Assembly (NCBI GenBank): GCA_017642935.1
Contig: JAEPOK010000001.1
Coordinates: 1,054,001 to 1,118,000 of the forward strand
Origin: Hyphomicrobiales bacterium
GTDB taxonomy: Bacteria; Pseudomonadota; Alphaproteobacteria; Rhizobiales; MH13
DNA length: 64,000 bases
Direction: 5' to 3'
Below are positions 1-64,000 of this stretch, piece after piece (the first letter of the stretch is position 1; the number at the start of each line of letters is the position of its first letter). The notes beneath the pieces are model-generated. The model ran no database searches. It was not told where the DNA came from and was given only the letters and a program-made list of their open reading frames with translations. The translations under genes were made by a program, and so were the position numbers.

Positions 1-803
1 GCTTCAAAAGCGGCCTGGTCGTGCATTTCGTCAGTGGCCGCGTAGGGCTCAAGGAACGGCGCAACCAGGCCGGAAAGATCGCCGGAGAAGTCTGTGTCCT
101 CGGCGGGAATCGGCAGTTCAAGCATCGCCTTGTCGCAGAACACTTCGCTCTCGCCGGTGTCGGCCAGAATGATAAACTCGTGGCTGAGATCACCGCCGAT
201 CGGCCCAGTGTCGGCCCGCATCGGGACGCTTGTCAGTCCCATCCGCGAGAAGGTGCGCAGATAAGCGACAAACATGCGGTAATAGGCGCGTCGTGCAGCC
301 TCAGGATCCAGATCGAACGAATAGGCATCCTTCATCAGGAACTCGCGCGAGCGCATGGTGCCGAAGCGCGGCCGCACCTCGTCACGCACCTTCCATTGGA
401 TGTGGTAGAGGTTAAGCGGCAAATCCTTGTAGGAGCGCACACCGGATTTGAAGATCGCGGTTATCATCTCTTCATTTGTCGGGCCATAGAGCATCGGGCG
501 ATCATGGCGATCGGTGATACGCAGCATTTCTTGCCCATAGGCATCGTAGCGCCCGGATTCGATCCAAAGATCGGCAGGCTGAAGCGTCGGCATCAGCACT
601 TCGATGGCGCCGGAGCGATCCTGCTCCTCGCGGACGATCGTGCAGATCTTATCGAGCACACGCTTGCCGAGTGGCAGCCACGAGTAGATGCCAGCGGCCT
701 CTTGGCGGATCATGCCGGCGCGCAGCATCAGACGGTGCGAAACGATCTCCGCTTCACGGGGCGTTTCTTTCAATGTCGGCAGAAAATAGCGCGACAGGCG
801 CAT
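1..803 (-). CDS. proS: Prolyl-tRNA synthetase, C-terminal part cut off by the window edge
   Basis: Class II aminoacyl-tRNA synthetase that charges tRNA-Pro in the cytoplasm. The N-terminus, beginning [19 protein letters not shown] and followed by motifs such as [20 protein letters not shown], is the standard start of bacterial ProS. About 267 codons are visible and the frame stays open to base 1, so the rest lies outside the window. The ATG at 803 is the natural start because the family alignment begins there. It is the last gene of the minus-strand series birA-rnj-mce-DUF1467-(secreted protein)-proS, a neighbourhood common in Rhizobiales. Identification is secure; only the missing 3' part is unknown. 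Confidence 0.95.
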
Positions 804-918
804 GGCAGGCCTCATCAGTCTGGGAATTAGGGCATTGGACGCTTAGGTGCGCTTGCGCATGTGCATGAAAGGCGGCAGCTATGGCAAGGCCAGATATGCT
901 GCAGTGGGCCGACGAAGG

Positions 919-1245
919 CTAGCAGGGATGGTTCTGCGTTATCGTCAGAGTGGCGCCGCCGCTCTCCGTTTGGATCGAAAGCCCCTGGCGGCGCAGACGC
1001 AGCCTGGTTTCTTCCTCCCAGCCATAAACCTCTTGGATATGCGCCAACGCACCCACATCAGCTGGCAGACCAAGACGCACCGTTCGCACTGTGGCGTGCG
1101 GAATCACAACCGGTGCACTCTGGTTGGTGCAAGATAGATGGTGGCGGTTGCTGAGCGAATCAGCGGCGCTGATTCCAGCCGATGCCATAAGCATCGCGGT
1201 CATGATCGAAAGGGAGATCGGAAATTTTCGGAAACTTTGAGCCAT
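919..1245 (-). CDS. Small secreted protein of unknown function
   Basis: A 108-residue protein that I do not recognise. Residues 1-28 look like a Sec signal peptide: basic start (FRK), hydrophobic core rich in Ile, Leu, Met and Ala, then AxxAA near 25-29. The mature part has two cysteines, near residue 39 and at the very C-terminus, which could form a disulfide in the periplasm. The ATG at 1245 is preceded by an AAAAGGA ribosome site at good spacing, which supports it as a real gene. It sits between proS, 115 bases downstream, and a 470-base non-coding stretch upstream. No domain can be named; it could be a lineage-specific periplasmic protein. Confidence 0.6.
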   Translation of the reverse strand: MAQSFRKFPISLSIMTAMLMASAGISAADSLSNRHHLSCTNQSAPVVIPHATVRTVRLGLPADVGALAHIQEVYGWEEETRLRLRRQGLSIQTESGGATLTITQNHPC

Positions 1246-1358
1246 GGTCCTTTTCTAGCATAGCCCAAACCGATTGCGTGGATGCGTTTGCAACGCGGTA
1301 AACGTTGCGCAGACGGCAAACATAGACCCGATTTTGTCCGTTGACTCATGGTTAGCTA

Positions 1359-1370
1359 CGTAAATTTACG
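1359..1370. repeat. Perfect 12-bp palindrome CGTAAATTTACG
   Basis: The sequence equals its own reverse complement and lies 13 bases after a TTGACT hexamer (1341-1346). It is upstream of both the secreted-protein gene (minus) and the terminated plus-strand interval. A homodimeric regulator site is possible; no family can be assigned. Confidence 0.4.
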
Positions 1371-1379
1371 CAAGGTCTA

Positions 1380-1590
1380 CAGGCGTTACGAGTAATCAAC
1401 GGCATGTCGCGTATTTGTTGTGCAGCGCAGCACATTTTTTACGTGACACCCAACGGGAAAAACGCCTACAAAGTGGCCATAAGCGGTGCCAAACCGCACA
1501 AAACAATGCCAGTGGCTCAAGTCTCGGGGGGAGACGCGGGGTTTATTGGATTACTGCAGGCAGGATCGAAAGATCCTGCCTTTTTATTTG
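1380..1590 (+). ncRNA. Candidate small RNA (inferred from terminator without an ORF)
   Basis: A plus-strand interval of about 200 bases ends in a 9-bp GC-rich stem with a GAAA loop and a T-rich tail, yet no coding frame stops before it. A second hairpin with six T lies at 1419-1440, and a GTCTC/GAGAC hairpin near 1521-1535. The start is a guess: TTGACT at 1341 could be a -35, but no good -10 sits at the right distance. It does not resemble tmRNA, 6S, SRP RNA or RNase P RNA. This is inference from structure only. Confidence 0.3.
1559..1585 (+). terminator. Rho-independent terminator, plus strand
   Basis: GGCAGGATC (1559-1567) and GATCCTGCC (1572-1580) form a perfect 9-bp stem closed by a GAAA tetraloop and followed by TTTTTATTT. 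On the minus strand no T-run follows the stem, so it acts for plus-strand transcription. Confidence 0.8.
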
Positions 1591-1716
1591 GCAGATCAAA
1601 ACCTTATCATAATCTCTGAAAGCGGTTTCGAGGCGCCAACAGCGCACGCTCGCCTAATGGCAATGCGCTGCCTCATCTCATTCTTTACATGAAGAAATTG
1701 CCGTAACTTATTGATA

Positions 1717-1977
1717 TTAAACGTTCGGCAGTGGAACATCCATGATCGATAGGCCCGAATAGACCAGCAGCCAGTAAATGAAGGCGAAGACCAGGCTGGC
1801 CAGGACTGTGTTGCGGATCGCAATTTTCAAGAACGACGTCTTCTCAGGAGCGCTCGCCGGAGCGCCCGGAACCACGTCACCTGCTTCCGCTTGCGTGCGC
1901 ACGCCGAATGGTAAGACGGCAAACAGCGTTACCCACCAGACAACGAAATAGATCGCAATGGCGCTGCCAAGGCTCAT
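1717..1977 (-). CDS. DUF1467 family inner-membrane protein
   Basis: An 86-residue protein with two hydrophobic segments, about residues 5-24 (IYFVVWWVTLFAVLPFGVR region) and 52-74, separated by a Pro/Ala-rich loop. This layout and the WWVTLFAVLPFGVR signature are those of DUF1467, a small alphaproteobacterial family of unknown function. The gene starts at an ATG 3 bases after the mce stop, so it is co-transcribed with mce and rnj. In many Rhizobiales it lies between mce and proS, as here. The function is unknown and the context does not settle it. Confidence 0.85.
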   Translation of the reverse strand: MSLGSAIAIYFVVWWVTLFAVLPFGVRTQAEAGDVVPGAPASAPEKTSFLKIAIRNTVLASLVFAFIYWLLVYSGLSIMDVPLPNV

Positions 1978-1980
1978 CGC

Positions 1981-2385
1981 TCAGACCTCTTCCAGTTCGA
2001 TCAAGGTTCCGTTGAAATCCTTCGGATGCAGGAAAAGCACCGGCTTGCCGTGCGCGCCGATTTTTGGCTCGCCGGAGCCAAGCACCCTCGCCCCATCGGC
2101 CTTCAGCTTGTCGCGCGCGGCCATGATGTCATCGACCTCGAAACACATGTGGTGAATGCCGCCCGATGGGCTTCGATCGAGAAATGCTTGAATGGGTGAA
2201 TTCTCACCAAGCGGCTCCAACAGCTCCACCTTGGTGTTGGGCAGTTCGATGAAGACCACGGTCACGCCGTGATCGGGCTCGGCCTGTGGCTCGGACACCG
2301 TCGCGCCAAGCTGATCGCGGTAGAGCGCGGTCGCGGCGGCAAGGTTCGGCACAGCAATGGCAACATGATTCAGGCGTCCGATCAT
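1981..2385 (-). CDS. mce: Methylmalonyl-CoA epimerase
   Basis: A 134-residue glyoxalase/VOC-fold enzyme that interconverts (2R)- and (2S)-methylmalonyl-CoA in propionyl-CoA metabolism. Two repeats of the VOC half-fold are visible. The first starts GRLNHVAIAV with the metal-binding His; the second has GGIHHMCFEVDD with a metal-binding His, and an Asn-Gly-Thr-Leu-Ile-Glu stretch near the end supplies the Glu ligand. Length is normal for the family. Its start codon overlaps the rnj stop by one base (TGATG), indicating translational coupling. Confidence 0.92.
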   Translation of the reverse strand: MIGRLNHVAIAVPNLAAATALYRDQLGATVSEPQAEPDHGVTVVFIELPNTKVELLEPLGENSPIQAFLDRSPSGGIHHMCFEVDDIMAARDKLKADGARVLGSGEPKIGAHGKPVLFLHPKDFNGTLIELEEV

Positions 2386-4064
2386 CAGGTCGCGTCCTTA
2401 TCGATCAACAGTGCGTGCACATGTACCACAGGGCGTTTACCCCAGGCTTCGCGCACTTTGCCGCGCACTGATTTGCGCAAGCTCTCCGACACGCTGTCGA
2501 CATCACGCCGCCGGGCCATGGGCAGCGCGCGCAGCGCTTGGCTTGTGGCGTTAAGGACGAAGCTGTCGGCGTCCTCATCATCGAGTTGATCGGGCAGACC
2601 ATCGACGATCACTTCAATATCGCTCACCAGCTTACCTGCGCCCGATAGGCCGAGGGCGATGGTGATCACGCCGACCTCGGCCAGGGTGCGGCGCTCATAG
2701 ACGCCGCTGTCGCCTGGCAAGGTGAGCAGATTGCCGTCCTTGACGTAGAAGCCCTGCTCAATTCCATCGACGATATCGGCACCATCGGCGCGGATCTCCA
2801 GAATGTCGCCATCATTGATGATGGTCACGCCATAACCGTGCTCTTTGGCAAGCTTGGCATGGGCGTTCATATGACGGGCCTCACCATGCACCGGCACAAT
2901 GGTTGTCGGTTTCAGCGCCGAATAGAGATGCACAAGCTCGCCGCGTCGCGGATGGCCAGAAACGTGGATGGGGGCGTCGGCATCCGTGATGATCTTGATG
3001 CCGGTAGCCGCCAGCTTGTTCATGATGCGCAGCACGCCGCGCTCATTGCCCGGGATGATGCGCGAGGAAAACACCACTGTGTCGCCACGCGTCAGCGAGA
3101 GATGCGGATGATCGTGTTCAGCGGTACGCGACAGAGCGGCGCGCTCCTCGCCCTGTGACCCGGTCAGCAGGATCAACGCCTTGTTGCGGGCGATCCGGTC
3201 AAAGCTGCGCATATCCTCAATCGGCGGCAGGTCGGTGAGGATGCCAAGATCAACGCCGACACCAATCACCCGTTGAAGCGCCCTGCCCGCGAGCACCACC
3301 GTGCGGCCAGCGTCGCGGGCGCCATCCAGAATGGATTTGATGCGCGCCATATTGGAGGAGAAGAGCGTCACGCAAACGCGCTGCTCGGCTTCCTTGATCA
3401 CTTTGGCGAGCGCCTTGCCGACTTCGGCTTCAGTTGGGCTTTCACCGTCGCGCATGGCGTTGGTGCTGTCGCCCATCACCGCATCGATAGGTCCGGCGTC
3501 GCGGAAAGCCTTGAAATCGGCCAAAGACGTCGGTTCGCCAATGATCGGCTCGGCGTCGAGTTTCCAATCGCCGGTGTGCACAACGCGGCGGTCGCCGGCC
3601 TCAATCATAAGCGAGTGGCTTTCCGGGATCGAGTGCGAAACCGGCACCGCCGTGATCGTGAAATCACCGACAGTGAACGGCGCGCGCGGCTCAAAGCGTT
3701 TGAAGTCGATGGCCTTGAAAACCTGATCAGACGGATTCTTGGCCTCCAGCAGCGCCTCGGCGAATTGGCTGATATAGACCGGTGCTTGCAAGTGCGGCCA
3801 CAGCGTCAACAGCGCACCGATGTGATCCTCGTGCCCATGGGTGATGATGATCCCATCCAGCTTATCGCGGCGCGTCTCGATGTAGCTGATGTCGGGCGTG
3901 ATCAGATCGATGCCCGGCAGATCCGGCCCGGCGAACGACACGCCGCAATCGACCATGATGAAGCGGCGACCTTTGCCAGACCCATAGCCGTAAAGGGCCA
4001 AATTCATGCCGATTTCGCCCACGCCGCCCAGCGGCATGAATGTGAAGGAGGGAGCTTTGCTCAT
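2385..4064 (-). CDS. rnj: Ribonuclease J
   Basis: A 559-residue metallo-beta-lactamase/beta-CASP ribonuclease with 5'-exonuclease and endonuclease activity in RNA turnover and rRNA processing. The zinc motif HGHEDH is at residues 76-81. Further metal ligands sit in the PVSHSIPES and HTGDWKLD segments, and the beta-CASP domain ends with the SGHPRRGEL and PVHGE motifs. I chose the ATG at 4064 (MSKAPSFTFMPLGGVGEIGMN) because family members begin there. The frame stays open upstream to 4277, but that extension overlaps birA and looks like shadow sequence. Alphaproteobacteria use RNase J alongside RNase E. Confidence 0.93.
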   Translation of the reverse strand: MSKAPSFTFMPLGGVGEIGMNLALYGYGSGKGRRFIMVDCGVSFAGPDLPGIDLITPDISYIETRRDKLDGIIITHGHEDHIGALLTLWPHLQAPVYISQFAEALLEAKNPSDQVFKAIDFKRFEPRAPFTVGDFTITAVPVSHSIPESHSLMIEAGDRRVVHTGDWKLDAEPIIGEPTSLADFKAFRDAGPIDAVMGDSTNAMRDGESPTEAEVGKALAKVIKEAEQRVCVTLFSSNMARIKSILDGARDAGRTVVLAGRALQRVIGVGVDLGILTDLPPIEDMRSFDRIARNKALILLTGSQGEERAALSRTAEHDHPHLSLTRGDTVVFSSRIIPGNERGVLRIMNKLAATGIKIITDADAPIHVSGHPRRGELVHLYSALKPTTIVPVHGEARHMNAHAKLAKEHGYGVTIINDGDILEIRADGADIVDGIEQGFYVKDGNLLTLPGDSGVYERRTLAEVGVITIALGLSGAGKLVSDIEVIVDGLPDQLDDEDADSFVLNATSQALRALPMARRRDVDSVSESLRKSVRGKVREAWGKRPVVHVHALLIDKDAT

Positions 4065-4105
4065 GATGGCTCTTTGTTTGCGGCCAGGCGCGCGGGACTG
4101 GCGGC

Positions 4106-4834
4106 TTATTGGGGCTTGATGACGATATCGCCGGTGCGGATGGCGCGCATGGCGCCTGAATCCAGCCGTACCATCAAGGCACCGTCGGTTGCCAGATGGT
4201 CGAAGGTTCCGTGCAACGTTTCCTCGCCCATCCGCACCGAAATTGGCGATCCGACCCCGGTTGCGCGCTGGGTCCATGCCGGGATGATGGCCTGAGGCGT
4301 GCGCTCCAATTGCATGAGCGTTCCCGACAAGGTTTCTCGCAAAGCGGCAAACACCTCACCAGGAGTCGCGATTGCCCCCTGACCGGCAAGATGGGCGACC
4401 GCGCGCCCAGCGATTTCTGGCGCGTGCTCGACATTGATGCCGATGCCGATGGCAATCAGCGGTGCCTGACCGGTTTGGGTCTTCTGCTCAATGAGAATGC
4501 CAGATGTCTTGGCCCCACCGATCAGCACATCGTTGGGCCATTTCAGGCTGATCGCCACGCGACGGTCTTCCGGCAACAACCTGGCAATCGCCTGATAGAC
4601 TGCCAGTGAAACCGCGAACGGCAGGAGCTGCAGATCAGCCGGTGGCGGCGTGACGTAGGTGGAATAGAGGTTGCCGGGCTTGGACACCCAGTGGCGGTCC
4701 ATGCGCCCGCGCCCTTGCGTTTGCTCGTCGGCTGTCAGCCAGAAGGGCGCAGCTTCGCCCTGACCGACCATGGACCATGCTTCACTGAGCGTTGAGCCAA
4801 CGCTGGCGAGATGAAAATGCGGCGTGGTGGGCAA
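4106..4834 (-). CDS. birA: Biotin--[acetyl-CoA-carboxylase] ligase
   Basis: A 242-residue biotin protein ligase that activates biotin with ATP and attaches it to carrier lysines such as that of AccB. The biotin/AMP-binding loop is seen as TQGRGRMDRHW (compare GRGRRGR in E. coli BirA), then KWPNDVLIGGAKTSGILIE and GIGINVEH. There is no N-terminal helix-turn-helix, so it is a group I ligase without repressor function. The start appears to be TTG at 4834; the next Met would remove part of the catalytic fold. It begins 16 bases after nuoN, a frequent arrangement in Rhizobiales. Confidence 0.9.
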   Translation of the reverse strand: MPTTPHFHLASVGSTLSEAWSMVGQGEAAPFWLTADEQTQGRGRMDRHWVSKPGNLYSTYVTPPPADLQLLPFAVSLAVYQAIARLLPEDRRVAISLKWPNDVLIGGAKTSGILIEQKTQTGQAPLIAIGIGINVEHAPEIAGRAVAHLAGQGAIATPGEVFAALRETLSGTLMQLERTPQAIIPAWTQRATGVGSPISVRMGEETLHGTFDHLATDGALMVRLDSGAMRAIRTGDIVIKPQ

Positions 4835-4850
4835 GGTCCAGGGACGAGCG

Positions 4851-6284
4851 CTAGAACAGGCTTGCTGCTGCGCGGTCTGCCCAGGTCGTCAAGGGACCAG
4901 CGACGAACACGAAGAAGATCACGAACAGGCCCGATGCCCAGGTCACCGTGCGCAGTTCAATCGCTGCCGGGATAAAGCCTTCCACGGGCTCATCGAAATA
5001 CATGATCTTGATGATGCGCAGATAATAGACCGCGCCGACAACGCTAGCGAGCACACCGATGACGGCAAGCACGTAAAGCTCCGCTTCGATGGCGGCCAGG
5101 AACACGAAATATTTGGCAAAGAAGCCGGCGAGCGGCGGAATACCGGCCAGCGAGAACAGAAGCATCGCGAGGAAGAAGGCCTGCAGCGGGTTGGTCTTGG
5201 AAAGGCCAGCGAGTTCATCGATCTCTTCGACCATGCCGCCTGCCCGTCGCATGGACAGGATGATCGCAAAGGCGCCGAGCGTCATCGCGGCGTAGATCGC
5301 CATATAGATCACGACGCCTTGCACCCCAGCTTGCGTCCCGGCGGCAAGGCCAACCAACGCAAAGCCCATGTGACCGATGGAGGAGTAGGCCATCAGGCGC
5401 TTGATGTTGCGCTGACCGATGGCGGCAAAAGCACCGAGCACCATCGATGCGATGGCAACGAAGGTCAGAACCTGCTGCCACTCGCGGGTTGCCGGTTCGA
5501 AGGCATCGACGGCGATGCGCACCAGCAGCGCCATGGCGGCGATTTTTGGTGCTGCGGCGAAGAAGGCCGTGATCGGTGTCGGCGAGCCTTCATAAACGTC
5601 CGGCGTCCACATGTGGAATGGCACGGCAGAAATCTTGAAGACGAGGCCAGCGAGGATAAACACCAGGCCAAAGATCACGCCCGTCGAGACACCGCCTGCT
5701 TGCAACGTGTCGGCGATTGGGCCGAACTCGGTGTGGCCGGTGAAGCCGTAGACCAGCGAGGCACCGTAGAGCAGCATGCCCGACGACAGCGCGCCGAGCA
5801 CGAAATATTTGAGGCCAGCCTCAGAGGCGCGGGTGGAATCGCGGTTGATGGCGGCCGTGACGTAGAGCGCCAACGACATCAGTTCCAGGCCAAGGTAGAG
5901 CGCGATGAGCGTGGTGGCCGAGACCATCATGCCCATGCCAAGCGTGGCGAGCACGATCAATACTGGCAGCTCAAACCGGCCATAGCCTTCGCGCTGGACG
6001 AAATCGACGCCCAGCGACAGCGCGATGGCCGCCGCCGCGAAGATCAGGATCTTCATGGTGCGCGCGAACTCATCCATCACGAACGCGCCATTCATGGTCA
6101 TGCCGGCCGGCGCCAAGATCGTCAGCACCAGCGCCACGATGAACAGACCGATGGCAAGCCCGGTGATCAAATTGGTGCTGTCGGCTTTGCGGAACGCGCC
6201 AAGCATCAGCATCACCATGGCACCGATGGCCAGAATAATTTCCGGCAGCGCTGGCATCAGGTTTGGAAGATCAGGCTGAAGCAT
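4851..6284 (-). CDS. nuoN: NADH-quinone oxidoreductase subunit N
   Basis: A 477-residue antiporter-like membrane subunit of complex I, with about 14 hydrophobic segments and the Mrp-type proton-channel core. Conserved charged residues of the family are visible, such as the Lys in [20 protein letters not shown] and the later [16 protein letters not shown] segment. It ends the nuo operon, 16 bases before birA and 15 bases after nuoM. Length is normal. A very long open frame on the opposite strand is an antisense shadow. Confidence 0.96.
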
Positions 6285-6299
6285 GGGGTTCTCGAAGAT

Positions 6300-7811
6300 C
6301 TATTGTGTGGCGGCCATGTTGAGCGCGTCTGCCGCCTGCAGAGCCTGCTCAACGCCGGTGACCATGTTGGCGACCGATGCCGCTGTGACATCATTGATCG
6401 GCGAGGGATAGACGCCGAAGAAAATCGTAAGAAGCACCAGGGGAACAAGCACGATTAGTTCGCGGGCGTTCACATCGGTGATGGTTTTCAAATTCTCTTT
6501 TTCCAGCGGACCAAAGATCACCTGACGGTAGAGCCAAAGCGCGTAACCTGCCGACAGAATGACGCCGGTGGTGGCAAACAGCGCCACCCAGGTATTGGCC
6601 TGGAACGCGCCCATCAGCGTCAGGAACTCGCCGACGAACCCGGACGTGCCCGGCAGACCGACATTGGCCATGGTGAAGACCATAAAGATCGCCGCATAAA
6701 GCGGCATGCGGTGGACCAAGCCGCCATAGGCCTTGATCTCGCGGGTGTGCATGCGGTCGTAGACAACGCCGACGCACAAGAAGAGCGCGCCTGAAACGAT
6801 GCCGTGCGAAATCATCTGGAACAGCGCGCCCTGAATGCCCTGCTCGTTGAGCGCGAAGATGCCCATGGTCACGAAGCCCATATGGGCCACCGAGGAATAG
6901 GCGATGAGCTTCTTAATGTCCTCCTGCACCATCGCCACCAGCGAGGTGTAGATGATCGCAATCACCGACATGGCAAAGACCAGCGGGGCGAACAGCTCGC
7001 TCGCCTCGGGGAACATGGGCAGCGAGAAGCGCAGGAAGCCGTAGCCGCCCATCTTCAACAGGATACCGGCCAGGATCACCGACCCTGCTGTCGGCGCTTC
7101 CACGTGCGCATCCGGAAGCCAGGTGTGGAACGGCCACATCGGCATCTTCACCGCGAAGGACGCGAAGAAGGCAAGCCACAGCCAGAATTCCATGTTGGCC
7201 GGGAAATCATGGGCCAGGAGCTGTTCGATATCGGTCGTGCCAGCGCTCCAGTACATGGCCATGATGGCCAGCAGCATCAGCACCGAGCCGAGCAGCGTGT
7301 AGAGGAAAAACTTGAAGGACGCATAGATGCGCCGCTTGCCGCCCCACACACCGATGATGATGAACATCGGAATGAGGCCGCCTTCGAAGAAGATGTAGAA
7401 GACGACGATATCGAGCGCGCAGAAGACGCCGATCATCAGCGTTTCGAGCACCAGAAACGCGATCATATATTCTTTCAGGCGCGTCTTGATCGCTGCGCTC
7501 GCCAGAATACAGGCCGGCATCAGGAAGGTGGTTAGTATGACGAACAGCATCGAAATGCCGTCCACGCCCATCTTGTAAGTGACTAGGCCGCCGAGCCATT
7601 CGCTCTCTTCGACCATCTGGAAGCCCGGGTTGGAGCTATCGAACCCGCCCCAGATGAACAGCGAGACGATGAACGTCACGATGGTCGTGAACAGCGCGAT
7701 GTTACGGATGTTGCGCTGTGCGATGTCATCATCACCGCGGATCAAAAGGATCAGCGCGACCCCGACAAGCGGCAGGAACGTGACGATGGAAAGGATGGGC
7801 CAATCGATCAT
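6300..7811 (-). CDS. nuoM: NADH-quinone oxidoreductase subunit M
   Basis: A 503-residue antiporter-like subunit of the complex I membrane arm. It carries the family signatures [38 protein letters not shown] and [18 protein letters not shown], which hold the Glu and Lys residues of the proton path. About 14 transmembrane segments are expected. The ATG at 7811 lies 3 bases after the nuoL stop, consistent with translational coupling inside the operon. Confidence 0.96.
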
Positions 7812-7814
7812 TGG

Positions 7815-9755
7815 TTAGACGCCTGACGCAAAGACAAAATAGGTGATGAGCGCCGCCACACCGATCAGCATGGCAAAGGCGTAGTGGTAGACGAAGCCGG
7901 TTTGCAGCTTGACGACCCGGTTGGTGACATCCACGACGCGCGCGGCGATGCCGTCGGGGCCAACGCCATCAATGACCTTGCCGTCGCCACCCTTCCAGAA
8001 CAGGCGGCCGAGCCACTGCGCAGGGCGCACGAAGATCATGTCGTAGAGTTCGTCAAAGTACCATTTGTTGAGCAGGAACCGGTAGAGAATGTCGTGCCGC
8101 GCGGCGAGCTGTCCCGGCAGATGCGGGCTGCGGATATACATCCAGTAGGCCAGCAGGAAGCCAAGGATCATCATCACCAACGGCGAGCGGATCACCCACT
8201 GCGGCACATAGTGCAGATCGTGCAGGATCTCATTGGTCGGGAGCATGAAGATGCTCTCGCGGAAGAAGTGTGCAAACCCATCCTCGTAGGCGAAGGAATG
8301 CTCGAACACGATACCAGAGAACAGCGCGCCAACGGCCAACAGCGCCAGCGGCACCGTCATCACATAAGGGCTCTCATGGACATGGCTCATCACATCGGCG
8401 GACGCGCGTGGCGTGCCATGGAAGGTCAGGAAGATAAGGCGCCAGGAATAGAAGCTGGTGAGCATTGCTGCGAGTACGGTCATCCAGAACGCGTAGCGGG
8501 CAATGCCGTCGCCTGCGGCGAAGGCGGCCTCGATCACCGCATCTTTGGAGAAGTATCCGGCAGTGTAAGGGAAGCCGGTCAGCGCGATCGTGCCGATGAT
8601 CATCATCGCATAGGTGAACGGGATGTGCTTCCAGAGCCCACCCATGCGCCGCATGTCTTGTTCGTTGGAAACCGCGTGGATCACCGAGCCAGCGCCAAGG
8701 AAGAGCAGCGCCTTAAAGAAGGCGTGGGTGAACAGGTGGAAGATGCCGACCGAATACGCCCCGACACCCAGAGCGACGAACATGTAGCCAAGCTGCGAGC
8801 AGGTTGAGTAGGCGATCACCCGTTTGATGTCGTTCTGCACCAGGCCGACAGTTGCGGCGAAAATTGCCGTCGTGCCGCCGATGAAGGTAACAAAAGCTAG
8901 CGCGCTCGGGGCATATTCGAAGATTGGCGACATACGCGCGACCAGGAAAACACCGGCGGTGACCATGGTCGCGGCGTGGATAAGCGCGGAAACAGGTGTC
9001 GGGCCTTCCATCGCGTCCGGAAGCCAGGTGTGCAGTAGGAACTGGGCCGATTTGCCCATCGCGCCCATAAAAAGCAGCAGACAGATCGTGGTCAGCGCAT
9101 GCACTTCCATGCCTAGGAAGTTGAACGTGGTGTCAGCATAGTCGCCGGCTGTTTCGAAGATCACGTCAAACTCGGCCGAGCCGAACAGCACGAACACGCC
9201 GAAGATGCCGAGCAGATAGCCGAAATCGCCGACACGGTTGACGATGAACGCCTTCATCGCCGCCGAATTGGCCGAGGCCTTTTTGTACCAGAAGCCGATG
9301 AGCAAGTAGGACGCGACACCCACGCCTTCCCAGCCGAAGAACATCTGAAGCAGATTGTCGGCGGTCACCAGCATCAGCATGGCGAAGGTGAAGAGCGAGA
9401 GATAGGCGAAGAAACGCGCCCGGTGCTCGTCATGGCTCATATAGCCAATCGAGTAGAGGTGAACGAGCGCTGATACCGAGTTCACAACGACCAGCATGAC
9501 CGCGGTCAGCGTGTCGAGGCGGAAGGCCCAATCGACGGTGAAATCACCCGATGAAATCCAGTGCAGCACCTGCACGCGCTCATGGCCATGCACATCACCG
9601 AAGCCAGTTTGGATAAAGATGATCCAAGACAGGACGGCTGCGATGCCGACCAGGCTGGTCGTGATGATCTCCACCGGGCGGTGGCCAAGAAGCTTGCCGA
9701 AAAGCCCGGCGATCAGGAAACCGATGAGAGGTAGAAAGACGACTGCCGACAGCAT
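7815..9755 (-). CDS. nuoL: NADH-quinone oxidoreductase subunit L
   Basis: A 646-residue distal membrane subunit of complex I. It has the Mrp antiporter core ([58 protein letters not shown]) plus the C-terminal extension that forms the long lateral helix, seen as hydrophobic segments from about residue 480 to the end. It starts 6 bases after nuoK and ends 3 bases before nuoM. Length and motifs are typical. Confidence 0.96.
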
Positions 9756-9761
9756 GAGCGA

Positions 9762-10070
9762 TCAACCCTTCATCATGTTGATGTCTTCGACCGCGATGGA
9801 CCCGCGGTTGCGGAAGAAGACAACGAGAATGGCAAGGCCGATGGCCGCCTCGGCGGCGGCGACGGTCAGGATAAAGAGCGCGAAAATCTGACCCGCCAGA
9901 TCATTCAGATAGAAGGAGAACGCCACGAGATTGAGATTTACCGCGAGCAGGATCAACTCCACCGACATCAGGATGATGATGACGTTCTTGCGGTTGATGA
10001 AGATCCCGAACACACCAAGCGTGAATAGGATCGCCCCGACCGTGAGATAGTGGCCAAGTCCGATGGACAT
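9762..10070 (-). CDS. nuoK: NADH-quinone oxidoreductase subunit K
   Basis: A 102-residue three-helix membrane subunit of complex I. Conserved Glu residues in membrane segments are visible in [11 protein letters not shown] and in [11 protein letters not shown], both needed for proton pumping in the family. The ATG at 10070 fits the normal N-terminus (MSIGLGHYL). It lies between nuoJ (51-base gap) and nuoL (6 bases). Confidence 0.96.
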
Positions 10071-10121
10071 GTGCGTATCTAACCCCCTGAACGCCGTGGA
10101 AGGACCCGCGGCGGCAAACTC

Positions 10122-10736
10122 TTAAAGACCTTGGCCCGACTTCACCTTGACCACCTCAATGGCGGCCTCAGGCGTGCGTGCGTTTTGAACATTGATATCC
10201 TGCCGCTTGACGCCTTCGCGGTGGCGCAGCGTGAGCACGATGGCCCCCACCATCGCGACCAACAGCACCAGGCCAGCGGCTTGGAAGAAATAGACATAAT
10301 CGGTGTAGAGCACGAGGCCGATCGCCTCGATGTTGGAAATCTCTTCCAGAGGCGGCATCGGCATGCCCGTGTCGAGCGCAACCTCAGCATCGAACACCGA
10401 GGCGCCGAGCACTAGGATCAACTCCAACACCAAGATCACCGCGACCAGCGCGCCGATGGGCAGATATTGCAGGAAGCCCTGGCGCAGCTCGGCAAAATCG
10501 ACGTCGAGCATCATCACGACGAAGAGGAAGAGTACGGCCACCGCGCCGACATAAACCACGACCAAAAGCAGCGCGAGGAACTCGGCGCCAACCAGCATGA
10601 AAAGCCCAGCGGAATTGAAGAAGGCCAGGATCAGAAACAGCACCGAATGCACCGGCTGGCGCGAGGCGATGACCAGAAAAGCTGATGCAACTGTGATGGC
10701 GGCAAACAGATAGAAAAAGAAGCTGGTCAGAACCAT
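10122..10736 (-). CDS. nuoJ: NADH-quinone oxidoreductase subunit J
   Basis: A 204-residue, five-helix membrane subunit of complex I. The conserved YVGAVAVLFLFVVMML segment, which contains the pi-bulge helix linked to quinone/proton coupling, is present. A soluble C-terminal tail after the last helix is typical of alphaproteobacteria. It is preceded by an unusually long 226-base gap after nuoI, so it may be served by its own promoter. Confidence 0.95.
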   Translation of the reverse strand: MVLTSFFFYLFAAITVASAFLVIASRQPVHSVLFLILAFFNSAGLFMLVGAEFLALLLVVVYVGAVAVLFLFVVMMLDVDFAELRQGFLQYLPIGALVAVILVLELILVLGASVFDAEVALDTGMPMPPLEEISNIEAIGLVLYTDYVYFFQAAGLVLLVAMVGAIVLTLRHREGVKRQDINVQNARTPEAAIEVVKVKSGQGL

Positions 10737-10962
10737 CTAAACGCCTGTTTTGCCGCTGCAATCAGCGGTCCTACCTTTTCATCACATCATCGCTGCTTGA
10801 GAGCGATGTCATTTCACTTGTCGACGCAGAACGCGCCTCTGTTCAACTCAGGTTTGCCAGCCCGTAAGCCCACTCAATCGGGGCTCAACTGGGTGGCGTG
10901 TTAGCCAAAGCCATGCTGGTCGTCTAGCCCAACTTTGTAGGGTTCGACGCGTGCTTGTGGCC
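10737..10962. other. Long nuoI-nuoJ spacer inside the nuo operon
   Basis: These 226 bases contain no gene on either strand; open frames here are shadows of nuoI. Other gaps in this operon are under 65 bases. An imperfect inverted segment (AGCCC...GGGCT) lies near 10867-10887. I see no clear promoter or terminator with a T-run. Confidence 0.5.
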
Positions 10963-11451
10963 CTAGCGGTAGTCGGCGTCCATCTCCAGCGATTTGGCGA
11001 TGTCACGCTCCCAGCGCTCGCCGTTCTCCAGCAGCTTTTCCTTGTTGTAGTAGAGCTCTTCACGCGTCTCGGTGGCGAACTCGAAGTTCGGACCCTCAAC
11101 GATCGCATCCACCGGGCAGGCTTCTTGGCAGAGGCCGCAATAGATGCATTTGACCATGTCGATGTCGTAGCGGGTTGTGCGCCGCGTACCATCGTTGCGG
11201 CGCGGTCCAGCTTCGATGGTGATCGCCTGCGCTGGGCAGATAGCTTCGCACAGCTTGCACGCGATGCAACGCTCTTCGCCATTGGGGTAGCGGCGCAGCG
11301 CATGTTCGCCGCGAAAACGCGGGCTGACATAGCCTTTTTCAAACGGGTAATTCAGCGTCGCCTTGGGTTTGAAGAAATACTTCATCGACAAGGCAAAGGC
11401 GCCCACAAACTCCTTGAGAAGGAGCGATTTGGCGGCTTGATCGAGCTGCAT
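10963..11451 (-). CDS. nuoI: NADH-quinone oxidoreductase subunit I
   Basis: A 162-residue 2x[4Fe-4S] ferredoxin-like subunit carrying clusters N6a and N6b, which pass electrons toward N2 in NuoB. The two motifs are [12 protein letters not shown] and [12 protein letters not shown]. The start at 11451 ([15 protein letters not shown]) follows the family; a frame extension upstream overlaps nuoH and has no family similarity. It lies 22 bases after nuoH. Confidence 0.95.
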
Positions 11452-11473
11452 GCTGGTCTCCTTGAACTTGGGG

Positions 11474-12520
11474 TTAGGGCGCAGTGCCGGTGAACTGAAG
11501 GAAAGCCGCCACGAGCACAACCATTGCCAGCGAAAGCGGCAGGAACACCTTCCAGCCAAGACGCATCAGTTGGTCGTAGCGATAGCGCGGCACGAAGGCC
11601 TTCACCATGGAAAACATGAAGAAAACACCGAAAGCCTTGAGTGAGAACCAGACAATGCCCGGCACCCAGGAAAGCGGTGGAATGTCGATGATCGGCAACC
11701 AGCCACCCAGGAACAGGATGGTTGTGAGCGCGCACATCATGGCGATGGCGACATATTCGCCCAGCATGAACATCATGTAGGGCGTGGAGCCATATTCCAC
11801 CATGAAACCGGCAACCAGTTCCGATTCGGCCTCTGGCAGATCGAAAGGCGGACGGTTCGTCTCAGCAAGCGCTGAGATGAAGAACACGATGAACATCGGG
11901 AAGAGCGGCAGCCAGTGCCAATCTAAGAACGATGGCGGCAGACCAATCGACGTGCCGATACCGGTGTTTTGTGCGAGCACGATTTCCGACAGGTTGAGCG
12001 AGCCGACCACCAGAAGCACGGTGATGATCACGAAACCAATAGAGACCTCATAGGACACCATCTGTGCGGCCGAGCGCAGAGCGCCGAGGAACGGATATTT
12101 CGAGTTCGACGCCCAGCCAGCCATGATGACGCCGTAGACGCCGAGCGAGGAGATCGCGAGGATGTAGAGAATGCCGACATTGATGTCGGCAATCACCCAA
12201 CCTTCTGCGACCGGAATAACGGCCCAAGCCAGCAGCGCCAGCGACACGGTGACGAGCGGCGCAAGCAGGAACACCGGTTTGTCGGCGCCCGATGGGATCA
12301 CCGGCTCTTTGAGCACGAATTTCAGAAGGTCGGCAAAGGATTGCAGCAGACCCCAGGGTCCTACCACGTTCGGCCCGCGGCGCAGTTGAACCGCCGCCCA
12401 GATCTTGCGGTCGGCATAAAGCACATAGGCGATGGTGATCAGGAGGATCACCAGCAGCAACAGGCTCTGCGCGAGCATGATGATGAACGGCCAGGCATAG
12501 GTGGACCAGAAGGCTTCCAT
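11474..12520 (-). CDS. nuoH: NADH-quinone oxidoreductase subunit H
   Basis: A 348-residue membrane subunit that forms much of the quinone chamber at the joint of the two arms. Conserved stretches include [22 protein letters not shown], the Glu-rich loop [23 protein letters not shown] and [15 protein letters not shown]. The ATG at 12520 ([12 protein letters not shown]) was chosen over an upstream in-frame Met that would overlap nuoG. Spacing from nuoG is 5 bases. Confidence 0.96.
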
Positions 12521-12525
12521 CGGGC

Positions 12526-14598
12526 TTACTCCGCCGCCACGGCCATATCGGGCCGGTTCAATGTCGCCGAGCACTCGGCCATCACCTTGGAGGCGCGGGC
12601 AATCGGGTTGGTCAGGTAGAAATCGTCAAAGGCACGGGCAAACTTCGCCTTGCCCGCGCTCTTGGGGGCCTTTTTCGCAAGATCCGCGAGCACCGACGCA
12701 TCGGCCTCGGCGGTCTGCTCTAGTTCAGCCAGATGCGGATGCTCGGCGTAAAGCGCGGCGCGCAACTGCTCCAACGTGTTGTAGGGCAGCGTTTTGCCAA
12801 GTTTTTCCGACAGCGCGCGGATTATCGCCCAGTCTTCCTTGGCTTCGCCCGGTGGGAAGGCGCCGCGCTGCGTCTGCTGCGGGCGGCCCTCGGTGTTCAC
12901 ATAGGTCGCTGATTTCTCTGTGTAAGCTGCGCCGGGCAGAATAACGTCCGCGCCATGGGCGCCACGATCGCCATGGGTCCCGATATAGACGGTGAAAGCC
13001 CCGTCAGCGATTTCAAGTTCGTCGGCGCCGAGATTGAAAAGCAGATCTATCTCGCCGCCGGCAATTGCGCCAGCGTCCTTGCCACCCTCACCTGGAACAA
13101 AGCCGATATCCAATCCGCCAACACGGCCAGCTGCCGTATGAAGCACATTGAAGCCGTTCCAACCGTCCTTGATGACACCGATTTTCTTGGCGACCTTCGC
13201 CGCGAGCGCGAGAACATCTGCCCCATTGGGGCCGGACAGTGCACCCTGGCCAATTATCATCATCGGACGTTCGGCCTTGGCGGGCGCGTGATCGGCCAGT
13301 TTGGCCAGCGCTTCGACACTGTCGCCAATATGGGTGTAATCGTAGGTCAGATCGACGGCCTCACCGATGAGACCGATCATGGTTGGGGCGGCGCGCCAGC
13401 GCTTGCGAATACGCGCGTTGAGGATCGGCGCTTCGTGGCGTGGGTTGGTGCCGATCAGCAAAATCGCGTCAGCGTCTTCAATGCCGTCAATGGTGGAATT
13501 GAACAGGTAGCTTGCCCGGCCATGGGTAGGATCAAGCGCGGTACCATCGGTGCGGCAGTCCATGTTGGCCGAACCAAGCGCTTCGATCAGGCCTTTCAGC
13601 GCGAACATCTCTTCGATACCAGCCAAATCACCGGCGAGCGCGCCGATTTTTTCTGGCTTGGACTTCGAGGCCTTGTCGGCAATCACAGCAAAGGCTTCGC
13701 CCCAGCTGGCCGGGCGCAGCTTGCCGCCATCGCGGATGTAGGGCCGGTCAAGGCGCTGCGAGCGCAGTCCGTCCCAGATGAAGCGGGTTTTGTCGGAAAT
13801 CCACTCTTCGTTGATGGACTCGTTCAGCCGCGGCATGATCCGCATCACTTCGCGGCCCTTCACGTCCACACGGATGGCCGACCCAACAGCGTCCATCACG
13901 TCGACACTGTCCACCTTGGTCAGCTCCCAAGGACGCGCTTTGAAGGCATAGGGTTTAGAGGTCAGCGCGCCGACGGGGCAAAGATCGATCACATTGCCTT
14001 GGAGTTCTGAGGCCATCGCCGCTTCCAGGTAGGTGGTGATCTCCATGTCTTCGCCGCGACCGGTCGCGCCAAGATCGGATACACCGGCAACCTCGGTCGT
14101 GAAGCGAACACAACGCGTGCAGTGGATGCACCGCGTCATGATGGTTTTCACCAGCGGGCCGATGTTCTTGTCTTCGACGGCGCGCTTGTTCTCTTCAAAG
14201 CGGTTCTTGTCGACGCCATAGGCCATGGCCTGATCTTGCAAGTCGCACTCGCCACCTTGGTCGCAGATCGGGCAATCCAGCGGGTGGTTGATGAGCAGAA
14301 ACTCCATCACCCCTTCGCGGGCTTTTTTCACCTTCGGCGAACGGGTAGAGACTTCCGGCAGTTGACCCTCAGGTCCCGGGCGGCAATCGCGCACGCCCCA
14401 GGCACAGGACGCGATGGGTTTTGGAGCGCCCTTTAGTTCAACCAGGCACATACGGCAGTTACCGGCGACCGACAGACGCTCATGGTAGCAAAAGCGGGGA
14501 ACCTCAGCGCCAGCTTCCTCGCACGCCTGCAGCAGCGTGTAGTGCTCGGGCACTTCCACCTCAGTTCCGTCAACGATGATTTTGCGCGTATCGCTCAT
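12526..14598 (-). CDS. nuoG: NADH-quinone oxidoreductase subunit G
   Basis: A 690-residue peripheral-arm subunit. The N-terminal 2Fe-2S ferredoxin domain ([18 protein letters not shown]) is followed by the His-Cys3 N5 ligand motif ([17 protein letters not shown]), the N4 cluster motif ([10 protein letters not shown]) and a molybdopterin-oxidoreductase-like region without cofactor. It passes electrons from NuoF/E toward NuoI. The C-terminus is typical of alphaproteobacterial NuoG. It lies 31 bases after the DUF3291 gene. Confidence 0.96.
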
Positions 14599-14629
14599 CT
14601 GGTTTTCCGTTTTACTCCGGGCTCACTGG

Positions 14630-15094
14630 TCAGCCGCACTGCTGGCTTTGCCAGAGTTTGACATGAGGCAAGTGATCCCAGCCAAAAGCTGTGTCGGTGT
14701 TGCCGTATTCGTGCAGGTGGTCAAGCCGTGCCTTCGCCTCGTCCAAGGTCGGCAGATGGCCCGGATCAACCCACCACATCACGAAATGGGCCATGCGCAT
14801 GTGCGCAAACCAGTCGTCCTTGCGGCGATAGATCGCGCGGTGCACCGTGTTCCACACATAATTCTCAAGCGCATGCGCATCTTCCCAGACGCTCATGTTC
14901 ACAATGACATCCTGGCCCGACCAAGGATGGTCGAGGCGGATGGCGTTACCCGCCTCGTCTTTCAGCCGCCACACAAAGCCCGGCGAGCGGTCGGCAACCG
15001 CATTCACGGTGTCGATCGCGCGCATGAAAGGCTGCGCCGCGTCGCTTTGCGGATCAATCTTCCATTCGGCAATGTTTAGCTCAGCCAGTTGCAT
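14630..15094 (-). CDS. DUF3291 family protein inside the nuo operon
   Basis: A 154-residue soluble protein matching DUF3291 by its features: N-terminal LAELNIAEWK, then RSPGFVWRLKDE, VNMSVWEDAHALENYVW and MWWVDPGHLPTLDEAKARL. The family resembles dimeric alpha-beta-barrel/monooxygenase-like folds but has no established function. The ATG at 15094 is chosen because the upstream extension overlaps the preceding gene. It sits 4 bases after that gene and 31 bases before nuoG, so it should be co-expressed with complex I. Whether it assists assembly or is only a passenger is not shown by the sequence. Confidence 0.8.
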   Translation of the reverse strand: MQLAELNIAEWKIDPQSDAAQPFMRAIDTVNAVADRSPGFVWRLKDEAGNAIRLDHPWSGQDVIVNMSVWEDAHALENYVWNTVHRAIYRRKDDWFAHMRMAHFVMWWVDPGHLPTLDEAKARLDHLHEYGNTDTAFGWDHLPHVKLWQSQQCG

Positions 15095-15098
15095 CGCG

Positions 15099-15797
15099 TT
15101 ACGCTGCTTCCTTGGCAAGCGCTTTGGCCTGACCGATCCAGCCATCGCGGTCGATGCGGCCTTTGAAGCGAAGATAATCGTCGACCCAGGCGATTTCTTT
15201 TTTCGTCCAGACTGCGATCTGATCGAAATGGTAAATACCAAGGTCGTTGAGCACGCTTTCCAGCTTCGGGCCGACGCCGGAGATCTGCTTCAGATCATCG
15301 GCCTTGCCGCCTTTGGGCGCATCAAGACCCGATGGACGATCATCCACCTTAGGCGCAGCTTGCTTGGCCTCGGCCGGCTTGGTCGAAGCAGGTTTTGCTG
15401 AACCTTTGGCAGCTGGTTTTGGTGAGGACGTTTTGGGCGTCGCAACCTTCGGTGTCGCAGAATTCGCGGCCGCCTTGGCTGCCGTTTTAACAGTAACCTT
15501 GGCAACGGTCTTGGTTTTCGGCTTGGCCGAACGCGCAGCGCTATCGCCGGTGAGCGCGGAAAAGGCAGCAGCGCCAGCAAGCGGCGCACTCATCACCAGG
15601 CCAGCCCATGTTGCAGCCGCCGTATTGGCAACAACTGCACCAACCATGGCTGGCGCCATCACAGGCGTCGACATGGACGTCAGCCACATGGGCATGTCGC
15701 CATCGGTGACGCTTGGCACGGCGTCATTCATCGCCGTCCAGCCATTGACCATCGTTTCAGGACCTTTGGTCCACAAATTCATCCAAGCATCGAACAT
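15099..15797 (-). CDS. Helix-hairpin-helix protein paired with NuoE, between nuoF and nuoG
   Basis: A 232-residue protein in three parts. Residues 1-80 are Met/Ala-rich with a hydrophobic stretch around 48-80. Residues 85-155 are a low-complexity Lys/Ala/Pro/Thr linker. The C-terminal 70 residues contain a helix-hairpin-helix fold (ADDLKQISGVGPKLESVLN, then FDQIAVWTKKEIAWVDDYL). This last domain closely matches the C-terminus of NuoE, encoded two genes upstream. Such proteins occur in rhizobial nuo operons, but their role is not established. HhH domains often bind DNA; here a structural or protein-binding role with complex I seems more likely, which is inference. Confidence 0.8.
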   Translation of the reverse strand: MFDAWMNLWTKGPETMVNGWTAMNDAVPSVTDGDMPMWLTSMSTPVMAPAMVGAVVANTAAATWAGLVMSAPLAGAAAFSALTGDSAARSAKPKTKTVAKVTVKTAAKAAANSATPKVATPKTSSPKPAAKGSAKPASTKPAEAKQAAPKVDDRPSGLDAPKGGKADDLKQISGVGPKLESVLNDLGIYHFDQIAVWTKKEIAWVDDYLRFKGRIDRDGWIGQAKALAKEAA

Positions 15798-15854
15798 GAT
15801 GCATCCTTTCTCATTGCGGTTGCCTGACCCCCGCCCCTCACGGAAGGTGTCGGC

Positions 15855-17165
15855 TTACTCAGCAGCAACGAGCGTTTCCCCTGGTTTAGAATTGTACGTG
15901 TAGCTGTCGATCCGATCTTCGATCTCGTGTCGGAAGTGGCGGATCAGCCCTTGCACCGGCCATGCTGCCGCATCGCCGAGCGCACAAATGGTGTGACCTT
16001 CAACCTGATAGGTCACATCAAGAAGCATATCGATTTCGCGCTTGTGCGCCTCACCTTTTGCCATGCGCTCCAGCACGCGCCACATCCAGCCGGTGCCTTC
16101 GCGGCACGGCGTGCACTGGCCGCAGCTTTCATGCTTGTAGAAGTAGGAAATGCGGGCAATGGCGCGGATGATATCGGTGGATTTGTCCATCACGATCACC
16201 GCAGCCGTGCCGAGGCCCGATTTCAGTTCACGCAAGGCGTCAAAATCCATCGGCGTGTTGATAATCTCTTCGGCCGGTACGCAGGGCACAGACGACCCGC
16301 CGGGAATGACCGCCAGCAGATTGTCCCACCCGCCGCGAATGCCGCCGCAATGCTTGTCGATCAGTTCCTTGAAGGAGATCGACATGGCTTCTTCGAAGGT
16401 CGCCGGCTGGTTCACATGGCCCGATACGCAGAAGAGCTTGGTGCCAGTGTTGTTGGGACGGCCAAAGCCTGCAAACCAGGCGCCGCCGCGGCGCAGGATC
16501 GTTGGCGCGACAGCGATCGATTCCACATTGTTAACGGTCGTCGGGCAGCCATAAAGGCCGACATTGGCCGGGAACGGCGGTTTCAGGCGCGGCTGGCCCT
16601 TCTTGCCTTCCAGCGATTCCAAAAGCGCCGTCTCCTCACCACAGATATAGGCCCCTGCCCCGTGGTGAACGTAGATGTCGTAGTCCCAGCCATTTTTGTT
16701 GTTCTTGCCGATCAGCTTGGCCTCATAGGCCTGATCGATAGCGGCCTGCAGACGCTCGCGCTCGCGGATGTACTCGCCGCGAATGTAGATGTAGCAGGCG
16801 TGCGCATTCATCGCGAAACCGGCGATCAGGCAGCCTTCGATCAGCGTATGCGGATCATGGCGCATGATTTCGCGGTCTTTACAGGTGCCGGGCTCGGACT
16901 CATCAGCATTGATGACGAGGTAGGCCGGACGACCATCCGATTCCTTCGGCATGAACGACCATTTGAGGCCGGTCGGGAAACCAGCGCCGCCACGACCACG
17001 CAGACCGGAGGCTTTCATCTCATCGATGATCCAGTCGCGGCCCTTTTCAATGATGCTCTTGGTGCCATCCCAATGGCCACGCTTCATCGCGCCTTCCAGA
17101 CCCCAGTCGTGAAAGCCGTAGATGTTGGTGAAGATGCGATCTTTGTCTTCGAGCATGGCGGTCAT
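15855..17165 (-). CDS. nuoF: NADH-quinone oxidoreductase subunit F
   Basis: A 436-residue NADH-oxidising subunit that binds FMN and the [4Fe-4S] cluster N3. The glycine-rich NADH site ([19 protein letters not shown]), the FMN site ([18 protein letters not shown]) and the N3 ligands ([12 protein letters not shown] plus a later Cys in HTICALGD) are all visible. It overlaps the nuoE stop by 4 bases (ATGA), so translation is coupled. Confidence 0.97.
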
Positions 17166-18301
17166 GCTTTGCTCTCCTCAGCAAGCGTTTTAGCCTGCGG
17201 AATCCACTCTTCGCGCTGGATGCGCCCCTTAAAGGACAGGTGGTCGTTCACCCAGTTCACTTCTTCGATTGTCCAGGCGGCGATCTGGTCGAAATGGAAG
17301 ACGCCGAGCCCGTTGAGTTTGTCTTCCAAGACTTTGCCGATACCCTTGATCTGTTTCAGATCATCGGCGCCGGCGGCACGCGCCTTTTTCAGCATTTTCG
17401 GCTTTTTGGCCGCGCCGTCGCTGGCATCTTCCGGTTGCGATCGCGCTGCGGCTTCGCTTGCCGAGCCTGTCGGTTTCGGCTTGGCGGCTTTTTCCGCCTT
17501 GGCTTGCGGCATCGCGGCCTTGGAGGCTGCCGCTTTTGAAGTTGCTTTGGCGGACTTTGCGGGCGCTTTCGGCTGCGCCTTTTTCGCCGCTGCTGGTTTG
17601 TCGCCACCGCCGTTCAGCGCGAAACCTGCAACCGAATCAATGGTTTCCGTCGCGCCATTGACCACCTGCGGCTGCGGAACGCCGCCTTCGGGCCCACCGT
17701 CGAAATCAACCAGCGTCGTCAATCCACCTTCCGGCACCGAGAAATGGCGTCCGTTTTGCGGCCCGGGCGTGATCGGTTTGCCCGCCGCAATATCGTCGAT
17801 CAGCTGCTCCAGCTTTTCTGGTGTCAGATCCTCATAGGTGTCCTTGAAGATCTGCAGCATCGGCGCGTTCACGCAGGCGCCCAAACACTCCATCTCCTCC
17901 CAAGAGAAGTTGCCGTCTTCCGACAACTCAAACTGGTTTTCAGCGATCTTGCGGCGGCACACATCCTTCAGATCATTGGCCCCGCGCAGCATGCAGGGTG
18001 TCGTGCCGCAGACTTGAATGTGGGCCTTTTTGCCCACCGGTTGCAGCTGAAACATGGTGTAGAAGGTCGCAACTTCGAGCACGCGGATATAGGGCATCTC
18101 CAGCATTTCAGCGACGGCACGGATCGCCGGTTCCGGCAGCCAGCCCTCATGCTGCTCCTGCGCACGCCATAGCAGCGGGATCACCGCCGAAGCCTGGCGG
18201 CCTTCCGGGTACTTGCCGATTTGCTCTTTGGCCCAATTCTCATTGTCGGGCGTGAAAGCAAAGCTTTCGGGTTGTTCTTCGTGGAGGCGGCGAACAGCCA
18301 T
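17162..18301 (-). CDS. nuoE: NADH-quinone oxidoreductase subunit E with C-terminal HhH extension
   Basis: A 379-residue protein, about twice the length of E. coli NuoE. Residues 1-200 are the thioredoxin-like [2Fe-2S] subunit; N1a ligands are in [11 protein letters not shown] and CLGACVNAP. Residues 205-310 are low-complexity Ala/Lys/Pro. The last 70 residues form a helix-hairpin-helix domain ([19 protein letters not shown]...[19 protein letters not shown]) nearly identical in pattern to that of the gene at 15099-15797. This fusion is seen in other Rhizobiales; its role is unknown. The gene overlaps nuoF by 4 bases. Confidence 0.95.
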
Positions 18302-18363
18302 GAAGTCAGTCTTTCCTTGATGGGCACGCGCCGCGCGCCTGCCCCTATTCCTTGTGAAGCGGC

Positions 18364-19578
18364 CTAGCGGTCCACTTCCCCAAACACGATGTCGAGCGAG
18401 CCAAGAATGGCCGAAACGTCAGCCAGCTGGTGCCCACGGCAGATGAAGTCCATCGCCTGCAAATGCGCAAAGCCTGGCGCGCGGATTTTGCAGCGATAAG
18501 GTTTGTTTGAGCCATCAGAGACGAGATAGACGCCGAACTCGCCTTTTGGCGCTTCAACGGCGGCGTAAATTTCGCCCTCGGGCACGTGATAGCCTTCGGT
18601 GTAGAGCTTGAAGTGATGGATAAGCGCTTCCATCGACTTCTTCATCTCGGCGCGCTTGGGCGGCACCACCTTGTTGTCTGTGTTGGCGACCGGACCTTTG
18701 CCCTCTGGGGCATTCAGCTTGGCAATCGCCTGCTTCATGATTGAGGTTGATTGGCGCATCTCTTCCATACGGATCAGATAACGGTCGTAACAATCGCCGT
18801 TCTTACCGATGGGGACGTCGAACTCGAACTCGTCATAGTTCTCGTAAGGCTGGCTTTTGCGCAAATCCCAAGCGGCGCCCGAGCCGCGCACCATGACGCC
18901 GGAGAAGCCCCAGGCCCAGCATTCATCGAGCGTCACAACGCCGATATCGACATTGCGCTGCTTAAAAATGCGGTTGCCGGTCAGCAGTTGATCGATATCG
19001 TCGACAACCGGCAAGAACTCATCGCACCAGGTGTCGATATCGTCGATCAAATCCTGCGGTAGGTCCTGGTGCACACCGCCAGGGCGGAAATAGGCAGCGT
19101 GCAGGCGGGCCCCGCAGGCGCGCTCATAAAACACCATCAGCTTTTCGCGCTCTTCAAAGCCCCAAAGCGGCGGCGTCAGCGCGCCAACGTCGAGCGCCTG
19201 CGTGGTGATGTTGAGGAGATGCGAAAGGATGCGGCCGATCTCGGAGTAAAGCACACGGATCAGCTGACCGCGGCGCGGCACTTCAATGCCCATCAGACGC
19301 TCAACGGCCAGGGCAAATGCGTGCTCCTGGTTCATTGGCGCAACGTAATCGAGGCGGTCGAAATACGGGATCGCCTGCAGATAGGTCTTGTGCTCAATCA
19401 GTTTTTCGGTGCCGCGATGGAGCAGCCCGATATGCGGATCAACGCGCTCAACGATCTCACCGTCCAACTCCAACACAAGGCGCAGCACGCCGTGGGCCGC
19501 AGGATGCTGCGGGCCAAAGTTGATGTTGAACTGGCGGACCTGCGTTTCGCCGGTCGTGTTGGTTGGCATCACATTCAT
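18364..19578 (-). CDS. nuoD: NADH-quinone oxidoreductase subunit D
   Basis: A 404-residue 49-kDa-type subunit lining the quinone site. It is evolutionarily related to the large subunit of [NiFe] hydrogenases. Signatures include [29 protein letters not shown] and the C-terminal DIVFGEVDR. The ATG at 19578 lies 1 base after the nuoC stop; a second Met three residues later is also possible. An upstream extension overlaps nuoC and is not used. Confidence 0.96.
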
Positions 19579-19579
19579 A

Positions 19580-20215
19580 TCAGCCAGCCTTCTCTTCGGT
19601 CGCCTTCTCATCGCCCGGGATCACGTAATCTGTGCCCTCCCAGGGTGAGAGAAAGTCGAAGTCGCGAAATTCCTGGTTGAGACGCACCGGCTCGTAAAGA
19701 ACGCGCTTCTGTTCGTCGTCGTAGCGCACCTCGACAAATCCCGTCAGCGGGAAGTCCTTGCGCAGCGGATGGCCGTCAAACCCATAATCAGTCAGCAGGC
19801 GACGCAAATCCGGGTGGCCGGAGAACAGAATGCCATAAAGATCATAAGCCTCGCGCTCGAACCATTCAGCTCCGGGAAAGAGCTCTGTGATCGAGGGCAC
19901 GGGCGTGCGCTCATCGGTCTCGACGATCACACGGGCACGGGCGTTCTGGGTCGGCGACAGGAAATGGTAGACGACGTCGAAACGGCGCTCGCGGGCCGGG
20001 TAATCCACGCCGCAAATGTCGATGATGTTGACGAAGGCAAGTTTTGGATCATCGCGCAGGGTGCGGATCGCCTGAAACAGATCGTTGATCCCGACGCGCA
20101 CCGTCAGATGGCCGTGGGCGATACCGACCTCATCGGCCTCCATGTCGAGGCTCGCGGCCAGCGTCTCGGCCAGTTCGCCGAGCGCATCATCCTGTTCGCT
20201 ATTCACATCAGCCAT
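19580..20215 (-). CDS. nuoC: NADH-quinone oxidoreductase subunit C
   Basis: A 211-residue 30-kDa-type subunit of the peripheral arm. The signature [38 protein letters not shown] appears here in the slightly variant form [14 protein letters not shown] followed by [12 protein letters not shown]. It is separate from nuoD, as in most alphaproteobacteria. The ATG at 20215 fits the family; the N-terminal 15 residues are variable. Confidence 0.95.
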
Positions 20216-20256
20216 TTGGGTCTCAGGTGCGGTTATCGGGTCGCGTTCGCGCTGGG

Positions 20257-20868
20257 TCAGCGCTCAATGGTGCCGGTGCGGCGAAGCTTTTTCTGCAAAA
20301 GCAACACGCCGTAGAGCAGTGCCTCTGCGGTCGGTGGGCAGCCCGGCACATAAATATCCACTGGCACCACGCGGTCGCAGCCGCGCACCACCGAATAGGA
20401 GTAGTGATAATAGCCGCCGCCATTGGCGCAGGAGCCCATGGAAATCACATAACGCGGTTCCGGCATCTGGTCGTAAACCTTGCGCAGCGCCGGTGCCATT
20501 TTGTTGGTCAACGTGCCGGCGACGATCATCACATCGGACTGACGCGGGCTAGCGCGCGGTGCAAAGCCGAAACGTTCCGCATCATAGCGCGGCATCGACA
20601 TCTGCATCATTTCAACGGCGCAGCAGGCAAGGCCGAACGTCATCCACATCAGCGAGCCTTGGCGCGCCCACTGAATAAGGTTGTCGGTGGAGGTAACCAG
20701 AAAGCCCTTGTCGGCCAGTTCGTCGTTCACGCCGGTGTAAAAGGGATCATCCCAGCCAACAGGCTTGCCGGACGCATCGGTGGCGCCGACCGGTTTGGGC
20801 GCAACAAGTGTGCCGCCACCTTCAGCGGCAGCGCGAAGAGGTTCACCTTTTTGGTCGATCAATCCCAT
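20257..20868 (-). CDS. nuoB: NADH-quinone oxidoreductase subunit B
   Basis: A 203-residue subunit holding cluster N2, the last Fe-S centre before quinone. The tandem cysteines in [12 protein letters not shown], then [10 protein letters not shown] and [11 protein letters not shown] are the N2 ligands. The start at 20868 ([10 protein letters not shown]) is preferred; it overlaps the end of nuoA by 10 bases. An upstream in-frame start exists at 20889 but adds a poorly conserved segment. NuoB is related to the small subunit of [NiFe] hydrogenases such as HupS in this window. Confidence 0.95.
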
Positions 20869-21224
20869 TCCAGCGCACCCTTCTTCCACTCATAGATGAA
20901 GCCGATGGTCAGCACGGCCAGGAACACCATCATGGACCAGAAACCGAACAAGCCAAGGTCGCCGAACGTCGCGGCCCAGGGGAAAAGGAAGGCAACTTCA
21001 AGGTCGAATATGATGAAGAGAATAGCGACCAGATAGAAGCGCACGTCGAACTTCATACGGGCATCGTCAAAGGCGTTGAAGCCGCACTCATACGCGGAGA
21101 GTTTTTCCGGATCAGGGTTTTTGTAGGCGACCACGAAAGGTGCCACTAAAAGGGCTAGGCCGATCACCAAACACAGCCCGAAAAACACAAGAATCGGCAG
21201 GTATTCCGCGAGCAACGCTTCCAC
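20859..21224 (-). CDS. nuoA: NADH-quinone oxidoreductase subunit A
   Basis: A 121-residue three-helix membrane subunit, first gene of the nuo operon. The family motif [43 protein letters not shown], whose Cys-Gly loop reaches the quinone site, is present in full. Translation begins at GTG (21224), supported by a strong AAAGGAGG ribosome site just upstream. Confidence 0.95.
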
Positions 21225-21264
21225 AGCGCGCCTCCTTTGAGTCTTCGCTATTCCTCAAGCCCCG

Positions 21265-21292
21265 TGCTTATCCAACTGGCGGATGAGGTCAA
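21265..21292 (-). promoter_or_regulatory. Possible nuo operon promoter
   Basis: On the minus strand, TTGACC (21287-21292) is followed after 16 bases by TAAGCA (21265-21270), about 40 bases before the nuoA ribosome site. The -35 is good and the -10 poor, as is common in alphaproteobacteria. This is inference. Confidence 0.3.
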
Positions 21293-21394
21293 TCCCGCCT
21301 TTTGTAAAAGTCGATCTGCGGAGCTGATCTAAGCTAGCGCATCACGCGAGCCGGCGAAACCGGTTCCGGGTCGTTTCGGCAGGGTGCGGGAAAA

Positions 21395-21471
21395 TGGCGC
21401 GGCTGACGGGGCTCGAACCCGCGACCTCCGGCGTGACAGGCCGGCACTCTAACCAACTGAGCTACAGCCGC
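21395..21471 (-). tRNA. tRNA-Asp (anticodon GTC)
   Basis: The minus-strand sequence folds into a full cloverleaf of 77 bases. It has acceptor GCGGCTG/CAGCCGC, D-arm GCTCAGTTGG..., anticodon loop CTGTCAC with GTC, T-loop TTCGAGC and an encoded 3' CCA. The gene lies upstream of nuoA on the same strand. Confidence 0.95.
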
Positions 21472-21589
21472 GCGAAACGCTGTGAATGCGTTAGAGATGC
21501 GCCGGGATAAGGCAGGGCATGGGGCAAGTCAAGCAGGATCGCGCCGCCTTTTTCGCACCATCAGCGACTTGGGGAAATCAGGCCAGTTT

Positions 21590-22918
21590 TCAGCCCTCGT
21601 TCGCATCGCGATCGGCCGCCTCATTGCGCGCACGAACCCGGCGCAGACCGAAGTAAACCAGCAATCCGACCGGTACCACGAACAGGGACTGTACCGCGTC
21701 CTTCGAGAGAGCGCCATATTCGATCGGGATGCCCTTCACCAGATAATAGATGATGCCGAGCGTGTAATAGGTGATGGCCGCGACCGACAGGCCTTCCACC
21801 GCCTGTTGCAGGCGTAGCTGGGCGCGGGCGCGCTGATCTATGCTTTGCAGTACCGCCGCATTCTGGTCCTGCAGCGCCAGATCGACGCGTGTGCGCAAGA
21901 GCTCGGTCACATAGCCAATGCGTTCGGCGATTTTTTGCTGGCGGCGGAGCAGCGCATTGCAGCTGCGCATCGCCGGATCAAGCCGGCGCTTGATGGCCGT
22001 GGATATACGCTGCGAGCCCTCAATGCGTTGTTCACGCAGGGATTCCAGGCGCTCATCGACAATGGCGGCATAGGCAAGCGAGGCGGCGAAGCGAAACTCA
22101 GAAGCTGAGCCAATGGATTGCAGCTCAGCCGACAGGTTGGTGAGTTCGGTCAAAATGGCCGCTTCTTCATCAGGCTTGGGATCAAGCGCTGCCCGTTGGG
22201 CAATTTCGTTGACCCGGGCTTCCAGTGCGGAGACTCTAGGGCCGATGCGCTGCATCATCGGAACCGCCAAATAGGCGAGCAACCGATAGCCTTCGATTTC
22301 AATCAGCCGTTGTACAAAACGCCCAACGCGGCGCGGACTCATCGGCGCGGCATCGTCGTTGATGAGGGTCGCGCGGTACTCCACCATTTTCGCGCTGTCG
22401 TGCAGCAACGTGGTTTCGACCTGAATGTTGTCGCCAACGACCAATACCCGCTGCACCGGCGTATCCGCGCGCTTGATCGCCAAACTGTCGCCAGGCATGC
22501 CGACCAGGACGCGGGTTCGCGACAGAATGCCGACCTCGCGATCCTCTTCTGGCTGATAGTCCTCGGCGAGTTCTTGCAGCGTCGATTCAAAGGCCTGCGA
22601 GGTTTCGGTGTTGCCGAGCTTTTCGCCAGCGACCGCCGTCAACGAGATGAACTCGGTGTGCCGTTCCCATTTCATCGTGCTGCGGTCTTTGACGGCCAGC
22701 ACCTCGCCGGTGCTTTCCTGAATCACCTCCCAGCCGATGGCCTCCACGGCGTCGACAAAACGGCGGCGATCATTGCCCTGGTCGGCCTCTCCGGCCAGCA
22801 CGATGGCATGGTTGATCTCGGCAGGCGCCTTGACAGGCAAAGCCGGGCGCGAGTGCGTCGCCCGCATGGCCGCCTCGAACTGCGGATGTTTTTTCAAGGC
22901 GGTCGCCGGTTCAGCCAT
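21590..22918 (-). CDS. DUF3422 family membrane-anchored protein, apparently in the hyp operon
   Basis: A 442-residue protein of the DUF3422 family, of unknown function and common in proteobacteria. The N-terminal region (LPVKAPAEINHAIVL, WERHTEFISLT) is soluble. The middle (about 230-370) is strongly helical and charged, likely coiled coil. Two hydrophobic helices lie near the C-terminus (AAITYYTLGIIYYLVKG and VQSLFVVPVGLLVYFGL), giving a membrane anchor with a short basic tail. The ATG lies only 9 bases after the hypF stop, so it is probably the last gene of the hydrogenase maturation operon. No terminator is seen after it before the tRNA-Asp. Confidence 0.8.
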   Translation of the reverse strand: MAEPATALKKHPQFEAAMRATHSRPALPVKAPAEINHAIVLAGEADQGNDRRRFVDAVEAIGWEVIQESTGEVLAVKDRSTMKWERHTEFISLTAVAGEKLGNTETSQAFESTLQELAEDYQPEEDREVGILSRTRVLVGMPGDSLAIKRADTPVQRVLVVGDNIQVETTLLHDSAKMVEYRATLINDDAAPMSPRRVGRFVQRLIEIEGYRLLAYLAVPMMQRIGPRVSALEARVNEIAQRAALDPKPDEEAAILTELTNLSAELQSIGSASEFRFAASLAYAAIVDERLESLREQRIEGSQRISTAIKRRLDPAMRSCNALLRRQQKIAERIGYVTELLRTRVDLALQDQNAAVLQSIDQRARAQLRLQQAVEGLSVAAITYYTLGIIYYLVKGIPIEYGALSKDAVQSLFVVPVGLLVYFGLRRVRARNEAADRDANEG

Positions 22919-22927
22919 GTGCGTGCA

Positions 22928-25339
22928 TCATTTGCTGCGGGCAAGCGCGATGAGAGCCTGTCCCAGGGAGAGGCCGCCATCATTGCAGGGAACGGCTTGA
23001 TGGGAAAGCACCTGGAGCCCGGCGCGCCGGAGCTTGCCTTCGATCATCTCGCTAAGCAGGCGGTTGAGAAAAACGCCGCCGGAAAACGCAACCGTTTGCA
23101 GGCCCCGGTTCTTGGCCAGTGTCACCGTGGTCGCCGCCACGGCCTCGGCCAAGCCTGCGTGAAAACGCCACGCCATGACTGCCGGGTCGGTTCCCTTGGC
23201 TCTATCGCGCAGTGCCGCCTGCCAAAGGCCGGTGTGACCCAATAGCTGCGAATCGGTGTTGATGTTTTCGCCATAGGTTTGGACGGCGATGGGGTATGGC
23301 GTTTGCTGTTCACTTGCCCGGGTGGCTAGCGCCTCTGACGCGAGCGCTTCCACGGCCATGGCCGCCTGACCTTCAAACCCAACACGTTTCGCATGGAGCC
23401 CGAGAAGCGCCGCAAAGGCATCAAACAGCCGACCGGCGGACGACGCCAGCGGCGCGTTCAAACCCTTCTCGATCATGCCCACCAGCGTCTTCACCGAGGA
23501 TGGGTCGGCGCCGCTCTCAAGAGGATCGATACAGGCCGCATGGAGATGGGCGACCAAGTTGCGCCAAGGCTCTTTGGCCGCACGCTCGCCGCCCGGCATG
23601 GCGACCGCTGGCAGGCCTGCGACCCTCGTCGCGGTTCGATAGTCGGCAACAAGGAACTCTCCACCCCACAGGCCGCCGTCAGGTCCAAGACCCAACCCAT
23701 CCAGCGCGATGCCAAGGACTGGCTGCGTGTCAAGCGGGACCCTGTTCTCGCCAAGCGCCGAGGCAATGTGGGCGTGGTGGTGATCGGTGGTTTTGACCGG
23801 AATCCCAAGGTCAGCGGCTTTGCTGAGGCCGGTCTGCGTGGACAAATAGTCAGGATGGGCATCGACAGCGATGGCGTCCGGTTCAACGTCAAAAAGTTGC
23901 TCAAAGAGCGCAATCATCTGGCGATAAGCGCCGGCCGCCAAGGGATGGTCGAGATCGCCGCAGTGCGGTGAGAGCACGACGCCGGCGGGCGTCGTCAGCG
24001 CGAACGTGTTTTTCAGCTCGCTGCCCATCGCCAGGATCCTGCGATTCTGCGGGAAACCGGGCGGATAGGGCAGCGGCGCTGGCGCATACCCCCGCGCCCG
24101 CCGGATGATCCGGAAAGCTCCACGCTCGACCCGGCCCACACTGTCATCGACCCGGTTCACGATATCCCGATTGTGCATCAAAAAAGCATCGGCGATGCCG
24201 CAAAGCCGGTCGCGCGCTTCCTGATTGTCGATAGCCTGCGGCTCATCGCTGGCATTGCCCGAGGTCATGACCAACGGGCCGCTGAAGGCGTCGAGCAGCA
24301 GGTGATGCAATGGCGTGTAGGCGAGCATAATGCCGATCGTTGGCTGACCCATTGCCACGTTTTTGGCCAGCAATTTGCCCTTGGGTTTCAGCAAAACGAT
24401 GGGCGCAGCGGAACTTGCTAGGGCTTCGGCTTCAAGTTCGTTGACCGATGCAAAGCTTCTCGCCATGTCGAGGTCACGCACCATCACGGCCAGCGGTTTG
24501 GAATCGCGGCGTTTGCGCGCGCGCAGGCGATCCACGGCCTCTGCGTTGGCGGCATCGCAGCTGAGGTGAAAGCCGCCCAGCCCTTTGATCGCGACAATCT
24601 CGCCTGCCTTCAGGCGTGTCGCGATATGCTCGATCGGGGTGTCGGTGGGGTGGTGTGTGCCATCGGCGTACTCGACCCAGCAATGTGGCCCACAATTTGG
24701 GCATGCGATCGGCTGAGCGTGGAACCGTCGGTCGGCGGGATCGGCATACTCCGCTGCGCAGGCCTCACACATTTCGAAGGGTGCCATGGAGGTCGTGGCG
24801 CGATCATAGGGCACCGATCTGACGATCGTCAGGCGCGGGCCGCAATGGGTGCAATTGGTGAAGGGGTAGCCAGACCGTCTGGTCGGTTTGTCGCGACTAA
24901 GGGGCTGTTTGTCGCGACTAAGGGGCTGTTTGTCGCGACCAATGGGCCAAAAGTCGCGACTAACTGGGCGATAGTCGCGACTTTCTGCCAGGCATTCTGG
25001 ACATGTCGCGGCATCGGGAACAATACCCGTGGCGGTGATGCCGTCAGCGCTGGCAACGATTGATAAATCGCTGGGAAATGTCTCGGGCAGCCAGGGACTT
25101 GCCTCCACCGCATCGATCCGCGCCAGCTTTGGTGCTTCCTCGCGCAGCCGCGCATGGAAGATTTCGATCGCCTCGCGCTCACCAGCGACGGTGATCAGGA
25201 CGCCGTCGCTGTCGTTGCGCACTGTTCCAACCAACCCCAGACCGCAAGCCAGCCGCCACACATACGGGCGAAACCCAACGCCCTGCACAAGGCCCCTCAC
25301 CCGGATGCGCTCGGCGGCGAAGGATGAGCGCACGTCCAT
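22928..25339 (-). CDS. hypF: Carbamoyltransferase HypF with an unusual heptad-repeat insertion
   Basis: An 803-residue enzyme that makes the carbamoyl group, later dehydrated by HypE to the cyanide ligand of the NiFe site. Domains in order: acylphosphatase (about 8-95, VRGLVQGVGFRPYVWRL), zinc-finger pairs (CPECL at 113-117, CTHCGPR, CEACAAEY, CPNCGP), YrdC-like (about 215-400) and Kae1-like carbamoyltransferase (HHAHIAS and VAFSGGVFLNRLL). Between the first CxxC and the YPFTNC motif, residues 120-154 hold five copies of a SRDxxPx heptad. Normal family members have only a short linker there. It overlaps the preceding activator gene by one base. Confidence 0.95.
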   Translation of the reverse strand: MDVRSSFAAERIRVRGLVQGVGFRPYVWRLACGLGLVGTVRNDSDGVLITVAGEREAIEIFHARLREEAPKLARIDAVEASPWLPETFPSDLSIVASADGITATGIVPDAATCPECLAESRDYRPVSRDFWPIGRDKQPLSRDKQPLSRDKPTRRSGYPFTNCTHCGPRLTIVRSVPYDRATTSMAPFEMCEACAAEYADPADRRFHAQPIACPNCGPHCWVEYADGTHHPTDTPIEHIATRLKAGEIVAIKGLGGFHLSCDAANAEAVDRLRARKRRDSKPLAVMVRDLDMARSFASVNELEAEALASSAAPIVLLKPKGKLLAKNVAMGQPTIGIMLAYTPLHHLLLDAFSGPLVMTSGNASDEPQAIDNQEARDRLCGIADAFLMHNRDIVNRVDDSVGRVERGAFRIIRRARGYAPAPLPYPPGFPQNRRILAMGSELKNTFALTTPAGVVLSPHCGDLDHPLAAGAYRQMIALFEQLFDVEPDAIAVDAHPDYLSTQTGLSKAADLGIPVKTTDHHHAHIASALGENRVPLDTQPVLGIALDGLGLGPDGGLWGGEFLVADYRTATRVAGLPAVAMPGGERAAKEPWRNLVAHLHAACIDPLESGADPSSVKTLVGMIEKGLNAPLASSAGRLFDAFAALLGLHAKRVGFEGQAAMAVEALASEALATRASEQQTPYPIAVQTYGENINTDSQLLGHTGLWQAALRDRAKGTDPAVMAWRFHAGLAEAVAATTVTLAKNRGLQTVAFSGGVFLNRLLSEMIEGKLRRAGLQVLSHQAVPCNDGGLSLGQALIALARSK
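24878..24982. repeat. Five 21-bp tandem repeats with GTCGCGAC palindrome, in frame in hypF
   Basis: GTCGCGAC occurs at 24890, 24911, 24932, 24953 and 24974, an exact 21-base period. The two leftmost complete units share TAAGGGGCTGTTT between palindromes; the others have diverged. In hypF the array encodes SRDYRPV, SRDFWPI, GRDKQPL, SRDKQPL, SRDKPTR. The period keeps the frame, and no stop arises in other frames either. There is no spacer diversity, so it is not a CRISPR array. Confidence 0.95.
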
Positions 25340-26799
25340 CAGAAGGCGCTGGCGGTTTCCCGCAACGTTGCGGGCGCGATGCCGTAGCGGTCTAGCTTTG
25401 CTCGCAGTCCCACCCGCGACAGGCCCAACTCACGAGCCGCGCGGCTTTTGTTCCAGCGATGGCGATCAAGCGTCTCGGAAAGGATGCGCGCTTCCAACGC
25501 TTCGATGCGCTCTTTGAGGCTACCCTCGTCAGCGCTCATGAATGAATGGGCAATTTCGGCGTTTGGCAGTTCTGGCGTTTCCATCGCCGTTTCTTGGGCC
25601 AGCCGGCTTACCAGGCGCGGCGAAAGTGCCTCCGAATCAATGGCGGATTCAGGCTTGGCCATAACGACCATGTGTTTGATTTCATTGTGAAGCTCGCGCA
25701 CATTGCCGGGCCACTCATAGGCTTCCAAGGCGTCCATTGTGGTTTGCGAGAAGCCCGCCAGCGACTTGCCGAAATCCTCCTCGCATTGCTTCAGGAAAGC
25801 GTTGGCGAGCACCGGAATGTCCATCACCCGTTCGCGCAGCGCCGGTAGCGCCATGGTGACGGTCGTCAGGCGGTAGTAAAGATCCTCGCGAAACCGTCCG
25901 GCTTTCACATCTTCTTCCAAATCACGATTGGTGGCGGCGATGACCCGCACATCCACACGCTCGGTTTCCTGGCCGCCAAGCTTACGAACCTCTCCCTCTT
26001 GCAGCACACGCAGGAGCTTAACCTGAAATGCCGGTGAGATCTCGCCGATCTCATCCAAGAAGATCGTGCCACCATCGGCGCGCGCAAACATGCCTTCATG
26101 GTCATTGAGAGCGCCGGTAAACGCCCCGCGCACATGGCCGAACAATTCGCTTTCCAGCAGCTCATCAGGCAGCGCCGCGCAGTTCTCAACGACGATGGGT
26201 TTGTTCCAGCGCAGCGAGCGCGCGTGCAATGCTCGGGCGGCCAGTTCTTTGCCGGTACCCGATTCGCCCATCAAGAGAACGGGAATGTCGTAATGGGCGA
26301 TCTGCGCGAGCTTTTCGCACACATCGGCCATCGGGCTGTCGGCTGCCCGCACGATCCCGTCATCCTGCAATCCTTCTGGCGTTTTCGACCTTGCGGCAGC
26401 TTCCACCAGGTCCTGTGCCTTGGCGACGCTGGCCTTGCGGTCCGTATCATAATCGTCGAGCGCTTGAGACAGTGCCGACCGCACAGCCGTTCGCCTTAAG
26501 GGAAGCGCGAGTACTGGCTCGTTGTGCGATGAAGCGGTGGAAAAAGCTGTTCCCTGAGGCTGCACATAAAGGCAGATCACATCGGGCCAGCGAGCTGCGA
26601 TCAGCTGTCGGACCTTATCGGCCTGCGCGTGACGTCGGTCGATGACGACCACCCGCACCCATTCCTCATCGAGGCATGCCTCGGCCTCGTTCAGCGAGGC
26701 GGCCGTTGCGATGACCGCCAATCCAGCGGCAAGCGTCTGAAACCGGACATGCAGGGTGTCTTGGTTGCAGACAAACAGGACCAGCGCCGGATCGCTCAT
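25339..26799 (-). CDS. Sigma-54-dependent activator of the HupR/HoxA type
   Basis: A 486-residue NtrC-family regulator: receiver-like domain (about 1-120), AAA+ domain (about 150-390) and a Fis-type helix-turn-helix at the C-terminus ([20 protein letters not shown]). The AAA+ region has Walker A GESGTGKE, the sigma-54-contact loop GAFTGA and Walker [12 protein letters not shown]. In the receiver, the usual acidic pair is replaced by CNQD and the conserved Lys near the end is absent, while an Asp remains in VVVIDRR. Its place between hypX and hypF points to HupR/HoxA, activators of uptake-hydrogenase promoters. It overlaps hypX by 4 bases. Confidence 0.88.
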
Positions 26800-28484
26800 G
26801 ATGCTTCCTCAAGCGAACTGCCGGTGTTCCAGGAACCATTGATGTTGCGATGCTGCGCCAAGTTAAGCGGCGTTCGGGCCTTGGGCACTTTGCGCACGAA
26901 GTTGGAGCGGGCGATGTGGTAACTTGGGTCAAAGCCAAAGAAGTTTTGGCGCATTTTCGCCAGTTCTTCAGCGCGGTAGGCCGCAAGCGGTTTGTCGGCC
27001 TCATCATCGTTCCGGCAAGCGCTCTTCTCCTCGATCCTGTCAGACCACTTGCCACCTGCCAGTTGCTCGGCCCGGCGTGCGACGGCTTCGTGGAAGTCGG
27101 CGCGGGAACCGTCGATGACGAGATCGGCAAGTCCTAGACGCTCCGCCTCACGCGCGCCCATCGGCAAACGGTTGGAAGCGATGGCATCGGCCTGTTCAGG
27201 TGAGGTGAATCGCGGCAACGAATAGGTCCAAAACTCGGAGCCAAAAAGGTTGCCCATATCTTTGTAATGCGGGTTCAGCACGACACCTGCGCGCAGCCAA
27301 ACTTTATCGCAGGCACGGGCCAGAAAGACGCCGCCGGCGCCGGCGTTTCCACCCACAGCAGCGACCGTCAGCTTGTCGTCGGTGCGCAGCACCGCTTCGG
27401 CCAAATCATCCATGGCGTTGATGTTGTGCCAGGATTCATCACCGGGATTGGGTGCGGCCTCGATGAGGTTGAGATCCATGCCGTTGGACCAGACGTCTTG
27501 CCCACCTTCCAATACAAGAACCTTGGTCGGCCGGGCCAACGCCTTTTCGTAGGCGTAAAGCAGACGTTCGCAGGCCTGCGTCCCCATCGCGCCATTGAGA
27601 AAAGCGAAGCTCAAAAAGCCTATCGGACCGGCTTCGCGATAGGTGATGTCGTCATACCCCCGCACCTCGGGCAGATGGCTGGCATCAACGATTTGAGCGG
27701 CAGGCAACTTAAACGGATGGTTGCTGGCGGCGTTGCGCATGTGCCCGATCCAAACCGCCCCATCGCGGGTGGCGATTGCCACGGCTGACCCAGAACGCGC
27801 GATCATGGCACCCGGTCTACCGGTCAATCCGATGGCCCGGTGGCCGTCGTGCAGATGCACCATGCCGGTGCCTATGACCGATCGAACGCCTGGTGTGCCG
27901 TCCGATGCGTACAGCTTACGCAAAACATCATCGGTCGTGTCAGCCTGCCAGTCTATGGCGCGGTCACGTTGGCGCGGTGTGTGGCGGAACCGCTGTGTTT
28001 GGGGCAATTGTTGAGGCGGCAAGCGCTGACCGGCATCGATCACATCGATGGCCTCGAAGAAACAGGCGATGGCCGCCTCGGTCACTTCATGGCGATAGAG
28101 GCTGGCCTTGGTGGCCGCACGGATCGGGAAAGACCGCGTTGCCCAGATGGGGCCGGAATCATATTCGTCAGTGGCTTCGAACAGGGTGACGCCCCAATCG
28201 CGCGCACCGTCCAAAATCGCCCAGTCGAGCGCCGCTGGACCCGCATCACCAGGCGGACCGGGATGAAGCACCAAACAGAGATGGTGTCTCCAGACGGCTG
28301 CCGGGATTTTGCGCTTCAGATAGGGCGCAAGAATGAGATCGGGCGCGGCGAGCCGAACAGCCTCAAGGGTCGAGGCATCGCTGACATCAAACTCGATGGT
28401 CACCTCATGGCCAGCCTCGCGCAGCTCGACATAAAGCCGCTGCGAGAGCGCATTGAAGCCGTGAATGAGGAGCAGAATGCGCAT
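26796..28484 (-). CDS. hypX: Hydrogenase maturation factor HypX (HoxX)
   Basis: A 562-residue two-part enzyme. The N-terminal half resembles formyl-THF transferases (VLHPGPPGDAGPAALDWAILDG, WGVTLFEATDEYDSGPIW). The C-terminal half is enoyl-CoA hydratase/crotonase-like (VLEGGQDVWSNGMDLNLIE, GGNAGAGGVFLARACDKVWLR). In Cupriavidus necator HypX converts formyl groups from formyl-THF through formyl-CoA to CO, the carbonyl ligand of the NiFe site, under aerobic conditions. Its presence suggests this hydrogenase is made in air. It sits 3 bases after hypE. Confidence 0.92.
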   Translation of the reverse strand: MRILLLIHGFNALSQRLYVELREAGHEVTIEFDVSDASTLEAVRLAAPDLILAPYLKRKIPAAVWRHHLCLVLHPGPPGDAGPAALDWAILDGARDWGVTLFEATDEYDSGPIWATRSFPIRAATKASLYRHEVTEAAIACFFEAIDVIDAGQRLPPQQLPQTQRFRHTPRQRDRAIDWQADTTDDVLRKLYASDGTPGVRSVIGTGMVHLHDGHRAIGLTGRPGAMIARSGSAVAIATRDGAVWIGHMRNAASNHPFKLPAAQIVDASHLPEVRGYDDITYREAGPIGFLSFAFLNGAMGTQACERLLYAYEKALARPTKVLVLEGGQDVWSNGMDLNLIEAAPNPGDESWHNINAMDDLAEAVLRTDDKLTVAAVGGNAGAGGVFLARACDKVWLRAGVVLNPHYKDMGNLFGSEFWTYSLPRFTSPEQADAIASNRLPMGAREAERLGLADLVIDGSRADFHEAVARRAEQLAGGKWSDRIEEKSACRNDDEADKPLAAYRAEELAKMRQNFFGFDPSYHIARSNFVRKVPKARTPLNLAQHRNINGSWNTGSSLEEAS

Positions 28485-28487
28485 CGC

Positions 28488-29540
28488 TCAGCAGATCCTC
28501 GGCAGCTGTTCGCCGGTGAGCCAATCGATCATGCGGCTGCCGCCAAAAGTCGTTTCCATTTGGACGAAATGGTGCGGATCATCGCTAACTGAGCCGATAA
28601 TTGCCGCATCCTGACCCAGAGGATGGGCGCGCATCGCGGTGAGCACCTTGTCCGCGCCCACAGCCGGGCAAAGGACGAGCATCTTGCCTTCGTTGGCAAT
28701 GGTCAGTGGGTCAATGCCAAGCAGTTCGCAGGCCGCCGCGACTTCCGGTTTTACTGGGATATCGGCTTCGCGGATTTGAATACCAACGGCGGACTGTTGG
28801 GCAATCTCGTTCAGTGTGGTTGCCACGCCGCCACGCGTCGGATCACGCATGACGTGAAGCTCGGCACCGGTCGCGATGATGTCCGAAACCATAGTATGAA
28901 GGGCGGCGCTGTCGGATCGAATTTCGGTCTCAAAATCGAGGTTCTCACGCTTGGAGAGAATGGCAATGCCGTGATCGCCAATGGTGCCAGACACGATGAC
29001 AGCATCACCCGGGTGCGCTTTGTCGCCGGAAGGGTTGATACCGTCCGGCACAACGCCGACGCCGGTGGTCGTGATGAAAACCCCATCGCCTTTGCCACGT
29101 TCAACGACCTTGGTGTCGCCGGTGACGATGGGTACGCCCGCCTCGCGTGCCGCGCGACCCATGGAGGCGACAATCGTTTCAAGGTCAGCAAGCGGAAAAC
29201 CCTCTTCCAGGATGAAAGCCGCCGATAGATAGAGCGGTTTGGCGCCCATCATGGCGACGTCATTGATCGTGCCGTGAACCGAGAGCGCGCCAATATCGCC
29301 ACCGGGAAAGATCAACGGCGAGACCACATGGGCATCGCACGCCATGACCATCCGACCGGCGGGCATCGCCAGTGATGCCCCATCATTGCCGGCCAACAGC
29401 TCCGGCGAGGACAGGTGGGTCTGGAACAGTTCCTGGATGAGTTGCACCATCGCCCGGCCACCGGCGCCATGGTTCATCTCAATCGTGCCCTTGCGCCGGT
29501 TGAGCGGGACCGTGAACTGAGGCTGGTTCATCTGGTTCAT
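28488..29540 (-). CDS. hypE: Carbamoyl dehydratase HypE
   Basis: A 350-residue PurM/AIR-synthase-like protein that dehydrates the carbamoyl on its own C-terminal Cys to thiocyanate, the cyanide donor. The defining C-terminus PRIC is intact. Other features are MNHGAGGRAMVQLI near the start and GDTKVVERGKGDGVFI in the ATP-binding part. The start at 29540 (MNQMNQPQFT) overlaps the hypD stop by 4 bases; a longer upstream frame lies within hypD and is not used. Confidence 0.95.
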   Translation of the reverse strand: MNQMNQPQFTVPLNRRKGTIEMNHGAGGRAMVQLIQELFQTHLSSPELLAGNDGASLAMPAGRMVMACDAHVVSPLIFPGGDIGALSVHGTINDVAMMGAKPLYLSAAFILEEGFPLADLETIVASMGRAAREAGVPIVTGDTKVVERGKGDGVFITTTGVGVVPDGINPSGDKAHPGDAVIVSGTIGDHGIAILSKRENLDFETEIRSDSAALHTMVSDIIATGAELHVMRDPTRGGVATTLNEIAQQSAVGIQIREADIPVKPEVAAACELLGIDPLTIANEGKMLVLCPAVGADKVLTAMRAHPLGQDAAIIGSVSDDPHHFVQMETTFGGSRMIDWLTGEQLPRIC

Positions 29541-30733
29541 TCGGCGGCCTCCATCTCGGAGAGCTCTTCGGCTAGTTCTTCTTGTGTCACTTCCCACGTC
29601 TCGTCATGCTCCGGTGCGCGGAAGCGGCCATAGCTCCAATAGGCGGCGCAGGCACCTTCGGAGGACACCATGCAGGACCCAATTGGATTTTCCGGTGTGC
29701 AAACCGTGCCGAACAGTTTGCAATCGGTGGGCTTTTTCGCGCCGCGCAAGATGGATGGACACTCGCACCCCTTCACATCGGCGGTCGGTTTGGTTTCGAT
29801 GGCGTAGACACGCTCGGCATCGAAATCGGCGAAGGCATCGCGGATGCGCAGCGCGGAGTATGGGACCGAACCCAGGCCGCGCCATTCAAAGCTGGGCCGC
29901 AGTTCAAAGGTTTCCGACACCAGCTCTTGTGCCTTGAGGTTGCCCTCGCGGGTGACGACGCGGGTGTATTGGTTTTCCACCTCCGCCCTGCCCTCGTTGA
30001 GCTGGCGGATCGCCATCAAGGCCGACTGCATGACGTCGAGTGGCTCGAATCCGGCGATCACAACAGGCTTCTGAAACTCTTGCGCGAAGTATTCATACGG
30101 CGCCGAGCCAATGACCGATGAGACGTGACTTGGCCCCAAAAACGCGTCGATGGTGACCGCGCCCATCGTGCGCACTTCCGGCGAGTTCAAAATGTGCTGG
30201 ATGGCCGAAGGGGTCAGCACGTGATTGCAGAACACCTTGAAGTTCTTCAGATTTTCGCGCTTGCCATCACGCAGGGCGACTGCTGTTGGCGGCGTCGTGG
30301 TCTCGAACCCGATGGCGAAGAACACCACCTCGCGAGTCGGGTTCTCACGGGCAATACGAAGGGCGTCCTGGCTGGAATAGACCATGCGGATGTCCGCGCC
30401 CTCGGCCTTGGCTTTGAGCAGCGAGACGCGCTTGGTCGCCGGCACGCGCATCATGTCGCCATAGGTACAGAGGATCACGCCATGGTCGCGGGCAAGTTCA
30501 ATGGCATTGTCGATGCGCCCCTTGGGCAGCACGCATACCGGGCAGCCTGGACCGTGGATGAACGCGACATTCTGCGGCATGAGATCCTGCACGCCATAGC
30601 GGAAGATCGCGTGCGTATGGCCACCGCAAAACTCCATGATCGCATAGTCGCGGCCCGTGTCGGCCTCGGACGCAATGGTGCGAGCGAGCGCGGCGGCGGT
30701 GTCTTTGTCGCGATATTCGTCGACATATTTCAT
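29537..30733 (-). CDS. hypD: Hydrogenase maturation scaffold HypD
   Basis: A 398-residue [4Fe-4S] protein that, with HypC, assembles Fe(CN)2CO. Key motifs are EFCGGHTHAIFRYG and HGPGCPVCVLP near the N-terminus. The C-terminal cysteine cluster for the Fe-S centre is spread over CECPSILRG, DCKLFG, VCTPENP and GSCMVSSEGAC. It starts 4 bases inside the hypC end. Complete and typical. Confidence 0.96.
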   Translation of the reverse strand: MKYVDEYRDKDTAAALARTIASEADTGRDYAIMEFCGGHTHAIFRYGVQDLMPQNVAFIHGPGCPVCVLPKGRIDNAIELARDHGVILCTYGDMMRVPATKRVSLLKAKAEGADIRMVYSSQDALRIARENPTREVVFFAIGFETTTPPTAVALRDGKRENLKNFKVFCNHVLTPSAIQHILNSPEVRTMGAVTIDAFLGPSHVSSVIGSAPYEYFAQEFQKPVVIAGFEPLDVMQSALMAIRQLNEGRAEVENQYTRVVTREGNLKAQELVSETFELRPSFEWRGLGSVPYSALRIRDAFADFDAERVYAIETKPTADVKGCECPSILRGAKKPTDCKLFGTVCTPENPIGSCMVSSEGACAAYWSYGRFRAPEHDETWEVTQEELAEELSEMEAAE

Positions 30734-30990
30734 CGCGGAGCCTCCTGAAGATTTCCGGCGATGGCCTCGTCCATCAGCCCCGCTTCCTGCATGGCTTTGA
30801 GCGTCGCATCGGCCTCTTCCTGCGAGACCAGGTTGAGCGCGTATCCCACATGAACGAGCACGAACTGGCCTGGTGCGACTGTATCGAGCAGTGCGGTGGA
30901 GATCGTCTTCTTGACGCCGCCGAGCGAGACAATCGCGGTCTCCTGGTCGGCATCGGTGGTGATCACTTCAGCAGGCAGGGCAAGGCACAT
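30730..30990 (-). CDS. hypC: Hydrogenase maturation chaperone HypC
   Basis: An 86-residue HypC/HupF-family protein. It begins MCLALPAEV, with the essential Cys2 that carries the Fe(CN)2CO unit to the large subunit. The HVGYAL segment holds the conserved His. It lies 9 bases after hypB and overlaps hypD by 4. A second family member, hupF, is encoded at 35332-35688; in rhizobia HypC serves general maturation and HupF helps protect the large subunit against oxygen. Confidence 0.95.
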   Translation of the reverse strand: MCLALPAEVITTDADQETAIVSLGGVKKTISTALLDTVAPGQFVLVHVGYALNLVSQEEADATLKAMQEAGLMDEAIAGNLQEAPR

Positions 30991-30999
30991 GGGATGCTC

Positions 31000-31854
31000 C
31001 TATTCAGCTGCCTGGGTGGCGTGGGTGTGGTGACCAATGCCGGCGAGTTGCGAAGCTGCACGGAGGAAAGCGTACCAATCGTCCATGCCTTCGCAGGAGC
31101 GGGCTGAAACCTGGAGCACGCGGATTCGTGGATTGATTTTCTTGGCGTTGGCGATGGCATCGTCCACATCGAAATCCAGATGCGGCAGAAGATCGATCTT
31201 GTTGAGCAGCATCAGATCGGCTGCGGCAAACATGTCAGGATATTTAAGCGGCTTGTCTTCGCCCTCGGTGACCGAGAGCACGACGACTTTGTGCGCTTCG
31301 CCCAAATCGAAACCTGCCGGGCAGACCAGATTGCCGACATTCTCAATGAAGAGCACGCCACCGTCAGCCAGCGGCAAATCATCCAGCGCGTGACCGATCA
31401 TGTGCGCATCCAGATGACAGCCTTTGCCGGTGTTGAGCTGCACCGCTGGCACGCCGGTGGCGCGGATGCGGTCCGCGTCGTTGGCCGTCTGTTGGTCGCC
31501 TTCGATGACGCCAACGGCCATGTCGTTTTTCAGATCGTTCAAGGTGCGAACGAGCAGCGATGTCTTGCCGGACCCCGGTGAGGAAACGAGGTTCAGGACC
31601 AATTGACCACGCTCGGCGAAGCGGGCGCGGTTTTGAGCCGCATAGCCATCATTCTTAGCCATGATGTCCATTTCGATCTGCACCATGCGCGCGCCATCGA
31701 GCCCCGGCGCGTGGGAATGGCCATGCTGGTCATGCGCGTGATGATGAACATGATCGTGGCCATGTTCATGGTGGTGATGGTCGCCATGGTCGTGATCCAG
31801 CGCCTTGCCATCCAGGGTTTTCTGGCCGCTTCCGCAGCCGCATACGCCGCACAT
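31000..31854 (-). CDS. hypB: Nickel-inserting GTPase HypB with His-rich tail
   Basis: A 284-residue GTPase that delivers nickel to the hydrogenase precursor with HypA. The N-terminal CGVCGCG is the high-affinity nickel motif. Residues 20-50 are extremely His-rich, as in rhizobial HypB proteins that store nickel. The G-domain follows: P-loop [11 protein letters not shown], the metal/switch segment [13 protein letters not shown], and [14 protein letters not shown]. It overlaps hypA by one base (TGATG). Confidence 0.96.
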
Positions 31855-32195
31855 CAGACGACCTCCATGTCTTTGATTTTGAACTCATCGCCCGCGGTGA
31901 CCTGAACCTGATGACCGCCGCATTTTGGGCAGGCTTCGCCGTGGGCGGTTACAGGAAAGCTTTCTGAGCAGCCAAAGCACCAGGCGGCCCCTTCAGCGGG
32001 AAGGATTTCGAGCGCCGCGCCGTCGGCGAGCGTGCCGCGTGAGCAGGCATCGAAGGAGAACTTCAGCGCTTCTGGCTCAACGCAAGAGAGCGGTCCGACC
32101 GACAGGCGCACACGCTTCACTTTGGTGTAGGCGTGCGTCGCCGCTTGGTCTTCCAGGGTTTGAACAATCGCCTCGCAGAGCGCCATTTCATGCAT
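31854..32195 (-). CDS. hypA: Nickel metallochaperone HypA
   Basis: A 113-residue protein that binds nickel through its N-terminal MHE motif (seen as [10 protein letters not shown]) and zinc through two CxxC pairs (CFGC and CPKC). It works with HypB. The start at 32195 is fixed by the essential His2; a frame extension upstream would mask it. The gene overlaps the hupK end by 8 bases. Confidence 0.95.
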
Positions 32196-33105
32196 GGCTA
32201 GGCTCCTCAAAGCGGATATGCGCTTCCACGCATGGATCGATGGCATCAACAATCACGCGCGCGCCGGCGACCCAATCCGTGTTAGTCGGGAGCATTGCCA
32301 GCGCCTTGGCAACGATACCCTTGGGGTGAAAATTCCATTCCGTCGGCGCGGTGATGCGATACGCGGTAACGACGCCATCGTTGACTCGCGCCGCATGCGT
32401 CAGCAGCCCACGCGCGGTCAGGACGCTCGCAACGCCCCAGCCAAATGCGCCGAGACGGTAGGCATAAAGCGGTGTGTCTCCTTGCGAGATGGCCCCGCGC
32501 GTCCAGCGAGGCTCGCCATTGACGGTTGGCATGTCTGCCAAACCGCTATCGTCCAAGCCGTTGGGCAGCAAATCTGCATCGGCGAGGCTGTCCGGCGTCA
32601 GTTCGGCGATGCCGTGATCACTGAGCAGGCCTGTTCGCCTGCCGACCAGCGGTCGAGCCAAATCGGCCAGGGCATCAAGGTCGCCGGAAAGGTCGATGGA
32701 GGTCTGGCTACCCAGCACAAAGGCAGGTTTTGCCGCTTCAGCGACGCGATGGGCTTGCTGCACGACCTTGCGGACGGCGCTTCCGAAATCAGGATTGCTG
32801 CGCAGGACGGCTTCGCGGATGGCCTCAGCGCGAACGGCTTGCGCGCGCGTCTTCAAGACATCTTCGGCCACGGGTAGGCCCATCGCCGCCTCAAGGGCGC
32901 CGAGGCTTGCGGCGCGCTGCGCTTGCCCGCAAAGGCTGAAAAGCAAACCAACGCTTGCAGCAACCGTCTCCGCCGATTTGCCGACAAATGTGCGCGGGAG
33001 ATTGAACGGGCGTGTCGAGGTGATGGTGGGAACACACCGGCCATCAATGTCGCGCGAGAGCGCGATCTCGATGAACCCTTCAATGGAGGAAACTGGCGCG
33101 TTCAT
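32188..33105 (-). CDS. hupK: HupK, degenerate large-subunit-like maturation protein
   Basis: A 305-residue protein of the HupK family, distantly related to the [NiFe] large subunit. Near the C-terminus AIDPCVEAHI resembles the DPCxxCxxH motif of the large subunit but lacks the second Cys. The N-terminal active-site CxxC is also missing; only SLCGQAQRAAS remains. It is thought to act as a scaffold during cofactor assembly in rhizobia. The gene overlaps hupJ by 4 bases and hypA by 8. Confidence 0.85.
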   Translation of the reverse strand: MNAPVSSIEGFIEIALSRDIDGRCVPTITSTRPFNLPRTFVGKSAETVAASVGLLFSLCGQAQRAASLGALEAAMGLPVAEDVLKTRAQAVRAEAIREAVLRSNPDFGSAVRKVVQQAHRVAEAAKPAFVLGSQTSIDLSGDLDALADLARPLVGRRTGLLSDHGIAELTPDSLADADLLPNGLDDSGLADMPTVNGEPRWTRGAISQGDTPLYAYRLGAFGWGVASVLTARGLLTHAARVNDGVVTAYRITAPTEWNFHPKGIVAKALAMLPTNTDWVAGARVIVDAIDPCVEAHIRFEEPSHA

Positions 33106-33695
33106 TCGCCTGCCTCGCCGGATGCCAGACCGGCGGTGATGACCGCCCGTCTGCTTGGCACGGGATCCTTATTCGGAGTCACGCCGGCCGCCTCAGGTTC
33201 TGGCGGCGTCACCCAGCGCCCTTCGCGCCACATTGTGGCAACGGCAGCCTCCTCCTTGGACGGCTCTGTTCGCCCATCGCCATCGAAGAGTTCGTCTAGC
33301 GCTGCTTCAGCGACGGCGAGCGCAGCATCTTGATCCTCAAGTTCGTGGACCGGAGAGAAAAGCGAGCACATGGCAAAACGTCCAAGCGCTTTTTCTTCGC
33401 AGACAAGAAAGGGATAGCTGCCAGACGGGAAAAGATGTTCCACCGTCTCGGTCACCGCCGCATCCCCCGTTACGCCATCGGCCTGAGGGCTTGCCGCAAT
33501 GGCAAACAGGTTGATGAACCAGGGCGTGACCAGGCATCCAACAAAAGCCGGTTTCCCGCCCATGACGTGCTCACGGAAGCCAACCGCGGCCACCGATAGG
33601 TCAGTGTTGAGGATCGGTACATCCTGCATGCGGTCTTTTTGGATGTGTTCGAAGGTTTCTTCGACCAGAGCGTAAAGGGCGGCGACTTCCTCCAT
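33102..33695 (-). CDS. hupJ: HupJ, HybE-family hydrogenase chaperone
   Basis: A 197-residue HybE/HupJ-type assembly protein. The conserved core LNTDLSVAAVGFRE, GCLVTPWFINLFAI and FPSGSYPFLVCEE identifies the family. E. coli HybE and its relatives act in hydrogenase-2 subunit maturation and Tat quality control. The C-terminal third (after about 130) is variable. It lies 2 bases after hupI. Confidence 0.88.
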   Translation of the reverse strand: MEEVAALYALVEETFEHIQKDRMQDVPILNTDLSVAAVGFREHVMGGKPAFVGCLVTPWFINLFAIAASPQADGVTGDAAVTETVEHLFPSGSYPFLVCEEKALGRFAMCSLFSPVHELEDQDAALAVAEAALDELFDGDGRTEPSKEEAAVATMWREGRWVTPPEPEAAGVTPNKDPVPSRRAVITAGLASGEAGE

Positions 33696-33697
33696 TC

Positions 33698-33937
33698 TCA
33701 GGCGCCGTCCTCAAGCACCAGAAACTCCTCGCGCTTGCCATCGCAGTTGGGGCAGCTCCAGCTGTCGGGCAGCGCGGAAAACGGTGTACCGGCCGGAATC
33801 TGCCAATAATCATCGCCGATCGCCGGGTCGTAGACATGCCAGCAGATCTTGCATTCCAGCTTCGTTGTCGGGCCAATCTTGTCAGCGTTGCCGCCGTAGG
33901 ACCCAGCAAAGAAGTTCTGGCCGCGCACATCGTCCAT
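33698..33937 (-). CDS. hupI: HupI, rubredoxin-type protein
   Basis: A 79-residue rubredoxin. The two Fe-binding pairs are CKIC (about residue 30) and CPNC (about residue 63), with the typical aromatic neighbours WHVYDP and PDSWSC. In rhizobial hup clusters HupI is needed for hydrogenase activity in air, probably through redox protection of maturation. The start at 33937 overlaps the hupH stop by one base; an upstream extension is hupH shadow. Confidence 0.92.
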   Translation of the reverse strand: MDDVRGQNFFAGSYGGNADKIGPTTKLECKICWHVYDPAIGDDYWQIPAGTPFSALPDSWSCPNCDGKREEFLVLEDGA

Positions 33938-34821
33938 CACTGATAGACCTTCAGGATTTCGACCAGGCGCTGCGCGCTGTCGTCGATATCCTCCTGCGCG
34001 GCGCAGGCCATCAGCGGCACGTCTGTCACTTCGATGGTGTTGAGGATGAGCGTGTCCTGGCTGTTGAAGAACTGTACAGCCCAAACCCCACGCGTGGCGG
34101 TCGATTGGATGCGACAATTGCCATAGCCGCGCGACAGCACGGTGACCGGTCCATAGCCGAGGAGTGATCCGAGATAGGTCACATCTTGCTCGCTTAAGGG
34201 CAGCAGCGAGAGGTTGATCACATGCGGCTCGTCCTTGGACACCTGCTCGCGCTCGGCCAATTCAGCATTGATCTCGGTGACCAGCGCCGGCGCGTTGGCC
34301 ACGCCCTCAAGAACCTCGGCGTCGGTCGCCAAGCGATCGCGTGCGCCGCGAAAGGCCAATTGCAGCACCGTGTTGGGGAATGGGCCAATTTCGATGCTAT
34401 CGGAGACCAGCGCGCCATCCGGGTTCGTCAATCGCACACGCCAAACACCCGCGAGCACCGATTCCTGCGCTTGCGCCAAACCACCGGCGATCATCGAAAC
34501 CTCGCCCTCGCCAAGGATCTGATCCAGCAGTTCGCGGTTGGCTGCGTCCAGGTCAGAGACATCATAGGCGATTGGCTTGTCTCCGACCTTGAAGGCCGCA
34601 AGGCCTTCCGCAACACGATTGAGAACCTCCATGGTTGCCGTGCGCCCGGCCAGCTCGTCCGGCTCGGGCAAATAGGGCGCTGAGTAGACGCTCATGCCTT
34701 CTGGCATGACCATGTAATCAAGCTCTGCACCGTCATCTTCCTCGGGCTGACTGCCTGGTCCGACGACCGGGCCTGGAAACATCAAGGCGTGCTCGCGGTC
34801 GTCGTTTGCATCATCGCTCAT
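33937..34821 (-). CDS. hupH: HupH hydrogenase expression/formation protein
   Basis: A 294-residue member of the HupH/HyaF family (hydrogenase-1 expression HyaF). Recognisable parts are LLDQILGEGEVSMIAGG, VWRVRL, and the C-terminal SRGYGNCRIQSTATRGVWAVQFFNSQDTLILNTIEV with its single conserved Cys. It is needed for small-subunit maturation in related systems. The ATG at 34821 follows hupG by 16 bases; the longer frame upstream lies inside hupG and is rejected. Confidence 0.9.
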   Translation of the reverse strand: MSDDANDDREHALMFPGPVVGPGSQPEEDDGAELDYMVMPEGMSVYSAPYLPEPDELAGRTATMEVLNRVAEGLAAFKVGDKPIAYDVSDLDAANRELLDQILGEGEVSMIAGGLAQAQESVLAGVWRVRLTNPDGALVSDSIEIGPFPNTVLQLAFRGARDRLATDAEVLEGVANAPALVTEINAELAEREQVSKDEPHVINLSLLPLSEQDVTYLGSLLGYGPVTVLSRGYGNCRIQSTATRGVWAVQFFNSQDTLILNTIEVTDVPLMACAAQEDIDDSAQRLVEILKVYQ

Positions 34822-34837
34822 GGCAAAAGTCCTTGAT

Positions 34838-35335
34838 TCAGTTTCGCGCCTGGATGGCCGCGGTGTCATTGGGATCAGGCGCGCTGACCAGCGTTGGCGC
34901 CGCCACATTGCAGCCATCGGGAAACTCGAAGCGCGGCGGCTCCTGTGGTTCGCTCGCCAGGAATCCCCGAACATCGCGCAGATAGTCCGACCAGTCCTGC
35001 ATGCGCTGAATGGTGCCGAGCCAGCCACCGTCGCGGGTGAAGACCAGCGCTGGGAAGGCATTGAACCGGTACATGCGCTGCACCGCCATCTCGGTTTCAC
35101 GGTCGCGTGTCACGCCAACGCGGAAGGTATCAGGAAAGGCCGAGATCAACTCAGGCAACACGACCGCCACATCGGCAGTCTCGTCCAACCGATTGAAGTC
35201 ACCCGCAGCGAAGATCACCGCATCGCCTGGCGCTTTGACGAAGGCTTCGAGCGTGTCCGCCTTCAACTCGTCATAGCCATAATGGGTGATCAAGCGCTCG
35301 ATGAGCGGAGCGGCGACGGGTTCAGGTTGAATCAT
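34838..35335 (-). CDS. hupG: HupG, thioredoxin-like hydrogenase chaperone
   Basis: A 165-residue HyaE/HoxO/HupG-family protein. It has a thioredoxin fold pattern (VVLPELISAFPDTFRVGV, then YRFNAFPALVFTRDGGWLGTI) but no CxxC. Family members bind the Tat signal of the small subunit during folding. It overlaps hupF by 4 bases. Confidence 0.88.
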   Translation of the reverse strand: MIQPEPVAAPLIERLITHYGYDELKADTLEAFVKAPGDAVIFAAGDFNRLDETADVAVVLPELISAFPDTFRVGVTRDRETEMAVQRMYRFNAFPALVFTRDGGWLGTIQRMQDWSDYLRDVRGFLASEPQEPPRFEFPDGCNVAAPTLVSAPDPNDTAAIQARN

Positions 35336-35688
35336 GAGGCATCTCCAGAGGACGGATCGGTGGCATTCAGTTGCGCGCGCAAATGCGGTGGAAGCTCAGG
35401 CTCGCGCCCAGCAAGGTCGGGGAAGAGATCGTCAATGGATGCCGCATCGACTGGCCCGCCGCGCATCGCCAGTTCAACAGCTTGAAGCGCGTCGGCGATG
35501 GCATCGGCAATTGTCGCGTCAATCACCTCACGCGCAGCGCCTTGGTGGGTCAGCACCCAGGCGCCCTCGCCTTGCGGACCAACCAAGGCCAGGTCAATGG
35601 AGCGAACCGTACCCTCGCGTGTCACGCATGGCGCCATGAGTGCTTCAGTTTGATGGGCAAGGACCCGCATGGGGACGCCGACGCACAT
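35332..35688 (-). CDS. hupF: HupF, HypC-family chaperone
   Basis: A 118-residue HypC/HupF-family protein starting MCVGVPMRV, with the essential Cys2. It is longer than HypC because of the C-terminal helix and tail (VDAASIDDLFPDLAG). In R. leguminosarum HupF stabilises the large subunit and protects cofactor transfer when oxygen is present. It follows hupD by 3 bases. Confidence 0.92.
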   Translation of the reverse strand: MCVGVPMRVLAHQTEALMAPCVTREGTVRSIDLALVGPQGEGAWVLTHQGAAREVIDATIADAIADALQAVELAMRGGPVDAASIDDLFPDLAGREPELPPHLRAQLNATDPSSGDAS

Positions 35689-35691
35689 CGT

Positions 35692-36333
35692 TCAGGCCGA
35701 TTCTGGTGCGTGGGAGAAAACAATGCGCGGATCGCCGTGGCGGTAGGCTTCGCGTTCGTCAGGACGCTCGCCCTCATAGCGCGAGAGACGCATCTCTTCG
35801 CCGGCAAGCCCATGCTCTTCGGGCAGCGGTTCAGCACGACGCACAACGGATACACCAAGCTTTTCAAGCTCTTTGATGCCCATCGCGATGGCCGGTTCGA
35901 TCTGGCTACGCACCTCTGGTCGCAAACTGCCACCGAAGTCATCCAGCTCAACCGGTTGGACCCCGATCAGCACCATAGTGTGCGGCAGGTCGCCCATCAT
36001 CTCAGCCATCATGATGACTTCTTGAAACCCGGTCTGATGCAGGGAAACTTTGCGGCAACCCAGGAAGCGTGGGACGTCGTCGCCTTCCACGCGTTTCATC
36101 GTGCCCGGTTCCAGTCCGTAATCGATCGCGTCGAATACGATGAGCACATCGGCCTCGCGCACATGCTGGACAAGGTAGACGCCTTGTGTGCCGCCATCGA
36201 GGACACGGACGTTCTCCGGGACCTCGTAATGGCGATGAAACTCTTCCACGACCCGCACGCCAAAGCCTTCATCGGCCCAGAGCAGATTGCCGATGCCAAG
36301 CACGAGGATGCTGGGAGATTTGGCGTCTTCCAT
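35692..36333 (-). CDS. hupD: HupD, hydrogenase maturation endopeptidase
   Basis: A 213-residue nickel-dependent protease of the HyaD/HybD family that removes the C-terminal peptide of HupL after nickel insertion. The start ILVLGIGNLLWADEGFGVRV has the conserved Glu, and DAIDYG has the conserved Asp of the metal site; HQTGFQEV has the His. The ATG at 36333 is chosen by family alignment. It is the first gene of the long maturation operon, after a terminator. Confidence 0.93.
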   Translation of the reverse strand: MEDAKSPSILVLGIGNLLWADEGFGVRVVEEFHRHYEVPENVRVLDGGTQGVYLVQHVREADVLIVFDAIDYGLEPGTMKRVEGDDVPRFLGCRKVSLHQTGFQEVIMMAEMMGDLPHTMVLIGVQPVELDDFGGSLRPEVRSQIEPAIAMGIKELEKLGVSVVRRAEPLPEEHGLAGEEMRLSRYEGERPDEREAYRHGDPRIVFSHAPESA

Positions 36334-36620
36334 ACCGGTTTCCTGCCCTGCGTGCGCGGCTCTTGGTTGGCGGCGCTGCGCGTTGATCTGGAGAGTTGGA
36401 AGCAAGCTAACCAGCGCAGTGCCGGTGCTGGAAAGCGTATTACCACTTAACTAGACTTAGTGGGTATCTGGCCTGCCCTATCGATTATGATTACCGGCTA
36501 ATATTTGATATTTTTCAGAGCCTTAATACCTATCGTGCGCAGAAAAACGGCGTAATCCCGGTCAGGAAATACGCCGTTTTTACTTACGTGCTTTCGCGGG
36601 CAGGCTAGGCCCTTTTCCCA
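36334..36620. other. Gap between hupC and hupD
   Basis: These 287 bases hold the hupC terminator (36543-36581) and about 200 bases that must carry any promoter of the hupD-hypF unit. An imperfect inverted repeat (CCACT-N11-AGTGG on the minus strand) lies near 36452-36473. No clear sigma-54 or FNR box is visible; one half-site TTGAT occurs near 36506. Confidence 0.5.
36543..36581 (-). terminator. Strong Rho-independent terminator after hupC
   Basis: A perfect 12-bp inverted repeat (AAAAACGGCGTA and TACGCCGTTTTT) encloses a 15-base loop, with a U-rich 3' side on the minus strand. It lies 40 bases after the hupC stop, so the structural genes and the maturation genes form separate transcription units. 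Confidence 0.85.
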
Positions 36621-37370
36621 TCAGTCATTGCGCCCATCGCGGAAAGAGCGCCACCCGGAAATCATCGAAGAAACGATGGTTTGGCGGGACATGATGTCCT
36701 CGCGAATGGCCGCATAGACATGCACGATGATGAACACGATGATCAGCCACATCACCAGGTGATGATAGGTGTGGACGTTCTGGGAGTTGCCGAAGAGCGG
36801 CATGACCCAGGATGTGAAGACCTGGAATTGCCAGCTGTCCATCCCAGTGCCTTCGCCGTAGAGCGCCATGCCGGTGACGATCATGAAGATCGTGCCCCAG
36901 ACGAGCATGATGTGCATCGCGAGTACCGCTAACGGGTTATGACCCTCATACTTTTTCGGCTCTTTGGCGAGGAACAGATACCAGCGCAGCTCATGCACGA
37001 CGCCCATCCACCACTCACCGGACCAGACGCGCGGCAGGAAGATTTCGCGCGCATGGTGGTTGCCGACGAAGGCCCAATAGATGCGGCCGAGGAACGCGAT
37101 GGCGAGCACATAGCCCGCGGCAAAATGGGCAAAACGAATATAGCCCATGACGAAATGGTCGCTGGCTTCGCCGCCAATGCTCGGAAGCGGTGAGCCGATG
37201 AAATAGCCGGTCACGCAAAGCACCAGGATCGCGAGCGCATTGATCCAATGCCACAACCGGACCGGTGCCTCGTAGACGTAGACCGCCTGCTCGACATGGA
37301 CCGGATGGGCCGGATCATCGACATGATCAGGCACCGCGATCGTGTTGGGATCGATGTCGGTGGTGCTCAT
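36621..37370 (-). CDS. hupC: HupC, b-type cytochrome subunit of the hydrogenase
   Basis: A 249-residue diheme cytochrome b that anchors HupSL to the membrane and hands electrons to ubiquinone. Four membrane helices are visible with candidate heme His residues in RLWHWINAL, RFAHFAAGYV, AMHIMLVW and HTYHHLVMW. It starts within the last codons of the small gene before it (4-base overlap, ATGA), so the two are translationally coupled. It is followed by a terminator. Confidence 0.95.
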   Translation of the reverse strand: MSTTDIDPNTIAVPDHVDDPAHPVHVEQAVYVYEAPVRLWHWINALAILVLCVTGYFIGSPLPSIGGEASDHFVMGYIRFAHFAAGYVLAIAFLGRIYWAFVGNHHAREIFLPRVWSGEWWMGVVHELRWYLFLAKEPKKYEGHNPLAVLAMHIMLVWGTIFMIVTGMALYGEGTGMDSWQFQVFTSWVMPLFGNSQNVHTYHHLVMWLIIVFIIVHVYAAIREDIMSRQTIVSSMISGWRSFRDGRND

Positions 37371-37621
37371 GACGCATCACCAGATGGATCAAAGCGCCGT
37401 CGGCGTGCTGGTCGCAGCGCAAGATAGGCGGCAACGCCGATGGCAACCACCACGCCTAAGCCAAGGGCGGGAATGGTGATCGTTTGATACCAAGCTTGCG
37501 CGACCTCCTCCAAGTGGAGGTGATGACCTTGCCCGTGACCGGGATGGGCGAAGGCGTTGGTCAATGTGGCGACAAAGGCGGTTGGAGCAGCCAGTGTGCG
37601 AAGGATCATGGATTTGGTCAT
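37367..37621 (-). CDS. Small His-rich membrane protein between hupL and hupC
   Basis: An 84-residue protein I cannot place in a named family. Residues 1-25 look like a signal peptide ending AFA. The mature N-terminus reads HPGHGQGHHLH, five His within eleven residues. A membrane helix follows (about 48-69, IPALGLGVVVAIGVAAYLAL), then a basic tail (RPARRRR). The predicted topology is periplasmic metal-binding face, one membrane span, cytoplasmic tail. HPGHG after the signal peptide also begins HupE/UreJ nickel permeases, but those have about six helices; only one is here. It lies 12 bases after hupL and overlaps hupC. A role as an accessory subunit or in nickel handling is inference. Confidence 0.75.
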   Translation of the reverse strand: MTKSMILRTLAAPTAFVATLTNAFAHPGHGQGHHLHLEEVAQAWYQTITIPALGLGVVVAIGVAAYLALRPARRRRFDPSGDAS

Positions 37622-37633
37622 TGGGATGGTCTC

Positions 37634-39430
37634 CTATCGCACTTTGACGGTGGCTTTTTCTTCGCCGTCCGGCCCCATCACATGGGTCGAACAGGCAAGG
37701 CACGGATCGAAGGAATGGAGCGTGCGGAGGATTTCCACCGGCTCATCCTGGCGCTCCACGCGCGTGTTCATCAGCGCTGCTTCAAACGCGCCGATATTGC
37801 CTTCGCTGTCGCGCGGGGTGCCGTTCCAGGTCGTCGGCACAACGCACTGGTAATTGTCGATCTTGGTGTCCTTGATCTTGATCCAGTGGCCTAGCGCACC
37901 GCGCGGCGCCTCTGTGAAGCCAACGCCCTGCGCCTCGGCGGGCCAGGTTGATGGGTCCCAATTGGTCACGTTGGCGGTGTTCTCATCGCCATTGCGGATA
38001 TTGGTCATCATCTTATCGAAGAAGTAGCGCATCTTATGCGAAGCCCAGGAGGCTTCCAGACCACGCGCAGCCGTGCGTCCAAGGGTCGAGAACAACGCCG
38101 AGACCGGCACATCGAGGGCCGATAGGACCTGGTCGACAGGTTCCTTGAACTCCGGATTGCCCTGCGCGTAGCCAATGATGTAGCGCGACAGGGGTCCCAC
38201 CTCCATCACATGGCCTTTCCAGCGCGGCGCCTTGATCCAGGAGTATTTCGCGCTCTCATCGATGCGTTCGATGTTGGTGCGTGTGCCGACAAGGTTTGGC
38301 CCAAGCTCGTAGTTTGGCTCGGTAACCCCGTCCCAAGGATGCAGGCCCACGCTTTCATCGGCGTAGCTGTACCAGGAGTGCGGCACAAACTCCTGGATTT
38401 CCTCGGTGTCGCGCAGATCCACCTCATGAATGGTCGATAGATCGCCATTGATGATAGCGCCGCGCGGCATCATCAGATTGCCCGCTGAGAAGTCATTGGC
38501 GACATCAGGAATATCACCGTAGCTCAGCACATTTTGGCTGGAGATCCCGCCGCCATAGAGCCAGTCCTTGTAGAAACCGGCGATGGCCAGAAGGTCAGGC
38601 ACATAGACATTGTCGATGAACTCGATCGTCCGATCGATGAGCTGAGAAACCCGTCCAAGGTTTTCCATGTTGAGCGCGCCGACCGAGCCGGTGCCGTCGA
38701 TGTTGATCGCGCACGGTACGCCACCGACAAGCCAGTTGGGGTGCGGATCCTTGCCGCCAAAGATCGCGCGGATGGCGGAGATGTCCTTCTGGAAATCGAG
38801 TGCTTCCAGATAGTGCGTAACTGCCATCAGATCGGCTTCCGGTGGAAGCTTGTAGGCCGGATTGGTCCAATAGCCGTTCCGGAACGGACCGAGCTGACCG
38901 GACTCCACAAATGCCCGCAGCCGATTTTGCGTGTCGCGGAAGTAGCCGGGCGAGGATTTGGCATGGCTTGGCGAGATACGCTGCTGAAGGCGCGACGTCG
39001 CCCGCGGATCAGCATTAAGCGCATTGACCGGGTTCACCCAGTCCAGCGCATGCAGATGATAAAAATGGACCAAATGGTCATGCGCCTGCAGCGCAAGCTG
39101 CATGATGTTGCGGATCGAATTGGCGTTTTCCGGAATTGTGATGCCAAGGGCATCTTCCACAGCGCGTACGGAGGTAAGCGCATGGGTGCCGGTGCAAACA
39201 CCGCAGATCCGCTGGGTGAAAGCCCAGGCATCACGCGGGTCGCGACCTTTCAAGATCACTTCCAGCCCGCGCCACATGGTTCCGGTGGATACCGCGTTGC
39301 GGATGATGTTGTCCTCATCGATGTTCACCTCGCAGCGCATGTGCCCTTCGATCCGGGTGACCGGATCGACGACCACGCGGGCGCCGGAATCGTCAATGTT
39401 GAAGCCGTTCGGCGTTGTGAAAGCGCTCAT
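37634..39430 (-). CDS. hupL: Uptake [NiFe]-hydrogenase large subunit
   Basis: A 598-residue catalytic subunit that oxidises H2 in the periplasm. The N-terminal active-site Cys pair is in [11 protein letters not shown]; the C-terminal pair is in DPCLACSTH, followed by a 15-residue tail (VMGPDGEEK...) that HupD removes after the His. The protein has no signal of its own and should travel with HupS through the Tat system. It overlaps hupS by 4 bases. Confidence 0.97.
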
Positions 39431-40536
39431 TGATCCTGCCCCTCCTGTGCGGCTGGTTGGGCGGTTGATGGGCCGGATGACCGGGCACGTTTGACGGCGC
39501 TGGCCGCCGCATGGACGGCGGTTGCGGCGCCAACAACGCCAGCAGCTGCCATGCCGACCTGATCGGCGTTGGCTTCAATGCCAAATTGCTGAATGTCGGT
39601 GAGACGGTCGTAGAACGATCCATTGTCCCAAAAGCCGTCTTCGGAGCAGCCGATGCAGCCGTGGCCGGCCTGGATCGGGAAAGTCAGGCCGCCGTTCCAA
39701 CGCACCGTTGAACAGGCGTTGTAGGTCGTCGGTCCTTTGCAGCCCATCTTGTAGAGGCAGTAGCCTTGGCGCGCCGCGTCATCATCCCAGGCTTCGACAA
39801 ATTGCCCGGCGTCAAAGTGCGGGCGGCGGTAGCATTTGTCGTGGACCCGCTGCGAGTAGAACATTTTTGGCCTGCCCTGGCGGTCAAGCTCAGGGAAGCG
39901 ATCAAAGGTGACCATGTAGGTGATGATGGCCGTCATCACCTCGGCGATTGGCGGGCAGCCTGGCACTTTAATCAAAGGCTTGTCGGTGATGACCTGGTGC
40001 ACCGGTGTGGCGCGCGTTGGGTTCGGACGGGCTGCTTGCACGCAACCCCAGGAGGCGCAGGAGCCCCAAGAGATGACCGCTTTGGCGTGTTCCGTGGCGT
40101 GGCGCAGCTGATCGACAAAGGGCTTGCCGCCAACGATGCAGTACATGCCATCTTCGTTAAGCGGCGGGTTGCCCTCAACAGCGACGATGTAATTGCCGCG
40201 ATGCTCCTCAATCACCTCATCGATGATCGCTTCGGCCTGTGTGCCGGCGGACGCCATGATCGTGTCGTCATAATCCATCGAGATCATCGAAAGGACGACA
40301 TCCTTGGCCAGCGGGTGCGCCGATCGAATGAAACTTTCAGAACAACAGGTGCATTCAAGACCGTGCAACCAGAGCACCGGCAGCCGCGGCTTGGTCTCCA
40401 TGGCGTTGGCGATTTGCGGCACGAAAGATGGCCCAAGCCCCAGCCCCGCCGCCGTCAGCGAACAGAACTTCAGGAAGGATCGGCGAGATATGCCCTGCCG
40501 ACGCATCACATCGTAAAAGGTTTCAAGATTGGCCAT
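39427..40536 (-). CDS. hupS: Uptake [NiFe]-hydrogenase small subunit, O2-tolerant type
   Basis: A 369-residue Fe-S subunit. The twin-arginine signal (SRRSFLK, Arg18-Arg19) ends at IANA (residue 45). Counting the mature chain from Met46, cysteines fall at 17, 19, 20, 115, 120 and 149, that is [16 protein letters not shown] and VPGC. Cys19 and Cys120 are the two extra ligands of the [4Fe-3S] proximal cluster of O2-tolerant group 1d enzymes such as E. coli Hyd-1. The medial and distal cluster ligands lie between about 235 and 310. A C-terminal hydrophobic helix (about 330-350) anchors it in the membrane. Confidence 0.97.
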
Positions 40537-40620
40537 CGGTTTCCTCCAAAGCCGCTGTCATCGCAGGTGCCGTCAAGACGGTGACGTCATGCGGCGCGCG
40601 CAGCGCATCAGGAGATCAAT

Positions 40621-40637
40621 TGCGAGAACCGTGCCAA
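40621..40637 (-). promoter_or_regulatory. Sigma-54 promoter of hupS
   Basis: The minus strand reads TTGGCACGGTTCTCGCA: TGGCAC, five bases, TCGCA, with the -24 GG and -12 GC exactly ten bases apart. The consensus is TGGCAC-N5-TTGCW. Start would be near 40609, about 75 bases before the hupS ATG. The cluster encodes its own sigma-54 activator (25339-26799). Confidence 0.8.
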
Positions 40638-40665
40638 GCCGTTTTCTCTTTATATTTCAATGCTC

Positions 40666-40679
40666 TTGATGCACATCAA
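40666..40679. promoter_or_regulatory. FNR/FixK-type box TTGATGCACATCAA
   Basis: An exact match to TTGAT-N4-ATCAA, centred about 63 bases upstream of the predicted sigma-54 start. FnrN/FixK proteins control hydrogenase genes in rhizobia. Here the position does not fit a class II -41.5 site for the sigma-54 promoter; it may serve a second promoter or act with the activator. Confidence 0.75.
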
Positions 40680-40711
40680 TGGGTGGAATTGGTTAGACAT
40701 TTTCCACTTTG

Positions 40712-40755
40712 CCAACGTTTGGATGGAAACGCGGTTTGCACGCATTTTTCCGTGC
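40712..40755. promoter_or_regulatory. Two inverted repeats at enhancer distance from the hupS promoter
   Basis: CCAA-CGT-TTGG at 40712-40722 and GCACG-N8-CGTGC at 40738-40755 lie about 103-146 bases upstream of the predicted start. That is the usual range for binding sites of sigma-54 activators. Assignment to the HupR-like protein is inference. Confidence 0.35.
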
Positions 40756-40863
40756 TCGGCAAACTCCGTAAGTCGCACGGTTTAGATGGATAGAAGAAGA
40801 AAGCTGAAACCGATTCCAGGCGGCATTCTTGGCATTTGCTCCGCAAACGCCTGCCATGCCGAC

Positions 40864-40882
40864 GGTTTTGAAAAGCAAAACC
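40864..40882 (-). terminator. Hairpin just after tRNA-Val
   Basis: GGTTTTG and CAAAACC form a 7-bp stem around a 5-base loop directly after the tRNA CCA end on the minus strand. It has no clear T-run but could end or process the tRNA transcript before the hupS promoter. Confidence 0.4.
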
Positions 40883-40883
40883 T

Positions 40884-40959
40884 TGGTGGGCGGTGAGGGG
40901 CTCGAACCCCCGACCCTCTCGGTGTAAACGAGATGCTCTCCCAGCTGAGCTAACCGCCC
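40884..40959 (-). tRNA. tRNA-Val (anticodon TAC)
   Basis: A 76-base cloverleaf on the minus strand with acceptor GGGCGGT/ACCGCCC, anticodon loop TTTACAC containing TAC, T-loop TTCGAGC and encoded CCA. Confidence 0.95.
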
Positions 40960-41076
40960 TGCCCGGCCCGCTATCAAAGCGGCCAAACGTGCCGTTGTGA
41001 ATAGGTCGCGTTGGACGCAAATGCAAGCATGGTATTGCATGCCTGGTGTCGCGCAGCGTTTCCCAGTTGAGCCGAC

Positions 41077-41111
41077 AAAAAACGCCCGAGCTGTGAACCC
41101 AGCCCGGGCGT
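41077..41111 (-). terminator. Terminator after hupB
   Basis: On the minus strand ACGCCCGGGCT pairs with AGCTCGGGCGT (one G-U pair) around an 8-base loop, followed by six T. It lies 44 bases after the HU gene. Confidence 0.8.
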
Positions 41112-41154
41112 CATGCCACGCCGAGACGCGTGGCAGCATTGAGGAACAAGCAGC

Positions 41155-41430
41155 TTATTTGTTCACAGCATCCTTCAGCGCCTTACCGGCGGTGAACTTT
41201 GGACGCTTGGCAGCCGGGATCGTGATCTCAGCGCCAGTCGATGGGTTGCGACCCTTGCTTTCAGCGCGGTGCGTGATGCTGAAATTGCCGAAGCCCGTCA
41301 TGCGGACATCACCGCCAGAGGCGAGTTCGGACGTGATTACATCGAACACAGCGTCGACAGCTTTGGCGGCATCGCCTTTGCCCATGTCGGCTTTTTCCGC
41401 AACCGCGGCAACGAATTCGCTCTTGTTCAT
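41155..41430 (-). CDS. hupB: DNA-binding protein HU
   Basis: A 91-residue HU-family nucleoid protein. It has the N-terminal helical dimer part (MNKSEFVAAVAEKADMGK) and the DNA-wrapping arm with GRNPSTG and the flanking IPAAKRPKFTAGKALKDAV. The ATG at 41430 is fixed by family length; the upstream open frame is not used. It is flanked by a terminator on each side, so it is probably monocistronic downstream of lon, as in many proteobacteria. The symbol is shared by name only with the hydrogenase hup genes. Confidence 0.95.
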   Translation of the reverse strand: MNKSEFVAAVAEKADMGKGDAAKAVDAVFDVITSELASGGDVRMTGFGNFSITHRAESKGRNPSTGAEITIPAAKRPKFTAGKALKDAVNK

Positions 41431-41548
41431 CTTTTTATCTCCACTTGGTTTGGCGAGCCGTACAGCGATACGCCAGGCCCTGCCATCTCGCCGCGAATCT
41501 ACGGCGCATTGCCAAGAAACCCTGCCGATGTTCGCTCGATCTGACAAC

Positions 41549-41576
41549 AAAAAACCCCGGAAAACCGGGGTTTTTC
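41549..41576 (-). terminator. Terminator between lon and hupB
   Basis: CCCCGG-TTTT-CCGGGG followed by TTTTTT on the minus strand; the A/T flanks extend the stem and make it usable in both directions. It lies about 60 bases after the lon stop. Confidence 0.85.
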
Positions 41577-41632
41577 GTCGATTTGTGCACAGGGGACGGT
41601 CGTTCGCCCCCTGTTGTGGGTTATTGGCCGGC

Positions 41633-44101
41633 TTAGTGCGCCACGATGGCCCCGGTCGAATCCACGTCGTCTCCGGCGGTCGAATCAGTGGCAACCTCTT
41701 CGCCCGACCATTCAATCGCCTGCGGCACTTCGGTGAGCGCATGTTCGATGACTTCGTCCATACGGGCCACCGGAATGATCTCAAGGCCGTTTTTCACGGT
41801 CTCGGGAATGTCCGCCAGATCTTTGGCGTTCTCCTCTGGGATCAGCACCTTCTTGATGCCACCGCGCAGTGCGGCCAGCAGCTTTTCTTTCAGGCCACCG
41901 ATCGGAAGCACCCTGCCCCGCAGCGTGATTTCGCCGGTCATGGCGACATCTTTGCGCACTGGGATGCCGGTCATCATCGAAACGATGGCCGTCACCATGG
42001 CGACACCTGCGGATGGTCCATCCTTCGGTGTTGCACCTTCAGGCACGTGAACGTGAATGTCACGCTTATCGAACTGCGGTGGCTCGACACCGAAGTCCAC
42101 CGCACGTGAGCGCACATAGCTGGCGGCCGCTGAGATCGACTCTTTCATGACGTCGCGCAGGTTGCCGGTCACCGTCATCTTGCCCTTACCGGGCATCATG
42201 ACACCTTCGATGGTGAGAAGTTCACCGCCGACTTCGGTCCAGGCCAAGCCCGTGACCACACCGACCTGATCATCGTCGTCGATTTCGCCATGGCGGAAGC
42301 GTGGCACGCCGAGGAAATCACCGACATTTTGCGCCGTGATGTTCGCCGTTTCGATCTCCACCTCTTCGCCGTCGAGCGTCTTCATCTTGCCGAGCATGAT
42401 CGCTTTCACGCTCTTACGGGCGAGAGAAAACAGCTCACGTTCCAGGTTACGCACGCCCGCTTCACGGGTGTAGCGCTGGACCACGAGGCGCAGACCATCA
42501 TCGTCGATCGTGAACTCATCAGCTTTCAGGCCGTGGTTCTTGATCGCCTTGGGAATGAGGTGACGACGGGCGATTTCGATCTTCTCATCTTCGGTGTAAC
42601 CGGCGATGCGAATGATCTCCATGCGGTCCATCAGCGGGCCAGGAATGTTGAGCGTGTTGGCCGTGGTCACGAACATCACGTTCGACAGATCGTAATCGAC
42701 CTCCAAATAGTGATCGGCGAACGTCGAGTTCTGTTCCGGATCAAGTACCTCGAGCAGGGCCGAAGACGGATCGCCGCGGAAATCCATGCCCATCTTGTCG
42801 ATTTCATCGAGCAGGAAAAGCGGGTTGGATTTCTTCGCCTTGCGCATCGACTGGATCACCTTGCCCGGCATAGACCCGATATAGGTGCGCCGGTGACCGC
42901 GAATTTCGGCTTCATCGCGCACGCCGCCCAGCGAAATGCGTACGAACTCACGCTTGGTCGCTTTGGCGATCGATTTGCCCAGCGAGGTCTTACCAACGCC
43001 GGGAGGGCCAACGAGGCAGAGGATTGGGCCGCGCAGCTTGTTTGAGCGTGCCTGGACCGCAAGGTACTCGATGATCCGCTCTTTGACCTTGTCGAGGCCA
43101 TAGTGATCGTCGTCGAGGATCTGCTGGGCTTTTTCCAGATCAACGGAAATGCGCGAACGCTTGCCCCATGGCAGGCCAAGCAGCCAATCAAGATAGTTGC
43201 GCACGACCGTTGCCTCAGCGGACATTGGGCTCATGGCGCGTAGCTTCTTCATCTCAGCGGTCGCTTTTTCGCGCGCTTCCTTGGAGAGCTTGGTCTTCTC
43301 GATTTTGTCTTCCAGCTCTGACAGCTCATCCTTGCCATCTTCGCCTTCGCCCAGCTCCTTCTGGATCGCCTTCATCTGCTCGTTGAGATAATATTCGCGC
43401 TGGGTCTTCTCCATTTGGCGCTTCACCCGCGAACGGATGCGCTTTTCAACTTGGAGAACAGATATTTCACTCTCCATCAGCGCCAGCACCTGCTCCAGGC
43501 GCTCAACGACGGATATCGTGGCAAGCACGTCCTGCTTGTCGGCGATCTTCACAGCCAGATGCGAGGCAACCGTGTCGGCGAGCTTGGAAAAGCCCTCGAT
43601 CTGGCTGATCGCGGATATGACCTCCGGGGAGACCTTTTTGTTGAGCTTCACGTAGCTCTCGAATTCAGCTGTCACCGAGCGGGCCAAGGCTTCCACCTCA
43701 ATCTCTTCGCCCTCATCTTCGATAAGTGCGTGGATGTCGGCTTCATGGAAGTCGGTGCGCTCATGATACCGCACGATTTCGACGCGATCAGTGCCCTCCA
43801 CCAGCACCTTTACTGTGCCATCGGGCAGGCGCAGAAGCTGGAGCACATTGGCGATGGTGCCAACATTGTAGATGGCGTCGGCGGCCGGATCATCGTCGGA
43901 GGCGTTGATCTGCGTGGCGAGCACAATCTGTTTGTCGGACCGCATCACCTCTTCAAGCGCTGCGATCGATTTTTCACGGCCGACGAACAGCGGCACGATC
44001 ATGTGCGGAAATACAACAATGTCGCGCAGCGGCAGCACCGGGTGCACACTCGGTTCTGCGTCGCGATAGGCCGCGGAATAGTCTGGGGTTTGTTCAGTCA
44101 T
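41633..44101 (-). CDS. lon: ATP-dependent protease Lon
   Basis: An 822-residue Lon protease for misfolded and regulatory proteins. It has the N-terminal substrate domain ([25 protein letters not shown]), an AAA+ module with Walker A GPPGVGKT and Walker [10 protein letters not shown], and a C-terminal Ser-Lys protease with [11 protein letters not shown] (catalytic Ser) and the Lys in [13 protein letters not shown]. Length is normal. It lies in the conserved tig-clpP-clpX-lon-hupB block. Confidence 0.97.
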
Positions 44102-44489
44102 GGTCTAGCCTTTGGCATTCGGGCAAGAGCACGGGCATGCGTGGAAGGATATCCAGGCCGAAAAGCGGTGCGGATCGAACCGGCCGTCATGGTCGGTCGA
44201 GGCGGCTGGTACAAAGACCTCTTAATACCGTCGCCCTGGCATCGCTGTCCGGCAACATGCACCGGCAGGGGGGAACGCAACGCTACGAAACTGTACGCGC
44301 CTCAAAAGAAGCAGTGAATCACGCAGCTACGTTGTTGCAGCGAACTTGGGCGCTTCTTGGATGGATTTCAACGGTCTGCGGTCAGTTAGCTGCGCAATCG
44401 ACGATCTATGCACCGCTCATCAAAGGGTTAGGGGCTGCCCGGCATCCCAATGGTTGGAACGCCGTCTGCAAAATCATTGAAATATTGCG
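44102..44489. other. clpX-lon intergenic region
   Basis: 388 bases with no supported gene; open frames here continue from shadows of lon. It must contain the lon promoter. I see no convincing heat-shock (RpoH) promoter and no terminator with a T-run. A weak hairpin (GGCGTTCC...GGGATGCC on the minus strand) lies at 44440-44465, shortly after the clpX stop. Confidence 0.5.
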
Positions 44490-45758
44490 TTAGGACGCGT
44501 CTGCGGTCTGCTGCTCTTCCTTGTCGGCATAGATGTAAAGCGGACGGGCCGAGCCATTGACCACCTCATCGGAGATCACAACCTGCTCCACGCCTTCCAT
44601 GGCCGGAAGCTCGTACATGGTGTCCAGAAGGATCGTCTCCATAATCGAGCGCAGGCCACGAGCACCGGTCTTACGTTCGATGGCCTTGTTGGCCACCGCC
44701 TCAAGCGCTTCATCCTGGAACGTAAGCTGCACTTCTTCCATGTCGAACAGGCGCTGATACTGCTTCACCAGCGCATTTTTCGGCTCTTTGAGGATCTGCA
44801 CCAAGGCTTCAACATCCAGATCCATCAGCGTTGCCAACACCGGCAAACGACCAACAAATTCTGGGATCAGACCAAACTTCACCAGATCTTCCGGCTCGAC
44901 TTCAGCGAACAGTTCGCCGACCTTGCGGGCATCGGGGTCTTCAACCGAGGCCTTAAAGCCGATGGACGTCGCGCGGCCACGGTCGGAGATGATCCGATCC
45001 AAACCGGCAAACGCACCGCCGCAGATGAACAGGATGTTCGTCGTGTCGACCTGCAGGAACTCCTGCTGCGGATGCTTTCGGCCGCCTTGAGGCGGAACGG
45101 AGGCAACGGTGCCTTCCATGATCTTCAGCAAGGCCTGCTGCACGCCCTCGCCCGACACATCGCGGGTGATCGACGGGTTGTCGGACTTGCGCGAAATCTT
45201 GTCGACCTCATCGATGTAGACGATGCCGCGCTGCGCACGTTCGACGTTGTAGTCGGCTGACTGCAAGAGCTTGAGAATGATGTTCTCAACATCTTCACCC
45301 ACATAACCGGCTTCGGTCAGCGTGGTCGCATCGGCCATCGTGAAGGGCACATCAATGATGCGCGCCAGCGTCTGCGCCAGCAGCGTCTTGCCGCAACCGG
45401 TCGGGCCGATCAGCATGATGTTGGATTTGGCAAGCTCGATGTCGGCGTTCTTTGCCGCATGGTGCAACCGCTTATAGTGGTTGTGCACGGCGACAGAGAG
45501 CACGCGCTTGGCCTGCGGCTGCCCAATGACATAGTCATCAAGCACCGAGAGAATTTCTTGCGGTGTTGGCACGCCGTCGGAGGACTTCACCAACGAGGTT
45601 TTGTTTTCCTCGCGAATGATGTCCATGCACAGCTCAACGCACTCATCACAGATGAACACGGTTGGGCCGGCAATTAGCTTACGCACTTCGTGCTGGCTCT
45701 TCCCGCAGAACGAACAGTAAAGCGTGTTCTTGGAATCGCTGCCGCCAGACTTGCTCAT
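44490..45758 (-). CDS. clpX: ATP-dependent Clp protease ATP-binding subunit ClpX
   Basis: A 422-residue unfoldase that feeds ClpP. It has the N-terminal zinc-binding domain ([11 protein letters not shown]...CDECVELC), Walker A GPTGCGKT, pore loop GYVGEDVEN, Walker [11 protein letters not shown] and the IGF-type ClpP contact in SIGFKA. The ATG at 45758 ([15 protein letters not shown]) is chosen; an upstream open frame lacks family similarity. It lies 407 bases from clpP, so it probably has its own promoter. Confidence 0.97.
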
Positions 45759-46165
45759 ATATCTAATCTCCATAGCGGCACGCAGCGCGCGTACCGGGTT
45801 GGCGAAGGTCGCTCCGCCATTGGTCGGGGCAGCTTGTGACTGCCCCCAAGTTTCCATCCGATGAGACGCCGTCAGCCACGTCGATCAAATCAGACGATTA
45901 GACCAGATTAAACCCATTGTCCGGCCCAAGGGTTAACACGCGGCACGCACTACAATTGGTGTCTTCCACGCGGTTCCTCGGATCGCCTTTCGGCGCTTTG
46001 GCACCCTTAAGAACGCGCTAAAGCCCAGAGTTCTAGGGTTTCTTGGCCCTGTCAACCATTGTTGACGCAATGCAGCGTCGCACCTCGCATTGTGCCCCGT
46101 GCTGTGGATTACCGGGCACAAATGGCGCCTTTATTGCCTGCGTTAAGGCGAAAAAGCGTCAAAAC
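45759..46165. other. clpP-clpX intergenic region with inverted repeats
   Basis: 407 bases without a supported gene. GTCAAC-CATT-GTTGAC at 46051-46066 is a perfect inverted repeat whose right arm, read on the minus strand, is part of a TTGACA -35-like hexamer; it may overlap a clpX promoter. TGTGCCC...GGGCACA (46091-46120) is a 7-bp inverted repeat. A CGCCTT/AAGGCG hairpin at about 46125-46150 follows clpP and may be its terminator, though it lacks a T-run. Confidence 0.5.
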
Positions 46166-46798
46166 CTAGTCCGCTGATTCTTCCAACGCCGTGCGCGAGG
46201 TGATCACTTCATCGACGATACCGAAGTCTTTGGCTTCTTCGGCCGTCATGAAGTGGTCGCGGTCAAGGGTTGCTTCAATGGTGTCGTAATCCTGGCCGGT
46301 ATGTTCGACATAGATGTCATTGAGACGCCGTTTCATTTTGATGATGTCGGCTGCGTGCCGTTCAATGTCGGACGCCTGGCCCTGGAAACCACCGGATGGC
46401 TGGTGAAGCATCACGCGGGCATTGGGCAGGATGAAACGGGAGTCTTTGGCGCCGGCGGTCAGAAGAAGCGAACCCATGGATGCGGCCTGACCGATACAAA
46501 TCGTCGAAACCGACGGTTTGATGAACTGCATCGTGTCGTAGATGCCCATGCCGGAAGTCACCACACCGCCAGGAGAATTGATGTAAAGCGCGATGTCTTT
46601 GGTCGGATTATCGGCTTCAAGATAGAGCAACTGGGCGCAGATGAGCGAGGCGACATTGTCTTCGACCGGGCCGGTCATGAAGATGATGCGCTCGCGCAGA
46701 AGGCGCGAGTAGATGTCGAAGGCGCGCTCGCCGCGGTTGGATTGCTCGACCACCATGGGCACGAGGGTGTTCATGGTCAAATCGATGGGATCGCGCAT
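46166..46798 (-). CDS. clpP: ATP-dependent Clp protease proteolytic subunit
   Basis: A 210-residue serine protease. The catalytic Ser is in [11 protein letters not shown] and the His in [15 protein letters not shown]; the catalytic Asp lies further on in the [11 protein letters not shown] region. It forms the 14-mer chamber served by ClpX and ClpA. The ATG at 46798 gives the usual length. It is 202 bases after tig. Confidence 0.96.
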
Positions 46799-46905
46799 GG
46801 AATGGGTCCTTGGGTGTTGGCTATCGGTGGCTGGCGAAGCGTATCCGACTCAGCCCGTCGTCGCGGAGCCTAGCCGCTGAATGCGGTGGGGCAAGGCTTG
46901 GGAAA

Positions 46906-46938
46906 GGAAAAGGGCCACGATCGGTGCGATCGCGGCCC
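46906..46938 (-). terminator. Terminator after tig
   Basis: GGGCCGCGATCG and CGATCGTGGCCC form a 12-bp stem (one G-U pair) with a 3-base loop on the minus strand, followed by TTTTCCTTT. It lies about 60 bases after the tig stop. Confidence 0.8.
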
Positions 46939-47000
46939 ATCTTTTCGCCATATGGTGAACGGTGGGGCGCCTTCAAGGCACCATCACCGCCATCCAGGCT

Positions 47001-48380
47001 TTAGTGATCGTGGTCGTGATCATGGCCATGGTGATCATGGTCGTGCTCATCTTCATCGTCCAGGTCCTTCGGATCGACGCTCTTGTCGGTCACATTGGCA
47101 AGTTCCAGGATGAAATCGATCACCTTGTCTTCAAAGATCGGTGCACGCACGCCGGCCAGCTGCTGCGGGTTCTTCTGGAAGAACTCGATGACTTCGCGTT
47201 CCTGACCGGGGAACTGCTGGGCGCGGGCTACAACGGCGCGCTGCAGTTCTTCATTGGTCACCTGGACATCGTTCTGGCCGCCAACTTCGGCAAGCAACAG
47301 GCCCAAGCGCACGCGGCGCTCGGCGAGCACGCGATACTCTTCCTTGGCTTTGTCTTCGGTCGTGTCTTCTTCCTCAAACGTGCGACCAGCCCGCTCAAGG
47401 TCGTCGGTCACCTGCTTCCAAACGCCCTCGAACTCCTGATCAACCAGGCTTGGCGGCAGATCGAAATTGTAGGCTTCGTCCAGCGCATCGAGAAGCTGGC
47501 GCTTCACCTTCATGCGGGTCTTCTGACCGTATTCATTCTCAAGCTGGCTTTTGACGGCCTCTTTGAGCTTGTCCAGCGACTCCAGCCCAAGATTGGTGGC
47601 GAACGCTTCATCGATCACTGGATCCTCAGGCGCGCCGACTTCGTGAACCGTGACATCGAAGGTCGCGGCCTTACCGGCAAGGTTTTCCGCCTGGTAGTCT
47701 TCAGGGAACGTCACTTCGAGCGTTTTTTCGTCGCCCGCTTTCAGGCCGACCATCTGCTCTTCGAAGCCTGGGATGAACTGGCCAGAGCCGAGAACCAGCT
47801 TGAAGCCTTCGGCAGCACCGCCGTCAAAGGCCTCGCCATCGACCTTGCCGAGGAAGTCGAAGGTGACCTGGTCGTCGTTCTTGGCTTTGCGCTTAACCGC
47901 CTTGTAGGTGACGTTGGACGACGCGATCTGCTTCATGCGCTCGTCGAGCATGTCATCAGTTACGTCGACGACCGGGCGCTCGATCTGGATGCCAGAGAAA
48001 TCCTTGACCTCGAAATCGGGGATGATCTCGTAAGCGACCGCGATTTCCAGGTCTTCTTTGCCTGCGATGATGTCTTCGGCTTTCTTCTCGTCTTCCGGCA
48101 ACGTGAATTTTGGTTCACTGGCAGGCTTTTCTTTACGCTCGGCAATCGCTGCGTTGGTCGACTCGTTGAGGGTGTCGTTGATGACCTCAGCCATCGCCTG
48201 TTTGCCGTACACCTTTTTCAGGTGCGAAACCGGCACTTTGCCCGGACGAAAGCCTGGCAGGCGAACCTGGCTCTTCAGCGAAGACAGCTTGTCATCAAGT
48301 TTGGCCGACAGATCGGTGGCCGGAATCGTAATTGTTAGTTCGCGCTTCAAGCCATCGGCGAGCGTTTCAGTGACCTGCAT
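47001..48380 (-). CDS. tig: Trigger factor
   Basis: A 459-residue ribosome-bound chaperone and peptidyl-prolyl isomerase. The ribosome-docking loop is seen as GFRPGKVP; the FKBP-type domain runs about 150-245 (DQVTFDFLGKVDG, GSGQFIPGFEEQMVG); the C-terminal arms follow. The last 20 residues are Asp/His-rich (DEDEHDHDHHGHDHDHDH), a possible metal-binding tail found in some family members. The start at 48380 (MQVTETLADG) follows the family. Confidence 0.95.
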   Translation of the reverse strand: MQVTETLADGLKRELTITIPATDLSAKLDDKLSSLKSQVRLPGFRPGKVPVSHLKKVYGKQAMAEVINDTLNESTNAAIAERKEKPASEPKFTLPEDEKKAEDIIAGKEDLEIAVAYEIIPDFEVKDFSGIQIERPVVDVTDDMLDERMKQIASSNVTYKAVKRKAKNDDQVTFDFLGKVDGEAFDGGAAEGFKLVLGSGQFIPGFEEQMVGLKAGDEKTLEVTFPEDYQAENLAGKAATFDVTVHEVGAPEDPVIDEAFATNLGLESLDKLKEAVKSQLENEYGQKTRMKVKRQLLDALDEAYNFDLPPSLVDQEFEGVWKQVTDDLERAGRTFEEEDTTEDKAKEEYRVLAERRVRLGLLLAEVGGQNDVQVTNEELQRAVVARAQQFPGQEREVIEFFQKNPQQLAGVRAPIFEDKVIDFILELANVTDKSVDPKDLDDEDEHDHDHHGHDHDHDH

Positions 48381-48471
48381 TGGGCCGAGTTCCTTATCAT
48401 CCATGTGTGCCTGTCGACCCCGATGCGCGGCTACGCTTCGCGGTTCGGCAAACACACGTTAATCGCGTTGT

Positions 48472-48556
48472 TGGTGCGGGCGGAGGGACTTGAACCCCCA
48501 CGGCTTGCGCCACTGGTACCTAAAACCAGCGTGTCTACCAATTTCACCACGCCCGC
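48472..48556 (-). tRNA. tRNA-Leu (anticodon TAG)
   Basis: An 85-base class II tRNA on the minus strand. It has acceptor GCGGGCG/CGCCCGC, anticodon stem CTGGT/ACCAG with loop containing TAG, a long variable arm (TGGCGCAAGCCGT), T-loop TTCAAGT and encoded CCA. It lies upstream of tig. Confidence 0.95.
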
Positions 48557-48730
48557 ATGCACGAAGCGTGATGCCGTGGGCGGCTCTATAGCAAAGGCAG
48601 CGAGCGCATCAAGGAAAATCCGAATGGGCCGATAATCGCTCGCTTCCATTGGGAAAGACGATGAAGAATGAGGCAGGTGAATTGGAACCACCCTGAACGG
48701 TCGCCGAAATTTGCTTTGGAATTATGCAAT

Positions 48731-48747
48731 TGCACAATTATTGTGCT
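48731..48747. promoter_or_regulatory. NtrC-type enhancer site
   Basis: TGCACAATTATTGTGCT has half-sites TGCAC and GTGC(T) seven bases apart, the spacing of NtrC sites (TGCAC-N7-GTGCA). It is about 145 bases upstream of the expected glnB start, a normal enhancer distance. Confidence 0.65.
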
Positions 48748-48826
48748 TATCAGGGTGTGTCATGGGTCGATCCGCTGCTTAATAGGTGTGCAAATTTCGA
48801 CTTTGTTCACGTCTGCCGCCGCATGA

Positions 48827-49273
<447 letters not shown>

Positions 49274-49371
49274 CCAGCTATGCCCGCCGATCGTCCGATC
49301 CGGCGGCACCCCTCCCATCCAACACATTCGCACATTCCATTCGTACCCAAGCCTTAAGGAAAACAGTAAGC

Positions 49372-50781
49372 ATGACCACAGCAGCAGATGTCTTGAAGTC
49401 CATCAGCGACAACGATGTGAAGTTCGTTGATGTTCGCTTCACCGATCCGCGCGGCAAGATGCAGCACGTGACCATGGATGTAAGCCAGGTCGATGAAGAC
49501 ATGTTCGCCGATGGCATCATGTTCGACGGCTCGTCCATCGCCGGCTGGAAGGCCATCAACGAGTCCGACATGGTTCTTATGCCGGACACCGAAACCGCCC
49601 ATATGGACCCGTTCTTCGCACAGCCGACCATGGCAATCTTCTGCGACATTCTGGAGCCAGGCTCGGGCGAAGCCTATAGCCGTGACCCGCGTATGACGGC
49701 GAAGAAGGCCGAAGCCTACATGAAGTCGACCGGCATCGGCGACACCGTCATGTTCGGCCCAGAAGCTGAGTTCTTCATCTTTGACGATGTGCGCTTCCGC
49801 GCTGACCCTTACAACACCGGTTTCGTGCTGGATTCCTCAGAACTGCCTGAGAACACCGACACCGAATATGAGATGGGCAACCTTGGTCACCGTCCGCGTA
49901 CCAAAGGCGGCTATTTCCCCGTTCCGCCCGTGGATTCCTGCCAGGATATTCGCTCAGAAATGCTGACCGTTATGGCTCAGATGGGTGTGACGGTTGAGAA
50001 ACATCACCACGAAGTGGCGGCTGCTCAGCACGAACTTGGCATGAAGTTCAACGAACTGACGACCTGCGCCGACCACATGCAGATCTACAAGTACGTTGTG
50101 CACCAGGTTGCGCACTCTTACGGCAAATCGGCGACCTTCATGCCGAAGCCTGTCTTTGGCGACAACGGCACCGGCATGCACTGCCATCAGTCGATCTGGA
50201 AAGACGGCCAGCCGGTGTTCGCAGGATCGGAATATGCTGATCTGTCAGAAACGTGCCTGCACTATATCGGCGGTGTTCTGAAGCACGCCAAAGCGATCAA
50301 CGCGTTCACCAACCCATCGACCAACTCTTACAAGCGTCTGGTTCCAGGGTACGAAGCGCCGGTTCTGCTGGCATACTCAGCACGTAACCGCTCGGCCTCT
50401 TGCCGTATCCCTTACACGTCTTCGCCGAAAGCCAAGCGCGTGGAAGTGCGTTTCCCTGATCCCATGGCCAACCCCTATCTCGCCTTCTCGGCTTTGCTGA
50501 TGGCCGGCCTTGACGGGATTAAGAACAAGATTCACCCGGGCGAAGCGATGGATAAGGATCTTTATGATCTGCCGCCAGAAGAGCTCAAAGACATCCCAAC
50601 GGTTGCCGGTTCGCTGCGCGAAGCTCTGGAAGCCCTTGGCGATGATCACGCGTTCCTCACCGCAGGCAATGTGTTCGATGAAGATCAGATCGAAGCCTAT
50701 ATCGATCTGAAAATGGAAGAAAACATGCGCTACGAAATGACGCCGCACCCGGTGGAATTCGACATGTACTACTCGGCCTAA
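49372..50781 (+). CDS. glnA: Glutamine synthetase type I
   Basis: A 469-residue dodecameric enzyme that makes glutamine from glutamate, ammonia and ATP. Signatures are the FDGSSIAGW substrate-shield region, [10 protein letters not shown] metal site, [14 protein letters not shown], and [10 protein letters not shown]-like loop here as [20 protein letters not shown]. The adenylylation Tyr lies in [11 protein letters not shown] near residue 398, so GlnE control is expected. RBS AAGGA precedes the ATG. A terminator follows. Confidence 0.97.
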
Positions 50782-50801
50782 GCCGACCTTGTGAAAAAGA
50801 T

Positions 50802-50832
50802 AAAAGGGCGTCCTTCGGGACGCCCTTTTTAT
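50802..50832 (+). terminator. Terminator after glnA
   Basis: AAAGGGCGTCC-TTCG-GGACGCCCTTT followed by T-rich sequence, 20 bases after the glnA stop: a perfect 11-bp stem with a UUCG loop. Confidence 0.9.
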
Positions 50833-50911
50833 TTGGCGCGCCTTCACGCAACTGTATTCATCTATGCGAGGGTTGACCGCATCTGGACGCGTTCAGCTGC
50901 CCTCTTCTCCA

Positions 50912-50951
50912 CTGTCATCGCACCGTCATCCAGCGGTCATGCCTCCGTCAT
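50912..50951 (+). promoter_or_regulatory. Four-unit Pho box upstream of phoX
   Basis: CTGTCAT, CCGTCAT, CGGTCAT and CCGTCAT at 50912, 50923, 50934 and 50945 repeat every 11 bases with 4-base spacers, the geometry of tandem PhoB sites (consensus CTGTCAT). A TAACTG -10-like hexamer follows at 50963, 11 bases after the last unit, where PhoB would replace the -35. Confidence 0.85.
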
Positions 50952-51036
50952 CGACGCCACGGTAACTGGCTTCTGCGGTGCCACGATGACCTTGAGCATC
51001 GCTCACGGACACATCGCGATGACCTAGGAGGCATCC

Positions 51037-53094
51037 ATGACGGATCAACGTCAGGACCAGACACGTCTGGATCAATCACTGCTGGAAGACGACGGTTTCG
51101 ACAACCGCGCTGAAGCATTCGAAGATTTTGACAACACGCCGCTCTCGCCCATCGACCAGGTCGATACGATCGGCGACATCATCAACCGGCGCTATGGCCG
51201 CCGTGATGTGATGAAGGGCATGCTCGGCGTGACAGCGACGACGGCCCTTTTTGGCACGACGGCGCTGACCGCAGCCAACCAAGCGCTCGCCAATGGTGAG
51301 GATGCGTCGTTTCGCTTCACCGAGCTGGAAAGCGGCAACGACGAGAACCATCACATCGCCGAAGGCTACGACGCCGACGTCTTGATCCGTTGGGGCGACA
51401 AGCTTTTCGCCGATGCGCCGGAGTTCGACCCTCAAGACCAGAGTGTTGAAAGTCAGCTTCAGCAGTTCGGCTACAACAATGACTATGTCGGCTTCGTTCC
51501 GCTCAACGCCGATGAAACCCGCGGCGTGCTCTGCGTGAATCATGAGTATACCAACGAAGAGGTTATGTTCCCCGGCATTGGTCGGCAGGATCGTGAAGGT
51601 TTCCCCGATATGACCCGCGAGCTGGTTGAAATCGAAATGGCCGCCCATGGCGGTTCGGTGTTCGAGATCGTCAAGAATGAGGACAACAAGTGGGAGGTCG
51701 TGCTCGACAGCCCCTACAATCGCCGCATCTCGGCGCTGGAAACCCTGATGACCGTTTCAGGCCCCGCTGCAGGCCATGGCAAGCTGAAGACCGCCGAAGA
51801 CCCATCGGGCACCGCGATCATCGGCACCATCAACAATTGCGCCGGCGGCATTACGCCCTGGGGCACCTATCTGATGGCCGAAGAGAACTTTCACGGCTAT
51901 TTCTGGACCGATCAGGTTGACGGTGAAGGCCGCCCGGATGTGACCGGCATGCCGCAAGAAGAAAGCTACCGCCGTTATGGCGTTCCAGGCCGTTGGTACG
52001 CCTGGGGCAAGCATCATGATCGCTTCAACATCGATCAGGAACCAAATGGCCCAAACCGCTACGGCTACATCGTCGAAGTCGACCCGATGGACCCAGAGTC
52101 GGTACCGGTGAAGCACACCGCCCTTGGCCGATTCCGGCACGAAGGCGCGGAAAGCATCGTCAATAAGGATGGCCGCGTTGTGGTCTATTCCGGCGATGAC
52201 GCGCGCTTTGACTATGTCTACAAATTCATCTCCGACGGCGTGGTCGGCAATGACAAAGCCGCCAATATGCAGCTTCTGTCGGAAGGCACGCTCTATGTTG
52301 GCAAGTTCCACGCGGATGGTCGCCTGGAATGGCTGCCGCTCACCTGGGGCCATGGTCCGCTGACGGCCGAGAACGGGTTTGAGAGCCAGGCCGATGTGGT
52401 GATCGATGCCCGCTTGGCCGCCGATCTTCTCGGCGCGACGCCGATGGATCGCCCGGAAGATGTTCAGCCGGCCCCCGATGGTCGCGTCTATATGATGCTG
52501 ACCAACAACACTCGGCGGACAGAAGAGCAGGTCGATGCCGCCAACCCGCGCGCTGACAATGCGTTCGGTCACATCATGGAAATGATCGCGCCGGATGCCG
52601 ACCATGCGGCGACCGACTATCGCTGGGAGATCCTGGTGCGGTGCGGCGATCCCGCGATAGCAGAAGTGGGGGCCCAATGGGGGCCTGACACAACCGAACA
52701 TGGCTGGTTTGCTTCGCCTGACAATTGCGCGTTCGACGCCGAAGGCCGGTTGTGGATTTCCACCGACCAAGGCGGCAATTGGGGTCGCACGGGCAAATCC
52801 GACGGGCTCTATTCCCTTGAAACCGACGGTGATCTGCGCGGCCAATCGCGACTGTTCTTCCGCTGTCCAGTCGGCGGTGAGCTTTGCGGGCCCTACTTCG
52901 CGCAGAACGATGAGACGTTGTTCCTCGCCGTTCAGCATCCGGGCACCGATGGCACCAGCGATTTCGCAGGTTTCGAGCGCGCCTCAACCTTCGAGGACCC
53001 GGCCACACGCTGGCCGGATTTTCAGGACGGGATGCCCCCTCGCCCGTCCGTTGTCGTGGTGACACGCCAAGGCGGTGGCAAGATCGCCGTCTAG
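51037..53094 (+). CDS. phoX: PhoX-family alkaline phosphatase (DUF839)
   Basis: A 685-residue PhoX-type phosphatase. The twin-arginine motif is delayed (RRYGRRDVMKG, residues 51-61), as in the PhoX family, and the signal ends near residue 85 (ANQALANG). The mature part carries beta-propeller segments with typical PhoX motifs such as CVNHEYTNEEVMFPG, NCAGGITPWGTYLMAEENFHGYF, TALGRFRHEGAES and WISTDQGGNWG. Family members need calcium and iron and release phosphate from organic esters in the periplasm or outside. The four Pho repeats upstream support a phosphate-starvation role. RBS TAGGAGG. Confidence 0.92.
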   Translation: MTDQRQDQTRLDQSLLEDDGFDNRAEAFEDFDNTPLSPIDQVDTIGDIINRRYGRRDVMKGMLGVTATTALFGTTALTAANQALANGEDASFRFTELESGNDENHHIAEGYDADVLIRWGDKLFADAPEFDPQDQSVESQLQQFGYNNDYVGFVPLNADETRGVLCVNHEYTNEEVMFPGIGRQDREGFPDMTRELVEIEMAAHGGSVFEIVKNEDNKWEVVLDSPYNRRISALETLMTVSGPAAGHGKLKTAEDPSGTAIIGTINNCAGGITPWGTYLMAEENFHGYFWTDQVDGEGRPDVTGMPQEESYRRYGVPGRWYAWGKHHDRFNIDQEPNGPNRYGYIVEVDPMDPESVPVKHTALGRFRHEGAESIVNKDGRVVVYSGDDARFDYVYKFISDGVVGNDKAANMQLLSEGTLYVGKFHADGRLEWLPLTWGHGPLTAENGFESQADVVIDARLAADLLGATPMDRPEDVQPAPDGRVYMMLTNNTRRTEEQVDAANPRADNAFGHIMEMIAPDADHAATDYRWEILVRCGDPAIAEVGAQWGPDTTEHGWFASPDNCAFDAEGRLWISTDQGGNWGRTGKSDGLYSLETDGDLRGQSRLFFRCPVGGELCGPYFAQNDETLFLAVQHPGTDGTSDFAGFERASTFEDPATRWPDFQDGMPPRPSVVVVTRQGGGKIAV

Positions 53095-53124
53095 CGCGGT
53101 CTCCAGCCTTCCAAGCTGATGATG

Positions 53125-53157
53125 AAACCCGGGAGCTATCAGCTTCCGGGTTTTGCT
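53125..53157 (+). terminator. Terminator after phoX
   Basis: A 13-bp stem (AAACCCGGGAGCT with AGCTTCCGGGTTT, one G-U pair) with a 3-base loop followed by TTGCTTTTT, about 30 bases after the phoX stop. Confidence 0.85.
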
Positions 53158-53226
53158 TTTTGCCCGTGTGCCATGGCACTGTGACCAGAAGCGATTCGCC
53201 CCCAGACCGACCGGTTCTTTGCCTCG

Positions 53227-55278
53227 ATGACAGACCTTTTTGGCGCCGCGCCTGCGGCAACGCCTGCACCTGAACCCACCGACAAGCCTGCGCTGAAAGC
53301 GGCGCCAAAGCCTGCGAAGAAGGCCACGCCCAAACCGCCAACATCTGGCGCAGAGGCAGGCTATGACGCCTCGGCCATTGAGGTGCTTGAGGGGCTCGAA
53401 CCGGTGCGCCGCCGCCCAGGCATGTATATCGGCGGCACGGATGAGCGCGCGCTGCATCACCTCTTTGCCGAAGTCATTGATAACTCCATGGATGAGGCCG
53501 TGGCCGGCCACGCCTCGCGCATCGAGGTGGAACTGATGGCCGATGGGTCTCTGTCGGTCAGCGACAATGGCCGGGGCATTCCCGTCGACCCGCACCCCAA
53601 AATGCCGGAAAAATCCGCGCTCGAAGTGATCATGACCACGCTGCACGCCGGCGGCAAGTTCGACAGCAAGGTGTACGAGACGTCCGGCGGTCTCCACGGC
53701 GTGGGTGTTTCGGTGGTCAACGCATTGTCGAACCATCTGGAAGTCGAAGTTGCGCGCGACCGGAAGATCTATCGCCAAATCTTCGCGCGTGGTGTTCCAC
53801 AAGGACCGCTGGAGGTGATTGGCGAAACGATGAACCGCCGAGGCACAACCGTGCGCTTTCATCCGGACGCAGAAATTTTCGGCAAAAGCGCCCGGTTCAA
53901 ACCGGCGCGGTTGATGAAAATGGCGCGGTCGAAAGCCTATTTGTTTGCCGGCGTCGAAATCCGTTGGACCTGCGCCCCGGAATTGTTGGAGGGCGTCAAA
54001 GACGTTCCGGAAACGGCCGTCTTTTCCTTCCCTGGTGGCTTGCAGGATTATCTGGCTGAGTCGCTCGGCAATGAGCGGCGCGTCACAGAGCAGATGTTTG
54101 CTGGGCGCACGCCGAACGCCGGCAAGCATGGCGGTGTGGAGTGGGCGGTTTGCTGGCATGTTGGCGATGCCTCGTTCGCCTCCTATTGCAACACGGTGCC
54201 AACGCCGGAGGGTGGCACTCACGAAGCTGGGCTGCGCATGGCATTGCTCAAAGGGCTGCGGGCCTATGCCGAGCTGACAGGCGTAAAAAAAGGCGCGCAG
54301 ATCACCGCAGACGATGTGATGACATCAGCCGGCGCAATGCTTTCGGTCTTTGTGCGCGAGCCGGAGTTTGTCGGCCAGACAAAAGACCGCCTGGCGACGC
54401 AGGAAGCCACCAAGATCGTTGAAAACGCGGTGCGCGATGCCTTCGATCACTGGCTGACCGGCTCACCGAACCAAGCTAACAAGCTGCTCGAATGGACGAT
54501 CGATCGCGCTGAGGAGCGGCTGAAACGCCGGGCGGAAAAGGACATTGCCCGCAAGAGCGCCACGCGGAAACTGCGCCTTCCCGGCAAGCTCGCCGATTGT
54601 TCGAAGGCCGGTGCGGCTGGCTCTGAGATCTTCATTGTGGAGGGCGATTCGGCTGGCGGGTCTGCCAAGCAGGGGCGCCGCCGCGACACGCAAGCGGTGC
54701 TGCCGCTGCGCGGCAAGATTTTGAACGTCGCCAATGCGGGGCGTGAAAAAATCACCTCCAACCAGCAACTCTCAGACTTGTTGCAGGCGCTGGGTGTTGG
54801 CACGGGTTCGGCCTATCGCGACGATGATCTGCGCTACGAGCGCGTGATCATCATGACCGACGCTGACGTGGATGGCGCCCACATCGCCTCGCTGCTCATA
54901 ACCTTTTTCTACCGGGAAATGCCCGAGCTCATTGAGAACCGGCATCTCTACATCGCCGTGCCGCCGCTCTACCGCCTGTCCGCCGGTGGCGTGGTGGAGT
55001 ATGCCCGTGATGATGCGCACAAAGATGAACTGATGCGCACGGCCTTCAAGGGCAAGCGCAACATCGAGATCGGTCGCTTTAAAGGTCTTGGGGAGATGCT
55101 GCCCGCGCAGTTGAAGGAGACCACCATGGACCCGGACAAGCGCACCTTGTTGCGGGTGAAGGTGATCGACGGGCAAAGCACCGGGGATACCGTCACGACG
55201 CTGATGGGCAATAAACCCGAAGCGCGCTTCCAGTTCATTCAGGAAAACGCCAAGTTCACCGAAGAGCTGGACATCTAA
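53227..55278 (+). CDS. parE: DNA topoisomerase IV subunit B
   Basis: A 683-residue type II topoisomerase ATPase subunit that decatenates chromosomes with ParC. GHKL ATPase motifs: EVIDNSMDEA, DNGRGIPV, and GGLHGVGVSVVNALS. The TOPRIM domain has EGDSAGGSAKQGR and MTDADVDGAHIASLL. An N-terminal Ala/Pro/Lys-rich segment of about 40 residues precedes the ATPase fold, as in several alphaproteobacterial ParE proteins. GyrB is excluded because its long TOPRIM insertion is absent and the N-terminus fits ParE. Confidence 0.93.
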   Translation: MTDLFGAAPAATPAPEPTDKPALKAAPKPAKKATPKPPTSGAEAGYDASAIEVLEGLEPVRRRPGMYIGGTDERALHHLFAEVIDNSMDEAVAGHASRIEVELMADGSLSVSDNGRGIPVDPHPKMPEKSALEVIMTTLHAGGKFDSKVYETSGGLHGVGVSVVNALSNHLEVEVARDRKIYRQIFARGVPQGPLEVIGETMNRRGTTVRFHPDAEIFGKSARFKPARLMKMARSKAYLFAGVEIRWTCAPELLEGVKDVPETAVFSFPGGLQDYLAESLGNERRVTEQMFAGRTPNAGKHGGVEWAVCWHVGDASFASYCNTVPTPEGGTHEAGLRMALLKGLRAYAELTGVKKGAQITADDVMTSAGAMLSVFVREPEFVGQTKDRLATQEATKIVENAVRDAFDHWLTGSPNQANKLLEWTIDRAEERLKRRAEKDIARKSATRKLRLPGKLADCSKAGAAGSEIFIVEGDSAGGSAKQGRRRDTQAVLPLRGKILNVANAGREKITSNQQLSDLLQALGVGTGSAYRDDDLRYERVIIMTDADVDGAHIASLLITFFYREMPELIENRHLYIAVPPLYRLSAGGVVEYARDDAHKDELMRTAFKGKRNIEIGRFKGLGEMLPAQLKETTMDPDKRTLLRVKVIDGQSTGDTVTTLMGNKPEARFQFIQENAKFTEELDI

Positions 55279-55304
55279 AAAGGGCCGATCGTTCGACCGG
55301 CCCT
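55278..55304. terminator. Possible parE terminator
   Basis: AAGGGCCGATCG and CGACCGGCCCTT form a stem with one mismatch and a short TT loop, directly after the parE stop, followed by a T/C-rich tail. It also faces the end of the convergent fasciclin gene and may serve both. Confidence 0.55.
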
Positions 55305-55327
55305 TCCTCGTTCCCGTGATTTCGGTC

Positions 55328-55834
55328 TTACATTGCCGACGGCGGCAGGATCACGGCGTCAATGACGTGAATGACGCCGTTTGTCGCTTCAATGTCGGCC
55401 GTGACAACGTTGGCGCTGTCGACCATCACGCCGTCCATGGCGTTGACCATCACTTCAGAACCCTCAACAGTCGCAACCGACAGTTCCTGTCCGGCGATGT
55501 CAGCCGACATCACTTTGCCGGGTAGTACGTGATAGGTCAGTATCGCCTGCAGGGTTTCCAGGTTCTCCGGCAATAGCAGGTTTTCAACAGTGCCTTCCGG
55601 CAGCGCTGCAAAGGCTTCGTCCGTCGGTGCGAAGACCGTAAACGGGCCTTCGCCGCGCAGCGTGTCTTCCAGGCCAGCAGCCTGAACGGCAGCCACGAGT
55701 GTCGTGAACGATCCGGCTTCCACCGCGGTGTCAACAATGTCCTTCATGTGGCCATCGGCATAAGCGGCGCCTGCCATGCCGAGCGACACGACGGCGGCGG
55801 CTGCAGTTGAGCCAAGAAGTTGAGAAAAACGCAT
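55328..55834 (-). CDS. Secreted fasciclin-domain protein
   Basis: A 168-residue protein with a Sec signal peptide (residues 1-26, ending AYA) and one FAS1 domain: [48 protein letters not shown] and the closing [17 protein letters not shown]1 domains mediate adhesion or ligand binding outside the cytoplasm. It stands alone between convergent parE and a divergent helicase gene. Specific function unknown. Confidence 0.92.
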
Positions 55835-56225
55835 AAGATAGTCTCCAAAAGGGGGTTCGTTCTGAAAACCCCCAGCCAGCAGACAAACGTTCCAGATCAG
55901 CCTTTGGTTTTGCGCCGTTCGGGCAACACTTTCGCACTTTCTAAACCCTTGACGCAGACTTTCGCCGCAATTGGTCGCGTTTCACAGCGTAAAGCCCCGC
56001 ATTTCCTTGACTTTTGCCGACCAAGGGGCCATGTGCCGCCCATTGCTTCGTGCAAACGCGGGCTCGTCACAGAGATGTGATTGTCAGCACGCATGATGGC
56101 GCCAAGACCAAAAGGTTAGCGCCAAGCGGCATTGGAAATGGCCGCTCGTTACAGAACCTGCCTTTTCGCCGCGCTTTTACCCGCACTCGCACCGATCCTT
56201 CTCGACACGGATACCCATCTCACGC
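55835..56225. other. Divergent region between fasciclin gene and DEAD-box helicase
   Basis: 391 bases without a supported gene. TTGACG at 55949 and TTGACT at 56009 could be plus-strand -35 elements for the helicase, but no clear -10 is at the right distance. A long leader is possible, as is common for cold-induced helicases. Nothing else recognised. Confidence 0.5.
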
Positions 56226-57737
56226 ATGTCCTTTACGACCCTTGGTCTTTCGCAAAAAGTTCTCTCCGCCATTGAGGCCGCTGGCTACAGCGAGCCGACG
56301 CCAATCCAGGCGCAAGCCATCCCTCATGTGCTTGAGCGCAAAGATGTTTTGGGCCTGGCCCAGACCGGCACCGGCAAAACGGCTGCCTTTTCGCTTCCCA
56401 TTCTCACACTTCTGGAACGCGGCCGTGCCCGGGCTCGTATGCCGCGCTCGCTGGTGATTGCGCCAACGCGCGAATTGGCAGCGCAGGTGGCCGAGAGCTT
56501 CGAGACCTTTGGGGTCAATCACAAATACACGATGGCCCTGCTGATCGGCGGCGTTTCGTTTGACGAGCAGGAAAAGAAGCTAACGCGTGGCGCGGACATT
56601 CTGATTGCGACGCCTGGCCGTCTGCTTGATCATTTTGAGCGCGGCAAACTTCTTCTGACGGGCGTTGAGTATTTGGTGGTCGACGAGGCCGATCGGATGC
56701 TCGACATGGGCTTCATGCCCGACCTGGAGCGCATCTTTAAGCTGGTGCCATTCACCCGCCAGACACTGTTCTTCTCGGCGACAATGCCGCCGGAGATCGA
56801 TCGTTTCGTTAACACGTTCCTGCACGCGCCGGAGCGCGTTGAGGTTTCGCGCACATCGTCGACCAGCGAAACCATCACGCAGCTGCTTCTGAGCGCACCC
56901 AGTGTTGCCGCTGGGAAACGCGAAACGCTGCGCGGCGCCATCGACGGCGCCAAGGACCTCTCGAACGGCATCATCTTCTGCAACCGCAAACGCGATGTCT
57001 CGGTGGTCGAGCGCTCGCTCAAACGCCATGGCTACAATGCCGGCTGCCTGCACGGCGATATGGACCAACGCGCGCGCATGCAGACGCTGGATGCGTTCCG
57101 CAACAATGAGTTGACCTTGCTGGTCGCCTCCGACGTTGCCGCCCGTGGCCTCGACATTCCTGCTGTCAGCCATGTGTTCAACTATGATGTGCCGACGCAC
57201 GCCGAGGACTATGTGCACCGTATTGGCCGAACAGGCCGCGCCGGGCGCACAGGCACAGCGATCACACTGGCCTCGAAAGCTGACGGCAAATATGTCGCAG
57301 CCATTGAGGACATGATCGGGCAGGCGATTCCGCGCAGCGATGCTGAACCGGCCAAAGACGCTGAAGAAGCCAAGACGGCAGAAGAAGCTGTTCAAGCGGA
57401 CGAAAAACCGAACCGTCGGCGCGGGCGTCGCGGTGGCCGGAAAGCTTCCGAAGCGCAAGCCAAAGACACGCAGTCCAAGGACACCCAGACAGCTCCCGAA
57501 AGCGGCAATCAATCCTCTGACGATGACGTTAGGGAAAAGACCGAGCAGCCTGTGAAGGCGAAGCGCGGCGATCGATCTTCGAAAAAAGACGATGGCGAAT
57601 CCAATGCGCCCAAGCGCGGTCGCGGCCGTCGCGGCGGTCGCAATGATCAGGACGGTCCCGATGATCGGCGCCCGTTTGGCGAGACCGACTATGTCCCGGC
57701 GTTCCTTTTGCGCCCCATTCGGCGCACGGCAGCCTAG
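56226..57737 (+). CDS. rhlE: DEAD-box RNA helicase, RhlE-like
   Basis: A 503-residue ATP-dependent RNA helicase. Motifs in order: Q motif GYSEPTPIQ (about 20-28), Walker A AQTGTGKT (45-52), PTRELA, DEAD as VDEADRMLDMGF, SAT, and HRIGRTGRAG in the second RecA domain. After about residue 380 the tail is charged and low complexity, with RRRGRRGGRK and RGRGRRGGR segments that should bind RNA. RhlE is the nearest E. coli relative; a role in ribosome assembly or cold adaptation is inference. Confidence 0.93.
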   Translation: MSFTTLGLSQKVLSAIEAAGYSEPTPIQAQAIPHVLERKDVLGLAQTGTGKTAAFSLPILTLLERGRARARMPRSLVIAPTRELAAQVAESFETFGVNHKYTMALLIGGVSFDEQEKKLTRGADILIATPGRLLDHFERGKLLLTGVEYLVVDEADRMLDMGFMPDLERIFKLVPFTRQTLFFSATMPPEIDRFVNTFLHAPERVEVSRTSSTSETITQLLLSAPSVAAGKRETLRGAIDGAKDLSNGIIFCNRKRDVSVVERSLKRHGYNAGCLHGDMDQRARMQTLDAFRNNELTLLVASDVAARGLDIPAVSHVFNYDVPTHAEDYVHRIGRTGRAGRTGTAITLASKADGKYVAAIEDMIGQAIPRSDAEPAKDAEEAKTAEEAVQADEKPNRRRGRRGGRKASEAQAKDTQSKDTQTAPESGNQSSDDDVREKTEQPVKAKRGDRSSKKDDGESNAPKRGRGRRGGRNDQDGPDDRRPFGETDYVPAFLLRPIRRTAA

Positions 57738-57967
57738 CAGAACCATCCTTTTAGGCGGCTAAAGGCCGCCGACCCCGGTCCCGGCTCATGTAACGTTCTG
57801 CCAGACACGCTGCACGCGTGCGGCTGGCCGATCCTTTATGGCTGACTTGATCTTTCTTTCGACTGTGTAGCGATTTGGCAATTCTACCTATCGTTGCGGA
57901 TTAACCGCTTGGAAACGGTGTTATGCCAATGTCTTGCCAAATCTGTTGACCCTTGGGGGACCTCGGC

Positions 57968-59026
57968 ATGGCATTGCCAGAAGACGTTGCGCGCACCTAT
58001 CAGATTGCTGAGCACGCAATTGCGAAGATCAAAACGAACGAACTCGCAGCTTTTCCGCCAAACTACGAGATTTGGTTTTCCTATGCCGCAGGATTTAATC
58101 CTGCGCTGAACAAGCGCATCAATGAAATCCTTCGCGCTGGCAAACATGTCGACCAGAAAACGCTCGAAGAGATCCGCGAAGAGTTCTTCGGTGCCGGCTC
58201 CTTTGAAGAACGCGTTGATGCTGTCGGTGGCAAGCTCTCGGGCAAAGTTTCTGAAATCATGGAGCTGATCAACGATGCTGCCGGTCAAACCAGCGGATAT
58301 TCCGACGAACTGCAAGACGCGTCGGAAAGCCTGACCAACAATGCTGCCGATGAGCAGAAGGTCAAAGCGATCGTTGAGAAGCTTATCTCGGTCACGGACG
58401 AAGTGGAAAAAAGCAACCGCTCCATGTCGAGCAAGCTGCTTGAGAGTGAGCAGGAGATTGCCTCGCTGAAAGAAGCCTTGGAATCAGTGCGCTATGAGGC
58501 GATGACCGACCAATTGACCGGCATCGGCAATCGCAAACGGTTTGATCGTGCGATGGATGAAGCCATGGTCACGTCGGAAGCAACCGGCGAACCGTTCAGC
58601 CTTCTGGTTTGTGACATCGATCATTTCAAGAAATTCAACGATACCCACGGCCACCAGACCGGTGATCAGGTGCTCCGCCTCGTCGGCAGCACGATCAAGG
58701 CGTCAGTCTCGTCCAAAGACCTGGCATGCCGCTATGGCGGGGAAGAATTTTGCGTCATTCTGCCATCCACAAAGGTCGGACGGGCAACGGATGTGGCCAA
58801 TGTCATTCGCCAGGCCGTCATGGGCAAAGAACTGGTGAAACGCTCGACGGGCGAAACGTTGGGCCGCGTCACGATTTCCATCGGTGTTGCCGAACTGCGC
58901 GTTGACGATAGCGTTCAATCGATCATCGAACGGGCCGACAAATGCCTCTATGCGGCCAAGGATGCTGGGCGCAACCGCGTGATGTCTGAGAGCGAGATTT
59001 CCGAACAGGAAACAGCTGCGGCCTAA
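57968..59026 (+). CDS. Diguanylate cyclase (GGDEF domain)
   Basis: A 352-residue protein. The C-terminal half is a GGDEF domain with DQLTGIGNRKRFD, the metal-binding DIDHFKKFND and the active-site GGEEF, so it should make c-di-GMP. The inhibitory I-site position reads SSKD rather than RxxD, so product inhibition may be lost. The N-terminal 170 residues are an unassigned helical region (NYEIWFSYAAGFNPALNKRI) ending in a coiled coil before the catalytic domain. The ATG at 57968 is preceded by GGGGGA; no transmembrane segment is seen, so it is cytoplasmic. Confidence 0.9.
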   Translation: MALPEDVARTYQIAEHAIAKIKTNELAAFPPNYEIWFSYAAGFNPALNKRINEILRAGKHVDQKTLEEIREEFFGAGSFEERVDAVGGKLSGKVSEIMELINDAAGQTSGYSDELQDASESLTNNAADEQKVKAIVEKLISVTDEVEKSNRSMSSKLLESEQEIASLKEALESVRYEAMTDQLTGIGNRKRFDRAMDEAMVTSEATGEPFSLLVCDIDHFKKFNDTHGHQTGDQVLRLVGSTIKASVSSKDLACRYGGEEFCVILPSTKVGRATDVANVIRQAVMGKELVKRSTGETLGRVTISIGVAELRVDDSVQSIIERADKCLYAAKDAGRNRVMSESEISEQETAAA

Positions 59027-59049
59027 GCCTGCATCCAGTCAGAAACAAA

Positions 59050-59087
59050 AAGCGCGCTAATCACCGAGGCTAGCGCGCCTTTTTTTT
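59050..59087. terminator. Bidirectional terminator between convergent genes
   Basis: GCGCGCTA and TAGCGCGC form an 8-bp stem with an 11-base loop; eight T follow on the plus strand and a TTTTTGTTT tract on the minus strand. It separates the diguanylate cyclase gene from the suf operon. Confidence 0.85.
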
Positions 59088-59102
59088 AAACAACGATCGA
59101 TC

Positions 59103-59462
59103 TTAATGAGCAGGCTGCGCCTGTGCTGGAATCAGTTCGACGGATTCGCCGCAGCCGCACGCCGAAACCTCATTGGGGTTCTTGAAAACAAAACCTGAGC
59201 GAAGCTTTGTGACCTCATAGTCCACATGCATACCGAGCAGGTAGAGCATGGCTGACGGTTCAATGAACAGCCGGGCGGGACCCTCTTCGACGGCATCATC
59301 GCCGGCTGGCTTTTCTTCGGCGATATCAAGCTTGTATTCCATACCGGCGCAGCCGCCCTTTTTAAGCGTCAACCGCAGACCTGCCGTCGGCTCATGATCT
59401 CTCAAGAGCGCGCCGATATGGTCCTTGGCAGCGTCGGACAGTGTGATCATGGCAAAGCCCAT
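59103..59462 (-). CDS. sufA: SufA/IscA-type Fe-S carrier
   Basis: A 119-residue A-type carrier that holds Fe-S clusters and passes them to target proteins. The three conserved cysteines are in KKGGCAGMEY and in SACGCGESV near the C-terminus. It is the last gene of the suf operon, 12 bases after the SufT-like gene. ATG 59462 has GGAG upstream; an internal Met5 is an alternative start. Confidence 0.9.
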   Translation of the reverse strand: MGFAMITLSDAAKDHIGALLRDHEPTAGLRLTLKKGGCAGMEYKLDIAEEKPAGDDAVEEGPARLFIEPSAMLYLLGMHVDYEVTKLRSGFVFKNPNEVSACGCGESVELIPAQAQPAH

Positions 59463-59474
59463 GGGGTGTTGCTC

Positions 59475-59870
59475 CTAGAACCAACCGATGGCGACTTGCG
59501 CCTCTTCGGACATCCGTTCCGGTGTCCAAGGCGGGTCAAACACCATTTCAACTTGCACGTCCGAGACGCCAGGTGCTGTCGCGACGGCATTTTCCACCCA
59601 GCCGGGCATTTCGCCGGCAACCGGACACCCAGGTGCCGTGAGCGTCATATGGATGGTCACTTTGCGGTTATCGTCGATATCGACCTTGTAGATCAGGCCG
59701 AGCTCATAGATATCGACCGGGATTTCCGGGTCGTACACTGTCTTCAGTGCAGCGACGATGTCCTCGGTCAGCCGCTCCAGTTCGTCAGGCGCAATCGCGG
59801 ATGCGTTCAGCTCGGCAGCATTGGGCGCCTGCTGATCCGTCGAAGTTGGCGCTGTGGCAGTGTCGGTCAT
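59475..59870 (-). CDS. SufT-like DUF59/MIP18 family Fe-S assembly protein
   Basis: A 131-residue protein with a C-terminal MIP18/DUF59 domain: LKTVYDPEIPVDIYELGLIY, the active Cys in LTAPGCPVAGEMPGW, and a final VFDPPWTPERMSEEA. It helps insert or repair Fe-S clusters. Three upstream in-frame starts exist (TTG 59909, ATG 59894, ATG 59882); 59870 is chosen because GGA lies seven bases before it, but the first 30 residues are low complexity and the choice is uncertain. Confidence 0.88.
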   Translation of the reverse strand: MTDTATAPTSTDQQAPNAAELNASAIAPDELERLTEDIVAALKTVYDPEIPVDIYELGLIYKVDIDDNRKVTIHMTLTAPGCPVAGEMPGWVENAVATAPGVSDVQVEMVFDPPWTPERMSEEAQVAIGWF

Positions 59871-59928
59871 CGCTATGTCCATTCTGGGCGACATGCCCAA
59901 CTGTACCAATCAGTGTAACAGTGAACGT

Positions 59929-61149
59929 TCATGTGAAGAAGCTCTGAGCCTTTTTCAAGGCTTCGACAAAGGTATCGACTTCCTCAAACGTGTTGTAGAC
60001 GCCAAAGGACGCACGGCAGGAGGAAGAAACACCATAGCGTTTCAGCAGCGGCTGCGCGCAATGGGTGCCGGCGCGCACGGCGACGCCTGAGCGATCAAGC
60101 AAGGTCGAGATGTCGTGGGCGTGCGCCCCCTCGACCTCAAAGGAGATGATGGCGCCCTTGCCTGGAGCCTCGCCCATAATGCGCACGGCATTGATTTGAC
60201 GGATTTTTTCCATCGCGTAGGTCAGAAGCTCATGCTCGTGCGCGCTGATCGCGTCGCGGCCTATGGCTTCGATGTAATCGAGGGCCAGACCAAGACCGAC
60301 CGCTTGAGCGATGGGCGGCGTTCCGGCCTCAAAGCGGGCTGGCGGCGGCGCGTAGGTCATACCGTCCTCGCGCACCTCGTCAATCATCTCGCCACCGCCC
60401 ATATAGGGTGGGAGATCGGCAAGTTTCTCTGCCTTGCCCCAGAGCGCGCCGATGCCTGACGGGCCATAGAGTTTGTGCCCAGTGACGGCATAAAAATCGC
60501 AGCCAAGCGCCTGGACATCGACGGCCATGTGGACTGCGCCTTGGGCGCCATCAACGACCAGCGTGATATCAGGGCGATCGGCCAAATAGTCCGCAACCGC
60601 ACGGATCGGCGTAACCGTGCCGAGCACATTGGACATGTGGGTTAGGGCGACGATCTTGGTGCGTTCGGTGACCATGCTTTCAAAAGCTTCGACATCAAAG
60701 CTGCCATCCTCCAGAACCGGTACCCATTTGAGCACTGCACCCTTTTTCTCGCGCAGATAGTGCCAAGGCACGATGTTGGAGTGGTGCTCCATCACCGAGA
60801 GGATGATTTCATCCCCCTCCTGGATGCTTTCACCGAGCCCATGGGCAACGAGATTGAGCGCCTCCGTCACAGAACGGGTGAAGACGATTTCCTGATCGCT
60901 AGCCGCGCCAAGAAACCTGGCGACTTTGGCACGCGCACCTTCATAGGCTTCGGTGGCTGCCGTTGAGAGATGATGCAGCCCGCGATGCACATTGGCGTAG
61001 GACGTGCGGTAAAACTCAGCGGTCCCGTCGATCACCTGGTTCGGCTTTTGCGCCGATGCCGCATTGTCCAGATAGACCAGCGGCTTGCCGTTGACTTGTG
61101 TCGAAAGGGCCGGAAAATCCGCCCTGACAGCAGCGACATCCAAACTCAT
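59929..61149 (-). CDS. sufS: Cysteine desulfurase SufS
   Basis: A 406-residue PLP enzyme (group II cysteine desulfurase) that takes sulfur from Cys for Fe-S assembly. The PLP Lys is in AVTGHKLYGPSGIGALWG, the catalytic Cys in SSCRASFGVYNT near residue 363. The ATG at 61149 (MSLDVAAVRADFPAL) is used; the frame also has a TTG one codon upstream. It follows sufD by 16 bases. Confidence 0.95.
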   Translation of the reverse strand: MSLDVAAVRADFPALSTQVNGKPLVYLDNAASAQKPNQVIDGTAEFYRTSYANVHRGLHHLSTAATEAYEGARAKVARFLGAASDQEIVFTRSVTEALNLVAHGLGESIQEGDEIILSVMEHHSNIVPWHYLREKKGAVLKWVPVLEDGSFDVEAFESMVTERTKIVALTHMSNVLGTVTPIRAVADYLADRPDITLVVDGAQGAVHMAVDVQALGCDFYAVTGHKLYGPSGIGALWGKAEKLADLPPYMGGGEMIDEVREDGMTYAPPPARFEAGTPPIAQAVGLGLALDYIEAIGRDAISAHEHELLTYAMEKIRQINAVRIMGEAPGKGAIISFEVEGAHAHDISTLLDRSGVAVRAGTHCAQPLLKRYGVSSSCRASFGVYNTFEEVDTFVEALKKAQSFFT

Positions 61150-61165
61150 CAAAGTCTACTTTCCG

Positions 61166-62458
61166 CTAGCGCGCTGCATGGGCTACAAGCCACGCTTCGA
61201 TGGCGTCAAAGGCGAGCTGCTCGAACGGGTGATCTTCAAAAATCTCCGCCCCTTCGGACAAAAAGGCCTGCAGAAGGAGCTTACGCGCTTCTTTCGGCCC
61301 AATGCCGCGTGCGAGCAGATAAAACATCAGATCTTCATCAATGTCGCCGCAGGTCGCACCGTGGGCACAGCTGACATCATCGGCAAAAATTTCGAGTTCC
61401 GGTTTGGCCACCATATCGGCGGTTTCCGACAACAAGAGCGAGTTGATCGCCATCTGCGCGTCAACCTTCTGGGCGTCCTGCGCAACGACAATCTTACCCT
61501 GGAAGATCGCCTTGGCCGCATCATCGATCACGGCTTTGAACGTCTCCGTGCTGTCACAATGCGGCACCAAATGATCGACATAGAGCGTGGAATCAGAGTG
61601 CTGACGATCGGCGACCATAGTGATGCCGGCAACGTCTAACCGCGCTTCCTTACCAGCGAACACAGCGCGCGTTTCGGTGCGAGCCAGTTTGGCGCCGGCG
61701 ATAAGATGCAGCAGTTTGGTCTGCGACTTTGCCGCAAGATCCAGGGCGACCTCGCCGAGATGAACGGCTTCATCGCCCTCGTTCTGCGTGCGCAGCAAGG
61801 ATAGAGATGCGCCCTCACCCACCGCATAGTTCGTGACGGCGCTCGACTGACTAGCCTGACCATCTGGGCTGATATGGCGTTCGACAATGGTCACGTCAGC
61901 GCCCTCACCGACAGCGATATGTGCGCGGGCGTGGCTCATCGCGCTGCCGGTTGAACGCATGAAGACCAGCTCAAGCGGCGTTTCGATGGTGGCAGCGTTG
62001 GCGATGGTCAGAGCGTAACCATCGCGGACAAAGGCGGCGTTGAGCGCATCAATTGCACGGTCCGGCCTGTCGGAGCCAGCCAGAGACGCAGCGCCATTGC
62101 CAAGCACATCCATCAACGGTGCCAAGCTCACACCATCTGGCAGTTCGGATGGGCTTGATTGCACAAAGCCATCGACGACCACGATCTGCACGGCGTCATC
62201 AAGAAGCGGGGCTGGAACATCGGTCGCGCCGGCGCTGTCCGCCAAGGGTGCGATCTCGCGCACCAACGTGCGAAGATCGGTGTATTTCCATGCCTCAACA
62301 CGGCGATGGGGCAAGCCGTCGCGCTCAAAGAGCGCGATGCGCGTGCGGCGATCAGCATGAATGGCAGCGTTGCCGGGAAGCGTGTCTTCCACCTCGGCAA
62401 AGCTTTCCAGAACCGCGGTTTCGGCGGCAGTCCTGATGCGTTTCAGATCAGCGTTCAT
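61166..62458 (-). CDS. sufD: Fe-S assembly scaffold subunit SufD
   Basis: A 430-residue SufD protein, partner of SufB and SufC in the scaffold complex. The beta-helix core ends with DVSCAHGATCGDIDEDLMFYLLARGI, typical of SufD, with the conserved His in that segment. The ATG at 62458 has GAGGG upstream; a TTG two codons earlier is not needed. It follows sufC by 12 bases. Confidence 0.94.
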   Translation of the reverse strand: MNADLKRIRTAAETAVLESFAEVEDTLPGNAAIHADRRTRIALFERDGLPHRRVEAWKYTDLRTLVREIAPLADSAGATDVPAPLLDDAVQIVVVDGFVQSSPSELPDGVSLAPLMDVLGNGAASLAGSDRPDRAIDALNAAFVRDGYALTIANAATIETPLELVFMRSTGSAMSHARAHIAVGEGADVTIVERHISPDGQASQSSAVTNYAVGEGASLSLLRTQNEGDEAVHLGEVALDLAAKSQTKLLHLIAGAKLARTETRAVFAGKEARLDVAGITMVADRQHSDSTLYVDHLVPHCDSTETFKAVIDDAAKAIFQGKIVVAQDAQKVDAQMAINSLLLSETADMVAKPELEIFADDVSCAHGATCGDIDEDLMFYLLARGIGPKEARKLLLQAFLSEGAEIFEDHPFEQLAFDAIEAWLVAHAAR

Positions 62459-62470
62459 GGTCAATTACCC

Positions 62471-63226
62471 TCAGGCCGCATCAGCTATGATGTCGGCATA
62501 GCCTTTGGCTTCCAACTCGAGCGCCAGCGATTTGTCGCCGCTCTTGACGATCTTGCCAGCCGACAGCACGTGCACATGGTCCGGCACGATGTGGTCGAGC
62601 AGGCGCTGATAATGCGTGATCACCAGGAAGCCGCGATCTGGACCGCGCAGCGCGTTGACGCCTTCGGCCACCACTTTGAGCGCATCGATGTCGAGACCGG
62701 AATCGGTCTCATCGAGAATGCCCATCTTCGGCTCGAGCAACGCCATCTGCATGATCTCGTTGCGCTTTTTCTCACCGCCCGAGAACCCGACGTTCAAGGG
62801 GCGCTTGAGCATGTCCGACGAGATGTTGAGCTCCGCGGCTTTCTCTTTGACGACGCGCATGAAATCGGGCGTGGAAAGCTCGTCCAGCCCCTCGGCCTTG
62901 CGCTTGGCGTTGAGCGCGGTACGCAGGAACGTCATCGTCGCGACACCAGGAATTTCGATCGGGTACTGAAACGCCAGGAACAGGCCTGCATTGGCGCGCT
63001 CATGCGGGTCCATCTCCAGGATGTTTTCGCCGTCAAGCAGGATCTCGCCCTCGGTGACCTCATACTCTTCCTTGCCGGCGATCACATAGGAAAGCGTAGA
63101 CTTGCCCGAGCCGTTGGGGCCCATGATCGCGTGCACTTCGCCCTTGGGAACCGAAAGGTCGACGCCGCGCAGAATCTCGGTGCCGTCTTCGGCGATGCGG
63201 GCATGCAGGTTTTTGATTTGCAGCAT
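62471..63226 (-). CDS. sufC: Fe-S assembly ATPase SufC
   Basis: A 251-residue soluble ABC-type ATPase that drives SufBCD. It has Walker [10 protein letters not shown], the signature [13 protein letters not shown], Walker [15 protein letters not shown] and the switch His in VITHYQRLL. It follows the 69-residue membrane-protein gene by 11 bases. Confidence 0.96.
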
Positions 63227-63237
63227 AGTTGAAGTCC

Positions 63238-63447
63238 TTATTGCATCAGCGAGAGGGCATCAGCCGAAGCGTCGCCTGCCATCATCGCGTTCAATCCCAG
63301 AAACAAGAGCGCCCAGCCAAGGACGATCACAAAAACGTAAGTTTGGTTCCAGCCGCGTCTGCGGCCGAGCAGAACCACTAAAATGATCGGCCCGGCGAGC
63401 AGACCGACAAAGGCCACCTGGCGGCCAATGAGCATTGCCAACTCCAT
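63238..63447 (-). CDS. Small two-helix membrane protein between sufB and sufC
   Basis: A 69-residue protein with two hydrophobic segments, about 10-28 ([18 protein letters not shown]) and 35-57 ([20 protein letters not shown]), separated by a basic turn (RRRGWN). GGAG precedes the ATG by good spacing, just after the stop of the 55-residue gene. I recognise no family. Its place inside the operon suggests co-translation with the SUF proteins; a link of SUF to the membrane is only a guess. Confidence 0.7.
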
Positions 63448-63459
63448 ACGCTCTGCTCC

Positions 63460-63627
63460 TTACAGTCCAAGCGCGGCGCGGATATTGGGCGCGAGCGTTG
63501 CGGCGATCATGCCGACCGCTGCTCCCAATACGAGGCGGCGCACAAGCGTGTTGAGCCGCGGAGCCAGAGCCGCCAGCGCACCGCAAATGGCAGCATAATA
63601 GGCCACTGTGATGCCATCGAATGTCAC
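63460..63627 (-). CDS. 55-residue protein gene overlapping the end of sufB
   Basis: A 55-residue frame that begins with GTG at 63627 and overlaps the sufB TGA by four bases (GTGA), a classic coupling arrangement. The product, starting VTFDGITVAYYAAICGAL, has one or two hydrophobic segments (about 7-22 and 33-46) around a basic PRLNTLVRR turn. It ends 12 bases before the next small gene. No family recognised. The evidence for coding is position, overlap and composition, not similarity. Confidence 0.6.
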   Translation of the reverse strand: MTFDGITVAYYAAICGALAALAPRLNTLVRRLVLGAAVGMIAATLAPNIRAALGL

Positions 63628-64000
63628 CCCACTGACCCTTCAAGCGAAATGCCAATAAGCTTCTGAGATTCCACCATGAATTCCATAGGAAGCTTTTGCA
63701 GCACGTCCTTCACAAAGCCATTGACGATCAGCGCCACGGCTTCCTCTTCATTGAGGCCGCGCTGCAGGCAGTAGAACATTTGATCGTCAGAGATCTTCGA
63801 GGTTGTCGCCTCATGTTCGAGCACCGCCTTGGAGTTCTTCGATTCGATGTAGGGGATCGTATGCGCCCCACACCTATCGCCGATCAGCAGGCTGTCGCAC
63901 TGGGTAAAGTTGCGCGCATTCTTGGCGTTGCGCGCCACCTGCACGAGGCCACGATAGGTTGAATCCGATTTCCCTGCCGCGATTCCCTTGGCGATGATCT
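63624..64000 (-). CDS. sufB: Fe-S assembly scaffold SufB, C-terminal part
   Basis: The last ~125 codons of SufB; the frame is open to the window edge. The segment has the SufB signatures NFTQCDSLLIGDRCGAHTIPYIESKN (including the functional Cys), HEATTSKISDDQMFYCLQRG and NGFVKDVLQKLPMEF. SufB is the main site of nascent cluster assembly with SufC and SufD. It is the most upstream suf gene seen here. Confidence 0.95.
   Translation of the reverse strand, partial: IIAKGIAAGKSDSTYRGLVQVARNAKNARNFTQCDSLLIGDRCGAHTIPYIESKNSKAVLEHEATTSKISDDQMFYCLQRGLNEEEAVALIVNGFVKDVLQKLPMEFMVESQKLIGISLEGSVG

Follow-up and report, generated by a model that had tools for sequence, protein, structure and literature searches.

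A histidine-rich, one-helix protein encoded between hupL and hupC: a possible reduced HupE-type metal-binding accessory protein

The stretch of 64,000 nucleotides analysed here (the window), from a Hyphomicrobiales bacterium, contains a [NiFe]-hydrogenase operon in which a small open reading frame lies between the genes for the large subunit and the b-type cytochrome subunit, which raises the questions of whether this frame is a gene, to what its product is related and what that product would do beside a hydrogenase. The operon lies on the minus strand and consists of hupS for the small subunit (39427-40536, TIGR00391 above cut-off), hupL (37634-39430, PF00374, E 4.9e-226), the small ORF (37367-37621), hupC (36621-37370, TIGR02125 above cut-off), the maturation protease gene hupD (35692-36405, TIGR00140 above cut-off) and a hupF/hypC-type chaperone gene (35332-35688, TIGR00074 above cut-off), hupD and hupF being adjacent with no hupE in between. 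In the whole of the window genome, which is 98.8% complete, there is no match to HupE/UreJ (PF04955) and none above cut-off to DUF6732, and there is one NicO match and one CbiM match, both above cut-off. The window HupS contains CTCCSE, which we take to be a mark of oxygen-tolerant enzymes. The hydrogenase cluster, from hypF at 22928 to hupS at 40536, is flanked by genes for tRNA-Asp (21395-21471) and tRNA-Val (40884-40959) and may be an island; at 25339-28484 it encodes a sigma-54 activator, and an ORF there that combines formyl-transferase and enoyl-CoA-hydratase domains is presumably HypX-like.

A preliminary description of the small ORF had given it 84 residues, a signal peptide, a mature start of HPGHGQGHHLH, one membrane helix and a 4-base overlap with hupC, all of which is borne out by the sequence and by a structural model. 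From its ATG start the frame encodes, on the minus strand, a signal peptide in codons 1-25 (37547-37621) that ends in AFA and is judged from the sequence to be cleaved before His26, the proposed metal site HPGHGQGHHLH in codons 26-36 (37514-37546), and a membrane helix in codons 50-68 (37418-37474), the most hydrophobic 19 residues (mean hydropathy 2.2 over residues 25-43 of the mature protein), followed by an Arg-rich tail. The AlphaFold2 model, which is of moderate confidence (mean pLDDT 71.8, pTM 0.35), has helices at 3-25, 37-49 and 51-69 and a short one at 71-74, with the histidines in the loop 26-36 after the signal helix.

Twelve bases separate the hupL stop from the small ORF, and a ribosome-binding-like AGGAGA (37630-37635, minus strand) overlaps the hupL stop codon 8 bases 5' of the ATG; at the other end the stop overlaps the hupC start as ATGA (37367-37370, minus strand), and the small protein is probably co-translated with hupC. 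Scans for promoters and terminators over 36300-37700 gave values close to those of shuffles. The frame has the highest codon score of the six frames of the stretch, at 0.06 per codon, with the plus-strand frame in the same register near it at 0.008. In a control of 11 window genes the out-of-frame windows reached at most -0.14, and the in-frame scores, which are those of the training genes themselves and not of held-out ones, started from -0.04 with a mean of 0.31. The GC3 of the small ORF is 0.58 as against 0.66-0.78 in hupS, hupL, hupC and hupD. Overall it is supported that the small ORF is coding, though the codon signal is weak.

To place the ORF, the content of the hupL-hupC slot was surveyed at 137 distinct HupL loci, which are the nearest relatives rather than a random sample or all hydrogenases. 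These were drawn from genome contigs (587 confirmed, of which the best 80 were used), from 199 relatives (30 loci, with matches in 35), from the class of a Thiodiazotropha genome (369 genomes, 12 with a match, 12 loci) and from the family of a Marivivens genome (295 genomes, 32 with a match, 30 loci), with a further class search of 385 genomes, seven of them with a HupL match, contributing no loci. The 152 loci so gathered (L021-L172) were reduced by six without a hupC match (L057 and L126-L130) and nine with an identical HupL; three loci (L022, L150 and L032) were assigned by hand on reading, and at 18 loci the gap was inspected in three frames in case a small protein had been overlooked. At one of the loci set aside, L057 from Mangrovicoccus ximenensis, the start of a small slot protein survives, after which the frame diverges and no hupC was found; the locus is either a broken operon or an assembly fault.

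The slot holds a small one-helix protein of 56-84 residues at 35 loci, the window included, a full HupE at 30 and nothing recognised at 72. It had been suggested that homologues be sought at the same position in other hydrogenase operons, and proteins of the same design are indeed found there, across genera; an absence of homologues was to have counted against the protein and did not occur across genera, whilst three congeners of the window genome have no HupL match at E <= 1e-150. The order hupS-hupL-hupC, assumed in the preliminary description to be the standard one, is not the only one, given the 30 loci with a full HupE in between and two annotated plasmid records, of Rhizobium sp. T1473 and Fuscovulum ytuae, with a HupE/UreJ family protein in the slot. 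In a plasmid record of Paracoccus denitrificans the slot carries no annotation. Because 35 of the 137 loci fill the slot with the small design, and only 11 of 3941 ORFs of 50-110 residues elsewhere in the surveyed loci carry the N-terminal motif A[HS]?Hx1-3H, the design recurs in the hupL-hupC slot beyond chance. The small proteins were called by a defined histidine pattern, so that conservation of His1 and His4 among them is not independent evidence.

On a HupL tree (FastTree, local support only) the small and the full HupE inserts are interdigitated, with ten changes for the small kind, seven of them forced by starred branches, and 16 for the full kind, 11 of them forced. One well-supported set of 46 rows has 43 empty slots, three full inserts and no small one. 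By identity the window HupL is nearest, at 81%, to that of L022, a gammaproteobacterial symbiont that also has a small slot protein; outside the Rhodobacterales there are three groups with small proteins, namely L021/L022/L025/L132, L027 and the window.

Across the 35 small proteins the anatomy is consistent. A second histidine pair, H-x3-6-H, is present in 33 of them, compared with a mean of 6.4 and a maximum of 14 in 1000 shuffles, and is absent only from the window protein and L150, both of which have HLH clusters instead (in L150 the protein reads HEVGAPHLHAD). In 31 of the 35 the tail after the helix has more basic than acidic residues, as would suit a topology with the N-terminus outside and the C-terminus inside. 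At 14 of the 35 loci the small gene shares 4 bases with an in-frame hupC start, as in the window, and at a further nine such a start lies 3 bases past the stop of the small gene. With dN/dS of 0.09-0.43 in 15 of 16 pairs and pN/pS of 0.30 in the saturated pair, the small slot proteins are under purifying selection in lineages other than that of the window, whose gene is in no pair.

These values bear on the suggestion that the window ORF is the decaying remnant of a hupE and makes nothing useful. Remnants of this type do exist, as at L105, L106 and L108 only a short HupE-like start follows hupL where their congener L104 has a full HupE, an apparent loss of HupE within one genus, and the weak codon score and GC3 of the window ORF and the want of any close relative found would suit such a history. 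However, the low dN/dS in other lineages, the recurrence of the same design and length in 35 loci and the intact state of the ribosome-binding-like site, frame and ATGA overlap in the window all argue for a working gene, and we regard decay as very improbable.

The likeness of HPGHG to the start of HupE nickel permeases, which had been pointed out for the window protein, holds for the set as a whole, through the shared slot, a profile relation for 14 of the 35 members and HX5DH in five, but not for the window protein's own sequence, the homology of which is not significant. A profile of slot HupE, applied to every ORF of 50 or more residues in 110 loci, found 17 slot HupE, one non-slot HupE (L080) and one truncated at the end of a contig (L032), the only further matches at E <= 1e-3 being four small slot proteins, L067, L059, L047 and L074 (4.1e-6 to 1.8e-4), to whose scores the signal peptide adds. 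Comparison of mature-only profiles with HupE gave P 5.7e-7 for ten members and P 4.3e-6 over 29 columns for 14. The alignment of this 14-member subgroup takes in the mature N-terminus of HupE and its first helix, begins at His1 and lays the H-x6-H of the small proteins on the HX5DH of HupE, a motif found in 28 of 29 slot HupE and in the five small proteins that keep the aspartate (L067, L069, L074, L152 and L166). L067 even exceeds the Pfam cut-off for HupE (28.2 versus 23 bits, at profile positions 2-48 of 179).

Single members were also compared with HupE in mature-only shuffle tests over the first 45 residues, where none of the 300 shuffles scored as well as L047, L067 or L074 and a single one as well as L069; with the first five residues removed, L067 and L069 beat all 300, L047 all but 2 and L074 all but 8, and the other members, which are most of the set, were weaker or at chance. 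The H-x3-H group gave P 5.7e-5 against HupE over 18 columns, and the Thiodiazotropha group showed no tie to HupE in the profile comparison; no shuffle out of 300 scored as well as L065 or L075 with the Thiodiazotropha-group profile. The scores of the 14 members were higher against slot HupE (1.4 to 24.4, n=29) than against 14 non-slot HupE taken from 13 small-protein genomes (best 10.6), the two ranges overlapping.

A profile of 20 small proteins (A1) recovered the slot gene in all 20 genomes together with ten further places, one of which falls on the beginning of a gene for full HupE (G215:C112, E 0.0039). At E <= 1e-15 PF04955 is found elsewhere in the genome in 13 of 20 small-protein genomes and in four of 15 empty-slot genomes, a difference with a Fisher p of 0.041 that ignores kinship and depends on empty-slot genomes chosen by hand, with L057 and 14 full-HupE genomes left out. 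Near the 14 non-slot HupE genes a motif search, run without a positive control, found no urease or related genes, and Pfam named no nickel enzyme among ten ORFs at three of the non-slot HupE loci.

HupE is not the only family in question. At E <= 0.01, 14 of the 35 small proteins match DUF6732 (PF20506) and three match HupE; these counts speak against naming the set simply HupE, and the nearest named family may therefore be DUF6732. The DUF6732 cut-off is exceeded by L060 (28.6 versus 27 bits) and by two of three further A1 matches that were scanned, seven of the ten further places having been read. Away from hup, Rhodobacterales genomes encode proteins of the same design, with a signal peptide, AHxGH and one helix (L192-L196 and L198, near position 3000), and both of those scanned exceed the DUF6732 cut-off. 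The name DUF6732 is absent from the literature searched.

It could be, then, that the slot proteins were recruited from a family of small, free-standing proteins of the Rhodobacterales, DUF6732 and its kin, the function of which they would share, and that their likeness to HupE is older or partly convergent, a reading which gains from the DUF6732 matches and from the same-design proteins that A1 finds away from hup in several of the 20 genomes. The alignment of the 14-member subgroup with HupE is nevertheless the longer one (29 columns as against 16, P 4.3e-6 as against 4.5e-5) and includes the correspondence in spacing of HX6H and HX5DH, the slot itself is a HupE slot, and three small-protein groups lie outside the Rhodobacterales, so that we think recruitment unlikely.

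The window protein belongs to the small-protein set by its slot, its architecture and its N-terminal motif only. At E <= 1 a Pfam search with it returned no row for HupE or DUF6732. Of 1000 plain shuffles, 65 to 927 did as well as the window protein against five profiles (92.7% for HupE), a range that rose to 119 to 997 of 1000 in shuffles with HPGH retained; mature-only against HupE, the window protein was equalled by 279 of 300 shuffles with the first five residues and 97 of 300 without them. An initial likeness to several relatives on plain shuffles vanished with shuffles that keep the helix block, under which one of 34 relatives (L154) stood at 4 of 1000, a value that is not significant after 34 tests. 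The HPXXGXDH signature is absent, and there is one helix after the signal helix where HupE has about six.

Wider searches with the window protein gave no confirmed relative in viral contigs and no plasmid match at E <= 1. In its own genome and 60 relatives, a match of some kind at E <= 1 was present in 48 of the 61 genomes, the best one apart from the protein itself (E 8.5e-5) lying inside a 712-residue frame in a 58%-complete genome without a HupL match; in the parts of that frame inspected there was no signal peptide followed by A-H-x-G-H. A match to TrbC/VirB2 pilin (PF04956) was rejected (17.9 versus 27.9 bits, with no conjugation gene among the scanned neighbours), as was one to LpqS, which fell below its cut-off. 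Within the set the window protein would count as diverged, lacking H-x3-6-H and carrying a denser N-terminal histidine cluster.

Three functions had been put forward, a membrane linker, a periplasmic nickel-binding factor and an extra subunit of the complex, and as far as the sequences allow a judgement we lean towards a metal-binding accessory protein. We put it at close to an even chance that the small slot proteins are reduced one-helix proteins of HupE type with such a role, metal binding and partner being what we infer. Such a protein would be a HupE permease cut down to its signal peptide, its free N-terminal histidine with the further periplasmic histidines, and its first helix. After cleavage the periplasmic N-terminus could chelate Ni2+ or a similar ion with His1 and the histidines next to it, whilst the helix would anchor the metal site at the membrane, next to HupC or to a separate nickel transporter for which the protein might capture or buffer the metal; cleavage and orientation are likewise predicted. 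It is unlikely that a one-helix slot protein is a transporter by itself, as a single helix cannot carry out transport unaided in the manner of HupE. Against a periplasmic metal binder stands the fact that nickel enters HupL in the cytoplasm, so that such a binder needs a transporter; the window genome, with no PF04955 match, does have the NicO and CbiM matches. A metal-presenting role is favoured because the periplasmic histidine tip is kept, the helix-1 site is kept in part, and N-terminal histidine chelators are known. In the accessible text of PMC12537917 an N-terminal histidine exposed after a signal peptide is a metal chelator in several protein classes, among them domains fused to HupE/UreJ-2.

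Together with recruitment from DUF6732 and its kin, the main rival to a metal-presenting accessory protein is an accessory subunit of HupSLC, the helix of which would pack on HupC and stabilise the complex or its contact with HupSL, the histidines being secondary or on the side of electron transfer. The gene does stand among structural genes, with a hupC start overlapping or 3 bases away at the loci counted above, and its product has a helix, mostly with a basic tail, and a single topology throughout. A subunit of this kind is, though, dispensed with at the 72 loci that have no insert at all, a full HupE can occupy the slot instead, and the conserved part is the histidine pattern and not the helix, the near-invariant columns of the A2 profile being A25, H26 and H46; we hold a subunit role to be unlikely.

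A more far-reaching form of the metal-presenting reading is that a nickel permease has repeatedly been reduced under selection, in the same slot, to its metal tip and first helix and now serves as a metal-presenting or assembly partner of HupSLC, with the window protein as an extreme form whose metal site lies wholly in the N-terminal histidine cluster. This we consider doubtful, if conceivable. Were it true, selection would have preserved, in several lineages and in one and the same operon slot, a metal transporter pared down to one metal-binding helix. The gene is small and easily deleted, and may serve as a probe of nickel handling or of complex assembly beside HupC, and the slot proteins give a context to DUF6732-like proteins. 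No description of a one-helix protein between hupL and hupC was found in the portion of the literature covered, most subscription papers lying outside the search.

Among known systems, CbiN of the CbiMNQO cobalt transporter offers a parallel, as in the accessible part of PMC7689651 it is a small membrane partner thought to act at an extracytoplasmic metal pocket; it differs in having two helices and in working with CbiM, and the likeness is one of description. The Anglerase-HupE/UreJ-2 proteins also have an N-terminal histidine after a signal peptide, proposed as a metal ligand at the membrane (PMC12537917, from the sections available), but there it belongs to a permease-fused folded domain some 175 residues long, whereas the window protein, with its 84 residues, has neither domain nor permease. 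DUF6732 proteins are similarly small, with a signal peptide, an A-H-x-G-H start and one helix, yet the typical members (the six cited above) lie away from hup and have another histidine spacing and, in most of them, an acidic tail. Finally, HupE/UreJ, the distribution of which is treated in PMC2667541 and PMC4771312, has six helices with HPXXGXDH in helix 1, according to the available text of PMC7689651. The small slot proteins differ from it in having one helix instead of six and resemble it in the hupL-hupC slot that they share, in the signal peptide and the mature histidine start, and, for part of the set, in HX5DH; the window protein itself has the HupE/UreJ trait of a predicted signal peptide followed by a mature histidine start, in a hydrogenase operon.
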